From a virus, in IMG/VR virus record IMGVR_UViG_3300025010_000110, positions 1-43,840 of that record: 43,840 nucleotides of DNA. One strand, written 5' to 3'. Both the position numbers and the translations under genes were made by a program. Below the pieces are notes generated by a model that did no database searches, was not told the origin of the DNA, and saw nothing but the letters and a program-made list of their open reading frames with translations. Shown here in pieces: positions 1-43,840 of this stretch. Every line of letters starts with the position of its first letter. The first letter of the stretch is position 1.

Positions 1-231
1 CATGGTTTTACTCTGCTATAATCTAGTTTACATATTACTTGTTATACGAATTAGTAAATGCTTATATGATAGGGACTTAGCTAGGGTGTGGGGGCCTGTG
101 GATTATGGGTGCATGGAGGAATTCTGACTCCAGATCCAGCCCTGTGACCTCAGACCCTTATGCACCTATATGCATTATTGCATAGCTTAAACCATTTTGA
201 TTGTTGCCCTTATATCTCATACTATCCTGTG

Positions 232-267
232 ACCTTGGGGCCTTAGCTTATACCTTGGGGCCTTAGC
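232..267. repeat. 16-bp tandem direct repeat
   Basis: ACCTTGGGGCCTTAGC occurs at 232-247 and again at 252-267, giving a 20-bp period. A degenerate third copy follows CCTGTGACCT near 141-162. Two helical turns of spacing would put the copies on one face of the DNA, so protein binding is possible, but this is inference. Confidence 0.7.
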
Positions 268-318
268 ATATGCAGCTCATATGTATCTACCGGAGACTAC
301 AGGTCAGTTTTCCAGGTC

Positions 319-338
319 ATATTAGCGTTTACTAATAT
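319..338. promoter_or_regulatory. Palindromic operator O1 (ATATTAG-N6-CTAATAT)
   Basis: Perfect 7-bp inverted arms separated by 6 bp. The same arms and spacing recur at 3479-3500 and 34651-34670. The right flank of O1 (ACTTATGTAGGT) also matches that of the third copy with one inserted base. It sits upstream of the first gene cluster, so it is a likely repressor or activator site for rightward early transcription. Confidence 0.6.
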
Positions 339-407
339 ACTTATGTAGGTCTGATAGATTAGATTGATTCCAATATATTAGCTAAATGATATATTTTTAT
401 ACATTTA

Positions 408-436
408 TTGTTTTGTAGGTTTTTTTTGATTATATT
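408..436 (+). promoter_or_regulatory. Candidate early promoter
   Basis: TTGTTT at 408-413, a 17-bp spacer and TATATT at 431-436. The -10 overlaps a TATATTAG half-site like those of the operator, so a bound regulator would occlude it. It would start transcription about 45 bases before the gene at 489. Based on pattern only. Confidence 0.35.
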
Positions 437-488
437 AGATATATACCCTATATGTATGTAGGATAACAACGCAAAAAGGATAGGAAAG

Positions 489-725
489 ATGAAAAAGTTT
501 ATTATTACAGAAAAAGTTTTGAGAGCTTCATGTTTTTCTCATGGACAGGGTAAAAAGATAGGTGATTTTGTGGACTTTAGAGTCTGGGCAGATACTGTCA
601 CGCCATCGGGCACTTTTACGGATCTTGACTATGATCTTTCTGGAAAGTGCCTGAAAATTGCACTTAGAAAAGGGTATATAGACAGATATAGCCGTCTTAC
701 ACACTTAGGCTGGGTACATCTATGA
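489..725 (+). CDS. Hypothetical early protein, 78 aa
   Basis: First gene of the left cluster, preceded by AAAGGATAGGAAAG at a suitable distance from the ATG. The product is small and basic with no motif I recognise; it ends in a hydrophobic HLGWVHL. Its initiation region resembles those of the next two genes (A-rich AAAAAGGA just before ATGAAA). Function unknown. Confidence 0.6.
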   Translation: MKKFIITEKVLRASCFSHGQGKKIGDFVDFRVWADTVTPSGTFTDLDYDLSGKCLKIALRKGYIDRYSRLTHLGWVHL

Positions 726-832
726 CAGCACTACAACGTTACTGATACTATAGGCAGATAGCCCGATATAAGGGCAAAAGGGCTAAAGTTAGTCCTGTTT
801 GATTAAAATTAACAAAAAAAAGGATAAGAATT

Positions 833-1018
833 ATGAAAGCACTACTAAGTATAAATAGAAAAGAAATATTAGAGATGGTTTATAGGCAGCCAGATAGAAC
901 TTTCAACCGCTTCCATGTCCGCAAAGTCGGCTATAAATGGGTTTTGGGTGTGTACCTTGATGACCCTGGTAAAGATGTGAAAATTGCTTTAGATGATTTT
1001 TATGACATGACATACTGA
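833..1018 (+). CDS. Hypothetical early protein, 61 aa
   Basis: Small protein with a strong AAAAAAAAGGA ribosome-binding site. The leader at about 800-835 is nearly the same as that of the next gene (TGATTAAA, then AACAAAAAAAAGGA). No recognised domain. Followed directly by a rho-independent terminator. Confidence 0.6.
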   Translation: MKALLSINRKEILEMVYRQPDRTFNRFHVRKVGYKWVLGVYLDDPGKDVKIALDDFYDMTY

Positions 1019-1025
1019 CACTATA

Positions 1026-1054
1026 AAAGGGGAGTCTAAACAACTTCCCTTTTT
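1026..1054 (+). terminator. Rho-independent terminator, copy 1
   Basis: GGGGAGT (1029-1035), 7-nt loop CTAAACA, ACTTCCC (1043-1049), then TTTTT. Seven base pairs with one G-U. The whole 26-bp unit, loop included, is repeated exactly at 3427-3452, so this is a duplicated or dispersed terminator module. It should partly separate 833-1018 from the sigma-like gene. Confidence 0.8.
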
Positions 1055-1106
1055 AGGTGACCGCAAAGCAGTAATTGATTAAACCAAACAAAAAAAAGGA
1101 AAGATT

Positions 1107-1607
1107 ATGAAAATTGAATACAATGATTATGAGAGACTGATTAATAATTTTTGCCGGTGTTATGCCAGCAAAACAAAAATAGAGTATGAAGACCTCAAAA
1201 GTGAAGCAAATCTCATTTTTTGCAAAGCACTGGGGACATACCGGAGTGAAAGGGCTAGCTTTTCAACCTACCTATGTATGCAGCTCACAAAACTTTCGCA
1301 TTTTTATGCCAAAGAAAAAAATCGAGGCATGGTAGATAAACACACGCGTTTTACAAAAGGCTACAAGCCCGATAGGGCTAAAAGTATTGGTTTTGCCCCG
1401 ATGCCCTATGAAGTAATACACTGTGAAGAACAAGATCAGTTTAGCAGTGATTTTGTGAAGTTGCTTAGGCCCGATGAAAGAAAACTTTTTGTATTGATCT
1501 ATCATGGTGTGGGAAGTAAACCCAAGCATTTTGGAATCAGTAAATACCATAGGACATGGAGGGGTTTACAGCAAAAATACCTACAATATAATGAGGTCAC
1601 GATATGA
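1107..1607 (+). CDS. Sigma-70 region-2-like phage transcription factor
   Basis: 166 aa. Residues about 25-75 resemble sigma-70 region 2: an acidic entry (YEDLKSEANLIF), a KALGTYRSERASFSTYL segment matching the family's KF-FSTYL pattern, and a basic helix with KEKNR. The C-terminal part (PDERKLFVLIYHG) could be a degenerate region 4 or other helix-turn-helix. Such proteins redirect host RNA polymerase to phage promoters or act as regulators. It lies in the early cluster behind a terminator, with its own strong ribosome-binding site. It is divergent, so the family call is tentative; a simple DNA-binding regulator is the alternative. Confidence 0.5.
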   Translation: MKIEYNDYERLINNFCRCYASKTKIEYEDLKSEANLIFCKALGTYRSERASFSTYLCMQLTKLSHFYAKEKNRGMVDKHTRFTKGYKPDRAKSIGFAPMPYEVIHCEEQDQFSSDFVKLLRPDERKLFVLIYHGVGSKPKHFGISKYHRTWRGLQQKYLQYNEVTI

Positions 1608-1735
1608 TTGAAGCGGACTGTCAAACAATGGTTATGATTTTTATGGTTTTGAGCCTGTTTATAATGGCCCTAGACTGTAACAAAAGCAAAACAAAAACAA
1701 AAATACACTTTTTAAATAGGAGAAAATGGTTATGA
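1604..1735 (+). CDS. Small single-span membrane protein, 43 aa
   Basis: The ATG overlaps the stop of the sigma-like gene (ATGA), and the stop overlaps the next start in the same way (ATGA at 1732-1735), which argues it is translated by coupling. The N-terminal half has a hydrophobic stretch (MVMIFMVLSLFIMAL) followed by a very lysine-rich tail, a typical N-out/C-in single-span protein. Function unknown. Confidence 0.5.
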   Translation: MIEADCQTMVMIFMVLSLFIMALDCNKSKTKTKIHFLNRRKWL

Positions 1736-2100
1736 GCACAAAGCAAAAACAGAAATTAACAGATTTGGGACTAACTGAATTTGATATACAAGTATTAAAA
1801 GTAATGAAGAAAAACATTTATGTAAAAATTACAAGTGTTTCAAAATCTGGTATGTCGAGAAAAATGCAATTTTGCACTATACATAAGGGCAAAATAGTCT
1901 GGTGCACTTACTTGATAGCTCAAGTTTTAAAAGAAAAAATGACAAAACACGATGAAATAAAAGTTGATGGTTGTGGAATGGACATGATTTTTCATGTATT
2001 AACTAATTTCAATTATGCGTTCTCAAAAATACTCACTGGAAAAACGACCGGAAATTATAGCAAATTTTGGGTAAATGCTAACAATTACGGTAGAATATGA
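1732..2100 (+). CDS. Conserved phage protein with SGMSR and GCGMDM motifs
   Basis: 122 aa from the ATG at 1732, which overlaps the previous stop and lies 9 bases after AGGAG; an in-frame ATG at 1726 is only 4 bases from it and is less likely. The pair of motifs VSKSGMSR and VDGCGMDM, spaced by about 50 residues, recurs in small proteins of many unrelated tailed phages (from memory). The role of this family is not known to me. It ends with an ATGA overlap into the next gene. Confidence 0.6.
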   Translation: MSTKQKQKLTDLGLTEFDIQVLKVMKKNIYVKITSVSKSGMSRKMQFCTIHKGKIVWCTYLIAQVLKEKMTKHDEIKVDGCGMDMIFHVLTNFNYAFSKILTGKTTGNYSKFWVNANNYGRI

Positions 2101-2366
2101 GAACTAAAACTATCATAATAAAACAAGATATTCCAAAATATTTAAAAGCCAAAAAATTGGGCTATCATTACCTTTGGTGTGGCAATGGTAGGATAGTTTT
2201 AAAAAAGCAATTCTCAATCACTGAAAAAAGAGCTCAGAGAATGTATCTGGACTTTGTAAATAATTTTCTAAGTGTAGAATGTTTTGCCAGTCACTATGAT
2301 TTGACGTTAAACCATGCAAAAAGTTTCCTTCAGGAATACCAAGCAAAAGTAGGTGCACATGTTTAA
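2097..2366 (+). CDS. Hypothetical protein, 89 aa, possible helix-turn-helix
   Basis: Starts at an ATGA overlap. Basic N-terminus; residues about 60-85 (VECFASHYDLTLNHAKSFLQEY) look like a helix-turn-helix with a short turn, so DNA binding is possible. No family recognised. Confidence 0.5.
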   Translation: MRTKTIIIKQDIPKYLKAKKLGYHYLWCGNGRIVLKKQFSITEKRAQRMYLDFVNNFLSVECFASHYDLTLNHAKSFLQEYQAKVGAHV

Positions 2367-2844
2367 TTGGCTTACACTTCCAGTACTAGATTATCAAATC
2401 AACTTGTATCAAAAGAGCCTCAAGGAAGCATGGGAAAAGCGCAACAAACTTTTACCAGTGTCAAACAGGCCTGAACTTGATGAAAATCTTATGATGTCAG
2501 TCTCAAGCAAACCAGAGACTTTTGAACTACCTTTGCATTGCTTGAAAGACCTGAAAAAATACAGTGTTAACTTCACATGGACTCAATATCAAACCGATAG
2601 AGAGCAAGAAAGCAAATACAATGGTATCAAATCAGAAGTTATCCGAATTGAAACTGTAGGTATAGGGCTAAATTCAAATCAATTTGTAAGATGGTTGAAA
2701 CCTGAATTTTATCGGTTTGAGGCCAACTACAGCGACAAAGGTAAACAGATAGCAGATAGTCTAAATCTTATTTGCAGTCTGGACAGTACCAGTTTTAAAA
2801 TGACCCAATGTTTTACACTAACAAAAAAGGATAGGAAAAAATGA
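2359..2844 (+). CDS. Hypothetical protein, 161 aa
   Basis: The ATG at 2359 is preferred; an upstream GTG at 2353 is in frame. Overlaps the previous gene by 8 bases and the next by 4. Mixed alpha/beta composition with no motif I can name. Part of the coupled early run 1604-3385. Confidence 0.55.
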   Translation: MFNWLTLPVLDYQINLYQKSLKEAWEKRNKLLPVSNRPELDENLMMSVSSKPETFELPLHCLKDLKKYSVNFTWTQYQTDREQESKYNGIKSEVIRIETVGIGLNSNQFVRWLKPEFYRFEANYSDKGKQIADSLNLICSLDSTSFKMTQCFTLTKKDRKK

Positions 2845-3191
2845 ATTACACAAATGAATACAGCAGTCGAAAAAACTATATGGCCAAAATGGACAAAGAG
2901 AGAAAGGATATACAGTTTCCCTGTTATCTGGAAAGGTTATTCCAGATTGCAAAACTTCATAAAAATTTTGATGAGGTATGTAGCCTTTTGGAAAAGCACT
3001 ACAAAAAAATAGCAGATTGTGACCTGTTTAGAAGTTGGTACCACAAAGATAAAAATACCATTGAGAAGATTTTCAGCGCAGAAGCTAAAGGGCTTTTTAA
3101 TAGCGATTCAATGTTTATTGAGAGTGCTTTGGATATTTATGGACCCAAAAAATTAATACAGGGTTTAAAAGAAAAGGCGGGTATAGTATGA
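2841..3191 (+). CDS. Hypothetical protein, 116 aa
   Basis: Preceded by AAAAAAGGATAGGAAAAA, the same style of ribosome-binding site as the gene at 489. Predicted mostly helical, rich in Lys and aromatic residues. ATGA overlaps at both ends support translational coupling. Function unknown. Confidence 0.55.
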   Translation: MNYTNEYSSRKNYMAKMDKERKDIQFPCYLERLFQIAKLHKNFDEVCSLLEKHYKKIADCDLFRSWYHKDKNTIEKIFSAEAKGLFNSDSMFIESALDIYGPKKLIQGLKEKAGIV

Positions 3192-3385
3192 TTTATTCAG
3201 TAATAGTAGATCCAAGAAAAATAAAAGCTGATTTTAAAAACAAAATTAGCCTAAAAGACATAAACCTTTTTTTGCAGTGTAAGAAAAAAGGTGATTACAC
3301 TGAAGTGTACAAAACCAAACTGTACAGGGTTAAAAGTTCCCTGTATTGTCAATTAGTAGATTATACAGTGGGTATTACGCTATGA
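3188..3385 (+). CDS. Hypothetical protein, 65 aa
   Basis: Last gene of the early cluster, coupled by ATGA to the gene before it. Basic, beta-rich. The second copy of the 26-bp terminator follows at 3427. No family recognised. Confidence 0.5.
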   Translation: MIYSVIVDPRKIKADFKNKISLKDINLFLQCKKKGDYTEVYKTKLYRVKSSLYCQLVDYTVGITL

Positions 3386-3426
3386 ATAATATAAAGCCCT
3401 AGGATATACATTACCAAGATTGTTAG

Positions 3427-3453
3427 GGGGAGTCTAAACAACTTCCCTTTTTT
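3427..3453 (+). terminator. Rho-independent terminator, copy 2
   Basis: GGGGAGT (3427-3433), loop CTAAACA, ACTTCCC (3441-3447), then a T run. It is identical over 26 bp to the terminator at 1029-1054. It closes the early cluster. Confidence 0.8.
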
Positions 3454-3478
3454 GTGCCCAAAATTTTGAAACCGAATG

Positions 3479-3500
3479 TATATTAGTAATATCTAATATA
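3479..3500. promoter_or_regulatory. Palindromic operator O2 (TATATTAG-N6-CTAATATA)
   Basis: Perfect 8-bp arms with a 6-bp spacer, ending 11 bases before the GTG of the winged-helix gene at 3512. Arm sequence and spacing match O1 (319-338) and O3 (34651-34670). The position directly before a DNA-binding protein gene suggests that protein may control itself through this site (inference). Confidence 0.65.
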
Positions 3501-3511
3501 GATTTAACAAG

Positions 3512-4294
3512 GTGTCAGAATTGAAATTATCAAAACAAGAAAAAGAGATTTGGGAACTGGTGAAGTCCAGAAAACAGGAATTTCACACCGTAGAACTGGC
3601 CAGGCAATTTGGCAAACCATCTAATTGGGCCAGTCAAAAGCTACAGAACCTAGTGAATAAAAATTTTTTATTGAAGCCAGGGCCAGGCAAGTGGAAAGTA
3701 ATTCAGAAACAAAGAAAAGGAAACTTTCTACATATCCAGGGAAAAGCAATCAGCAAAGAACAAGTTTTAGAAGTAAGTTTCCGATGTAGTGACCTGGACT
3801 TTTACAAATCTGGCCTGGATATGGATGAGTTTATAAACCATGAGATCTTTGGATTAAGATGCAGAAGTGATGAAAGACAACAGGCTTTTTATGAAAAATG
3901 GCTACTAAATAAGAACTATTCTGAGATAACAATTCAGAAAGCCAGGGTCAGGTATCAAATTTTATTTTTGAAATTTCTGAAAATAGGCTTCCCGGTGAGT
4001 TTTGATTCCTGGCTGAAACCTGATGGAAAAATTTATTTTAATGAATCCGTTGAAGTAGATCAGATTTTCCTGGAGCACGACCTGCATAAGATAGCCAGGG
4101 CTTTTCCATTTCTAGGGCTTCAGGTCAACTTTGAACCCATGACTGGGGAAAGTATAACCTATTTCATGGATAAGGGCTTGGTAAGCTCCCCTAGGGATTT
4201 GGTGTATGTGCCCGATGAAAGACCAAAAGAGTCCAAAACAACCCTTACCCAGAGAGATATTTCTGTATATTTGAAGAAATTTTGTAAAAAGTGA
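3512..4294 (+). CDS. Winged-helix DNA-binding protein, 260 aa
   Basis: GTG start (MSELKLSKQEK) just behind operator O2. Residues about 5-65 read as a winged helix: KEIWELVKS, a HTVELARQFGKPSNWASQKL helix-turn-helix, then LVNKNFLLKPGPGKWKV as the wing. The remaining about 195 residues have no domain I recognise. It follows a terminator and precedes a promoter and terminator, so it is probably a separate unit. It is the best candidate in the window to bind the TATATTAG operator, or it may be a packaging or replication accessory factor. The specific role is unknown. Confidence 0.6.
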   Translation: MSELKLSKQEKEIWELVKSRKQEFHTVELARQFGKPSNWASQKLQNLVNKNFLLKPGPGKWKVIQKQRKGNFLHIQGKAISKEQVLEVSFRCSDLDFYKSGLDMDEFINHEIFGLRCRSDERQQAFYEKWLLNKNYSEITIQKARVRYQILFLKFLKIGFPVSFDSWLKPDGKIYFNESVEVDQIFLEHDLHKIARAFPFLGLQVNFEPMTGESITYFMDKGLVSSPRDLVYVPDERPKESKTTLTQRDISVYLKKFCKK

Positions 4295-4311
4295 GAAAAA
4301 AATTGTATAAT
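4282..4311 (+). promoter_or_regulatory. Sigma-70-type promoter before the TerS-like gene
   Basis: TTGTAA (4282-4287), 18-bp spacer with an A tract, extended -10 TGTATAAT (4304-4311). The same TGTATAAT box recurs at 6245 and 6427. It fires into a terminator at 4338-4372, so it should yield a leader RNA of about 55 nt unless read-through occurs. Confidence 0.6.
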
Positions 4312-4337
4312 AATAGAGTATTCATATTCATTCCTCA

Positions 4338-4372
4338 AAGAGTCCAGACAAAAATTCGTTTGGACTTTTTGT
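4338..4372 (+). terminator. Terminator or attenuator
   Basis: AGTCCA (4341-4346) pairs with TGGACT (4361-4366), extended by flanking A and T runs, then TTTTTGTTTTT. It lies between the promoter at 4282-4311 and the gene at 4406, so it either ends the winged-helix transcript or attenuates the TerS-like operon. Confidence 0.7.
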
Positions 4373-4405
4373 TTTTGATCCCAAAGTATATTTCTCAGGA
4401 GAGTT

Positions 4406-5014
4406 ATGGCTATTGAAAAGCTGCCAACTGTAAGTGCGTGTAGAAAATTAGTTGGTGATGAGTATGCACAGTTTGAGAACATGGAAGGCAGACTGATGCA
4501 GTTTGTCATCAGCTATGCACTCCAGGACTTCAGCGGTGAGTTCGATTTATGTAAGAGGCTTTACCCGGAGAATGACAACGACTCAAACTATGAGTTCAGC
4601 AGAACCATTCTAAGTGACCGGAAAGTTTTGGATCTGATGAAGGTTGTGGTTCTCAAGCTAATTGAGCAGAGGAAAAGTGTACTGGAGGCCAAGATTGTGA
4701 ACATGCTCTATGCCCAGGCTTTCTACGACCCCAAGCACTTGATCAATGCTGAGGGACAACCAGCATTTGAGAAGATGGAAGACCTGGCTCCAGAACTTAG
4801 GTGCTGTATTGAGCGCATCGAGACCAAGTTCTTTGGAAAAAACTGTGAGGAGAAAATAAGTACAGTAATCCTATGTGACAGGCACAAGGCCCTGGACAAA
4901 TTGGGCAAGTACCTGGCTATGTTCACCCCAGAGGGCAAAGACATGGGACCGAAGATCATCAACAACGAAATCAACATGAACCTCAGAAATGTACTAATAA
5001 ATGCGAACAAATAG
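4406..5014 (+). CDS. Terminase small subunit-like protein
   Basis: 202 aa; ATG preceded by CAGGAGAGTT. The C-terminal half has the layout I know from phage small terminases: MLYAQAFYDPKHLINAEG (the family's AFADPRDLFDEDG pattern), an acidic PELRCCIERIETK strand pair, and DRHKALDKLGKYLAMF (the family's D-LKALELLGKHLGLF helix). These proteins form a ring that recognises viral DNA and hands it to the large terminase. No large subunit is in this window, and the gene is followed instead by a glycoside hydrolase. The family call is by motif pattern only. The start of the next gene is 8 bases downstream. Confidence 0.6.
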   Translation: MAIEKLPTVSACRKLVGDEYAQFENMEGRLMQFVISYALQDFSGEFDLCKRLYPENDNDSNYEFSRTILSDRKVLDLMKVVVLKLIEQRKSVLEAKIVNMLYAQAFYDPKHLINAEGQPAFEKMEDLAPELRCCIERIETKFFGKNCEEKISTVILCDRHKALDKLGKYLAMFTPEGKDMGPKIINNEINMNLRNVLINANK

Positions 5015-5021
5015 GAGATCT

Positions 5022-6215
5022 ATGAAACCTGTACTGATTCTTTTACTGGCTGTTTTTTCCTGGAGCATGGACTCCCGGTACTATCTCTATGGTGAAATAA
5101 GCACTGATCCTTTTTTGAAAGTTTGCCCGGAGAACCCCAGTCTTTCCAAGAACCCAGTGTTCCCTTATAGGATTGGGTACATACCCGAGAACTTTGACAG
5201 CAATCTGGACTACATAACTATTGGTGCTTTGGATGAGTTCAACAGTGGAGTGTTCAAGGGCAAGGACATGAAATACATCCTGGAGAACTTCTATACCATG
5301 GACACAAGTGCCAAGGCAGCAGTACTACAGGCTCAGATGGCAGACCAGGCCCCCAGACTGCAAAAGTATATGGATCTGTACTTCAAGACTTTCCCAGATA
5401 GAAATTTTTATGTAGAAATAGCAAATGAGCCCAATGTCTATCCCTCAATGAGTCCAGAACTCTATGCCAGATATTATGTAAACTGGATGAAGCAAATTCA
5501 AGGTATGAGTTTCCCCAGGGGTCAGGTGAAGCTGCTCATGGCGGGGCTGTGGAACTTCGAGGGACTGCCAAAAGCACTACTGGGTACAATCAGGGCCGGA
5601 CAAAAGGTCTATGAATTAAAAAATCCCAAGTTTGATCCCATAATTCTCAATACAGAGAAATACTACACCAGAGTCTTTGCAGAAATGAGAAAACTAGGCT
5701 TTGAGCCCAAGAATATAATTGACATTGGAAACCTGCACTGGTACCCCTATGTGGATGTAGGCAGTGACTTTTCCAGGAAGCAGCACGAGGCATGGATAAA
5801 TTCCATGATTGACCTGGTTTCTCAAAACTCCGGGACTGGGAAAGTGTGGATCACCGAGGTTGGGAATGTGAACCCTAATATGAGTGATCTCCAAGTAGCC
5901 TGGTTCCTCAAAGATTTTGTTTTTGAAATATGGCAAACAAGAAAAGTTGTGGAACGCTGGTACTACTTCAAGAACACCGGGGAAGATGACAAGCTGAATG
6001 GTAGGACCTCTGTATTGGGCCTGAAAGCCCCTCTGCAAGGACTTACCCAAGATGGCAATGTAAGAGCACTGGGCAGACAATACCTTGCCCTGGCCTCTGG
6101 GGAGCCTTGTGGTGAGGCTGTGCAGGCACCTTTCGACTGGAAGATTGGTCTGCTTGTTGGTGTGGGTTTAGTGCTTGCAGGTCTGGCTTTTCTCTGGCTT
6201 CCTTTCCAGATCTGA
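5022..6215 (+). CDS. Exported, membrane-anchored clan GH-A glycoside hydrolase
   Basis: 397 aa from the ATG after GGAGATCT. Residues 1-17 are a signal-peptide-like hydrophobic stretch (MKPVLILLLAVFSWS). The body reads as a TIM-barrel hydrolase: the acid/base motif ANEPN (Glu about 136) and nucleophile motif WITEVG (Glu about 279) at the spacing expected for strands 4 and 7 of clan GH-A, with NLHWYPY between. The C-terminus (about 373-397, WKIGLLVGVGLVLAGLAFLW) is a membrane span with a tiny tail. The enzyme would therefore be secreted and held in a membrane, which is unusual for a virion depolymerase. Possible roles are remodelling of host surface glycans during infection, exclusion of other phages, or aid in lysis. 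Substrate and exact GH family are not determinable here. Confidence 0.6.
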   Translation: MKPVLILLLAVFSWSMDSRYYLYGEISTDPFLKVCPENPSLSKNPVFPYRIGYIPENFDSNLDYITIGALDEFNSGVFKGKDMKYILENFYTMDTSAKAAVLQAQMADQAPRLQKYMDLYFKTFPDRNFYVEIANEPNVYPSMSPELYARYYVNWMKQIQGMSFPRGQVKLLMAGLWNFEGLPKALLGTIRAGQKVYELKNPKFDPIILNTEKYYTRVFAEMRKLGFEPKNIIDIGNLHWYPYVDVGSDFSRKQHEAWINSMIDLVSQNSGTGKVWITEVGNVNPNMSDLQVAWFLKDFVFEIWQTRKVVERWYYFKNTGEDDKLNGRTSVLGLKAPLQGLTQDGNVRALGRQYLALASGEPCGEAVQAPFDWKIGLLVGVGLVLAGLAFLWLPFQI

Positions 6216-6223
6216 AAATAATT

Positions 6224-6252
6224 TTGCAATCCGAGCAGAAAAAATGTATAAT
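6224..6252 (+). promoter_or_regulatory. Strong sigma-70-type promoter (P2)
   Basis: TTGCAA (6224-6229), 17-bp spacer, extended -10 TGTATAAT (6245-6252). Start expected near 6259. No gene follows before the terminator at 6367-6405, so it should drive a small RNA. Around the -10 it is nearly the same as P3 at 6405-6434. Confidence 0.7.
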
Positions 6253-6257
6253 AAAAG

Positions 6258-6405
6258 AGAACACATACTCTTTTTAGAGCACAATGCTGTATCGGAGAAG
6301 TAACTTAGCTTGGAGACATTGTATGAAATAGTAACTTAGGCTTAAATACAAAACTTATAAATATACAAAGGCTATTCCACAAAATTAAGGAATGGCCTTT
6401 TTATT
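6258..6405 (+). ncRNA. Candidate phage small RNA, about 145 nt
   Basis: Bounded by promoter P2 and a strong terminator, with no open frame of note. Internal structure: AAAAGAG (6253-6259) can pair with CTCTTTT (6268-6274); ACAATG (6281-6286) pairs with CATTGT (6317-6322); and the decamer AGTAACTTAG occurs twice (6299-6308 and 6330-6339). The repeated, partly looped decamer could be a base-pairing seed or a protein-binding site. Not similar to an RNA family I can name. Confidence 0.5.
6367..6405 (+). terminator. Rho-independent terminator of the small RNA
   Basis: AAAGGCTATTCC (6367-6378) pairs over 12 bp, including one G-U, with GGAATGGCCTTT (6389-6400). The loop is 10 nt, followed by TTTATTT. 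Confidence 0.85.
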
Positions 6406-6434
6406 TGCTGATTGTATCAAATAAAATGTATAAT
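6405..6434 (+). promoter_or_regulatory. Sigma-70-type promoter (P3)
   Basis: TTGCTG (6405-6410), 18-bp spacer, TGTATAAT (6427-6434), with AATAAAA before and AAAAGA after the -10, as in P2. It would transcribe the tRNA-like element at 6445 and the genes from 6548 on. Confidence 0.6.
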
Positions 6435-6444
6435 AAAAGAACAT

Positions 6445-6526
6445 CGCAGGGTAGAGTAATTGGTAACTCACTTTGTTTATCATTGAGCAAAGGAAATCTG
6501 TGTGGGTTCAAATCCCATCCCTACTA
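6445..6526 (+). tRNA. Divergent tRNA or tRNA-like element
   Basis: The cloverleaf parts can be laid out. The 5' acceptor strand CGCAGGG (6445-6451) pairs with CCCTACT (6519-6525), 5 of 7 pairs. T8-A9 follow, then the D stem GAGT/ACTC with loop AATTGGTA. The anticodon stem is CTTTG/CAAAG. The T arm is GTGGG-TTCAAAT-CCCAT, a canonical T loop. It is odd in that the anticodon loop is 12 nt (6476-6487) instead of 7, two acceptor pairs mismatch, and CCA is not encoded. A decoy or repair substrate, a pseudo-tRNA, or a leader mimic are all possible. The amino acid cannot be assigned. Confidence 0.45.
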
Positions 6527-6547
6527 TACACAAAAAGGAGAATAGGT

Positions 6548-6958
6548 ATGTTTAGTAAATTGATTGAAAAGATCAGGGTAGAGAAAGCATTGAAGTTTCT
6601 GGATTATGAGAACAGGAAGAATAGGGAGCGTGAAATTGAATTGGAGTGGGATAAGAAAGTTATGGAGGTCAAAGAAAAAGCCATAGAAAAATGTAAAGAA
6701 CTCCAGATAGAACTGTTGGACGACACACGATCTATGTATGTGGTTTACTTTTCCGACAAAAGCAGACTCAACGAGGAAATAGCCAGACTCCGGGCAGTGC
6801 ATGAACACTGGGAGGAAGTAATTAAAGCAGACAAGCAGTACGACTTACTTCTGGCAGAAAAAGATAAGCAGATCAAATACATGCAGGAGATAATTAATAA
6901 CATGCTCAAAAACACACAGCCAGTCAATATTAACAATTCAAACTTGGGAAGAGCATGA
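6548..6958 (+). CDS. Coiled-coil protein, 136 aa
   Basis: Start chosen at the ATG at 6548, behind AAGGAG and downstream of the tRNA-like element; the longer frame would run through that element. Nearly all residues are charged and helical (long Glu/Lys runs such as REREIELEWDKK), so it is an extended coiled coil. The C-terminus is Asn-rich. Function unknown; scaffold-like or regulatory. Confidence 0.6.
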   Translation: MFSKLIEKIRVEKALKFLDYENRKNREREIELEWDKKVMEVKEKAIEKCKELQIELLDDTRSMYVVYFSDKSRLNEEIARLRAVHEHWEEVIKADKQYDLLLAEKDKQIKYMQEIINNMLKNTQPVNINNSNLGRA

Positions 6959-7212
6959 TCAATTCACTTAGAAACTGTCCCGACTGTGGAGTTAATCCCG
7001 GAGAAAAGCACCACTTCCAATGTGATGTACAAAGATGCTCTGTCTGTGGAGGGCAAAGGCTACAATGTGAGGATGAATGTGCAGAACACGATCCCAATTT
7101 TGCACGCTGGACAGGTATCTGGCCCGGCAAAGCCGAGGCTGACTATCTGGGTATAGATCTGAACCAATTATACACAAAGGGCTATCACAAAATATTCTTT
7201 GTAAAACACTAA
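6955..7212 (+). CDS. Small double zinc-finger protein, 85 aa
   Basis: Coupled by ATGA to the coiled-coil gene. Cys/His pattern CPDCG, HHFQCDVQRCSVCGGQ, then CEDECAEHD, followed by FARWTGIWPGKAEADYLGIDLN. This Cys pattern with the RWTGIWPG segment is common in small uncharacterised proteins of phages and bacteria (from memory). Probably binds zinc; the role is unknown. Confidence 0.65.
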   Translation: MINSLRNCPDCGVNPGEKHHFQCDVQRCSVCGGQRLQCEDECAEHDPNFARWTGIWPGKAEADYLGIDLNQLYTKGYHKIFFVKH

Positions 7213-7213
7213 A

Positions 7214-7310
7214 CCGGAAGTAGGGTAAGCTCAAATCTCCGGGCAGCCGAAAGTGCACTCGTTCTGTCTGTAACCAACTAAAGTTGGGGAAAGCCTCTGC
7301 CCTACTTCTC
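7214..7310 (+). ncRNA. Structured leader RNA A (riboswitch-like)
   Basis: An outer 9-bp stem, GAAGTAGGG (7217-7225) with CCCTACTTC (7300-7308), encloses a perfect hairpin CCAAC-TAAA-GTTGG (7274-7287) and further short helices. GGGCAG (7241-7246) can alternatively pair with CTGCCC (7297-7302). That competes with the outer stem for the same CCC and gives two exclusive folds. It lies between stop 7212 and the secreted-protein gene at 7327. I do not recognise a known riboswitch or ribozyme consensus. Confidence 0.5.
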
Positions 7311-7326
7311 TTTCAAAAGGACACAA

Positions 7327-7662
7327 ATGAAAATAATACTACTACTTACAGCTCTGACACTTGCTGGAACCCAAGACTACCTCAATGGATACAACGAAGG
7401 CTGGCAGATAGGCTACTGCTGTGCATCTGAGAAATGCTTGCTTATGGAAATCAATGGAATCTCTACACCGAGCTCACCTATGCCCTGGTTGTCTCCAGAA
7501 GACGAGGCTATTATAAAGGATGTTCCAAAGGATACAGCCTACTACTGGGGATATGACAACGGCTTCAATCAAGCCTGGGGAAGAAGGCCCTCCCCTTTCA
7601 CAAAAGATCCCAGTTACTACAAGAAAAATGGAAAAATAAAAAATACCTGTCGCTATAATTGA
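7327..7662 (+). CDS. Small exported protein, 111 aa
   Basis: ATG after AAAAGGACACAA, downstream of structured RNA A. The N-terminus MKIILLLTALTLAGTQ is a clear signal peptide. The mature part has four Cys (two adjacent, GYCCASEKC, and a late NTCRY) that may form disulfides, plus repeated Tyr/Trp-Gly motifs (YNEGWQIGY, YYWGYDNGFNQAWG). A periplasmic or surface role is likely; no family recognised. Confidence 0.6.
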   Translation: MKIILLLTALTLAGTQDYLNGYNEGWQIGYCCASEKCLLMEINGISTPSSPMPWLSPEDEAIIKDVPKDTAYYWGYDNGFNQAWGRRPSPFTKDPSYYKKNGKIKNTCRYN

Positions 7663-7692
7663 AAATAATTTATATTACCTAATGGTAACCAA

Positions 7693-7758
7693 GAGTGAAG
7701 GTGACCCCTGCTTCTCCTAAGGGTAGGATAGCCTTCATTCAACATTTCAACTTAGGAG
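7693..7758 (+). promoter_or_regulatory. Structured leader RNA B, pseudoknot with SD sequestration
   Basis: The outer stem GAGTGAAGG (7693-7701)/CCTTCATTC (7732-7740) encloses hairpin TCCT (7715-7718)/AGGA (7725-7728). Its loop GGGT (7721-7724) can pair with upstream ACCC (7704-7707) as an H-type pseudoknot. CTCCTAAG (7714-7721) is also the exact complement of CTTAGGAG (7751-7758), which carries the Shine-Dalgarno site used at 7765. The pseudoknot and the SD-masking helix exclude each other, the logic of a translational switch for the replication gene. Confidence 0.5.
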
Positions 7759-7764
7759 TCAAAA

Positions 7765-7809
7765 TTGATCACAGATCCATTTAAACCAACAAACCAAAGT
7801 AAACCATGA
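7765..7809 (+). CDS. Possible leader peptide, 14 aa
   Basis: TTG start 6 bases after AGGAG (7754-7758). The peptide is MITDPFKPTNQSKP, and its stop overlaps the ATG of the replication gene (ATGA, 7806-7809). The replication gene has no good ribosome-binding site of its own, so translation may reach it by coupling through this leader. The call rests on SD position and overlap only. Confidence 0.4.
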   Translation: MITDPFKPTNQSKP

Positions 7810-9725
7810 AACAGTTTAGCGCAAGTAATTTGCGACTGAAATCTGTGGGCTGGCTAAAACAATACAGAGGAATCAAAAAACTGGAGGTCTTCAAGCACAG
7901 TGACCTTTATCAGCTTTGGAGCTATTTGTATGGAGAAGCCCTGGCTCACGACCTGGAAATTGATGGAAACTACCTCAGACCGGGACACCTCCTCACAAGT
8001 CGCAAGAGGATAGCTGAAGACCTTGGTATCTCGGAACATGCTGTAGAGAGAAGATTGAAGCGGTTATTAAAGCTCAATGAGATTGTGGAGTTCACCTTCA
8101 CCAAGTACAGAATTTTCTATCTGACCCGGTGGAATGAGCTACAAAAAAACAACCAAGAGAACTGGGATATTCCCAAAGATTTGATGGAAACCGTGTTCAA
8201 AAAGTACCTAAAAAACCCGCACACCACTTGTCCACCAAAAGAAAACCATAAATTGAAGCCAGAAACCTGTAGAGAAAACTTCTACTTTGGCACTAAAACT
8301 GGTCAATTTTCAATAAAAACAGCATTTTACTCGGTAAAATTTAAACAAGGAAATTCTCCAAAAGTTTTGCTGTCAAAACAGGTTTTAAAGCAAAAAGTGA
8401 AAAACCCGCACACATACAATAATGATCAGTTCCATTATTATCTATCTATTATTAAAGATCAATCTTCTATGGATACAGTATATGATCTATTATCTCTATC
8501 TAAGAAACAAAGGAATAATAATGGAACTGAAGGGCATTTCCCCGGCCCAACCCTGCTTTCTAACGAAAGCATTGTTTCACCGGAGAGAAATGCTGAGAAC
8601 TCTTTTAAAATTAAAAAAACAAAGGAACTTAACACTCACACCGGAAATAAGAACATAATTGATGTATCCGGTTTATTTGATCAAAACAAATCCTCAGAAC
8701 TCAAAAAACTCAAATCTGAGAAAAACAAAATAATTAATATTCCTTCCCGGATTCTTGACAGCTATCACGAAAAGATCCAGATTCTTGAGAACTTAAATAA
8801 GATTCTCGGATTTAAACACAAACTTCCCCCGGTGACAAGTTTATTTCCGGCCAGCCAAAGCAAATTGGTGCTGGACTGTTTTTCAGTGCTCCAGGACATA
8901 AAAACGGGCAATTTCCACAATTACAAGTTCAATTCTCGCTGGATGTCCCAGTTTAAGGTCACAGAGTGGCCTGGAAGGGCCGATTGGGTCTCCTGGGAGG
9001 AAATATCCACCCAACTGGCGAAGTCGGCTCAGAACTACTCTGAGAGCCTTAAAAACACAAAGGGTGAAAAGTACAAAAACAAATCACTTTTGAAATTTCT
9101 ATACAACCGAGGCACCCAGAAGTCCAACATGTTGAAATACCTGAATGTTGGAGTCCAAGGTAAGAATCACATCCTGTCTCAGAACTTTTTTAACAAAATC
9201 TCAGATAATGCGAAAATTCCATTCGAAAAATTGTATAATGATTTTGTGGCAAAGCGACAGGGTGAATCAAAAGACTTTTACTGGGCAAATGTTTATAATC
9301 TCGAAAAGTGGTATGAATCCAACATTATGGAGCTGTATATCTTAAATTATAACAAAAACTGGTCCTGCATTAACAGGTTTGAGAGATTAGCACTTTACCT
9401 CAATGAGTATTCTCAGGAAAAATGCAAATGGTTTGATGATATTTTAGATGTCAGCAGTAAGAGTTTCTTCTCTTTTACCAGTTGGCTGCTTTACGAACAT
9501 GATGCCACTTTGCAGGTAAACGCAGCACAAGCCGATAAGAAAGGCATGGAGATGTGGAAGAATGACAGTGATCAAAAAATAGTAATAGATGAAAAAAGGC
9601 AACAGTACCTGTTTGAGGGAATGAACTACAATGATGCAAGCAACATGGCTGAGTTTTCTTGGTGGGCAGGGTTTAAGAGGAAGTGGGTAGGACACACACT
9701 TGAGAGAATGAGAGGGGTGGTTTAA
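7806..9725 (+). CDS. Replication initiator-like protein
   Basis: 639 aa. Residues about 10-115 form a winged helix typical of phage replisome organisers (SRKRIAEDLGISEHAVERRLKRLLK, then a wing with EFTFTKYRIFYL). Residues about 130-310 are a low-complexity Lys/Asn/Ser-rich linker. Residues about 320-639 are a second domain that is duplicated as a separate protein in the next gene (shared LQDIK-G-F--YKF, WEE, AAQN/SAQN, FLYN, LKY). Initiators of this shape bind an origin, often inside their own gene, and recruit DnaB; a DnaB-like helicase is encoded at 21735. A 14-bp repeat and an AT-rich stretch in the linker region could be that origin. Confidence 0.55.
   Translation: MKQFSASNLRLKSVGWLKQYRGIKKLEVFKHSDLYQLWSYLYGEALAHDLEIDGNYLRPGHLLTSRKRIAEDLGISEHAVERRLKRLLKLNEIVEFTFTKYRIFYLTRWNELQKNNQENWDIPKDLMETVFKKYLKNPHTTCPPKENHKLKPETCRENFYFGTKTGQFSIKTAFYSVKFKQGNSPKVLLSKQVLKQKVKNPHTYNNDQFHYYLSIIKDQSSMDTVYDLLSLSKKQRNNNGTEGHFPGPTLLSNESIVSPERNAENSFKIKKTKELNTHTGNKNIIDVSGLFDQNKSSELKKLKSEKNKIINIPSRILDSYHEKIQILENLNKILGFKHKLPPVTSLFPASQSKLVLDCFSVLQDIKTGNFHNYKFNSRWMSQFKVTEWPGRADWVSWEEISTQLAKSAQNYSESLKNTKGEKYKNKSLLKFLYNRGTQKSNMLKYLNVGVQGKNHILSQNFFNKISDNAKIPFEKLYNDFVAKRQGESKDFYWANVYNLEKWYESNIMELYILNYNKNWSCINRFERLALYLNEYSQEKCKWFDDILDVSSKSFFSFTSWLLYEHDATLQVNAAQADKKGMEMWKNDSDQKIVIDEKRQQYLFEGMNYNDASNMAEFSWWAGFKRKWVGHTLERMRGVV
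8211..8530. other. Candidate replication origin inside the initiator gene
   Basis: The 14-mer AAAAACCCGCACAC occurs at 8211-8224 and 8400-8413. It is followed at about 8412-8530 by a markedly AT-rich stretch with repeated CTATTAT/ATCTAT words. Iteron-like repeats next to an AT-rich unwinding region within an initiator gene is the arrangement of lambda-type origins. This is inference; both copies also encode the same KNPHT pentapeptide. Confidence 0.3.
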
Positions 9726-9726
9726 C

Positions 9727-10752
9727 ATGCAACAGGGTACATCAGACGAAAATTACATCCAAAAAGTAGAGATAATTGCTAAAATCTGCAAAACAATGGG
9801 GTTTAACCACATTTTACCCTCTACCAACGGTTTTCTCATGCAGGAGCCATCCAAGCTGATTTACTCCACACTTGAAGTTCTTCAGGACATAAAAGATGGA
9901 AAGTTCAAGGATTACAAATTCGATTCGCTGTGGTTCCACAAGTTTGGGGCACACAGATGGCCTGCAGGAGGTACAGAGACATCTTGGGAAGAAGTTAGTG
10001 CAGAACTGGAGAAAGCAGCCCAGAATTGCTCCCAGGGGCTCACAGACAACCCAAACCTGTCCAAACCGGGAAGTGTACTGGAGTTTCTATACAACAGCTA
10101 TTCCAAAAAGTCCGAGTTTCTCAAATATGTGAATAGGGAGAAGATTGATGTTGGGTACCTTGTGCTTCAGAAATGCAAGTCAGAGATCAGGGAAGAGTGC
10201 AGACCTGTGTTTGAGAGAATCTGGAAAAATCACATAAGTGCCCAGGAATGGGCCGATGAGTACAGGTATTGGAAAGCTATTCTGGAGTTCCAGACTTGGT
10301 ACCACAAAAATATATTTGACCTGTACTGCATAAACAACTATGGAGACCCCAAGCAAGACAAAGGCAAGGGGAACTGGGAGATTTGTGGAAGGTTTAGGCG
10401 AATAGGTGATGCCATGGAACAGTTCCTTAATGAGAGAGAAGATGTGCCTACGGAATTTTACAGAATGGGAACCACATGTTTCTCTTGGTTTAAAAAATGG
10501 CTGTATCGGGAAACAGGTTGTTATCTGGAATTTGATCCCCAAAGAACTGAGTTCATTACCAAAGAAAGTTGGCATAAGTATGTTGTAGAGCAGTACAGAG
10601 AAGAGAGAAAGTCTGGTTTAAAAGAGGACTTTGAATACCTGAACTGCTATGAGGAAATGCAGGAAATGCAGAGAGAAGAGAAAGAGTTGGTTGATAAGTG
10701 GTATCCGGGATATATGGCAATGAAGACTCACAATTTAGCAGAACTGATTTAA
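9727..10752 (+). CDS. Paralogue of the initiator C-terminal domain, 341 aa
   Basis: Starts 1 base after the initiator stop. Residues about 10-140 align with residues about 325-460 of the upstream protein: GF-H-LP near the start, then VLQDIK-GKF-DYKFDS, W-EVS-EL-KAAQN, S-LEFLYN and K-EFLKYVN. Both then end in a helical Trp/Tyr-rich domain. It lacks the winged helix. It probably works with the initiator, for example as a helicase-loader-like or oligomerisation partner, but no catalytic motif is visible. A tandem duplication followed by divergence explains the pair. Confidence 0.6.
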   Translation: MQQGTSDENYIQKVEIIAKICKTMGFNHILPSTNGFLMQEPSKLIYSTLEVLQDIKDGKFKDYKFDSLWFHKFGAHRWPAGGTETSWEEVSAELEKAAQNCSQGLTDNPNLSKPGSVLEFLYNSYSKKSEFLKYVNREKIDVGYLVLQKCKSEIREECRPVFERIWKNHISAQEWADEYRYWKAILEFQTWYHKNIFDLYCINNYGDPKQDKGKGNWEICGRFRRIGDAMEQFLNEREDVPTEFYRMGTTCFSWFKKWLYRETGCYLEFDPQRTEFITKESWHKYVVEQYREERKSGLKEDFEYLNCYEEMQEMQREEKELVDKWYPGYMAMKTHNLAELI

Positions 10753-10761
10753 GGAGCAAAT

Positions 10762-11046
10762 ATGCAAGTAATTTGGAAAGAGAGAGTGCCTTATGAAGCC
10801 CAGTTCACACTCCAGATGCCCAGGGCTGCTAGAGTGCTTAGTGTGCAGATGCAGAATGGAGATCCCTACCTTTGGTTTCTTATACCTGACACCAGTGCTG
10901 ACAAAGTAGAACGTAAATTCTACCAGTATGGAACCGGAGAGCAGGTTGAAGAGATCAAGGGAAAGTACATTGGTACTTTTCAAGTAGAAAATTATTTTGT
11001 GTTTCATCTTTTTGAGGATTCAGTAGAAGGTAGGGTGGCTTGGTGA
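10762..11046 (+). CDS. Conserved small phage protein, 94 aa
   Basis: ATG after AAGGAGCAAAT. The core (RVLSVQMQNGDPYLWFLIP, FYQYGTG, YIGTFQ, FVFHLFE) matches a widespread uncharacterised family of about 90-residue beta-rich phage and bacterial proteins I know by this pattern. Role unknown. Confidence 0.6.
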   Translation: MQVIWKERVPYEAQFTLQMPRAARVLSVQMQNGDPYLWFLIPDTSADKVERKFYQYGTGEQVEEIKGKYIGTFQVENYFVFHLFEDSVEGRVAW

Positions 11047-11255
11047 ATTTAAAAATGATAATAGAAGTCCAGCCTAGTGAGTTCAGTGATGGGTTTATGA
11101 ACATGAGGGTAGAGACTTTCTACAAGGGTCACAAGAAGTCGGTAAAGAAAGTTCTCCCAGTGTTTCTAAGTGCTGGCGTGCTCGAAGCAACTTTTGAGAT
11201 GGCTAAGAAGGATTTAATACAGGCTTGGCAGCTTGAGGAGAAAGTCAATGAGTGA
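11043..11255 (+). CDS. Hypothetical protein, 70 aa
   Basis: A GTG at 11043 overlaps the previous stop; an ATG at 11055 is an alternative start. Small, mixed alpha/beta, no motif. It is in a run of genes that overlap by 1-20 bases. Confidence 0.45.
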   Translation: MNLKMIIEVQPSEFSDGFMNMRVETFYKGHKKSVKKVLPVFLSAGVLEATFEMAKKDLIQAWQLEEKVNE

Positions 11256-11424
11256 GGAATACAAGAAATACTCTGGTAAGTGTGATGACTGTTTTTGGGA
11301 CACCCAGGAAGGCAAAGACTACTTCAGGGATAATGCAGACAAATGGGAAGATGAATACCCATGCACTGGCTGTAGAAATGATAATTTTAAACCCATAAGA
11401 AAACAGGAGAAATTTGAATTATGA
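11248..11424 (+). CDS. Small Cys-rich protein, 58 aa
   Basis: Start at the ATG at 11248, 8 bases after GAGGAG; the stop of the previous gene overlaps. The pattern CDDC, then YPCTGCRND, suggests one zinc site of two CxxC pairs. Role unknown. Confidence 0.55.
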   Translation: MSEEYKKYSGKCDDCFWDTQEGKDYFRDNADKWEDEYPCTGCRNDNFKPIRKQEKFEL

Positions 11425-11648
11425 GAAAAACATTAATACTTATCCCTAAGTCGGCAAAGCCAATCACACACATCACTCTGTACTTCATAGATGGCAAGAA
11501 AGAAGTTGTGGAAGCCCAGAGCTACAAAGAAGCCATAGCAAAGATTAAGCTCTCTACGGCAAAACTGGGACACCTGTGGATGTACTATGAGAACAAAGAC
11601 AACACCTGGAAGTTCGACAAGAAACTAAAGACATGGGTGAAGAAGTGA
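11421..11648 (+). CDS. Hypothetical protein, 75 aa
   Basis: ATGA overlap with the gene before. Basic, with beta strands and a Lys-rich C-terminus. No recognised family. Confidence 0.5.
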   Translation: MRKTLILIPKSAKPITHITLYFIDGKKEVVEAQSYKEAIAKIKLSTAKLGHLWMYYENKDNTWKFDKKLKTWVKK

Positions 11649-11866
11649 TCAGAATACGACTGATTGTCAACATACAGGGTGGCAGAACTATTCTCACCGA
11701 TGGAGATCTCTACAGCACCATAGATGATTGGTTAGTCCTGTTTGAGAGAATAGGAAATAGCACTGTTCGTGGAGAGGGATTATTTACTACTGTAAACAAC
11801 CAGAAGGTATTTGTGAACGGACACTGCATAGAGAGCTTGTCTTATGAAGTGAGTGTGATTACATGA
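11633..11866 (+). CDS. Hypothetical protein, 77 aa
   Basis: The ATG at 11633 overlaps the previous gene by 16 bases; an in-frame GTG at 11645 would give a GTGA overlap and may be the real start. Predicted beta-rich. Function unknown. Confidence 0.45.
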   Translation: MGEEVIRIRLIVNIQGGRTILTDGDLYSTIDDWLVLFERIGNSTVRGEGLFTTVNNQKVFVNGHCIESLSYEVSVIT

Positions 11867-12033
11867 GTCCCCAAGGTTATGATTGGTGGAAGCTACTTAA
11901 AGATGATCGTGTAGCTGATTATAAGATCAATAACATCTCTAAAGATCCCAAGGGAAATATAGTTGTGGACATAGATATTGTACTAAAAGCTACTGTTCAG
12001 CAAGTGGATTTTAAAGGAGTGGTGTCAAGATGA
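11863..12033 (+). CDS. Hypothetical protein, 56 aa
   Basis: Fills the gap between neighbours with ATGA overlaps at both ends (11863-11866 and 12030-12033), which is the main evidence that it is real. Sequence begins MSPQGYDWWKLL; no motif recognised. Confidence 0.5.
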   Translation: MSPQGYDWWKLLKDDRVADYKINNISKDPKGNIVVDIDIVLKATVQQVDFKGVVSR

Positions 12034-12842
12034 GCATAGCAGAAGGTATGTATGTGAAAACATATTTGGGTATAATGAAGCCAAAGCCAAAGCTCTATGG
12101 GAAAATACTCATTGACATACTGTTCAAAAGAGCAAGACAGAAGGCCACAGGTGACTTCATACGATCACCTAATGCCTGTCACTTGTCTAAGAAAACTGGT
12201 TTCATCAGATGGCGAGAACTGAAGCGGATAGAATACATGGGAGAGCTGTGGTGTTGGGAAGTCAAGACTCAGCTAGGCTATGCACTACACTGTGATGAGC
12301 AGCAGAAATTACTCACTCCAGATGGCTATGTGAAACTCAGAGACCTCAATGTGGGTGACATGACAGTCAACAATGGTAGAACCTGGTGTGGAGAGAATCC
12401 ACTGGAGGACGATCTGTTCCTGAAGTACCACATGCTGTTCCACAAATTTAATGAGTTCGAGGTGGGTAAGATGTATAAGGCTCAGCCTGAATTGTTGGCT
12501 GATAAAATATACAGTGAGTATCCCAGATCACATGTGCACAAGAGCAATAAAACTCTTCCCAGTACAAAGGGGAAGTGTCTTGTGTGTGGGAAAGAACATT
12601 TTGGAGTAACTGATCACTACTGTGATGGTGACATAGGCAATGATGATCCCCTGAATAAGATTTCGCTGTGTATAGGTTGTCACAACAAAGTTCACCGGGG
12701 AATTGAGTTTCAGTATGTGATCCCCAATAGGGTTGTGAGTATTGAGCCAATAGGAAAGAAGCACTGCTACCACATAATGATGAATCACAAGGGCAGGCAG
12801 TACAGAGACAACACAATAGTCAATGGGTTTATAACAAGATGA
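12030..12842 (+). CDS. Free-standing Hint-domain HNH endonuclease (degenerate intein)
   Basis: 270 aa. Intein-type blocks flank an HNH nuclease. Residues about 65-105 (GELWCWEVKT, then CDEQQKLLTPDGYVKLRDL-VGD) match the Hint TPDH/LT-dG block. Residues about 180-225 (CLVCG, TDHYCDG, CIGCHNKVH) are an HNH zinc finger. The last 40 residues (VVSIEPIGKKHCYHI, then NTIVNGFITR) match the C-terminal splicing blocks. The final His-Asn and the +1 nucleophile are missing because the protein stops at FITR, and no clear block A is seen around Cys49, so splicing is not expected. Probably a homing endonuclease derived from an intein. It sits 0.9 kb upstream of an intein-bearing ThyX. ATGA overlaps tie it to both neighbours. 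Confidence 0.65.
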   Translation: MSIAEGMYVKTYLGIMKPKPKLYGKILIDILFKRARQKATGDFIRSPNACHLSKKTGFIRWRELKRIEYMGELWCWEVKTQLGYALHCDEQQKLLTPDGYVKLRDLNVGDMTVNNGRTWCGENPLEDDLFLKYHMLFHKFNEFEVGKMYKAQPELLADKIYSEYPRSHVHKSNKTLPSTKGKCLVCGKEHFGVTDHYCDGDIGNDDPLNKISLCIGCHNKVHRGIEFQYVIPNRVVSIEPIGKKHCYHIMMNHKGRQYRDNTIVNGFITR

Positions 12843-12952
12843 CACTGTTTGAATTTGTGGGTCACCTGTGGGTAACAGCAGCCATAATATTCCTTCTGGG
12901 TGTGTGGCGATATTGTAAAGTTACTAAGAACAATGAGGAGATCAGAGAATGA
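12839..12952 (+). CDS. Small membrane protein, 37 aa
   Basis: Coupled on both sides by ATGA overlaps. One hydrophobic span (HLWVTAAIIFLLGVW) followed by a basic, then acidic tail. Function unknown. Confidence 0.5.
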   Translation: MTLFEFVGHLWVTAAIIFLLGVWRYCKVTKNNEEIRE

Positions 12953-14637
12953 AAATAGTAGAACCAAAATATACAATTTTAACAAGCATGGATAGACATG
13001 AGATTCTGAAGCACCTGGAGTTTGCAGGTAGGATTTGTTACAAGTCTCAAGCCAAAGAGGGCAGTGCAGCCAATTTTGTAAAGAACACTATAATGAGCAA
13101 GAATCACCAGAGTGTAATAGAACATTTTTCTGTGTCTGTATTGTTTATGATTGACAGAGGCTGTTATGATGCTGAGACAGAAGTTCTAACAGAACAAGGG
13201 TGGAAGTTTTTTAAAGATGTTGTTTTTGAAGATAAAATAGCCTGTTTGTCAGATGAAGGTGAGCTTTTTTTTGATAAGCAAACGGATGCGCCACTTAATT
13301 ATTGGTATGAAGGTGATTTACTTCATTTTAAATCTACTATGATAGACCTTAATGTAACACCTGATCACAGAATGTGGGTTTTTGACTATGATAAAAGATC
13401 AGCTTCCACAAAAATATGGAAATTTTTAAAAGCATCTAATTTAAAAAATAGGCGTTATAAATTTGAAAAGACGTGCAATATTTGGCAGGGGAATACTCCC
13501 ATTATAACTATTAAAAAACATCCTACAAAATACAATAAGTTTCCAGAGAGAGTGTTCACTTATAAGGAAACACTCAGCTTATTTGAATTGCTAGGTTTGT
13601 GGATAACAGATGGCTCTTACAGGTGTGGCCATGGAGTAGGAGGGTCACAGGTGATTATATCCCAGACAAAAAAAGAAGGGGTATCCCGAATAAAGGAGTT
13701 ATGTGGGCTTCTGGGATTTCACTATTTGCACTATAAAAATGAAATCAGAATTGAAAATGAACGATTGAAAGTTTTGGTAGAATCTTTTTTTGGTAAGGGT
13801 GCCAAGACCTTTACTGCTAAAGTACCATCCGTCATAAAAAACTCCAACTCTGAATTAATATCCAGTTTTTTACAAGGAGTTATTTTAGGGGATGGTTCTA
13901 TCCACAAAAAAAATAAACACACTGTTGTTTACACTTCTTCTAAATTATTTGCAGACGATTTACAAGAGCTGTTTTTAAAGATAGGAAAGTCTGCTTCTAT
14001 TAGGGAAATAGCCCCTCGCAAAAGAGTATTCCCTAGTGGAGTGGTATCTGATTGTAAAAAAAGTTATGTAGTATCTGTTGCTGAAAAAGAGAGCAGTGTT
14101 CATTTGCTAAATAAAAAGGTAGCTTCTAGTTTTGGAGAAAAAAATAAATACAGAGGATATGTTTACTGCCTAACTGTACCAGGACACAGGTTGTATGTTA
14201 GACGCAAGGGCAAAGCTGTCTGGTGTGGTAACTGCTCACATGAGTTGGTAAGACACAGACTAGCCAGCTTTTCCCAGAGTTCTACCAGATACTGCAACTA
14301 CAGCAAGGACAAGTTTGGGAATGAGTTGACATTTATTTTACCATGCTTTTTGGAAAAAGACACCATAAAATATCAGCTGTGGGAATCAGCTATGCTGGAT
14401 GCAGAAGAATTTTATTTAGGACTTTTGAAAGAAGGAGCAAGTCCACAGGAAGCCAGGTCTGTACTACCAAATTCACTGATGACAGAGATTGTGGTCACTG
14501 CAAATTTAAGAGAGTGGCTACACATATTTGAATTGAGATGTAGTCCAGCAGCACACCCACAGATGCGAGAGATTATGATTCCACTGAGAAAGACAATGCA
14601 GACTATATTACCAGAAATATTTGGAGAACCAGTATGA
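12949..14637 (+). CDS. thyX: ThyX flavin-dependent thymidylate synthase interrupted by an intein
   Basis: Makes dTMP from dUMP with FAD and methylene-tetrahydrofolate. N-extein residues 1-71 (EFAGRICYKS, HQSVIEHFSVSV). Intein residues 72-428. C-extein 429-562 beginning CSHELVRHRLASFSQSSTRY, which carries the ThyX signature RHRxxSxxxxSxR, and later a conserved REWLHIFELRC-PAAHPQ segment. Spliced length would be 205 aa, normal for ThyX. The insertion is immediately before the active-site signature, a typical conserved intein target. The precursor is coupled to its neighbours at both ends. Confidence 0.9.
   Translation: MKIVEPKYTILTSMDRHEILKHLEFAGRICYKSQAKEGSAANFVKNTIMSKNHQSVIEHFSVSVLFMIDRGCYDAETEVLTEQGWKFFKDVVFEDKIACLSDEGELFFDKQTDAPLNYWYEGDLLHFKSTMIDLNVTPDHRMWVFDYDKRSASTKIWKFLKASNLKNRRYKFEKTCNIWQGNTPIITIKKHPTKYNKFPERVFTYKETLSLFELLGLWITDGSYRCGHGVGGSQVIISQTKKEGVSRIKELCGLLGFHYLHYKNEIRIENERLKVLVESFFGKGAKTFTAKVPSVIKNSNSELISSFLQGVILGDGSIHKKNKHTVVYTSSKLFADDLQELFLKIGKSASIREIAPRKRVFPSGVVSDCKKSYVVSVAEKESSVHLLNKKVASSFGEKNKYRGYVYCLTVPGHRLYVRRKGKAVWCGNCSHELVRHRLASFSQSSTRYCNYSKDKFGNELTFILPCFLEKDTIKYQLWESAMLDAEEFYLGLLKEGASPQEARSVLPNSLMTEIVVTANLREWLHIFELRCSPAAHPQMREIMIPLRKTMQTILPEIFGEPV
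13162..14232 (+). mobile_element. ThyX intein with LAGLIDADG homing endonuclease, 357 aa
   Basis: Cys72 starts block A (CYDAETEVLTEQGW). Block B is VTPDHRMW. The two LAGLIDADG helices are LFELLGLWITDGS and FLQGVILGDGS. The C-terminal block is VYCLTVPGHRLYVRRKG, ending CGN before the +1 Cys. The penultimate residue is Gly rather than the usual His, which may slow or alter Asn cyclisation. The segment is more AT-rich and uses more T-ending codons than the flanking exteins, a sign of later arrival. Confidence 0.9.
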
Positions 14638-14975
14638 AATTACAGGATATAAAAGTAGGTACATGGGTACAGAGATTGTGCAACACTCCCTATGAGATAG
14701 CAGGTAGGAAAGGAATCATCACAGCAGTAGGGGAAGAGTTCTTGCTCCTGAAGAACTGGGATGATGAAACCAATACTTTTGTGTGTGAACAGAAAAAGAT
14801 GATTGCAAACCTTGTCAATAACTACCTTGGGGTGAGTGATCCTTTGGAGTGTGTTGTAAAGGGCTGTACAAACCGGAAGGGCCAGGGAGAGTTTTTGGGT
14901 TCCATTTGCTCCTGCTGTGTAGAAAGGCATTTTCCCGGAACAAGGTTCAGGGCTTATCTAACAGGTGAAAGATGA
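14634..14975 (+). CDS. Hypothetical protein with C-terminal zinc-finger-like cysteines
   Basis: 113 aa, ATGA overlap with thyX. The N-terminal half looks like a small beta barrel (VGTWVQRL, GRKGIITAVGEEFLLLKNW). The C-terminal part has CVVKGC, CSCCVERH. No known family. Confidence 0.5.
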   Translation: MKLQDIKVGTWVQRLCNTPYEIAGRKGIITAVGEEFLLLKNWDDETNTFVCEQKKMIANLVNNYLGVSDPLECVVKGCTNRKGQGEFLGSICSCCVERHFPGTRFRAYLTGER

Positions 14976-15115
14976 AAACAAATCAGGCAACACTTGTAAG
15001 CTGTGCAGAGAATCATCCCAGAATAGAATTTTATAAAGAACAGAACCCCAACGGCTGCCCAGTGTGCGTAGCCAAGGCTAGGAGAAATGAGAGAACAGAA
15101 ACTAAAAAAGTTTAG
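14972..15115 (+). CDS. Small protein with CPVC motif, 47 aa
   Basis: ATGA overlap with the gene before; overlaps the next by 29 bases. One C...H pair upstream (SCAENHP) and CPVC downstream give a possible zinc site. Arg/Lys-rich C-terminus. Role unknown. Confidence 0.45.
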   Translation: MKTNQATLVSCAENHPRIEFYKEQNPNGCPVCVAKARRNERTETKKV

Positions 15116-15320
15116 CAGCATCAAAGATTTATTTCTGAAAAACGAGAAAATAATGTATAATACTCTTGTAAACAACGTGGACATGGCCTGTTACTGGGAG
15201 TTCTTCCGGCAAGGGCTGTTCACTTGCAGGGCAGACAGAACACACGTACTGACCAAAAAAGGAAAAGAACATGCAGAGCAACTTTACTTTTCACAATCTC
15301 CAGCACAAAAAGTTACATGA
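15087..15320 (+). CDS. Hypothetical protein, 77 aa
   Basis: Good ribosome-binding site (TAGGAG) before the ATG, despite a 29-base overlap with the previous gene. Possible winged-helix shape (DLFLKNEKIMYNTLVNN, FRQGLFTCR, THVLTKKGKEHAEQ). Contains a TGTATAAT promoter-like box at 15154-15161. Function unknown. Confidence 0.45.
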   Translation: MREQKLKKFSSIKDLFLKNEKIMYNTLVNNVDMACYWEFFRQGLFTCRADRTHVLTKKGKEHAEQLYFSQSPAQKVT

Positions 15321-15528
15321 AAGCGAAGCAGGGTACATGTTTGTGGTGTACAAGGACACCAGAGCAGTAGCCTTTCATGTATTCCTGAAGAACGGCAGCA
15401 GCTATCCGGTGAAAGAGGACTTCAAGGAAAAGAAGTGGGCGTGGGAGTACAGTCAAGATGGATTGGCTAATAGGAAATTCAGAGAACTGAAGAAAAACCC
15501 AATGTTGGGAATAGTGAGGACAATATGA
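15271..15528 (+). CDS. Hypothetical protein, 85 aa
   Basis: ATG after AAAAGGAAAAGAAC, inside the end of the previous gene; an ATG at 15337 is a shorter alternative. Beta-rich centre with Lys/Trp-rich C-terminal half. Coupled to rtcB by ATGA. Confidence 0.45.
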   Translation: MQSNFTFHNLQHKKLHESEAGYMFVVYKDTRAVAFHVFLKNGSSYPVKEDFKEKKWAWEYSQDGLANRKFRELKKNPMLGIVRTI

Positions 15529-16679
15529 AAATCATAAGCACTGAGAAAGTACCAATAAAAATGTGGTTAAATGACATTGAAGATGGAGCGTTGGGGCAAG
15601 CTAAGAATGTGGCCAATCTGCCTTTCATATTCAAGCATTTTGCAGTAATGCCAGACTCACATCAAGGCTATGGTATGCCTATTGGGGGTGTTTTAGCTAC
15701 TAAAGGTGTGGTTGTGCCAAATGCTGTAGGTGTAGACATTGGCTGTGGCATGTGTGCTGTAAAAACTAATGTGTATGGTATCGAAAAGGAAACTCTTAAA
15801 ACTATCATGGGTGAGATAAGAAACTCCATTCCTGTTGGATTTAAACATCACGAAAAAGAACAGGAGTGGAGTGGATTTGATGACGCTCCTATTTCTATTG
15901 GTGTAATAGATCAACAGTTAAGTTCAGCAAGAAAACAACTTGGAACCCTAGGTGGTGGGAATCATTTTATTGAAGTACAGAAAGACAGGGATGGACTTGT
16001 GTGGATTATGATTCACTCCGGCAGTAGAAACTTTGGGCTGAAGATTGCATCGGAGTACCACAAAAAAGCGTTGCATTTTTGCAAGCAATGGTACTCTCAG
16101 CTTCCAGATGAAGAACTTGCTTTTCTCCCAATCGAAACCCAAGAAGCAAAAGAGTATATGGAAGCTATGAATTACGCTCTTGAGTTTGCCAGAGAAAATA
16201 GATTCAACATGATTGACAGGATCAAGGGTGTTTTTGAAAATGTAATTCCTGGTGCTGACTTTGAGGAAATCATAAATATTCATCACAACTATGCAGCCTG
16301 GGAGCACCACTTTGACCAAAATGTTATTGTTCACCGGAAAGGAGCCACCTCTGCAAAAATTGGGGAGATCGGGATTATACCGGGAAGTCAGGGTACTAAG
16401 AGCTACATAGTAAGAGGTCTAGGTAATCCTGATTCTTTTATGTCATGTTCCCATGGGGCCGGAAGAAAGATGGGTAGAAAGCAAGCGTCCAGAGAACTTG
16501 ATTTAGAAACTGAAAAGAAAATACTTGATGATCAGGGAATTATTCATGGTATCAGAAACATAGCAGATCTTGATGAAGCTGCTGGAGCCTATAAGGATAT
16601 TTATGAAGTAATGTATAATCAAAGAGACCTTGTAGAAATTGTTGAAGAATTAACTCCATTGGGTGTAATTAAGGGATAG
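15525..16679 (+). CDS. rtcB: RtcB RNA-splicing/repair ligase
   Basis: Joins RNA 2',3'-cyclic phosphate or 3'-phosphate ends to 5'-OH ends using GTP and Mn2+. All hallmark motifs are present: VDIGCGM (Asp71, metal-binding Cys74), GGGNHF (142-147), IHHNYA (251-256) and SHGAGR with the guanylylated His309. At 384 aa it is slightly shorter than the E. coli enzyme (about 408 aa). In phages RNA ligases counter host anticodon nucleases by mending cut tRNAs; the presence of a tRNA-like element in this window fits an RNA-repair theme but does not prove it. Confidence 0.92.
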   Translation: MKIISTEKVPIKMWLNDIEDGALGQAKNVANLPFIFKHFAVMPDSHQGYGMPIGGVLATKGVVVPNAVGVDIGCGMCAVKTNVYGIEKETLKTIMGEIRNSIPVGFKHHEKEQEWSGFDDAPISIGVIDQQLSSARKQLGTLGGGNHFIEVQKDRDGLVWIMIHSGSRNFGLKIASEYHKKALHFCKQWYSQLPDEELAFLPIETQEAKEYMEAMNYALEFARENRFNMIDRIKGVFENVIPGADFEEIINIHHNYAAWEHHFDQNVIVHRKGATSAKIGEIGIIPGSQGTKSYIVRGLGNPDSFMSCSHGAGRKMGRKQASRELDLETEKKILDDQGIIHGIRNIADLDEAAGAYKDIYEVMYNQRDLVEIVEELTPLGVIKG

Positions 16680-16682
16680 TTT

Positions 16683-17375
16683 GTGAAGAAATACAAAGTA
16701 ATACTAATTGATGTGCCCTGGCTCTACAGGGACAAGGCCAGAGCTGGCAAAAGGGGTTGTGAGTTCCAATACCCCTGTCTCTCAATGGAAGACCTCAGAA
16801 GGCTTCCTATGGGCATACTGACAGAGAAGGACAGTGTTATATTTATGTGGGCAACTTTCCCCATGCTAAACAATGCACTGGAGCTGATCAAGTGTTGGGG
16901 CTTCAAGTATGTAACTGGGGGGTTTACCTGGGTCAAGACAAACAAAGATGGCAGTATTTTTATGGGCATGGGAGCTGCTGGTAGTCGCAGCAATGCAGAG
17001 GTATGTCTTATGGCAAGAAAGGGAAAAGGGGTTAAGCGAGTACACAAGGGAATACCCAATACACAGCTTCATCCCAGACTGAAGCACTCAGAGAAGCCTA
17101 AGAAGTTCAGGGAAGACATTGAGAAGCTGTTTGGTGATGTCAGCAGGGTAGAGATTTTCGCAAGGGACCGTGCTCTAGGGTGGTCAAGCATCGGTCTGGA
17201 CATAGATGGGAGAAATATAAGAGAAGTTCTCCGGGAAGCACAGGCTGACAACATGGTAGATAATTTAGCACAAGCTGTAGGAGTACCCAGAAAGTATATT
17301 GATGGCAGCAATGGTGGTACTCCTTTACAGCCAATGATTAAGAAAATTATTGAAAAGGAGGAAGGCAATGGATGA
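16683..17375 (+). CDS. MT-A70 family adenine methyltransferase
   Basis: 230 aa. The catalytic motif is DVPW at about residues 10-13, a variant of DPPW, followed by YPCLSMEDLRRLP. Then come FMWATFPMLNNALELIKCWGFKYVTGGFTWVKT and the HSEKPKKFREDIEKL segment typical of phage and bacterial MT-A70 enzymes. It transfers methyl from S-adenosylmethionine to N6 of adenine, here most likely in DNA to evade restriction. The last about 40 residues, after a normal domain end, have no known match. The next gene overlaps by 8 bases. Confidence 0.85.
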   Translation: MKKYKVILIDVPWLYRDKARAGKRGCEFQYPCLSMEDLRRLPMGILTEKDSVIFMWATFPMLNNALELIKCWGFKYVTGGFTWVKTNKDGSIFMGMGAAGSRSNAEVCLMARKGKGVKRVHKGIPNTQLHPRLKHSEKPKKFREDIEKLFGDVSRVEIFARDRALGWSSIGLDIDGRNIREVLREAQADNMVDNLAQAVGVPRKYIDGSNGGTPLQPMIKKIIEKEEGNG

Positions 17376-17541
17376 TCCTTTGAAAAAGTTCACTGTAACC
17401 GTATCATACAGAACATCGTTGACCAGATCAATTAACTGTACCAACAAGGAACAGGCAGAGAGGTATGGGCAGAGATTAGCAGATGACAACTCAGAAAGTG
17501 GAGCTGAAGATGTAAGTGTTTCCGTAGAGGAGGAAAAGTGA
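17368..17541 (+). CDS. Hypothetical protein, 57 aa
   Basis: ATG at 17368 behind AAGGAGGAAGGCA, overlapping the methyltransferase end. Sequence resembles a small alpha/beta fold with an acidic tail (SVSVEEEK). No recognised family. Confidence 0.5.
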   Translation: MDDPLKKFTVTVSYRTSLTRSINCTNKEQAERYGQRLADDNSESGAEDVSVSVEEEK

Positions 17542-17768
17542 ACATACGAGAACTAATTGAGAAACATGCCAGAGACAACGGCTATGATGGCTTGTTCTGC
17601 CCCGGTGAATGTGCTTGTGAGATAGGAGACCTTGCTCCATGTGGAGGAGAAGCTGACTGTGTACTCAGCTGTGAGTTTGGGTACAAATCAAAGTGTAATG
17701 AGAACTGTTCCTATCACAGCGATTGTGACTGGCACATAGGCCCAACAAAGGAGGAAGAGAGTGTTTAA
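17538..17768 (+). CDS. Cysteine-rich protein, 76 aa
   Basis: GTG start overlapping the previous stop, after GAGGAGGAAAA. Ten cysteines (CPGECACE, APCG, DCVLSCE, CNENCSYHSDCDWH) suggest multiple metal sites. Similar Cys/His-rich small proteins are common in phages; function unknown. Confidence 0.55.
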   Translation: MNIRELIEKHARDNGYDGLFCPGECACEIGDLAPCGGEADCVLSCEFGYKSKCNENCSYHSDCDWHIGPTKEEESV

Positions 17769-18408
17769 TTGGATTAAGAAACAGTGGAGAGAACTAAAAC
17801 AGGATCTATTTGTGGAGTATAATTCGGGACTGTTTGAGATGCAGAAAAAGTATGTGTCCATAGAGGGCACAAGAGTCAAGGACTTGGTACACAAGCCACA
17901 AGGCTTTGAAGCTGCTTTTATAAACAGCTATGACGACAAGATCATGCTTTCCAAGTGGATTAGTGCTATCTCCAGCAGGTACAGGGCCAAAGTGCAGACC
18001 AAGAGCTACCCACTGGTGGACAATGGGTCTGTGAGGTATTTAACAATAGTCACTGTGCTCAAGCAGGGCAGGGACAAAATGAAGACAAGAGTTAAGAAGT
18101 TAAATGTCTTAAGGGGAGGAAGTGTGTTTCTTGATGGCAACCCAGAGAACACAAGAATAGCAGTGAAATCACTTCCGGGAAGCACTACTGTTTCAGCTTT
18201 TGTGCAGGACGAAGGAACAAAGATTGATGTCCCAAAGATCACATCAGGCATGATTATGGTAGATGTACCGGAGGAAATGAAAGAAAGACCTGACATGAGA
18301 ATGGAAAGGATGAAGTCTGTAATCAGAGCATCGGAGCAAGAGCACAAGGATGTGACCATGAACCCAGAGATATTTGGAAACAATGTAAAGGAGACATGCA
18401 ATGGCTGA
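17761..18408 (+). CDS. Hypothetical protein, 215 aa
   Basis: GTG start after AAGGAGGAAGAGA. Begins with an amphipathic helix (MFNWIKKQWRELKQ); the rest is mixed with a long charged C-terminal helix. No motif I can assign. Overlaps both neighbours by 8 bases. Confidence 0.55.
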   Translation: MFNWIKKQWRELKQDLFVEYNSGLFEMQKKYVSIEGTRVKDLVHKPQGFEAAFINSYDDKIMLSKWISAISSRYRAKVQTKSYPLVDNGSVRYLTIVTVLKQGRDKMKTRVKKLNVLRGGSVFLDGNPENTRIAVKSLPGSTTVSAFVQDEGTKIDVPKITSGMIMVDVPEEMKERPDMRMERMKSVIRASEQEHKDVTMNPEIFGNNVKETCNG

Positions 18409-18799
18409 CAACGTAAACCATCCCACCCACTACACCTCACATCCATCAGGTGTGGAGTGCATAGACATCGTAGAGCAGTTAAACTTCAACCTAGGCAATG
18501 CGTTCAAGTATGTGTTCAGGTACACTCTGAAGAACGGAGTAGAGGACCTGAAGAAAGCACATTGGTACTGCAAGAGAGAATTGGCAAGGGTAAACAATCT
18601 ACCCGATGTTAGCTGTGCAAGCGCAAGTGAGGCCAGAGAGACTATGTCTAAGATATTTGACTTGGTCCGGCAGGAACCCAATCAGGGCATAGCAGAGATC
18701 TACAAGAATCTTGTGCTGTGTCACTTCAGGGGAACCACAGCACCCCAGATGTCTGAGAAACTGCACAAAGTAATTCAACTCATCGAGCAATGCCAATAA
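18401..18799 (+). CDS. DUF3310-like phage protein
   Basis: 132 aa. The N-terminus VNHPTHYTSHPSGVECIDIVEQLNFNLGNAFKYVFRY, then LKKAHWYCKREL, is the characteristic core of DUF3310 (NHP-HY-G-ECID, GN-IKYL-R, D--KA--Y). The family is widespread in phages, and its biochemical role is unproven. The following helicase starts inside its last codons. Confidence 0.8.
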   Translation: MADNVNHPTHYTSHPSGVECIDIVEQLNFNLGNAFKYVFRYTLKNGVEDLKKAHWYCKRELARVNNLPDVSCASASEARETMSKIFDLVRQEPNQGIAEIYKNLVLCHFRGTTAPQMSEKLHKVIQLIEQCQ

Positions 18800-20829
18800 A
18801 AGAAGCAGTCTTTAGCAAGGGCATTTTCAACATAAAGTTCAAGTACCTACCCGGCAACGAGTGGGGAGAGTGCTTGGCTTTTGTGAAAGCATTGCCTAAC
18901 CGAACCTTTGATGGCAAGTCTATGCTATGGAAAGTACCTCATACCAAAGAGGTGGAGGACAAGCTCAGAGCACATGGGTTTAAGATCATTGGTCTGGACA
19001 AAACCAAGACCTACAACTTCCCAAAGACTGATTATAGATCCCAGTACATGCCTGTGCCCATAGATGAGACCTTGTTCCCTACTCTCAGAGCATATCAGAT
19101 TGAGTGTGTGAAGTTTCTGGAGTGGAGAAAGGGTAATGCACTGATAGCAGACCAGATGGGATGTGTGTGTGGCACCATGCCCATTACTATAAAAGATAGC
19201 ACTGGGGAGATCAGAAGAATAAGTCTTGAGCAAGCCTATCACTATCAGTTTCTACAACCTTTTAAAATCAGAAGCATGAATGAGACCAAGTTCTGTTTTA
19301 CTTTTAATAGCTTCAATAGAATAGTCTGTAGTGGTACAAAAGAAACCGTGCTTGTGGTCACTAAAAAAGGTTACAGGGTAAGACTCACAGCAGACCACGA
19401 GGTTAGAACATTCAAAGGTTGGGAACCCATAGGCAGTCTTAATGATGGACTACCTCTGCATTACATAGCTATCAATGCAGAGATAAGGATAAATATAGTT
19501 GTCTGGGATGAGATTGTCTCAATTACTCCAGATGGAAAGTCTGAGTGTTATGACATCATAATGAGAAACCCTCATAGAAACTTTGTGGCTTATGGAGTAG
19601 TGGTGCATAACTGTGGAAAGACAGCAGAATCACTTTCTTATGTAAAGCTACACCCAGAGAAAAGACCTGTCTTGATTGTTGTCAATGCACCTATTAAAAA
19701 GCAGTGGGAAAGAGAATACCCTAGGTGGGTGTTTAAAGAGGACATCAAGATATTATATGGAAAAACTCCTGTACTGACCGATAGCTATCCAGTTTATATA
19801 ATTAACTATGACATCTTGGACGCATGGAAACAGATACTTATTGATGAGCACATTCAGATTGTGATAGCCGATGAAATAACCGCTTTGTCCAAATCAAGTT
19901 CTAAAAGGTCTAAGGCTATGAGAGCTATTGTCAAAAAGACCAGAGCAGATTTCATAGCAATGTCGGGCACACCAATTAAGAAAAGGCCAGCTCAATTCTT
20001 TACAGTCCTCAATATGATAGATCCTATTAGTTTCCCCGATGAGTGGAAGTTCCTGAATAGGTACTGCAAGCCCCGGCACAATGGGTTTTCACTGGTGTAT
20101 GACGGCTGTAGCAATGTAGAGGAGCTGTATTCTAAAGTGCAACCCCTGATGATACGTAGAACCAAAGAAGATGTGCTGAAAGAACTTCCTGTGAGAACCA
20201 GAACTGTAGTCCCACTGTCCATTGAGACCAAGTACATGGAAGATTGGCAGGACATACTAAATCCGGGCATGGGGGCCAGAGAACTTAGGGAAAGAGTGGA
20301 GTCACTAAAGAACAGTGCATACAAGTACAAAGAAGCCAGTTGTATTGAGTGGATAAAGAACAAGTTGGAAGAGGTGGAAAAGTTGGTTGTGTTTGCATAC
20401 CACACTTCAGTGGTGGACAGCTTACACCTTGCTTTCCGGCAGCAGTCCAGAAAGATATATGGATCAACTTCACTTAGTGATAGAGATTTCTACATACAGG
20501 AGTTCATCAACAGTGATAAAGTAAACCTGCTTGTAATGAACATTGTCAGTGGTGGTGTGGGAATTGATGGTTTGCAGAAAGTTTGTGACACCACTGCTTT
20601 TGTAGAGTTTGCCTGGAGTGCAGCAGATCACGATCAGGCCGAATCCAGGTTACACAGAATGGGGCAGCAGAACCCTGTGGACATATTCTACCTTATTGGA
20701 CCCGATACCATTGATGAGCACCTGATGGAAATAGTAGATGAGAGCATTAAGAATTTTAGTCTAGTCATAGAAGGAAAACAAGCAGGGGAAGATGACCTCC
20801 TGCTGAAACTGAAGGAGAAAGCAAAATGA
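18790..20829 (+). CDS. SNF2-type DNA helicase/translocase with a mini-intein in Walker A
   Basis: 679 aa precursor. The N-terminal about 75 residues resemble a HARP-like domain. N-extein ends ...ALIADQMG (residue 124); C-extein resumes CGKTAES, so splicing restores the Walker A DQMGCGKT (family pattern DEMGLGKT). Further helicase motifs: VIADEITALSK (motif II), MSGTPIKK (motif III), and QAESRLHRMGQQNPVDIFYL (motif VI). The mature protein would be 529 aa. Without splicing the ATP site is broken, so activity depends on splicing. Likely roles are fork remodelling or recombination. Confidence 0.88.
   Translation: MPIKEAVFSKGIFNIKFKYLPGNEWGECLAFVKALPNRTFDGKSMLWKVPHTKEVEDKLRAHGFKIIGLDKTKTYNFPKTDYRSQYMPVPIDETLFPTLRAYQIECVKFLEWRKGNALIADQMGCVCGTMPITIKDSTGEIRRISLEQAYHYQFLQPFKIRSMNETKFCFTFNSFNRIVCSGTKETVLVVTKKGYRVRLTADHEVRTFKGWEPIGSLNDGLPLHYIAINAEIRINIVVWDEIVSITPDGKSECYDIIMRNPHRNFVAYGVVVHNCGKTAESLSYVKLHPEKRPVLIVVNAPIKKQWEREYPRWVFKEDIKILYGKTPVLTDSYPVYIINYDILDAWKQILIDEHIQIVIADEITALSKSSSKRSKAMRAIVKKTRADFIAMSGTPIKKRPAQFFTVLNMIDPISFPDEWKFLNRYCKPRHNGFSLVYDGCSNVEELYSKVQPLMIRRTKEDVLKELPVRTRTVVPLSIETKYMEDWQDILNPGMGARELRERVESLKNSAYKYKEASCIEWIKNKLEEVEKLVVFAYHTSVVDSLHLAFRQQSRKIYGSTSLSDRDFYIQEFINSDKVNLLVMNIVSGGVGIDGLQKVCDTTAFVEFAWSAADHDQAESRLHRMGQQNPVDIFYLIGPDTIDEHLMEIVDESIKNFSLVIEGKQAGEDDLLLKLKEKAK
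19162..19611 (+). mobile_element. Mini-intein in the helicase P-loop, 150 aa
   Basis: Cys125 to Asn274. Blocks: CVCGTMPITIKDSTGEIRRI (A), RVRLTADHEVRTFKGWEPI (B), VVWDEIVSITPDGKSECYDI (F) and NFVAYGVVVHN before the +1 Cys (G). There is no endonuclease domain between B and F, so it can no longer home by itself. A second Cys at 127 could be confused with the nucleophile, but only Cys125 restores a proper Walker A. The F block resembles that of the free-standing Hint-HNH protein at 12030. Confidence 0.88.
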
Positions 20830-20981
20830 TGCAAAGACAAATTGGCATAAACAAATCAGCTTGGGAGAGTATGAGCCCTGAAGAGAAAATAGAATCACTG
20901 ATGTTCTTCATGCACAAACTGGACCTGATCACATGGAATGAAGAGTGTGAAGAAAAGAAGGAGACCACTGATGGAAACTAG
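20826..20981 (+). CDS. Hypothetical protein, 51 aa
   Basis: ATGA overlap with the helicase stop. Helical, acidic C-terminus. Overlaps the next start by 11 bases. Only the overlap pattern and lack of stops support it. Confidence 0.45.
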   Translation: MMQRQIGINKSAWESMSPEEKIESLMFFMHKLDLITWNEECEEKKETTDGN

Positions 20982-21300
20982 GACTACAACTGAAGTAAAA
21001 GTTTATATGCTCACACTTTCTCCGGTCAGAGGTACACTGGGTGAGAAGCATGTAGTTGTTCTTGCCTTTGAAAGAGAGAACCTTGTGCAGTGGTACAGAG
21101 GCCAGCTTGCAGACAAAGCATATCAAGTAGATGGGTATTACAGGTATTTCAGAGAAGGTACACCCCTGGAGCACTACTGTGATGTCCCCAAGCAGATATT
21201 TGACATTGGTGAGATGACAGCCTATGGGACCGGAATATTAGAAAAGTGGGTGAGTCTTGAGAGTCTGAAGCAAACAAAGATACCAATAATTGATGGATAG
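20971..21300 (+). CDS. Hypothetical protein, 109 aa
   Basis: ATG at 20971, 8 bases after AAGGAG; a longer frame from 20938 is possible but has no ribosome-binding site. Beta-rich N-terminal half (VYMLTLSPVRG, HVVVLAFERENL). No family recognised. Confidence 0.5.
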   Translation: METRTTTEVKVYMLTLSPVRGTLGEKHVVVLAFERENLVQWYRGQLADKAYQVDGYYRYFREGTPLEHYCDVPKQIFDIGEMTAYGTGILEKWVSLESLKQTKIPIIDG

Positions 21301-21308
21301 GAGGAAGT

Positions 21309-21539
21309 ATGAACAGAATCAAACAACTAACGGACTTACTCCGAGCAGAGCAAGAAGACCTTTCCTATGGAACCCAACAGATACTTGATATGATAGACAA
21401 AGAGTTTGAGGAGATCAAGGAAAAGTTGGAAGAGACTCTGGTGTGGATGGCTAAGAACACACACCAGTTTGATAGCAATCCTACAATGTGGGTGGATGCA
21501 GAAATCATCGAGGGCAACCTAAAACAGATTTGTATATAG
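21309..21539 (+). CDS. Small acidic helical protein, 76 aa
   Basis: Strong ribosome-binding site (TAGGAGGAAGT). Two amphipathic helices with Glu-rich heptads (EFEEIKEKLEETL) suggest a short coiled coil. Function unknown. Confidence 0.55.
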   Translation: MNRIKQLTDLLRAEQEDLSYGTQQILDMIDKEFEEIKEKLEETLVWMAKNTHQFDSNPTMWVDAEIIEGNLKQICI

Positions 21540-21553
21540 AAAGGAAGTGGATT

Positions 21554-21733
21554 ATGGCAGAGATAGCTCCTATTTTAGTACGTTCATGGAGATGTATTAA
21601 CTGTTCAAATGAAAAACACCCATGTATTTTGATGATGGTTAATTGCAATGGCTCAGAAGATACTCCATCAAATTGCATACATGAGAACCAGCAAGCTAAT
21701 TGGGAACCTTATAAAGAGGAATTTAGGGTATAA
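21554..21733 (+). CDS. Small Cys-rich protein, 59 aa
   Basis: ATG at 21554 after AAGGAAGTGGATT. The pattern WRCINCSN, PCILMMVNCNG, NCIH suggests a zinc or disulfide fold; such short Cys proteins recur in phages. It ends one base before the helicase start. Confidence 0.5.
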   Translation: MAEIAPILVRSWRCINCSNEKHPCILMMVNCNGSEDTPSNCIHENQQANWEPYKEEFRV

Positions 21734-21734
21734 T

Positions 21735-23123
21735 ATGGTAAACATTACAAGAATTGATCTTAGTGACGAACGCAAGATCCTTTCCCAGATGATCCTAGAC
21801 ACTCAATTTCTCAGCAAACTAAACACTATCAACACAGAGCTTCTGTTTGAAAGCCCTTACACCAGAACAATATGCTCATGGGTTAAAGAGTATTTCTCAA
21901 AGACAAAAGAAGCCCCACAGCGAAACATTCAGGAAATCTACTTCCAGAAAAAAGACTTCATCAAGAAAGAGTCCGAGCTGGAACTTATTACCGAATACCT
22001 CACAACACTCAGCCATGATTCCGAGCGTTGGCAAATAACCAACATCACCTACTCCCTGGAAAATGCAATCATATACTTCAAACTGCAATCCCTCAAGAAA
22101 CTCAGGGATCAACTTGATGATATGATTGCAAACAAGAAAATTACCCAAGGTGAGAACCTGATAGCTGAGTTCAACAAAATAAGAATAGACAACGGAGACT
22201 CACTGTCTCTTTTCAAAGACCATGAGAAAATAGCCGAGGCTTTTGACAGCATTGATGAAAGACTATTCAAGTTGCCCGGAGACCTTGGGGATCAGATAGG
22301 TCCCATTACCAGAGGTGATTTTATAGCTGTTATGGGTCCACCAAAGCGAGGTAAGTCTTTCTGGCTGCTTCTTATGGCATGGCAAGCCTTCCTACAGGGT
22401 AAGAAAGTTTTGTTTGTAAGCCTTGAGATGGTAGAGAAGCAGTGTACCCGTAGAGCTTGGCAATGCTTCACAGGTGCACCGAGAAGGGATGGTATGGTAG
22501 CCATACGAAGTTTTGTAAAGCACGGCAATGATTTCCAGATACATGAGGAGCAGCAATTCAGGAAAGCTGTGGACACAAGTCCTGAGATGATTCAGAGACA
22601 TCAGAAGAACTTCAACTGTATATCAAGGACAGGTGAGTTTGAAATCCTGTGTTTGGAATCGGGACAGGCAACCATTGGTAACATCACTCAGCACATAAGC
22701 AACATGGAATATTATAAAAATTTCATACCTGATGTTGTGATCATCGACTATGCAGACATTATGAAAGCCGATACCAGGGATGAGAACAGGCACAACCTTG
22801 ACGACATCTGGAAGAAACTTAGAGGTATGGCTCAAAAGAGAAACATTGCTGTAATCACGGCTTCCCAGAGCAACAGGGAGAGCGCGAAGAAAGGAATTGT
22901 GAGCAGTACCGATGTAGCCGAGGACTGGAGAAAGATAGGGCACATCACAAAGCTGATTACACTAAACCAGAGTGATGAAGAGAAGGCAAGGGGGGTCATG
23001 CGTATTATGAGTACGGTTCAAAGAGATGAACCCGTGACCACAGAAGAAGTGATTGTTCTGGAGAATCGAAGCATAGGCAGAGTTTATTTAGACTCTAAGT
23101 TAAAAAGATTTGTCAGTATGTAG
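21735..23123 (+). CDS. DnaB-like replicative helicase
   Basis: 462 aa from the ATG at 21735; the longer upstream frame overlaps the Cys-rich gene and lacks support. It has a DnaB-type N-terminal helical domain (DERKILSQMILDTQFLSKL), then a RecA-fold motor with Walker A GPPKRGKSF, VLFVSLEMVEKQ (motif 1a), Walker B VVIIDYADIM, and ITASQSNRES (motif 3). It unwinds DNA ahead of the fork as a ring and pairs with the primase at 37609. It is followed directly by a promoter. Confidence 0.88.
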   Translation: MVNITRIDLSDERKILSQMILDTQFLSKLNTINTELLFESPYTRTICSWVKEYFSKTKEAPQRNIQEIYFQKKDFIKKESELELITEYLTTLSHDSERWQITNITYSLENAIIYFKLQSLKKLRDQLDDMIANKKITQGENLIAEFNKIRIDNGDSLSLFKDHEKIAEAFDSIDERLFKLPGDLGDQIGPITRGDFIAVMGPPKRGKSFWLLLMAWQAFLQGKKVLFVSLEMVEKQCTRRAWQCFTGAPRRDGMVAIRSFVKHGNDFQIHEEQQFRKAVDTSPEMIQRHQKNFNCISRTGEFEILCLESGQATIGNITQHISNMEYYKNFIPDVVIIDYADIMKADTRDENRHNLDDIWKKLRGMAQKRNIAVITASQSNRESAKKGIVSSTDVAEDWRKIGHITKLITLNQSDEEKARGVMRIMSTVQRDEPVTTEEVIVLENRSIGRVYLDSKLKRFVSM

Positions 23124-23140
23124 AAAATAAATGTATAATA
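23111..23140 (+). promoter_or_regulatory. Sigma-70-type promoter
   Basis: TTGTCA (23111-23116), 18-bp spacer, extended -10 TGTATAAT (23133-23140). It overlaps the stop of the helicase gene and would drive 23175 onward, including the clamp gene. This is the closest match to consensus in the window. Confidence 0.65.
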
Positions 23141-23174
23141 ACAATGTGAGTAAAAAACAGGGTAACTTTTATTT

Positions 23175-23303
23175 ATGACACTTGCAATAATCGTTCTGAC
23201 AATAGCAGTAATATTTCTAATACTGATCTCAGTTGTATGTAGAGTATTAGATAAAAAACACCCAGATTATGAATTTATGACAAAGAAACACAGGAGAGGA
23301 TAG
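23175..23303 (+). CDS. Small membrane protein, 42 aa
   Basis: One strong hydrophobic span (TLAIIVLTIAVIFLILISVV) followed by a basic tail. First gene after the promoter at 23111-23140. The ribosome-binding site is weak. Function unknown. Confidence 0.5.
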   Translation: MTLAIIVLTIAVIFLILISVVCRVLDKKHPDYEFMTKKHRRG

Positions 23304-23308
23304 AATTT

Positions 23309-23560
23309 ATGAGACTAGCTAAAATTAATCTTAATGACCATGTGCTTGTAAAACTTACGGACTCTGGTATAAAAGTGCTAAATGAGTATTATGGTGTTTT
23401 TCTTGAAACAAGAAATGATATGGTTGAAAGCCATAGATCAAAAGATATGCCCGGTTATTTTACATTCCAGGTATGGAAATTGATGCTTATTTTCTCTGAA
23501 TCCATACGTTCAAAAAACCCTCCACTTTTTATGGAAGCATTTATAGAGGTAGAGAAATGA
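23309..23560 (+). CDS. Conserved small phage protein, 83 aa
   Basis: ATG after GAGAGGATAGAATTT. The pattern LNDHVLVKLTDSGIKVLNEYY, then GYFTFQVWKLMLIF, resembles a common family of about 80-residue phage proteins of unknown role (VKLTE-G, G-Y--Q-WELM-IFG). ATGA overlap with the next gene. Confidence 0.55.
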   Translation: MRLAKINLNDHVLVKLTDSGIKVLNEYYGVFLETRNDMVESHRSKDMPGYFTFQVWKLMLIFSESIRSKNPPLFMEAFIEVEK

Positions 23561-23757
23561 GACTCAAACAGATTATGGAAGCAGCGAGAGAAAAGAAACT
23601 TGACAGCATACCTTTTTCAAACAGGAGTACAAAAGGAACCATTGAGATTGGCCTGGGTAAGATACTTGTCAATGGATGGCTGTTTAGTCCCGAAGCATTT
23701 ATAAGGGTATTTGGGGACAAAGACTTCCAGGTGGTTTTAGAGAATGACTTGGCTTGA
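23557..23757 (+). CDS. Hypothetical protein, 66 aa
   Basis: Coupled by ATGA to the gene before. N-terminal helix, then three beta strands. No family recognised. Confidence 0.5.
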   Translation: MRLKQIMEAAREKKLDSIPFSNRSTKGTIEIGLGKILVNGWLFSPEAFIRVFGDKDFQVVLENDLA

Positions 23758-23836
23758 TTCCATTTGTTTGTTCTTCCAGACTGGGAGTATAAGCATGGGA
23801 ATTGTGGTTTTAGCAGTGATAGTAAATAAATATTGA
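23744..23836 (+). CDS. Possible micro-membrane protein, 30 aa
   Basis: Overlaps the previous gene by 14 bases and fills the gap before the clamp gene. The C-terminal half is a hydrophobic span (SMGIVVLAVIVNKY). It is weak by length, and only the composition and position support it. Confidence 0.35.
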   Translation: MTWLDSICLFFQTGSISMGIVVLAVIVNKY

Positions 23837-23842
23837 GGAAAG

Positions 23843-24877
23843 ATGAAACAATTTATACAAACATTGGACACCTGCATTGCAGCGGTGGGAAAGCCAGACA
23901 GCGATCACTTTAATGTGTTCTGCTTTAAAGACAGAAAGGTGGTTTGTCACAACCACCAGTTCACAATTATAGCACCTGTGGAAACAAACCCAGAGATAAG
24001 TGGGTTTTTCAGGGCCGAAGAGTTCCTAAAGATTCTCAAAAAGATGGGTGATCACACTGACATCCTGAATGTTCCCGAAGGCTTGCAGCTAAGCAATGGC
24101 AGGACCAAAGTCAAAGTAAAGTTTGTGCAAGGCAATGAGTACCTGAAAACTATCCTTACCCAGATACCCAATGATCAGCTCTTCCAGCCTGTTCTGGATG
24201 AGGACTACGGAAGCGAACTGGAGAAGTGCTTGTTTACCAACAAGACTCCTCTGAATGGAATCTACTTCACTGGAAACAACCTATTGGCTACAGACAGTTC
24301 GAGGATCTGCATATCCAGAATCAAAACAACAGTCCCCGGTGACATTCACCTGTCCAACGACAGTATCAAGCAAATCATTGGCTTTGGGAAGATCACAGGG
24401 ATTTGTGCTCTTCAGGGTACCACAAAAAATGCAATCTATTTCAGAAATGACAGGGGACAGACCCTAATCTGCCAGAGCCTTGACACAAGCAGCTACCCCA
24501 AGAAGCCTCTGATGGAACTGACTGAGCGATATTATACAGCCAATGGTAAAGTGCTGCTTTTCCCAGAGGACATGGCATTGTCTCTGGACAGATTTGCTAT
24601 CCTGGGACTAGGCAGTAAGAACTTTGCCGTAGATTTCCACATAGAGGGGGATAAGGCTACTTTCAGTGCCAGTAGTGACTCAATGTCCATGGAAGATTCT
24701 GTAACCCTACAGAAGCCCACAGAGCTTAAAATAAGTGGGGTTGTAGATTGTGGGTTTGTGGCCTGGGCAGCAAAGAACACCAGTGCATGTTATTTCTACG
24801 AAGATGGTATGAAGAAAGTATTACTCTTCCGGGATGAGAATTTGTTAAACATTGTAGGAGTGGAGAAGAAAGTATGA
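23843..24877 (+). CDS. DnaN-like DNA polymerase sliding clamp
   Basis: 344 aa, slightly shorter than the bacterial beta clamp (about 366). The middle domain shows the clamp pattern LNGIYFTGNNLLATDSSRICISR. The third domain has FPEDMALSLDRF and SMEDSV in the expected places. A homodimeric ring of this type tethers the polymerase at 25476 to DNA and is opened by the loader at 28472. A phage with a bacterial-type clamp instead of a gp45/PCNA type is uncommon. ATGA overlap to the next gene. Confidence 0.8.
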   Translation: MKQFIQTLDTCIAAVGKPDSDHFNVFCFKDRKVVCHNHQFTIIAPVETNPEISGFFRAEEFLKILKKMGDHTDILNVPEGLQLSNGRTKVKVKFVQGNEYLKTILTQIPNDQLFQPVLDEDYGSELEKCLFTNKTPLNGIYFTGNNLLATDSSRICISRIKTTVPGDIHLSNDSIKQIIGFGKITGICALQGTTKNAIYFRNDRGQTLICQSLDTSSYPKKPLMELTERYYTANGKVLLFPEDMALSLDRFAILGLGSKNFAVDFHIEGDKATFSASSDSMSMEDSVTLQKPTELKISGVVDCGFVAWAAKNTSACYFYEDGMKKVLLFRDENLLNIVGVEKKV

Positions 24878-25140
24878 AACTAAGTAACAAACTCAGAATA
24901 CTGGTCATTTTTGAAGAGCTTGGTGCACTAGAGCAGTTAGTAGAAATACTGGCAAATAGTCCCCAAATTGGTTTTTATGACAAACAAGGCAACAGAGCAC
25001 ACAATGACCTGTTTCACATGAATCAGCAAAAAAACACACAATGGATATTTCAGACCGAGACTTACAGCTACATTAAAAGTGTACTGGAGAAAGCAAATTT
25101 AAAAATTGAAGAACTTAAAAAAGAACTGGAGGCACTATGA
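24874..25140 (+). CDS. Hypothetical protein, 88 aa
   Basis: ATGA overlaps at both ends. Acidic N-terminal helix (EELGALEQLVEIL) and C-terminal Lys/Glu coiled coil. It lies between clamp and polymerase genes, so a replication accessory role is possible but unproven. Confidence 0.5.
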   Translation: MKLSNKLRILVIFEELGALEQLVEILANSPQIGFYDKQGNRAHNDLFHMNQQKNTQWIFQTETYSYIKSVLEKANLKIEELKKELEAL

Positions 25141-25472
25141 GTAACAAAGAACCTCAAATAAGAGCAGAACTTGAAAGAAAACTCAAATCGGGTACAGTAG
25201 CTACCCTATATCCAGATTGTCCCAATGCAGGGTACCCAGTCAGCTTTAGTCATAAAGTAGAAGATGCTATGCAAGTACAGGGACTTGTGATCATATACAG
25301 CATACAGGGCGCAGAGTTTATGATTGAATGTATAGAAGATTTTATCAACACACACAAAAACCTTGAAGGAGGTAAAGTACAGATGGCAACAAAGAAAGCA
25401 GCACCAGTGGTTAAAAAACCAGTACAGGTGAAGACAACAAAGAAAGCAGCACCCAAAGGCAAAAAGAAATAG
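25137..25472 (+). CDS. Small protein with histone-H1-like basic tail
   Basis: 111 aa. Residues 1-82 are a compact alpha/beta segment. Residues 83-111 are a Lys/Ala/Pro tail (ATKKAAPVVKKPVQVK, TTKKAAPKGKKK) of the type seen in histone H1 and bacterial HU-like proteins, likely to bind DNA without sequence preference. A near-perfect ribosome-binding site AAGGAGGT (25366-25373) lies 9 bases before an in-frame ATG at 25383, so the tail may also be made alone as a 29-residue peptide. Confidence 0.55.
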   Translation: MSNKEPQIRAELERKLKSGTVATLYPDCPNAGYPVSFSHKVEDAMQVQGLVIIYSIQGAEFMIECIEDFINTHKNLEGGKVQMATKKAAPVVKKPVQVKTTKKAAPKGKKK

Positions 25473-25475
25473 TCC

Positions 25476-27953
25476 ATGGGAGCCTTCTTCGATCTGGGTG
25501 TGAACACCCACATAGTAAAGCAGAAGAAGGAAATTGACCACACCAAGTCTTGTACTAAGTGTGGTCTTTTAGAACAGTGCCCTACACCCTTTATGAGAAC
25601 TATGGGTGCAGGTGGTTTAAAAGTTCTGTTTATATTTGACCAGGCATCACGCAGGAACACTATGTCAGGGGATCTTCAAAGTCCTTACATCAAAAGGATA
25701 GAAAAGAAGTTGGGCATAGATTTCAGCAAAGATGTCTGGTCAGTTTTTGGAGTTAAGTGTCACTCAAGAAAAGCACCAACAGACACACAAATCACAAGTT
25801 GCCGAAGATTCCTATATAAAACCATTAGAGAACTGAATCCAGAGATCATAATCCCAATGGGAACACTGGCTATCAAAAGTTTACTCAATCACAAGATCAG
25901 TGGAAGAATTAGCAATGTTGACCGGGAGCACTACATTGGGGAGCAGATACCTGATAGAGACCTAAATGCTTGGGTATGCCCTACTTATGACTTTGAAACC
26001 TGTGCTGAAGACAGAAATGGGGACTACGAGGGTCTGATGTATGAGCACCTCAAAGCAGCACTGGCAATGACAATGGAACCTTTTCCAGAGCTCTGGGACA
26101 ACTGGGAGAGCACAACAGACCCTAAGAAGGCTATTGAGTGGATTGAGGCCGTGGGAACGAAGGAAGTAGCCTTTGACTATGAAACCACAGGGATTAAACC
26201 TCACAGACAGGGACAACAGATTATTTGTTGCAGCCTAGCCTATGACAAAAAGGCATATAGCTTTCCCTATTTTGGTGAAAACGAAGAGTTTAAAGCCGTT
26301 TTTTGCAAATTTCTTGCAGGAAAGTCACTTAAGATAGCCCATAAAGCTGATTTTGAAATGTCCTGGAGCCAGAATATTTGTGGAGTCAGACCTAAAATAC
26401 ACTGGGACACCTGTCTGGCAGCACATTGTATAAATAACAATAAAGCGGTGGGATTGAAGTTCCTGACTTATGTAAAACTTGGGGTAATTGGATATGATGA
26501 TGGCATTGACAACTTTCTGAAACTAAGACCAGGAGAAAGAGAGAAGAGCTGCAACAGCTTTAATAAAATGCTGGAGTGCAATCCCAGTGTGCTTATGAAG
26601 TACAATGCTTTGGACTCACTCTACACCCTACAACTTTACTACATGCAGAAACCCGAACTCAAGGGCAGATTCCTCAAGGGCTTTGAGTTCTTTATGGAAA
26701 CCCTGCATAGTTTGCACTCCATGCACGAAGCCGGATTCAATATAGATGCCAAGCAGATGCTTGAGAACAATCAGATCATCACAGAGAGCATGGAGAAACT
26801 GCACCGGAGAATTACCAGATGTGAGGAGTTTAAGAATTACCCAGGTGAGCTTAACATAGACTCCACAACACAGCTCAATAAACTATTCTATGAGATTCTG
26901 GGCTATCCAGAACCCGAAGAAGCAAAGATGGATGTGGAAGCACTGCAAAACATAGATAGCCAGTTTGCAAACTTAATTGTGCAGTACAGGAAGCTGAAGA
27001 AGATAAGGGACACATACTATGCTCAATTCAAGAATGAACTGGTATATGGTCCAGATAAGATTTATCCGTTCTTTGGCATACATCTTGCAGCTACGTACAG
27101 AACAAATTCTTACTCCGTTAACCTTCAAAATCAGTCCAAACGTGACCAGGATGCTAAGAAGTACATACGATCAATTATAAAGCCCAGTCCTGGAAACATG
27201 CTTGTTGAATTTGACTATAAAATGATTGAAGTTTGTGTGGGTTGCGTATATCATAAGGATCCTCAAATGATGACCTATGTGATGGATGAGACCACGGACA
27301 TGCACCGGGACACAGCAATGGATTTGTTCTTCAGGGACAAGGAAACATTTACCAAGGATGAGAGATTCTGTGCAAAGAACGGATTTGTATTCCCCAGTTT
27401 CTATGGCAGCACATACAAGGCCATAGCACCAAACCTGTGGAAGATGATTCCAGATGGCACCAGAACACACTTAGCCAGTAATGGCATAAGGACTCTTCTG
27501 GACTTTAGTGCTCATGTTAAGGCCATTGAGGACAAGTTCTGGAACGAAAGATTTCCCGTGTATAAGCAATGGAAGCAAGAGCTCTGGGAGAAGTATCTCA
27601 GACTGGGTTATATAGAAAGTCTTGATGGGTTCAAGTTCTATGGTCCCATGAGTTTTACTGAACTAACCAACAGGCAGATTCAGTGCAGTGCCAGTCATTG
27701 TGTGCTGTGGACAATTAATAAAATAATAGACAAGATTCCCCAAAAGAATTGTATAATAGGACAGATACATGATGCTATCGTCATGGACTTAAATCCACTA
27801 CATGAAGATCTTGTGGACTCACTTGTGAAACAGTATGGAACCATTGAGATCAGAAAGGAGTGGGACTGGATCAATGTACCACTTACAATCGAGAAAGAGA
27901 AATCAGAAATAAATGGAAACTGGGCAGAAATGAAAGGAGCAGGTAAGCTATGA
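25476..27953 (+). CDS. Family A DNA polymerase with N-terminal UDG-like Fe-S domain
   Basis: 825 aa. Residues about 20-200 resemble family-4 uracil-DNA glycosylase: candidate Fe-S cysteines at 26, 29 or 35, 95 and 109, with VKCHSRKAPTDTQITSC and LNPEIIIPMGTLAIKSLL. The catalytic GEAPG motif is not kept (FDQASRR), so it may be structural. The 3'-5' exonuclease begins at VAFDYETTG (Asp234, Glu236), with IAHKADFEMSW and YNALDSLYTL. PolA motifs: A VEFDYKMIE (Asp580), B RFCAKNGFVFPSFYG, C QIHDAIVMD (His765, Asp766). Motif C has Ala where most enzymes have Glu. This UDG-exo-pol layout is known from SPO1-like phages. The ribosome-binding site is weak. Confidence 0.9.
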   Translation: MGAFFDLGVNTHIVKQKKEIDHTKSCTKCGLLEQCPTPFMRTMGAGGLKVLFIFDQASRRNTMSGDLQSPYIKRIEKKLGIDFSKDVWSVFGVKCHSRKAPTDTQITSCRRFLYKTIRELNPEIIIPMGTLAIKSLLNHKISGRISNVDREHYIGEQIPDRDLNAWVCPTYDFETCAEDRNGDYEGLMYEHLKAALAMTMEPFPELWDNWESTTDPKKAIEWIEAVGTKEVAFDYETTGIKPHRQGQQIICCSLAYDKKAYSFPYFGENEEFKAVFCKFLAGKSLKIAHKADFEMSWSQNICGVRPKIHWDTCLAAHCINNNKAVGLKFLTYVKLGVIGYDDGIDNFLKLRPGEREKSCNSFNKMLECNPSVLMKYNALDSLYTLQLYYMQKPELKGRFLKGFEFFMETLHSLHSMHEAGFNIDAKQMLENNQIITESMEKLHRRITRCEEFKNYPGELNIDSTTQLNKLFYEILGYPEPEEAKMDVEALQNIDSQFANLIVQYRKLKKIRDTYYAQFKNELVYGPDKIYPFFGIHLAATYRTNSYSVNLQNQSKRDQDAKKYIRSIIKPSPGNMLVEFDYKMIEVCVGCVYHKDPQMMTYVMDETTDMHRDTAMDLFFRDKETFTKDERFCAKNGFVFPSFYGSTYKAIAPNLWKMIPDGTRTHLASNGIRTLLDFSAHVKAIEDKFWNERFPVYKQWKQELWEKYLRLGYIESLDGFKFYGPMSFTELTNRQIQCSASHCVLWTINKIIDKIPQKNCIIGQIHDAIVMDLNPLHEDLVDSLVKQYGTIEIRKEWDWINVPLTIEKEKSEINGNWAEMKGAGKL

Positions 27954-28096
27954 AAAGACCAGAGGGCATGTCATTTGAAGACTACAAAAGTATAAGGAAG
28001 AATGAGAACCAGAGAACAAAAGCCTTTGTCAAAGGTGGAACTCTCATTTGGAACTCAAAAACACAAGGAACCAAAACAAACAAGGAGAAAAAATGA
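27950..28096 (+). CDS. Small basic protein, 48 aa
   Basis: ATGA overlaps with the polymerase stop and with the next start (28093-28096), which support its reality. Lys/Arg-rich throughout. Function unknown. Confidence 0.5.
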   Translation: MKRPEGMSFEDYKSIRKNENQRTKAFVKGGTLIWNSKTQGTKTNKEKK

Positions 28097-28464
28097 AAAT
28101 TGATCTAAAATACACCTTCAAAGCATACAATGGTAAACCAATGATGCAGCGTCAGGAAGATGAGTCCATGGCACCACTCACATCTAAAGAAGCTCTGTGT
28201 GTAATTCTAAGCCATACCTATGAATCAGACAAAGGTATGACCAGAATGAAAGCTCTGGAACGCCAGCAGCTTGTAAACCAAATATATGCTACCGAAGGTG
28301 AGTTTGATTTCAACACCGAACAGTTGAAACTCATTGACTCACTATTGGAAAAAGCAGTAGGTGTACTGTACGCTTTCCCGGTAATCTCTCAGTTGTATGA
28401 CCTAACTGAAGTCAAGACTGAAAAGCCCGATCTCAAATTATTGGACAACGAAAAGAAAGACTAG
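28093..28464 (+). CDS. Hypothetical protein, 123 aa
   Basis: ATG at 28093 after AAGGAGAAAAA. Predicted helical, with a central TSKEALCVILSHTYESDKGMTRMKALERQQL segment resembling small phage proteins of about 120 residues found near replication genes. No assigned role. Confidence 0.5.
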   Translation: MKIDLKYTFKAYNGKPMMQRQEDESMAPLTSKEALCVILSHTYESDKGMTRMKALERQQLVNQIYATEGEFDFNTEQLKLIDSLLEKAVGVLYAFPVISQLYDLTEVKTEKPDLKLLDNEKKD

Positions 28465-28471
28465 GAGAACT

Positions 28472-29386
28472 ATGGAACTTTATCGAAAATATAGACCCAC
28501 AGACTTCTTTCAGATGGTAGGGAATGGAACTGAATTAGACATTCTAACCAAACTGCTATCTGAAAAGACCAAACCACATACCTATTTGATCAGTGGGCCT
28601 TTTGGAACTGGTAAAACTACCATTGCCAGAATAGCTGCTATCAAATATCTAGGTGTGCAGGATGACATGTGTATCAGGGAAATTAATAATGCCAGTGAAA
28701 CAGGGGTGGACAAAGTCAGGGACATTATTGAACAGATGAGATACATGCCAGCTATAGGAAACTCTGTGGTTTATATCTTCGATGAGTGTGCAAATCTCAG
28801 CAAAGCTGCATGTGAGGCCCTGCTCAAACCAACAGAGGACTGCCCAGAGCATGTTTACTTCTTTTTCTGCACAACAGAGCCGGAGAAAATGAACAAGGCC
28901 CTGAGAAGCCGATGTGTTGAAATAAGGACAAAGCTGTTCAGCAAAGACGAACTATGCACAATTCTAAAACTTGCTGTAAAGAAAGAAGGGATTGTGATGG
29001 ATAGTGAGAATCTAAAACTCATAGCTTTAAAGGCAGAAGGATCTGCTCGCACAGCCTATGAGCTTTTGGAGAAATGCAAATTAGTAGATCAAGACAAGAT
29101 AGCCCTTGTACTGGATGAGAACGACCCAGAAAAAGAAACATGTATAAATTTGTGCCGTGCATTGTTGCAGGGAAGTTCTTGGAAAGAGATTGGGGCTATT
29201 TTACCAGATCTGAAGAATGACAATATGGAAACAATCAGAAGAACTGTACTGGGTTATAGTGCAGCAGTTCTGATTAAATCTGGGAACCCAAGAGCTGCAC
29301 ATGTAATGCAGTGCTTTGGGACCTTTTTCCAGAATGGATACAATGATTTAATGCTGAGCTGTTTTCAGGCAGTGGAGGGGAAATAA
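28472..29386 (+). CDS. DnaX-like clamp-loader AAA+ ATPase
   Basis: 304 aa. Starts with the RFC/DnaX signature LYRKYRP. P-loop GPFGTGKTT at about residues 43-51, Walker B VVYIFDECANLS (DECA instead of DEAH/DEVH), sensor FFFCTTEPEK, and arginine-finger motif RSRCVEI. No zinc module or tau-like extension is present, so it is a minimal loader subunit. It should open the DnaN-like clamp and load it at primed ends, possibly with host partners. Confidence 0.85.
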   Translation: MELYRKYRPTDFFQMVGNGTELDILTKLLSEKTKPHTYLISGPFGTGKTTIARIAAIKYLGVQDDMCIREINNASETGVDKVRDIIEQMRYMPAIGNSVVYIFDECANLSKAACEALLKPTEDCPEHVYFFFCTTEPEKMNKALRSRCVEIRTKLFSKDELCTILKLAVKKEGIVMDSENLKLIALKAEGSARTAYELLEKCKLVDQDKIALVLDENDPEKETCINLCRALLQGSSWKEIGAILPDLKNDNMETIRRTVLGYSAAVLIKSGNPRAAHVMQCFGTFFQNGYNDLMLSCFQAVEGK

Positions 29387-29589
29387 TGGCTAGTTGTAAT
29401 TTAAAAATTGTGTTAATGGATAGGGGTGAACTAAGTTCAGTCACATATCCAAATTGCACAATCTTAGAACTTTCCACAGAACTAAATGATGCTTTTACAA
29501 AGGGAAATCTTATCCCTGTAATGGGGAAGGAAAACAGTATCCTTGTGCCCCCGGCAAACATAGGATACATGGTAGTAACAACAGTATAA
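29386..29589 (+). CDS. Hypothetical protein, 67 aa
   Basis: TAATG overlap with the clamp loader. Predicted all-beta. No motif recognised. Confidence 0.5.
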   Translation: MASCNLKIVLMDRGELSSVTYPNCTILELSTELNDAFTKGNLIPVMGKENSILVPPANIGYMVVTTV

Positions 29590-29605
29590 GACAAAGAGGA
29601 AAACG

Positions 29606-30076
29606 ATGATAAATAAAGATGATTTACTGGTTGATATTTTCAACCTCGACAAAGAGTGTCAGAAGCAAGCATCACTTTACTACAGCATAGCTGAAGGGCT
29701 GAGTGCTAAGAGAAAGGAAAGAGACCAACAGGAACTCAGGGTTAAGATAACCATAGCTGAGACCGACAGTGGGGTGAGAGCTACTTTCCTCACACCTGAA
29801 GGCAAAAAACCAACTGAAGATGCTATTAAAAACAAAGTTGCACTCAATGTCCAAGTTCAGGAGGCTCAGTATAGGCTTATTGACCTCGATGCAGAAGTAG
29901 TGATACTGGAGACCAGTGTCAAAGCAATAGAACAAAAAAAGTCCAGTCTGGACAATCTTGTAAAACTCTACACCGTAGGGTATTTCCAGGACAAAACCTG
30001 CATTGGCAGCACAAACGATCAAGTACAAACAACACAAACACAACTACAAAATCAACTAAACAACAGAGAGGAATAG
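29606..30076 (+). CDS. Coiled-coil protein, 156 aa
   Basis: ATG after AGAGGAAAACG. Long helices at about residues 5-35 and 80-120 separated by a short beta segment. The Gln/Thr-rich tail (TTQTQLQNQLNN) may be disordered. The position just before SSB suggests a DNA-metabolism partner. Function unknown. Confidence 0.55.
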   Translation: MINKDDLLVDIFNLDKECQKQASLYYSIAEGLSAKRKERDQQELRVKITIAETDSGVRATFLTPEGKKPTEDAIKNKVALNVQVQEAQYRLIDLDAEVVILETSVKAIEQKKSSLDNLVKLYTVGYFQDKTCIGSTNDQVQTTQTQLQNQLNNREE

Positions 30077-30079
30077 AAC

Positions 30080-31042
30080 ATGCCTTTACCAATACAACCA
30101 AGAAAATACACGATGTCAGCAACCAGACATGAGGAATCAGCGGTTTCGGCCAGTAACAGATTTCCGGGCAGTGTGAACTTTTTCAACATCCCCAACACAC
30201 AAAAAGAGACATACTACAAACCACAACCCAATTCAAATGTAAGTTTCAACATAATCCCTTTTGTCATTGGTCCCAACAATCCAATGGTACACTCAGGCAA
30301 GCTGAAGGTTGGAGACCTTGACATCATTCTCGATGTCTATGTACACACCAATCTGGGACCAGAAGGCAGAGACAAAATACTTTGTCCCAAGATGAACTAT
30401 GGAAAACCATGTTGTCTTTGTGAGGAATCCCTGGCTTTTAAAAACGCTGGTAAGAAAGATGAAGCCATGAACCTAATGGCAAAACGCAGATCACTGGCCA
30501 ACATTCAGATCGAGGGTGCCAGAGGAATGGGGCCCATACAGATACATGAAAGTGCTTTTGGGCTGTTCTATGAGAAGCTGGCTAAGTTTGCCAGTCTGAA
30601 GGGCAAGGGTCATCCAGTTCCTTTCTCACACCCCGTAGATGGCAAGATCATCTGTGGTACACCTGTGCCGGGCAAGAAGTTTGCACAGGCTTTTGAATGG
30701 ACTTTCTTTGACTTTGCCGACAGAAGAGAAGAAGTTACTGATGAGCTCATTGAAAGTGCTTTCCAGTTCGACAAGTACCTGGTGCACATGACCAATGACG
30801 AGATCCAGAAATACTACTTTGGAAATGGTGAGGAAGAGACTCCGGCTCCAGAGCACGAGCAGGAAGTAGAGCAGGGAGAAGTAACAACTGAGCAGGAACA
30901 CGTTCCCAATCAGCCCAATGTACCCGAAACAGCAAGCCAGCACACCGGAAATAAATGTCCACAGGGACATGTTTATGGTGAAGACACTTACAAGTACCCA
31001 GACTGTAAAGGTTGCAGCAAACTGGATAAGTGCATAGGCTAA
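30080..31042 (+). CDS. gp32-like single-stranded DNA-binding protein
   Basis: 320 aa. The layout fits T4 gp32-type SSBs. A beta-rich core carries an early zinc cluster (ILCPKMNYGKPCCLCEES). DYVH-like aromatic strands and WTFFDFADRREEV follow. Then there is a long acidic tail (about 252-295, rich in Glu, Gln and Pro) that usually contacts partner proteins. Unusually, a second Cys-rich finger (CPQGHVYGEDT, YPDCKGCSKLDKC) follows the acidic tail at the very C-terminus. It lies next to the recombinase, as expected for a recombination-dependent replication module. Confidence 0.7.
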   Translation: MPLPIQPRKYTMSATRHEESAVSASNRFPGSVNFFNIPNTQKETYYKPQPNSNVSFNIIPFVIGPNNPMVHSGKLKVGDLDIILDVYVHTNLGPEGRDKILCPKMNYGKPCCLCEESLAFKNAGKKDEAMNLMAKRRSLANIQIEGARGMGPIQIHESAFGLFYEKLAKFASLKGKGHPVPFSHPVDGKIICGTPVPGKKFAQAFEWTFFDFADRREEVTDELIESAFQFDKYLVHMTNDEIQKYYFGNGEEETPAPEHEQEVEQGEVTTEQEHVPNQPNVPETASQHTGNKCPQGHVYGEDTYKYPDCKGCSKLDKCIG

Positions 31043-31052
31043 TCAAATTACT

Positions 31053-31116
31053 GGCCTCCTTTCTGAAGAAGTTACCCAACTAAAATCCATTTACCAAAAT
31101 GAGCAGAGAGGAGGTC
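31053..31116 (+). promoter_or_regulatory. Hairpin masking the recombinase ribosome-binding site
   Basis: GGCCTCCTTTCT (31053-31064) pairs over 12 bases (two G-U) with AGAGAGGAGGTC (31105-31116), leaving a 40-nt loop. The 3' strand contains GAGGAGGT, the Shine-Dalgarno site for the ATG at 31124. The fold would hide it, so translation should depend on opening by a protein, a small RNA, ribosome passage or heat. The TTTT that follows means it might also act as a weak terminator. Confidence 0.6.
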
Positions 31117-31123
31117 TTTTAAC

Positions 31124-32362
31124 ATGAACATCAAAGAAACAAGGGATTATTTTATGGCTGAAAAGAAAGTCAAGAAACCAGTTTATTTTAGTACAGGCAT
31201 CACTTTACTTGATCTTGCCGTAGGTGGTAGTGAGAGCAGAGGACTTCCAGCAGGGACCATTGTGAACCTAACCGGAGATCCACAAACAGGCAAGAGCCTT
31301 ATCTGTACGGAATCAGTGGCTAAGAACAAGAGCCTTTACAAAGACTTTGCCTGGAACTATGATGATGCCGAGAATGGCAACAGCTTCAATGCAAAAAAAC
31401 TATATGGCTTTGATCTATTCCATGACAAGACATTGACATCAGGCACCGTAGAAGAGTTTGATGCACATGTATCATATTTTCTCAAACACAACGAAGGCAA
31501 GAAAGGTCAGTATGTACTGGACAGCCTTGATGGACTCTCCAACAATGACAAGGAAGAGAGGTCAGCACAGAGATTGAAAGATTTTGAAGCCGGAAAGGAA
31601 GTTGTGAGTGCAGGTACTTTCGACACAGCCACACCTAAGTTCATGTCCCAGGACTTCTTCAAGGTACAGGCAAGCAACTTTGAGAGAACCGATTCAATAC
31701 TTTGGATTATCTCTCAGACCCGGCAGAACATGTCCACAGCACCCTTCAAATCCAAAAGAGTGAAGACAGGTGGAGATGCCGTATTGTTTTTCTGCTCTGC
31801 AATCATCTGGTTACACCATGTCAGCTTTATTGTAAAGAATGGACTCAAGGTGGGACTTATTGTGCGAGCTGAGATCAAGAAAGGCAGAACAGACAGACCT
31901 TACCGGGAATGTACTTTCAGTCTTTACTTTGACTATGGCATCGACAACATAGGATCAAATCTGGACTACTTGTTTGATTTGCGTACAGAAAAGACTGGAG
32001 AGCTGAACAAGAGAGCTGAAGCAATACAGTGGGGAGGCAAAGAAGCCACTCTAGCCAATGTTGTGAAGTTCCTGAAAGACGAAGGTTGTTATGAGGAAGT
32101 GCAAGCGGAGAAACTGACAGCCAGTGGTAAGAAAGCACTAGAAATTGAATGGTTGCAAAATTACTTTCAGAATGCCGAGAATAAATTGTATAATAAGTAC
32201 AAAGAAACATTCTCGCAGGAAGCACCCAAAACCAGGGAAGAACTCATCAGGGCAATAGAAGAGTCGCCTGAGATGCAGAAAGAACTGGAGAACAGGGTGA
32301 TTGCTATGTGGGAAGCAGAGGAGGCCAAAGTTGCAACAAATAGAAAACCTAAGTATGCCTAA
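31124..32362 (+). CDS. RecA/UvsX-family recombinase
   Basis: 412 aa. Walker A GDPQTGKS within a RecA-type entry (FSTGITLLDLAVGG), Walker B YVLDSLDGLS, the loop-1 equivalent ISQTRQNMS, and the strand RAEIKKGRTDRPYRECTFSLYF before DYGIDNIGS-LDYL as in UvsX and RecA. It forms filaments on ssDNA and drives strand exchange, with SSB upstream and the resolvase and SbcCD downstream. A C-terminal helical extension (about 330-412) is rich in Glu/Lys. A TGTATAAT box at 32187-32194 lies within the gene. Confidence 0.85.
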   Translation: MNIKETRDYFMAEKKVKKPVYFSTGITLLDLAVGGSESRGLPAGTIVNLTGDPQTGKSLICTESVAKNKSLYKDFAWNYDDAENGNSFNAKKLYGFDLFHDKTLTSGTVEEFDAHVSYFLKHNEGKKGQYVLDSLDGLSNNDKEERSAQRLKDFEAGKEVVSAGTFDTATPKFMSQDFFKVQASNFERTDSILWIISQTRQNMSTAPFKSKRVKTGGDAVLFFCSAIIWLHHVSFIVKNGLKVGLIVRAEIKKGRTDRPYRECTFSLYFDYGIDNIGSNLDYLFDLRTEKTGELNKRAEAIQWGGKEATLANVVKFLKDEGCYEEVQAEKLTASGKKALEIEWLQNYFQNAENKLYNKYKETFSQEAPKTREELIRAIEESPEMQKELENRVIAMWEAEEAKVATNRKPKYA

Positions 32363-32720
32363 AGTAAAGCCAGAGAGTGTGGCAGCAATTCTGGGGATAA
32401 ATGTGGAGAAGATGGTGGAGCACTGTCTTTTCCCAATAATCAACATCGCAGCAAATGAGAACATTCCAGTAGAGAAAGCAGTTCTGAAGCACTTGTCGGC
32501 AAAGCCAGAGAAGATGCTCAAGAATGAAATTGCTTTTCTGATAACACTAGGCATGGACTACTTGTTTGAGAAAATGACGGCTGTGGAAGATAAGCCTATG
32601 GGCTATGGAAAATGTACTGATTGTACTTGGTTTGGTGTAACCGAGGGCTGTAATACTGAAAGAGGTTCTTTCCAGTGTGAGGAAAATAGAGGATCAAAAG
32701 AGGAAGAAAGTAATGTTTAA
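32355..32720 (+). CDS. Hypothetical protein with C-terminal Cys cluster, 121 aa
   Basis: ATG at 32355 overlaps the recombinase stop by 8 bases. The N-terminal part is helical; the C-terminal CTDCTWFGVTEGCNTERGSFQC is a four-Cys zinc-type knot found in many small phage proteins. Function unknown. Confidence 0.55.
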   Translation: MPKVKPESVAAILGINVEKMVEHCLFPIINIAANENIPVEKAVLKHLSAKPEKMLKNEIAFLITLGMDYLFEKMTAVEDKPMGYGKCTDCTWFGVTEGCNTERGSFQCEENRGSKEEESNV

Positions 32721-32973
32721 CTACATCAGAAATGGGAAAGTACACAAGTTCCTGAATGGAGGTCTTAGCAATGCAGACTTCCAGAATGTTGTCAAGATGT
32801 TTGGGAAGTTTGTCAACATTGAGTTTGGCAAGATACTGAAGGCTATGACTATTGATATGTGTGATCAGGAAGAGATTTGGGCTATTGTCAATACAAAAGA
32901 ATATGAAGCCAGTTGTTCGATTTGTAAGGACACCCGGCAGATACAAGAATTTGTTGTTGTGGTGAAGGAGTAA
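32713..32973 (+). CDS. Hypothetical protein, 86 aa
   Basis: ATG after GAGGAAGAAAGTA, overlapping the previous stop. It has a late CSIC pair. No recognised family. Directly precedes the resolvase. Confidence 0.5.
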   Translation: MFNYIRNGKVHKFLNGGLSNADFQNVVKMFGKFVNIEFGKILKAMTIDMCDQEEIWAIVNTKEYEASCSICKDTRQIQEFVVVVKE

Positions 32974-32975
32974 GT

Positions 32976-33485
32976 ATGAGTAGAGTGCTATACATAGGAT
33001 TAGATAATGGGGTAACTTCTTCATATGGTTTCGTTACAGAAGGCTATGCAGCCATGTGTAAAGCCCCTACCAAATCAGAGCAGAGCTACACAAAGAAGGA
33101 GGGAAATATCACCCGGATACAAGTTGATGATCTTAAACTAGCAATACATAATCATTGGAATCTCTCTGGAGCAGAGACAGTAAAAGTGTTTTTGGAGAGG
33201 ATGATGATCAATGCTATGAGATTCAAAGCATCTATCTCAGCAGCAAGGGCACTGGAGGCTACAATCATTGCACTGGAACAGATGGGACTGGGTTTTGAAT
33301 ACATAGACTCAAAGCAGTGGCAGAAGAAAATACTGCCTCCTACAATCAAAGGTTCAGCAGACCTGAAGAAAGCAAGCATGGATATTGGACTGCGCATATA
33401 CCCACAGCTCTCTGCAATAATCAAAAAGCACAAAGATGCAGATGGACTTCTTATGGCTCACTGGGCTTATGTGAATAAATTATGA
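32976..33485 (+). CDS. RuvC-like Holliday junction resolvase
   Basis: 169 aa, the usual size. RNase H-fold acidic residues are in place: Asp10 in YIGLDNGVT, Glu74 in KVFLERM, and Asp154/Asp156 in HKDADGLLMAHW. YIDSKQWQKKILP matches the family's P/S-x-W strand. It would resolve four-way junctions made by the recombinase or trim DNA for packaging. ATGA overlap to the next gene. Confidence 0.8.
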   Translation: MSRVLYIGLDNGVTSSYGFVTEGYAAMCKAPTKSEQSYTKKEGNITRIQVDDLKLAIHNHWNLSGAETVKVFLERMMINAMRFKASISAARALEATIIALEQMGLGFEYIDSKQWQKKILPPTIKGSADLKKASMDIGLRIYPQLSAIIKKHKDADGLLMAHWAYVNKL

Positions 33486-33814
33486 GCTTGAGAATAAGAG
33501 ACCTTCCCGGATATAACAGCAAAGAGTTTACTATGAAAGCCAATGCACCCAAGTATGAGGGGCTAAGTGTTGCCCTTGATGTGAAGTTTGACAAGTGTCC
33601 TAATTGTAGCATGGTGGTATGCACCTGTGACAAGGACTGGATACTGGACTACAACCAAAAGCTCAAGATGAAATTTATTGAACTGAAGAATAGAGTGCAG
33701 GAAAGCATGAAAGTGCCCTGCAAGTATTGTATTATGAACTGCCCTGAGTACAGGGATTCTGTATGCTATCCTTGTGCGACTACAATGTATTCCAAATTCA
33801 TGGAGAAGAAATGA
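33482..33814 (+). CDS. Zinc-finger-type protein, 110 aa
   Basis: ATGA overlaps at both ends. Cys pairs CPNC, CTC, CKYC, CPEY, CYPC indicate two possible zinc sites separated by a helix. It lies between the resolvase and the Rad50 N-half. No assigned role. Confidence 0.5.
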   Translation: MSLRIRDLPGYNSKEFTMKANAPKYEGLSVALDVKFDKCPNCSMVVCTCDKDWILDYNQKLKMKFIELKNRVQESMKVPCKYCIMNCPEYRDSVCYPCATTMYSKFMEKK

Positions 33815-35019
33815 TAAAATCAGCAGCCATAACAAACTTTCAGTCCCACAGGGCTACCAACTTTGACTTCTCACCGGGCATAAACGTGATCATTGGTGAA
33901 TCTGACAGGGGCAAGTCAGCAGCTCTTAGGGCTATAATGTGGTGTCTCACCAACAAACCAGCAGGGGACAGCTTTGTCTCCCATTGGATAAAGACCAAAA
34001 AGGACTTCATCAAGCAAGGTGAAGAATGTAGTGTACTCCTAACTACAGGGAAGGGCTACGTTAAGCGATTCAAGAACTCTGGTACAAACGGGTACAACAT
34101 CAACGGGAACCCTCTGGAGGCCCTGGGAAGAGGAAATATACCCACTGAAGTTGAAGAGTTCTTCAACATGGGTGAAGCCAATATTCAGAGGCAACTGGAC
34201 AGTCCATTCCTGCTCACCCAGACTTCGGGTGAAATAGCTAGGTTCTTCAATGGAATCATCAAACTGGACAGCATCGACAAAGCACTGGGTCTAATCGACT
34301 CACAGAAGAGAGAAACCAAGTCTGACATCAATGCCGAAGAGAAGAAAGCACTGACCCTGAAGGCTGAGATTACTGCCCTGCACTGGGTAAGACCACTCAA
34401 GGCCAGGATTGAAGAACTCGAAGATGTCTGGATGGAGCTTGTGGAGAAAAAAGAAAGGTTAGCAAGACTCCGAACTCTTTTGACAAACATTAGGGAAACC
34501 CAGAGAAAACTTGATAGGTTCAAAACCTTAAATGACACCAAAGCCCTGCTTAACACAGCAGAAGTTGTGAAGGACAGACTAGACACTCTCATTGAGGACA
34601 ACATAAAGCTCAAGCAAATCATAGAAGTATGCACCAATGCGAATATACGCATATTAGTATATACTAATATACTTATGGTAGGTGATAAGATTGCACTGGC
34701 TGAGAAGATTGGGACAAGGATTGTAGGTTTAAAGGAGAAGCAAGAGGAACTGAGGAAGCTCATACTGGTGATTACTAAGTCCGAACTTGGACTGAACAGG
34801 TTAAAACAGATTGATTTCCCCGGATTAAGTGAGAAACTTGAGTGGTTGGGGAAGAATGATATAGCCGAGCAGAAGCTGAACCTGTATAAATTTAAAGATT
34901 TGATAAATAATGTTAGAAAAACAACACAATTAGTGTATAATAAGGAAAAGGAGATTGAGGTAATAAAGACTCAATTCCCGGAAACCTGTCCCACTTGTGG
35001 AGGAGCTTTTAAAATATGA
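33811..35019 (+). CDS. SbcC/Rad50 N-terminal half ending at the zinc hook
   Basis: 402 aa from the ATG at 33811, which overlaps the previous stop. Residues 1-50 carry the Rad50/SMC ATPase N-lobe (FQSHRATNFDFSPGINVIIG, Walker A GESDRGKS). A Q-loop-like LLTQTSGEIA follows, then about 200 residues of coiled coil. The protein ends with ETCPTCGG (Cys393, Cys396), the zinc-hook half, and stops six residues after the second Cys. The C-lobe is absent here; it is encoded separately at 36318. The next gene (sbcD-like) overlaps by 4 bases. Confidence 0.85.
   Translation: MIKSAAITNFQSHRATNFDFSPGINVIIGESDRGKSAALRAIMWCLTNKPAGDSFVSHWIKTKKDFIKQGEECSVLLTTGKGYVKRFKNSGTNGYNINGNPLEALGRGNIPTEVEEFFNMGEANIQRQLDSPFLLTQTSGEIARFFNGIIKLDSIDKALGLIDSQKRETKSDINAEEKKALTLKAEITALHWVRPLKARIEELEDVWMELVEKKERLARLRTLLTNIRETQRKLDRFKTLNDTKALLNTAEVVKDRLDTLIEDNIKLKQIIEVCTNANIRILVYTNILMVGDKIALAEKIGTRIVGLKEKQEELRKLILVITKSELGLNRLKQIDFPGLSEKLEWLGKNDIAEQKLNLYKFKDLINNVRKTTQLVYNKEKEIEVIKTQFPETCPTCGGAFKI
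34651..34670. promoter_or_regulatory. Palindromic operator O3, perfect 20-bp palindrome inside the Rad50 N-half gene
   Basis: ATATTAG-TATATA-CTAATAT is a fully symmetric 20-mer with the same arms and 6-bp spacing as O1 and O2. The right flank continues ACTTATGGTAGGT, matching O1 apart from one base. It is in frame in the coding sequence. A binding site here could control transcription through the SbcCD genes or serve a non-regulatory task such as partition. Confidence 0.6.
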
Positions 35020-35861
35020 AATGGTTAATTTCCGGTGATTTACATGCACGCCAGACAGCCCCTAGATGTCGGATTGACCCTGACTGGATTGCCTCACAGA
35101 GAAAGAATTTGGAGAAAATCAGGGACACTGCTGTTGATCTCCACTGTACTTTTGTTGTTTTGACTGGAGACCTTTTTCATGTAGCCAAAGCAACCAATGA
35201 ATTGGTGAATCTCTATTTGGAAGTTTTTACAGATTTTGCAAATGAGATACTTAACCCAGTGCTTTTTATTTTACCTGGTAATCATGATCTCCTGTATAAT
35301 AGCATACAGTATATTGAGCAAACTGCTGTGGGGACATTGTTGAAAACATATAATGGAGTAGTAGAATTATCTGAGTTTCCTTACAAGTTCATCCATACCC
35401 TTTGCTTTCCCTCGGACAAAGAGAGGCCAGTCAAAGGCATTGGGATTACAGCACAGGAGCTTCTGGATGCCAACAGGGATTGCAGGGGTATCTTTACAGG
35501 GGACTATCACAGATCGTTCTTCTACAAAGCCCCAGATGGCAGATTTGTACTCAATCCGGGCTGCTTGAACATCCAGGCTGCTGATATGATTGACTACATT
35601 CCCAAAATAGCGATTTTTGACACCATAACTGAGGAAGTGGAGTGGGTGCAGGTAGAAGAGAATCCACTGGAGTTTGTGGACACCAACTATCTGGATCAGA
35701 AGAAAGTCAAAGAAGACAGCATGGGGAAGTTCATAGAGGTCATTCAGAGCAACCAGGGAATAACACTTGACTTTGTAAGCAACTTGCAGCAGAGGGTTCA
35801 AGATACCACTCTAGGTGATAATACCAGAAAATTATTAGAGACCATCCTTGTTCAACTTTAA
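35016..35861 (+). CDS. SbcD/Mre11-like nuclease
   Basis: 281 aa. Calcineurin-type phosphoesterase motifs: SGDLHAR (I), LTGDLFH (II), LPGNHDLL (III), then FTGDYHRS in place of GHxH and NPGCLN. It is a Mn2+-dependent 3'-5' exonuclease and endonuclease subunit working with the split SbcC/Rad50. It is shorter than SbcD (about 400 aa), lacking the usual capping domain. It lies between the two Rad50 halves. Confidence 0.85.
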   Translation: MKWLISGDLHARQTAPRCRIDPDWIASQRKNLEKIRDTAVDLHCTFVVLTGDLFHVAKATNELVNLYLEVFTDFANEILNPVLFILPGNHDLLYNSIQYIEQTAVGTLLKTYNGVVELSEFPYKFIHTLCFPSDKERPVKGIGITAQELLDANRDCRGIFTGDYHRSFFYKAPDGRFVLNPGCLNIQAADMIDYIPKIAIFDTITEEVEWVQVEENPLEFVDTNYLDQKKVKEDSMGKFIEVIQSNQGITLDFVSNLQQRVQDTTLGDNTRKLLETILVQL

Positions 35862-35880
35862 CTTTGGAGCAATATAGAAA

Positions 35881-36099
35881 ATGTTAAGAATTTGTGAGAA
35901 CATAGATAATCATCTACCCATTACTTATGAAGGTATTGAGAACACGGGCTACCCAATATGCTTTCAGATAGAAACAATGAAAGCAAAGCTGAAAGAAATA
36001 GATGATTTTTATGGGATCACACAGCAGCTATTGTTTGAGCAGGAACAGTTTAAAAAAGAAGGTGAATTTTACCGAAAAAGAGAGGAAGAAAATGGCTAG
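35881..36099 (+). CDS. Hypothetical helical protein, 72 aa
   Basis: Between SbcD and the Rad50 C-half. Helical, Glu/Lys/Gln-rich C-terminal region, with a short Cys/His-poor N-terminus. It overlaps the next gene. It could be part of the complex, but no motif shows this. Confidence 0.5.
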   Translation: MLRICENIDNHLPITYEGIENTGYPICFQIETMKAKLKEIDDFYGITQQLLFEQEQFKKEGEFYRKREEENG

Positions 36100-36325
36100 T
36101 ATTGATGAATTAAAACAGAAACTAAGAACAGCAGAAGCAGACAAGTCCAAGGCTGAAGGTATGCTTCAGAGCTACACAGACACTCTGGCAACCACTTTTG
36201 GGTGCAGCAGTGTAGAACAGGCTGAGAAGCTGCAACAGGACACAGAGACTCAGATAGTTGCACTGGAGTCCAAGTACAATGAAATGCTTGGCGAAGTAGA
36301 AAAGGAACTGAAGACCTATGCTTGA
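36092..36325 (+). CDS. Small coiled-coil protein within the split-Rad50 operon, 77 aa
   Basis: ATG at 36092 after GAGGAAGAA; 8-base overlaps on both sides. Almost entirely heptad coiled coil (IDELKQKLRTAEADKSKAEG, QDTETQIVALESKYNEML). It may contribute a piece of the returning Rad50 coil, since the C-half at 36318 carries only a short coil. This is inference from position and composition. Confidence 0.55.
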   Translation: MASIDELKQKLRTAEADKSKAEGMLQSYTDTLATTFGCSSVEQAEKLQQDTETQIVALESKYNEMLGEVEKELKTYA

Positions 36326-36932
36326 GCACATCAAGTCCAAGGTGCAGCAGGTCATGGGGAAACTTACTTTTCTCGAAGACTCTTTGGTCATTGCTAACAA
36401 AGAACTTGTAAACCTCAGAGCACTGCAACTGGCCCAAGAGGAAGCACAAGCACTGATTCAGCAAGTCGCACAGGAGACCCAGAACAGTGTGAGTGTACAC
36501 ATCGAAGAGATCGTACAGGCAGCTCTAAGTTCCGTGTTTGGAGAAAAGTACCAGTTCAAGTTGAAGTTTGAGAGCAAAAGAGGAAAGACTGAAGCCAACA
36601 TTTTCCTGGAAGAGAAAGGTATTCAAATTGATCCACTGGACAGTACAGGTGGTGGAGTTGTTGACATCGTGAGCTTTGCGCTTAGAATAGCAGTCTGGGT
36701 ACTTAGCAAAAAAGCAAAGACAATACTTCTGGATGAGCCCTTCAAGTTTCTCAGTGCGGAGTACAAGCCCCTGATGGGAGAGTTTCTCCGTGCGATCTCA
36801 GATAAGTTAGGGCTTCAGATTATCTGTGTAACCCATGACAGCTTCCTGATTGAAATAGCGGATAAATACTTTCTGGTGGACATGGAAGGCAAGGAAAGTT
36901 TTATCAGCAAAGAGGGCAGGTATGAGTCGTAA
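36318..36932 (+). CDS. SbcC/Rad50 C-terminal half (ATPase C-lobe)
   Basis: 204 aa. About 70 residues of coiled coil are followed by the ABC/Rad50 C-lobe: signature-like STGGGVVDIVSFALRIA, Walker B TILLDEPFKFLS, and D-loop and H-loop equivalents ending in IICVTHDSFLIEIAD. It has no Walker A and no hook Cys, so it must join the protein at 33811 to make a working ATPase. The order Rad50N-sbcD-two small helical genes-Rad50C is unusual. Confidence 0.85.
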   Translation: MLEHIKSKVQQVMGKLTFLEDSLVIANKELVNLRALQLAQEEAQALIQQVAQETQNSVSVHIEEIVQAALSSVFGEKYQFKLKFESKRGKTEANIFLEEKGIQIDPLDSTGGGVVDIVSFALRIAVWVLSKKAKTILLDEPFKFLSAEYKPLMGEFLRAISDKLGLQIICVTHDSFLIEIADKYFLVDMEGKESFISKEGRYES

Positions 36933-37191
36933 ACCCAGAGGCAAAAGTAACAAAGTACAGGGTCATGGAAAAAGGCTCATGGAGCTTATGGTTACTTTCA
37001 AAAGCCTAAGTAGAAAGGAGTTGCTTACTTACTTGGCTGGAAAGGACATACCACCTGCTCAGATTGATACCCTGGTACACAGACTTGTGAATCGAGGCAT
37101 CTTGAAAGCTAACCCTGTTACCTACTCATTGGCTATACCCGAAGAAGATGTGATAGCAAAAGAGAATATCAAAAAGGATTTGTTTCTATAA
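36922..37191 (+). CDS. Winged-helix protein, 89 aa
   Basis: Overlaps the Rad50 C-half by 11 bases. Basic N-terminus (SRKPRGKSNKVQGHGKR), then SLSRKELLTYLAGKDIPPAQIDTLV and HRLVNRGILKA, a helix-turn-helix with wing. Likely DNA-binding; it may regulate or assist the recombination module. Confidence 0.55.
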   Translation: MSRKPRGKSNKVQGHGKRLMELMVTFKSLSRKELLTYLAGKDIPPAQIDTLVHRLVNRGILKANPVTYSLAIPEEDVIAKENIKKDLFL

Positions 37192-37201
37192 GGAGAACAG
37201 T

Positions 37202-37609
37202 ATGTCAGATGTAAATTTATCAATAAGTAAGGAAATCATACAACCCATAATTGATGCAAAAGTAAGTGCAGCAGTATGTGAGGCTTTATCAGGAAGTAAG
37301 AATATAATTAGTGATGTGGTTTCAAAAATACTCACCATGAAAGTAGATTCTAGTGGTAAAGCCTCATCCTACAGTAGTGATATTCCTTTTATACAATGGC
37401 TGTGTAATAATGCCATACATGAGGCAGCTAAAACAGCTGTGAAAGAGTACATAGGAAAATCTAAGGAAGGATTGGCTATTGAGATTCAAAAAACACTTGT
37501 AAAAAATCAAAAAATAATAGCATTGAATTTGGTAAACTCTTTTATTGAGAATACTCAATCGGATTACAGAATGAATGTAAATATAGAAGTTAAAAAAACA
37601 GAATACTAA
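37202..37609 (+). CDS. Hypothetical protein, 135 aa
   Basis: AAGGAGAACAGT before the ATG. The pattern (IIQPIIDAKVSAAVCEALSG, then KVDSSGKA, IPFIQWLCNNAIHEAAKTAVKEY) resembles small helical phage proteins seen beside replication genes; role unknown. It is more AT-rich than its neighbours. TAATG overlap with the primase. Confidence 0.5.
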   Translation: MSDVNLSISKEIIQPIIDAKVSAAVCEALSGSKNIISDVVSKILTMKVDSSGKASSYSSDIPFIQWLCNNAIHEAAKTAVKEYIGKSKEGLAIEIQKTLVKNQKIIALNLVNSFIENTQSDYRMNVNIEVKKTEY

Positions 37610-38496
37610 TGTTCAACGTAATTCAATTCCTCCAGGACAACGAGATCGACTTTCAGCAAGGCCAAACCTTTGTCAATACCAGTTGTGCTTTCTGTGGAGA
37701 CCAGAAGCAGCACTTGGGCTGGCACTTGACCAAAGAATACACTACCTGTTGGAAGTGTGGGTACCACAGGCTCTCAGACAGCATACAGGAAACCCTGGGC
37801 ATTGAACACAGCACTGTAAAGCAGATTCTAAAGCAGTATGAGAGCACTTATGTACCTGATAGGGAAATAGTAAGGGAGAAATTAATACAGTCCATAGAAG
37901 TGCCTGGAGACAAGCTGCTGGCAATGCACAAGAACTATCTGGTGAAGCGTAACTTTGACCCCGACTACATTGAGAGAAAATACTTTATAAAAGGAGCAGG
38001 GCCAACTTGTCTATTCAATGGTATTGACTTCAGATACAGAATCATCATCCCCGTATTGAACAAGCAGGGCAAGGCAATCAGCTTTCAGGGCAGAGATGTG
38101 AGTGGCAAGTCCAAGATCAGGTATCTGGGCTGCCCCGAAGAGTACACGGTTCAGAACTACAAGGATACTCTCTACAACCTAAACAACTGCAACAAGAACA
38201 CTGTTGTGCTTGTGGAGGGTGTGTTTGACACCTGGAGAATGGGTGATGGTTTTTGCTGTAGCTTTGGGACCAGCCTGAAGACTGAGCAGATCAGAGAGTT
38301 AGCTGGATTTGACCACATAAAGATCATGTTTGACCCCGAAGTGCTGGCCCAGAAGAAAGCTATGGGGTATGCCCAACAACTTGCCTCTTTGGGCAGGAGT
38401 GTGGACAATGTGTGCCTGAACCTTGAGGGAAAGGATCCTGGGGACTTGACTCCCAGAGAAGCGATCCAGATAAAAACACTGTTAGGTATGATTTAG
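37609..38496 (+). CDS. DnaG-type primase
   Basis: 295 aa. N-terminal zinc ribbon CAFCGDQKQHLGWHLTKEYTTCWKCG, then an RNA-polymerase-like region with YRIIIPVLNKQGKAISFQGRD. The TOPRIM core is VLVEGVFDTWRMG (Glu) and IKIMFDPEVLAQK (DP). It is smaller than bacterial DnaG and lacks the C-terminal helicase-binding domain, as in several phages. It makes RNA primers for the DnaB-like helicase and polymerase in this window. Confidence 0.85.
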   Translation: MFNVIQFLQDNEIDFQQGQTFVNTSCAFCGDQKQHLGWHLTKEYTTCWKCGYHRLSDSIQETLGIEHSTVKQILKQYESTYVPDREIVREKLIQSIEVPGDKLLAMHKNYLVKRNFDPDYIERKYFIKGAGPTCLFNGIDFRYRIIIPVLNKQGKAISFQGRDVSGKSKIRYLGCPEEYTVQNYKDTLYNLNNCNKNTVVLVEGVFDTWRMGDGFCCSFGTSLKTEQIRELAGFDHIKIMFDPEVLAQKKAMGYAQQLASLGRSVDNVCLNLEGKDPGDLTPREAIQIKTLLGMI

Positions 38497-38503
38497 AATG
38501 ATT

Positions 38504-38830
38504 GTACGAAGTTTTTGTTCGCACAGAAAGAGTTAGGCGTAATGATTTTTAAAAGGAGAGTAAATTATGAATGAAGAATTAAAACCTTGTCCATTTTGTG
38601 GGAGTATTGAAGTTAATAACACAAACTATGATAAAGGATATTTGACGGAAGATGATGACAATGATGGATTAGAATTTGTTATTGTTTGTCCCGACTGTAT
38701 TTGTTCAATCCTACCATCATCAAATATATCTATAGCTATTGAACGGTGGAATAAACGATATGATGAAAAATCACTAACGCCCAACAGCGAAAGTACAAAA
38801 TGATAACTTCGTACGTTTCGCATAACGCTA
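38504..38830 (+). mobile_element. Integron-cassette-like insertion carrying a Lar-type gene
   Basis: Left end: GTTAGGC (38532-38538) fits the integron core GTTRRRY. Right end: GCCCAAC (38779-38785) fits the inverse core RYYYAAC, followed by a hairpin. GCGAAAGTAC (38787-38796) pairs with GTAC-G-TTTCGC (38811-38821) over 10 bp with one extra-helical G, the layout of an attC site. The expected GTTRRRY closing core is degenerate (ATAACGC, 38822-38828). In addition GTACGAAGTT (38504-38513) and AACTTCGTAC (38805-38814) form a 10-bp inverted repeat around the gene. It holds one gene and is more AT-rich than its flanks. Confidence 0.4.
38567..38803 (+). CDS. Lar-like restriction alleviation protein
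   Basis: 78 aa; AAAAGGAGAGTAAATT before the ATG. Starts ELKPCPFCGS, later VIVCPDC, and ends IAIERWNKRYD, the exact layout of the Lar family (LKPCPFCG, CCA, AIEAWNRR). The zinc-ribbon protein is thought to protect unmodified phage or plasmid DNA from type I restriction. The acidic insert (TEDDDNDGLEF) is longer than in Rac prophage Lar. It sits alone inside the cassette-like segment. Confidence 0.75.
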   Translation: MNEELKPCPFCGSIEVNNTNYDKGYLTEDDDNDGLEFVIVCPDCICSILPSSNISIAIERWNKRYDEKSLTPNSESTK

Positions 38831-38857
38831 TAAGCAATAATTTTAAAAAGGAACAAT

Positions 38858-39586
38858 ATGGAACCAAAAGAAATACCAAGATATGTACCCAAGAGAGCAA
38901 TTAGACTAAATGGCTTTCTCACCATACCCAAGAAAAAGAAGAAGTTCAAGTGCTATCTGAGGACCCTGAAAGGTGTTCCTCAGTCACATGCAGGTATGAT
39001 TAGAAAAGAGACAATCATCTATGCAGTCAAGAATGGGGTTCCCCACAAGAGACTTTTCCTGGATGACACCATGACACCAAAGATCTGCAAGGCTACAGGC
39101 ACACAGCTGTTCTTCTTCAGAAGATATGACAAAGTCACCGGGGAAGTGTTCTGCAACAAGTTCAACACCTACAAGTTTTATGTGGAGACCCCAGAACTCA
39201 GGACTAACTTTGAGAAATTCCATGCAGCCAGCATTTTCTTCGACATGAAATATGCTGATGTACCCCTGCACAAGATCGTAGAGGCACGCAACATGTTCTA
39301 TGAGATCATGAAAGACTTTATACCTCTACGCTACAAGAAGAGATATGCCTACATCACAGCAGACAGCAATGACATTCAGGGAGTAGAGCTTGTGGAAAAG
39401 GGCAAGGCTACTATGCCTCTGTATGAGATCTCAGAGATCAGCAAGGAGTTTGATGATTTGATGGGAGTAGAGCCTATAAAAATAGAGTATGAGGCCGAAG
39501 TAGAGGAGAGCATTGAGGTTACTTTCTGTGAAAGCTGTGGGGAATACACTGAGCTTTGTAAATGTGTAAATGAGGAGGAATTATGA
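38858..39586 (+). CDS. Hypothetical protein, 242 aa, C-terminal zinc-type knot
   Basis: ATG after AAAAAGGAACAAT. Very basic N-terminus (TIPKKKKKFKCYLRTL). The middle is mixed alpha/beta, and residues about 195-225 are acidic and end in CESCGEYTELCKC. No family recognised. Its position after the primase and the Lar cassette does not fix a role. ATGA overlap to the next gene. Confidence 0.55.
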   Translation: MEPKEIPRYVPKRAIRLNGFLTIPKKKKKFKCYLRTLKGVPQSHAGMIRKETIIYAVKNGVPHKRLFLDDTMTPKICKATGTQLFFFRRYDKVTGEVFCNKFNTYKFYVETPELRTNFEKFHAASIFFDMKYADVPLHKIVEARNMFYEIMKDFIPLRYKKRYAYITADSNDIQGVELVEKGKATMPLYEISEISKEFDDLMGVEPIKIEYEAEVEESIEVTFCESCGEYTELCKCVNEEEL

Positions 39587-39837
39587 AAATAGTACAATTG
39601 CAAGTAGTGCCTGTGGCCTATACTATGGAAACACAATGTCACGCCTATCTATATGCTTTATCAGATGATGGGAACCTATACTTTAGAAGGGATTGTGATC
39701 ATGAATGGACTAGAGAGCCCGGACTAGAAATTAATGAGGAATGTCCTATCTGTGGAAGCTCTAACACAACTTTTGTCTGCCATGAATGTGAACTCACCAA
39801 GAAAAGATATGGGGGAAGCAGTGAAGAGGAGGAATAA
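39583..39837 (+). CDS. Zinc-ribbon-like protein, 84 aa
   Basis: After GAGGAGGAATT. The C-terminal part has CPICGSSNTTFVCHEC and an acidic end. Similar short proteins with a beta N-terminus and a late C4 knot are common in phages. Role unknown. Confidence 0.55.
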   Translation: MKIVQLQVVPVAYTMETQCHAYLYALSDDGNLYFRRDCDHEWTREPGLEINEECPICGSSNTTFVCHECELTKKRYGGSSEEEE

Positions 39838-40016
39838 TGTCATTATTTAGCAAACGTGTAGATTTATACAGAATGTTTGGTGATTGGAGAAAGAAAAACT
39901 CTTGCAGTGATGCTGTGATAAGTGATACTGGGTTCAACATGCTTAGTTTTCTCACTGTAAATAATCTTTTGAATGAGGAAGCAATAGAGGACTTTTTAAA
40001 GAAAAAACCCCAGTAG
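39837..40016 (+). CDS. Hypothetical protein, 59 aa
   Basis: TAATG overlap with the previous gene and a GAGGAGGAATA ribosome-binding site. Helical with a Lys-rich end. It is the last rightward gene, followed by a structured convergent junction. Confidence 0.55.
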   Translation: MSLFSKRVDLYRMFGDWRKKNSCSDAVISDTGFNMLSFLTVNNLLNEEAIEDFLKKKPQ

Positions 40017-40018
40017 TG

Positions 40019-40076
40019 TGAGTACCAGGGCTTTTCTCAGGTGTGGGAGTAACAGGGTGCGAAACCACCCACACTC
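40019..40076. other. Inverted repeats at the convergent junction
   Basis: GTGTGGG (40041-40047) pairs with CCCACAC (40068-40074); inside, GGGTG and CACCC can pair alternatively, and a CACACT/AGTGTG pair spans the ends. It separates the rightward and leftward transcripts and may act as a two-way terminator, but no clear T run follows on either strand. Confidence 0.4.
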
Positions 40077-40504
40077 TAAGGCTTAAATATGTGGAAACCG
40101 TTCCAGTTGTTTATTATTTCAACATGGAGCCAGTTTCCTTTAAAAGTCACATCGGGGTCTTCAATTCTACTGATGCCATACTTCTCCGGGTTGATTAGGA
40201 TCATTCCCAACAACTTCTTCAGCTTCACATTGTCTTTGTCATTTACAGCATGTAAGTCAAAGGCTTCATAGAACTTGTGCTTGCTCTTGGGTGCTCCCTC
40301 TTTGCAGTCCATTGGCCTTAACCCACTGTACTTTCTGCCGTTCCCATTCACTGCAATCTTGTCACTAAAGTTTTCCCGGAGGAGGTCAAGGTGTCTTATT
40401 CTCTTTTCCCCAAACTTCTCCCACAAATCATCTTCTTTTTCAGTCAATAATATCTCAGGAGCCACAAGTTCAGCTATCTTGAAGTATGTGCTTTTGTAAA
40501 TCAC
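40076..40504 (-). CDS. M15-type peptidoglycan peptidase (endolysin)
   Basis: 142 aa; GTG start overlapping the lipase stop (GTGA) and preceded by AAAGGAGCTTGTTAA. The zinc-site motifs of family M15 are present: SKHKFYEAFDLHA (SxHxxxxAxD) and NWLHVEI (WxHxE). The single compact catalytic domain has no export signal, so it needs a holin. It cuts peptide bonds of the cell wall. Last gene of the late leftward block. Confidence 0.75.
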   Translation of the reverse strand: MIYKSTYFKIAELVAPEILLTEKEDDLWEKFGEKRIRHLDLLRENFSDKIAVNGNGRKYSGLRPMDCKEGAPKSKHKFYEAFDLHAVNDKDNVKLKKLLGMILINPEKYGISRIEDPDVTFKGNWLHVEIINNWNGFHIFKP

Positions 40505-41154
40505 TTAACAAGCTCCTTTACATAAGTTTCTATTAAGTGCCTTCCCCATCGCAATCCAGGAAGCCACTTGAACCAGGACTTTCCCAGTTTTATGTCAACA
40601 GGTAAGTGATGGAATATTGCATTTAAAACTCTACTTCCAGCAGCAGGGTCTCCATCACACACAAATCTTGTGTTGTCAATCTTGGCATCAGCAAATCTCC
40701 GGGCAAATTCGCCTTGGGCAAAAGGGAAACCAGCAAAAGTCTTACAGGTACTTTCCACCCCATGCTCCTGCCACAACCACAATGCACACATTTGAGCTGC
40801 TACAGCCCCCAGGCTGTGTCCTGTGATGACAACCCTATACTTGGATAGGTTAGCACCTGAAAGAGCCTCCCAGAGCACTTGTTTGGTTAATTTGAAGTGA
40901 TAAAGAGCACCAGCGTGCACATCACCAAAATCCTTTTCGTGTTTAACAAGGACATTGATGTCCTCAATCCAGTCTTTGAAGTCATCACTACCACGGTACA
41001 CAATCACAATCTCTTCTACTCCAGCTACCACATATACAACTGCATTTTTTCTTCTGATCTTTGCAATGGTCTCAAACCCCAAACTGGTAGGAGTAGTCTT
41101 GTTATCTTCATAAACGATTTTGCAAAGTTTGGCTAAATTGAGATTTGTTACCAT
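40501..41154 (-). CDS. Class-3 lipase-like hydrolase in the lysis block
   Basis: 217 aa from the ATG at 41154, behind AAAGGAGAAACC; an upstream frame to 41301 overlaps small membrane genes and is rejected. Alpha/beta-hydrolase motifs: VIVYRGSDDFKDWIEDI (oxyanion-side pattern FRGT-----W--D), nucleophile VITGHSLGAVAAQ, Asp in VCDGDPAAG, and His in RWGRHLIE. Esterase activity on lipids is expected. Its place between putative membrane proteins and the peptidase suggests it attacks a lipid envelope layer during lysis, in the way mycobacteriophage LysB does, but it is from a different lipase family. Confidence 0.8.
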   Translation of the reverse strand: MVTNLNLAKLCKIVYEDNKTTPTSLGFETIAKIRRKNAVVYVVAGVEEIVIVYRGSDDFKDWIEDINVLVKHEKDFGDVHAGALYHFKLTKQVLWEALSGANLSKYRVVITGHSLGAVAAQMCALWLWQEHGVESTCKTFAGFPFAQGEFARRFADAKIDNTRFVCDGDPAAGSRVLNAIFHHLPVDIKLGKSWFKWLPGLRWGRHLIETYVKELVK

Positions 41155-41177
41155 GGTTTCTCCTTTACTTAGACAGT

Positions 41178-41285
41178 TTATTCTTCGTCTTGATGCAATA
41201 AGTCTCTTATCATCAAGTACAACATCAGAGCAGCCACTCCAAAACAAGCAGCAGCCATACCCACCACATTCCTCAAGCCCTTCAT
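41178..41285 (-). CDS. Small membrane protein, 35 aa (lysis block)
   Basis: Start overlaps the previous stop (TGATG). One hydrophobic span (VVGMAAACFGVAALMLYLMI) and an acidic tail ending HQDEE. The size and place next to the lipase and peptidase fit a holin, antiholin or lysis accessory protein; not proven. Confidence 0.5.
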   Translation of the reverse strand: MKGLRNVVGMAAACFGVAALMLYLMIRDLLHQDEE

Positions 41286-41398
41286 CAGTGCAGCCAAGCA
41301 TAAGTGGTTAGTATCCAAATAATTGTCATCACAAGCAGGTATGTGTACTTAGGCCAACCTGAGTCCGGCATACCCCAATTATATCTCTGGCTACCCAT
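41285..41398 (-). CDS. Small membrane protein, 37 aa (lysis block)
   Basis: ATG overlaps the end of the next upstream gene; the stop overlaps the start of the 35-aa protein. C-terminal hydrophobic span (YTYLLVMTIIWILTTYAWL). Two single-span proteins in tandem before the lytic enzymes are consistent with a holin pair or spanin-like arrangement. Confidence 0.5.
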   Translation of the reverse strand: MGSQRYNWGMPDSGWPKYTYLLVMTIIWILTTYAWLH

Positions 41399-42224
41399 GA
41401 AGTGCTCTCTTGATAAGTTTCTGAAATATCTCTTTAAAGAATGACTTGTACTCTGCTTCTGTTTTGTCCACAAAGCTCTTCAGATACTTCATTCGAGGTT
41501 GGAGCTCTTTGTTCTCATACATCATCACAAACTGCTCAAAGAACATCTGTGCATACTTGTTTGTGAGTTCACTGGCCTCTTCAAGAACTTTCTGGATGAA
41601 GTGGGGAATCATCATTTCCTGTGTCCTCTTGTCTCCAAATCTCAGTGCGTCTTGAATGAGTGTGTGAAACATAGGAGTCAGTGCCAGGGAATTGTAATTG
41701 TCACTACCAAGATCCACAACCCGGTTCCAGAACTCATTGAACAGGTAGCTGTCTATTTCCATTTCTAGGATAAGAGCCCTGTCCAGTTCATCACTGCTGT
41801 ATTGTTTCAGTTTTTCCTGATAGAGTTCTGCATCCCTGCTGAGTAAGTTTATCTTGCCATCTTGTGTGGCTTGGTTCTCTTTAATCAAACCCATGTCCTT
41901 AGTCAGCTCGGTTACAGCATCTATCATCTTTGTCATTTTATCGTCTATCTTTAATACTACATCCTTGAGGCCAATAACCTCTGTTTTTGTCCATTGCACA
42001 TCGTCCCACACTTTTCTACGATCTTTGTTTATAAATACATTTGTTTTCATCCATGTCAGGAAAGGCTCAATGTATTTCCACCCCAGTTTCAATACAAGAA
42101 TAATGATGAGCAGGACTATTGAAGTAATAATCAAAAAGTTAAGAGTCCAACTGTGTATTCCCACAGAGATCAAGAACTCATAAGTGCTTTTAACTACTGG
42201 TAAATATTTGTCCTGCTCAGTCAT
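41391..42224 (-). CDS. Membrane-anchored coiled-coil protein, 277 aa
   Basis: ATG after AAGGAACAC. One N-terminal membrane span (about 28-48, FLIITSIVLLIIILVLKLGW), then long helices with coiled-coil heptads (about 75-135), and a helical C-terminal domain. It lies between a tail-type gene and the lysis genes. Possible roles are a large holin-associated or envelope-spanning protein. No family recognised. Confidence 0.55.
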   Translation of the reverse strand: MTEQDKYLPVVKSTYEFLISVGIHSWTLNFLIITSIVLLIIILVLKLGWKYIEPFLTWMKTNVFINKDRRKVWDDVQWTKTEVIGLKDVVLKIDDKMTKMIDAVTELTKDMGLIKENQATQDGKINLLSRDAELYQEKLKQYSSDELDRALILEMEIDSYLFNEFWNRVVDLGSDNYNSLALTPMFHTLIQDALRFGDKRTQEMMIPHFIQKVLEEASELTNKYAQMFFEQFVMMYENKELQPRMKYLKSFVDKTEAEYKSFFKEIFQKLIKRALHG

Positions 42225-42231
42225 GTGTTCC

Positions 42232-43029
42232 TTATAGCTCAGTTATGGCTCTGTCAATATCACTGAAGATACGATAGTTAGCCATAATAGAAGTTGGGGA
42301 GATTCCTACAAAAGTAGGTTCCAGTTTCAACGTGAAGGCATTGGTGTCATCAGTGATTGTGAATGCAGGTACTATTGCACTGCCAGCACTGAAAGCATCG
42401 GCATCATTTGCATCGGCTTGTTTGGTTACTTCTGCTGTGATTGTCCCTGCTTTATTCACTGCTGCAATATCAACCTTTCCAGAATGAACCTGAAAGTCTG
42501 TGGCATCATCGGCATTGATAGAGTAGGGTATGTGTCCACTGTAAGATTGACCTGCTGTCAGAGCTATCTGGAATAAAGCTGTGGCTACTGATTCAGCAAG
42601 TGCCTGTGTTCTTAGTTTAGAAGGCAAGTCTGATTCTACCAGGGGTTCCCAAGTAGGAGCTTGACCCGCACTACCTGTTCCGGTTTCACTGAGAAACTTC
42701 TTTGTGGCTGCTGTGTTTCCCACAAGATTCAGGACTGAGCTACCTGATCCACTGCCACCATAGGGAATACTGCCAACATCTGCATACACAGATTTGGGTA
42801 CATAGGCTGCAAGGTCAGCTGCTTGCTGTGATGCCACATAGGTCTTCACTGCTTTTTCTGTGGGTATCTTTGCATCGCTGTTGGCTGCAAAAGTACCATC
42901 GGTGCTTGGTGCAATAGCTAAGTCTTTTATCTTTGTACCTGTGGCTCCGTCAAAGCCTGTAATGTTTCCATCTGTACTGACGATAGGCCCATCCACATCA
43001 CCTTTTGTTGATCTTCCGTTCCAAGTCAT
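42232..43029 (-). CDS. Tail fibre or receptor-binding-type structural protein
   Basis: 265 aa; strong AAAGGAGAACAAA. The segment DGTFAANSDAKIPTEKAVKTYVASQ is the repeat unit common to phage tail fibres. It is followed by GSGSGSSVLNLVGN and Gly/Ala/Thr-rich beta regions, low in Cys and rich in Thr/Ser as in trimeric fibres. Exact position in the virion is unknown. Confidence 0.6.
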   Translation of the reverse strand: MTWNGRSTKGDVDGPIVSTDGNITGFDGATGTKIKDLAIAPSTDGTFAANSDAKIPTEKAVKTYVASQQAADLAAYVPKSVYADVGSIPYGGSGSGSSVLNLVGNTAATKKFLSETGTGSAGQAPTWEPLVESDLPSKLRTQALAESVATALFQIALTAGQSYSGHIPYSINADDATDFQVHSGKVDIAAVNKAGTITAEVTKQADANDADAFSAGSAIVPAFTITDDTNAFTLKLEPTFVGISPTSIMANYRIFSDIDRAITEL

Positions 43030-43050
43030 TTTGTTCTCCTTTGTTTGTTG

Positions 43051-43521
43051 TTAAACTATTGTTAGCCATGCAGAAATAGTCCCACCATCACTGGTGCCTG
43101 TTTCTGTAATTCTTATTTTCATAAACTCTGCTACTTCGGGATAGCAGGGTAGTATAATCTTCCCATTGCTGTCTGGGCCACTTGTCTTTGTCAAGTTCTC
43201 TTCAATCAGTGGGTAGTCATGTGCAAGCATGTAATCACCAACACCTAGAGTATTGGCATTGTTGCTCAGAAGTACTTGGAACTTGAATGTGCCATCACCA
43301 GTGATATGTATTTGAATACTGAAAGTGCCCGATGGCGTGAAAGAGGCCAAGTCTATGGCTGCACTTGTAGCCACACCTGAAGCTGCAATCACTTCGGCAT
43401 CGAAGAGGTGCACTACACTCACACCATTCACATCTACTGCGTTCCCTGTGGAATCATACATACTCACAGGTTTTATAGGGACTGTGTTGCCCATTTCATC
43501 TGTTGTTACTTTTGTTGTCAT
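43051..43521 (-). CDS. Structural protein, beta-sandwich-like, 156 aa
   Basis: AAAGGAGATCATAA before the ATG. The sequence reads as alternating beta strands (FSIQIHITGDGTFKFQVLLS, MKIRITETGTS, ISAWLTIV) typical of small head-decoration or tail proteins. Family not identified. Confidence 0.5.
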   Translation of the reverse strand: MTTKVTTDEMGNTVPIKPVSMYDSTGNAVDVNGVSVVHLFDAEVIAASGVATSAAIDLASFTPSGTFSIQIHITGDGTFKFQVLLSNNANTLGVGDYMLAHDYPLIEENLTKTSGPDSNGKIILPCYPEVAEFMKIRITETGTSDGGTISAWLTIV

Positions 43522-43736
43522 TTATGATCTCCTTTATAATTAATATCCTGAGATGTACCTTCAATCTCTTTTCTCTCTTCCTCGCTCACCTGCTCGCTAT
43601 ATAGCGGTTGGGCTATAAGTTCTTGCTTACGTGATTCAAGTGTAGCCTGTGCATCGGTAAAGTTCAGCTTTGCTTTCTTCCACTCACTATAAGATGTTGA
43701 TAGTTCTTGCTGTTGTTGTAATTCTTGTAAACTCAT
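43518..43736 (-). CDS. Small coiled-coil protein, 72 aa
   Basis: AAAAGGAGACAACA before the ATG; ATGA overlap with the next gene. Gln/Glu-rich heptads throughout. It could be a chaperone or a linker of the neighbouring structural proteins; no known family. Confidence 0.55.
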   Translation of the reverse strand: MSLQELQQQQELSTSYSEWKKAKLNFTDAQATLESRKQELIAQPLYSEQVSEEERKEIEGTSQDINYKGDHK

Positions 43737-43753
43737 TGTTGTCTCCTTTTAAA

Positions 43754-43840
43754 TTATGACCAAGTTGCTAATGCTGCCTTAACCCAAGTATTTGTAGCCG
43801 TGCAAACGTAGATCGCATCTGCCACTACTCTAATTTCCCC
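43754..43840 (-). CDS. Partial structural gene cut by the window edge
   Basis: The last 28 codons are visible, ending ATNTWVKAALATWS then TAA. The repeat-like WVKAALATW pattern resembles phage fibre or decoration protein ends. The rest lies beyond 43840. Confidence 0.5.
   Translation of the reverse strand, partial: GEIRVVADAIYVCTATNTWVKAALATWS

Follow-up and report, generated by a model that had tools for sequence, protein, structure and literature searches.

Rad50/SbcC is usually taken as one chain that runs up to the zinc hook and back. In IMG/VR virus record IMGVR_UViG_3300025010_000110, analysed here over its whole 43,840-nt stretch (the window), a Rad50-like gene stops at the hook. Is this a damaged sbcC, or one part of a Rad50 that is made in pieces? 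We conclude that the cassette very probably encodes a Rad50/Mre11-type (SbcCD-type) DNA-end-processing complex in which Rad50 is divided among three polypeptides. The genes concerned are as follows.

31124..32362, plus strand: RecA/UvsX-like recombinase, upstream of the cassette (Pfam RecA, 1.1e-10; phrog_97, UvsX-like, 1.2e-25)
33811..35019, plus strand: N-half (Rad50 lobe I, arm and hook), 402 aa, from the ORF list
35016..35861, plus strand: SbcD/Mre11-like metallophosphoesterase (Pfam Metallophos, 2.7e-7; phrog_100, SbcD-like, 1.6e-13)
35881..36099, plus strand: 72-aa helical gene within the cassette, from the ORF list
36092..36325, plus strand: small coiled-coil protein s, 77 aa, the conserved third component (E 2.3e-18 in the window)
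36318..36932, plus strand: C-half (short head-proximal coil and Rad50 lobe II), 204 aa, from the ORF list
Starting at 36922: winged-helix gene after the C-half

The two halves and their neighbours

As the first-pass annotation had described, the gene at 33811 holds Walker A and a coil and stops six residues past CPTC. Walker A (GESDRGKS) lies at residue 29 and the Q-loop is Gln128, followed by a long arm with predicted helices at 152-189, 193-325 and 350-388 (AF2 model). The C-terminus reads ETCPTCGGAFKI, and the CPTC hook, a putative zinc site, lies there complete. Three positions are invariant in an alignment of 59 N-halves, namely Q128, C393 and C396, the last two being the hook cysteines; for alignments spanning N, s and C, read-through rows were used. 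Pfam AAA_23 (1.2e-14) and phrog_16465 ('exonuclease') match the N-half, and a scan of viral contigs with the window N-half alone returned no match. In a test for an SMC hinge, CxxC proved to be the sole element between arm and stop; with no hinge domain in that place, an SMC reading was rejected.

The C-lobe is likewise found where it had been annotated, as a separate gene at 36318 after sbcD and two small helical genes. It carries GGGVVD at the signature position, Walker B (ILLDEP), FLS in the D-loop region and TH at the H-loop. Across C-halves the Walker B DE and H-loop TH are invariant, and nearly all have GGGxxD at the signature position, not the canonical SGGE/Q; the ten cellular canonical SbcC proteins compared have LSGGE, YSGGE or FSGGE. 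GGG in place of SGGE may alter the ATPase. The C-half matches Pfam SMC_N/AAA_21 below cut-off (E ~1e-5) and phrog_15167 ('ATPase') at 2.3e-36.

The SbcD-like protein shows GDLH, GDLF, GNHD, GDYH and NPG, with GDYH where GHxH is expected. Overlaps of 4-8 nt occur between the N-half and SbcD genes, between 35881 and 36092, and between 36092 and the C-half, a pattern of translationally coupled operons. An early suggestion that the genes at 35881 and 36092 complete the C-side arm fares unevenly. The latter encodes s, a conserved partner that precedes the C-half in 88 of 95 loci and is present at every locus of the genome set with both halves, whereas a search for relatives of the former in all fetched loci found none, and it is probably a lineage-specific, non-core component. 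Relatives of s are matched by phrog_18563, to which PHROG assigns no function. The winged-helix protein (36922), used as a phmmer query against the fetched loci, has no relatives there.

In Foldseek, the best matches of the AF2 model of the window N-half are to the N-lobe of P. furiosus Rad50. The best PDB matches of the C-half profile are 3qkr_B and 1ii8_B, both Rad50 C-segments; in the P. furiosus Rad50 head crystal structures, the N and C segments are encoded separately (1ii8 chains A and B). NCBIfam models for Rad50 and SbcD match the cassette proteins with scores below their cut-offs. A head model was made for one locus, L108, as an N-s-C read-through with stops read as residues. This AF2 model, in which the halves are covalently joined and pTM is 0.49, has target-normalised TM scores of 0.66 with both 3qku_A and 3av0_B and of 0.67 with 5dny_D; alignments over a single lobe give 0.38-0.41. 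Lobe I of the N-half and lobe II of the C-half are predicted to form one head.

Recurrence of the split

The same layout occurs at ~140 further loci of phage, plasmid and bacterial origin. A C-half accompanies 146 unique N-halves; in 140 of these, none of them single-chain, CxxC lies no more than 40 residues from the C-terminus, and hook and chain end are 2-37 residues apart in the split family. Among viral and plasmid loci, the break falls just past the hook in 68 of 73. By comparison, each of 11 canonical single chains has a single CxxC about halfway along (e.g. at 506-520 of 1014-1030, or 287 of 560). The same break in ~140 distinct loci is therefore not the product of chance or sequencing error, and the error alternative raised for 33811 does not hold. 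The N- and C-lobes form one clade, set apart from single-chain proteins. Three loci look broken (L011, L030 and L064). An SbcD-like gene is present at nearly all loci with the split cassette, but the s and SbcD genes change position between loci, and many loci have other genes between the halves. The gene order proposed as a search query for phage genomes recurs as a split layout; halves flanking sbcD are one of several orders, and the layout is not specific to phages.

The halves are on separate genes at every surveyed locus except L177, a natural 700-aa protein of SbcD, N-lobe and C-lobe that has no arm, hook or s. In Magritte, as in L177, the hook is absent and s is absent too. Seven plasmid or virus loci (L013-L016, L062, L077 and L083) encode SbcD-N fusions; in L083, which we take to be Bacillus phage 0305phi8-36, the fusion is followed by s and then by a separate C-half. 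The SbcD-N and SbcD-N-C fusions support the partnership of these proteins.

At 47 Bacillota loci, the cassette is an operon of four genes flanked by recA, directly 5', and by rny. Canonical SbcC and the cassette occur together in 2 of 299 genomes against 19.7 expected (p = 6.6e-10), an exclusion that is partly phylogenetic, and canonical SbcC is absent from eight of ten cassette carriers. The cassette seems to substitute for the common single-chain SbcC.

Assembly, arm length and other readings

The first-pass annotation had proposed that Rad50/SbcC is divided here at the apex of the hook, into two proteins that could rebuild head and hook. This gains support from the ~140 loci, the invariant hook cysteines, both kinds of fusion and the predicted match to a two-lobe Rad50 head. 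The N-half would supply the ascending arm, the whole CxxC hook and the first lobe (I) of the ABC head; lobe II, and a short coil close to the head, would come from the C-half. Because neither half has the full set of ATPase motifs, pairing of the two would be needed for a head. Two such heads would form a dimer with ATP between them, SbcD would bind where the arms have their base, and s most likely lies against the arm on its descending side. In a zinc hook, each of two arms contributes one CxxC, and for that reason a break just past CxxC would leave the zinc site intact. The head and its partners are well supported; we infer dimerisation through zinc, activity as a nuclease, the position of s in the arm and a role in break repair and recombination beside RecA/UvsX.

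It is the place of s that meets the strongest competing reading, in which the two halves still build a Rad50 head but s is unrelated or regulatory (e.g. an inhibitor or loader). The N-half arm ranges from 133 to 429 aa across loci, in steps of ~48-52 residues, whereas s stays constant at ~80 aa, and s (~77 aa) together with the C-half coil (~60 aa) is usually shorter than the arm. Such a non-structural s nevertheless seems unlikely to us. It is a coiled-coil protein, in the L108 model two predicted helices with a short break between, that is found nearly everywhere the hooked arm is and is gone where arm or hook is lost; with the C-half coil, it would just match the shortest arms (~136 aa). 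Tentatively, one may picture an ancient three-chain Rad50, common to phages and Bacillota, whose hook arm is the free end of a countable series of ~48-residue modules and whose s is a separable arm or hook component, such that arm length and hook engagement could be set or regulated while the ATPase lobes stay as they are. Self-folding of the N-arm into spectrin-like repeats is not supported for the window, where AF2 gives a continuous 133-residue helix. A modular arm is still backed by the stepped lengths and by helix breaks in the L108 model.

An SMC-like anti-phage or anti-plasmid defence system of the Lamassu or Gabija kind, in place of a repair complex, is highly unlikely. PADLOC LmuB models do match the N-half (8.4e-20 for the chromosomal form, 2.2e-13 for the window), but LmuB is a single-chain protein, matched over the ATPase fold that both share; the SbcD partner, the fixed recA-rny place, the mutual exclusion with SbcC and the presence in phage replication modules suit repair or recombination better. 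We give even less credence to the halves being independent ATPases with separate jobs (e.g. one RecF/RecN-like or ParA-like, the other a distinct ABC protein) and neighbours by position only. Some annotations read 'exonuclease', 'ATPase' or 'ParA', and a C-half adjoins rny with no N-half nearby in L105, L107, L159 and L166. Each half, however, lacks motifs that the other has, and the best PDB matches are Rad50 N and C segments, grounds on which a RecN/RecF reading was rejected as well; the lobes are also fused naturally in L177, and the halves occur together in nearly all loci. Lastly, a single-chain sbcC disrupted by sequencing error, frameshift, insertion or pseudogene decay, for which family matches of the halves and SbcD genes and the few broken-looking loci might speak, is refuted by recurrence of the break in unrelated sources, with shifting gene positions, intervening genes, invariant hook cysteines and a clade of its own.

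Significance and comparison with known systems

A three-polypeptide Rad50 of this kind is a widespread natural version that ends at the hook, implying that the strand running back from the hook can be a chain of its own. It offers short parts, each expressible by itself, with which to approach the long-standing question of how a signal passes from hook to head, and a candidate SbcCD for many Bacillota apparently without one. From sequence comparison, three unlinked phage protein families would gain a function. The stepped arm lengths allow a test of whether function is restricted to particular lengths in Rad50 arms, as it is in SMC arms. A three-piece, hook-cut Rad50 was sought in the literature and no description was found, and within that search the cassette is, as first suspected, possibly undescribed.

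Canonical SbcCD/Rad50-Mre11 likewise divides its ABC head motifs between lobes I and II and has a coiled arm, a CxxC hook and an SbcD/Mre11 partner. There, however, a single chain returns past the hook, the signature is SGGE and s is lacking, whereas here three genes are used, the chain ends at the hook, the signature is GGG and s is additional. Bipartite P. furiosus Rad50 constructs (PDB 1f2t, 1ii8 and 3qkr) also make one head from N and C chains, but these are engineered and omit the full arm or hook, while the split described here occurs in nature and falls past the hook. LmuB of Lamassu and GajA of Gabija are single-chain SMC/OLD-like ATPases with a defence effector, set in a defence context, in contrast to split chains with SbcD and a recA-rny setting. 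PHROG lists phrog_16465, phrog_15167 and phrog_18563 as unconnected; here they are parts of one split protein. Multimodal arm lengths have been shown for SMC-hinge proteins (PMC5344682); the split Rad50 arm likewise has preferred length classes, here in ~48-52-residue steps. Mre11/Rad50 (SbcD/SbcC) fusions on plasmids and in Bacillus phage 0305phi8-36 were reported by Yoshida et al. 2011 (PMC3175470). In the portion of that paper drawn on here, one SbcC P-loop segment 'was not observed' in phage 0305phi8-36 and Anaerostipes and receives no further treatment. Their fusions join SbcD to a Rad50-like part, as in our SbcD-N loci, to which L083 adds a separate s and C-half, a possible explanation of the ATPase segment noted as missing from the Bacillus phage fusion in 2011.

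The cassette and its probable divided ATPase

The genes at 33811-37000 sit within a replication and recombination module of the window, whose members include a DnaB-like helicase, family A DNA polymerase, clamp loader, RecA/UvsX, Holliday-junction resolvase and primase. The cassette comprises:

33811-35019: N-half (402 aa; Rad50 lobe I with Walker A at residue 29, arm, CPTC hook), C-terminus ETCPTCGGAFKI
35016-35861: SbcD-like gene, overlapping the N-half by 4 nt
35881: 72-aa gene
36092-36325: small coiled-coil protein s (77 aa)
36318-36932: C-half (204 aa; lobe II), overlapping s by 8 nt

Walker A and the Q-loop belong to the N-half, while the signature position, Walker B and the H-loop belong to the C-half; because the motif set is divided in this way, neither half can be a complete ABC ATPase. 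The N-half best matches the N-lobe of Rad50, and the best matches of the C-half profile are 3qkr_B and 1ii8_B, both C-segments of P. furiosus Rad50. In nearly the whole family the C-half signature (e.g. window 36645-36670) is GGGxxD, not SGGE, and the D-loop Asp is mostly replaced by Ser.

Elsewhere in the window, a Cys-rich, probably zinc-binding 110-aa protein (33482-33814) overlaps the N-half start by 4 nt. A LAGLIDADG-containing insert, likely an intein, interrupts the ThyX gene (12949-14637), an SNF2-type helicase (18790-20829) contains a weak intein-splicing domain match, and the family A DNA polymerase (25476-27953) has a short uracil-DNA-glycosylase-like match (3e-5) near its N-terminus.

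Recurrence in phages, plasmids and chromosomes

The first-pass annotation had proposed searching phage genomes for the same gene order, and the cassette does recur. In Bacillus phage vB_BboS-125, found by tblastn, gp32 ends in GGICPLCEQTHKGGGC, and gp34 (a 78-aa coil) and gp35 (C-half) are separate genes. A relative on a viral contig, L008, has an N-half ending PPTCPLCGGDYIKHNQ, plus SbcD, a small coil gene and a C-half. A profile scan of IMG/VR returned 80 loci; within the fetched DNA, an N-lobe gene is present in 73 of 78 non-redundant loci, with CxxC no more than 23 residues from the C-terminus in 68 of the 73 (median 9), and none of these 73 has the single-chain form. Over all sets, the hook lies within 40 residues of the C-terminus in 140 of 146 unique N-halves at the loci listed, which bears out the proposal that Rad50/SbcC is split at the hook; in all 11 canonical chains compared (ten bacterial SbcC and T4 gp46), the lone CxxC is near mid-chain. 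When 59 diverse N-halves are aligned, no column is invariant except those of the Q-loop Gln and the two hook Cys.

The system also occurs on plasmids from Bacillus, Alkaliphilus, Cetobacterium, Geobacillus, Aneurinibacillus and Paenibacillus. In the last three, SbcD is fused N-terminal to the N-half, with the hook kept at the extreme end of the fusion. In the Cetobacterium plasmid locus (L011 6439-7534) the N-half spans two overlapping frames, of which the second ends in CPTCNKEF, owing either to a frameshift error or to a further division of the gene; its C-half and SbcD have an iscB gene between them.

Among the best 80 of 223 loci from a genome scan, the majority are Bacillota chromosomes with a compact operon of SbcD (~330 aa), N-half (~480), s (~84) and C-half (~220), flanked by recA and rny in at least 47 loci, e.g. 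Halalkalibacterium halodurans. Full-length canonical SbcC is absent from eight of the ten recA-operon-rny genomes checked. Across 299 Bacillota genomes of unstated completeness, the C-half occurs in 49 and canonical SbcC in 120, the two together in only 2 (one of them a weak SbcC match) against 19.7 expected (Fisher p = 6.6e-10, inflated by shared descent). Even so, the direction of exclusion is plain, and the split version seems to take the place of canonical SbcC. At L105, L107, L159 and L166 a C-half adjoins rny with no N-half, s or SbcD nearby; we regard these as relocated or orphan halves.

A tree of joined lobes, built from 42 split systems and the 11 canonical chains of bacteria and T4, places all 42 in one clade separate from the canonical ones (100/100). 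Within it, the chromosomal operons fall together with copies from phages and plasmids of Bacillota. By this tree, the split systems appear to be one old family.

A predicted single head and a possible return strand

At locus L108, the N-half, s and C-half share one reading frame, parted only by stops and one or two codons. This allowed a single-chain model of the read-through translation, a modelling device that ties the chains together and renders stops as Gly. The lobes were confident (overall pTM 0.49), and against two-lobe Rad50 heads this tied model gave target-normalised TM of 0.66-0.67; one-lobe alignments gave 0.38-0.41. Independent support for one head comes from a natural 700-aa SbcD, N-lobe and C-lobe fusion in genome G054 (L177 2655-4754, minus strand), a hookless mini MR protein that has lost arm, hook and s.

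The first-pass annotation had also suggested that the two small coil genes may complete the C-side arm; of the two, 36092 alone is conserved as a partner. For 88 of 95 loci, an iterated profile of s finds a relative immediately 5' of the C-half (E-values down to ~1e-23, typically 0-280 bp away), and two more lie elsewhere within their loci; for the 35881 gene, no relative turned up in the fetched loci. No s was found in the L177 fusion, at loci whose fetched DNA has no N-half, in contig fragment L054, or in Microbacterium phage Magritte, whose hookless N-half (L004 5001-6053) lies far from its C-half (L003 284-934).

In 120 de-duplicated sequences, lobe-to-hook lengths fall into classes near 136, 183, 228-241, 288 and 337, and the gaps between these classes are almost or wholly empty. 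The step is about 48-52 residues (best period 52, R 0.81; jitter control 99% at 0.29). Pro residues in N-half arms (e.g. window 34300-34990) are spaced 45-49 residues apart, matched by 0 of 200 shuffles, and in the L108 model the helices are 43-51 residues long and separated by short breaks. Part of this pattern is due to relatedness, above all among the chromosomal loci. For SMC proteins, multimodal arm lengths have already been described (PMC5344682). Together, s and the C-half coil (77 + 60) equal the shortest class in length, which suggests that they may make up the Rad50 return strand.

Relation to known systems

At L083, which may be Bacillus phage 0305phi8-36, the C-half is a separate gene. 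This would explain the P-loop segment noted as missing from that phage in the nearest work, which found SbcD/SbcC fusions (Yoshida et al. 2011, PMC3175470). No description of a hook-split Rad50 was found in open-access full text, in keeping with the earlier suggestion that it may be undescribed; none of the NCBIfam models represents the family, and PHROGs enters its pieces as unrelated families.

The system very probably works like Rad50-Mre11, with a Rad50 of three chains. It departs from SbcC in two defining features, the single chain and the SGGE signature, and is therefore classed as a variant of SbcC/Rad50.
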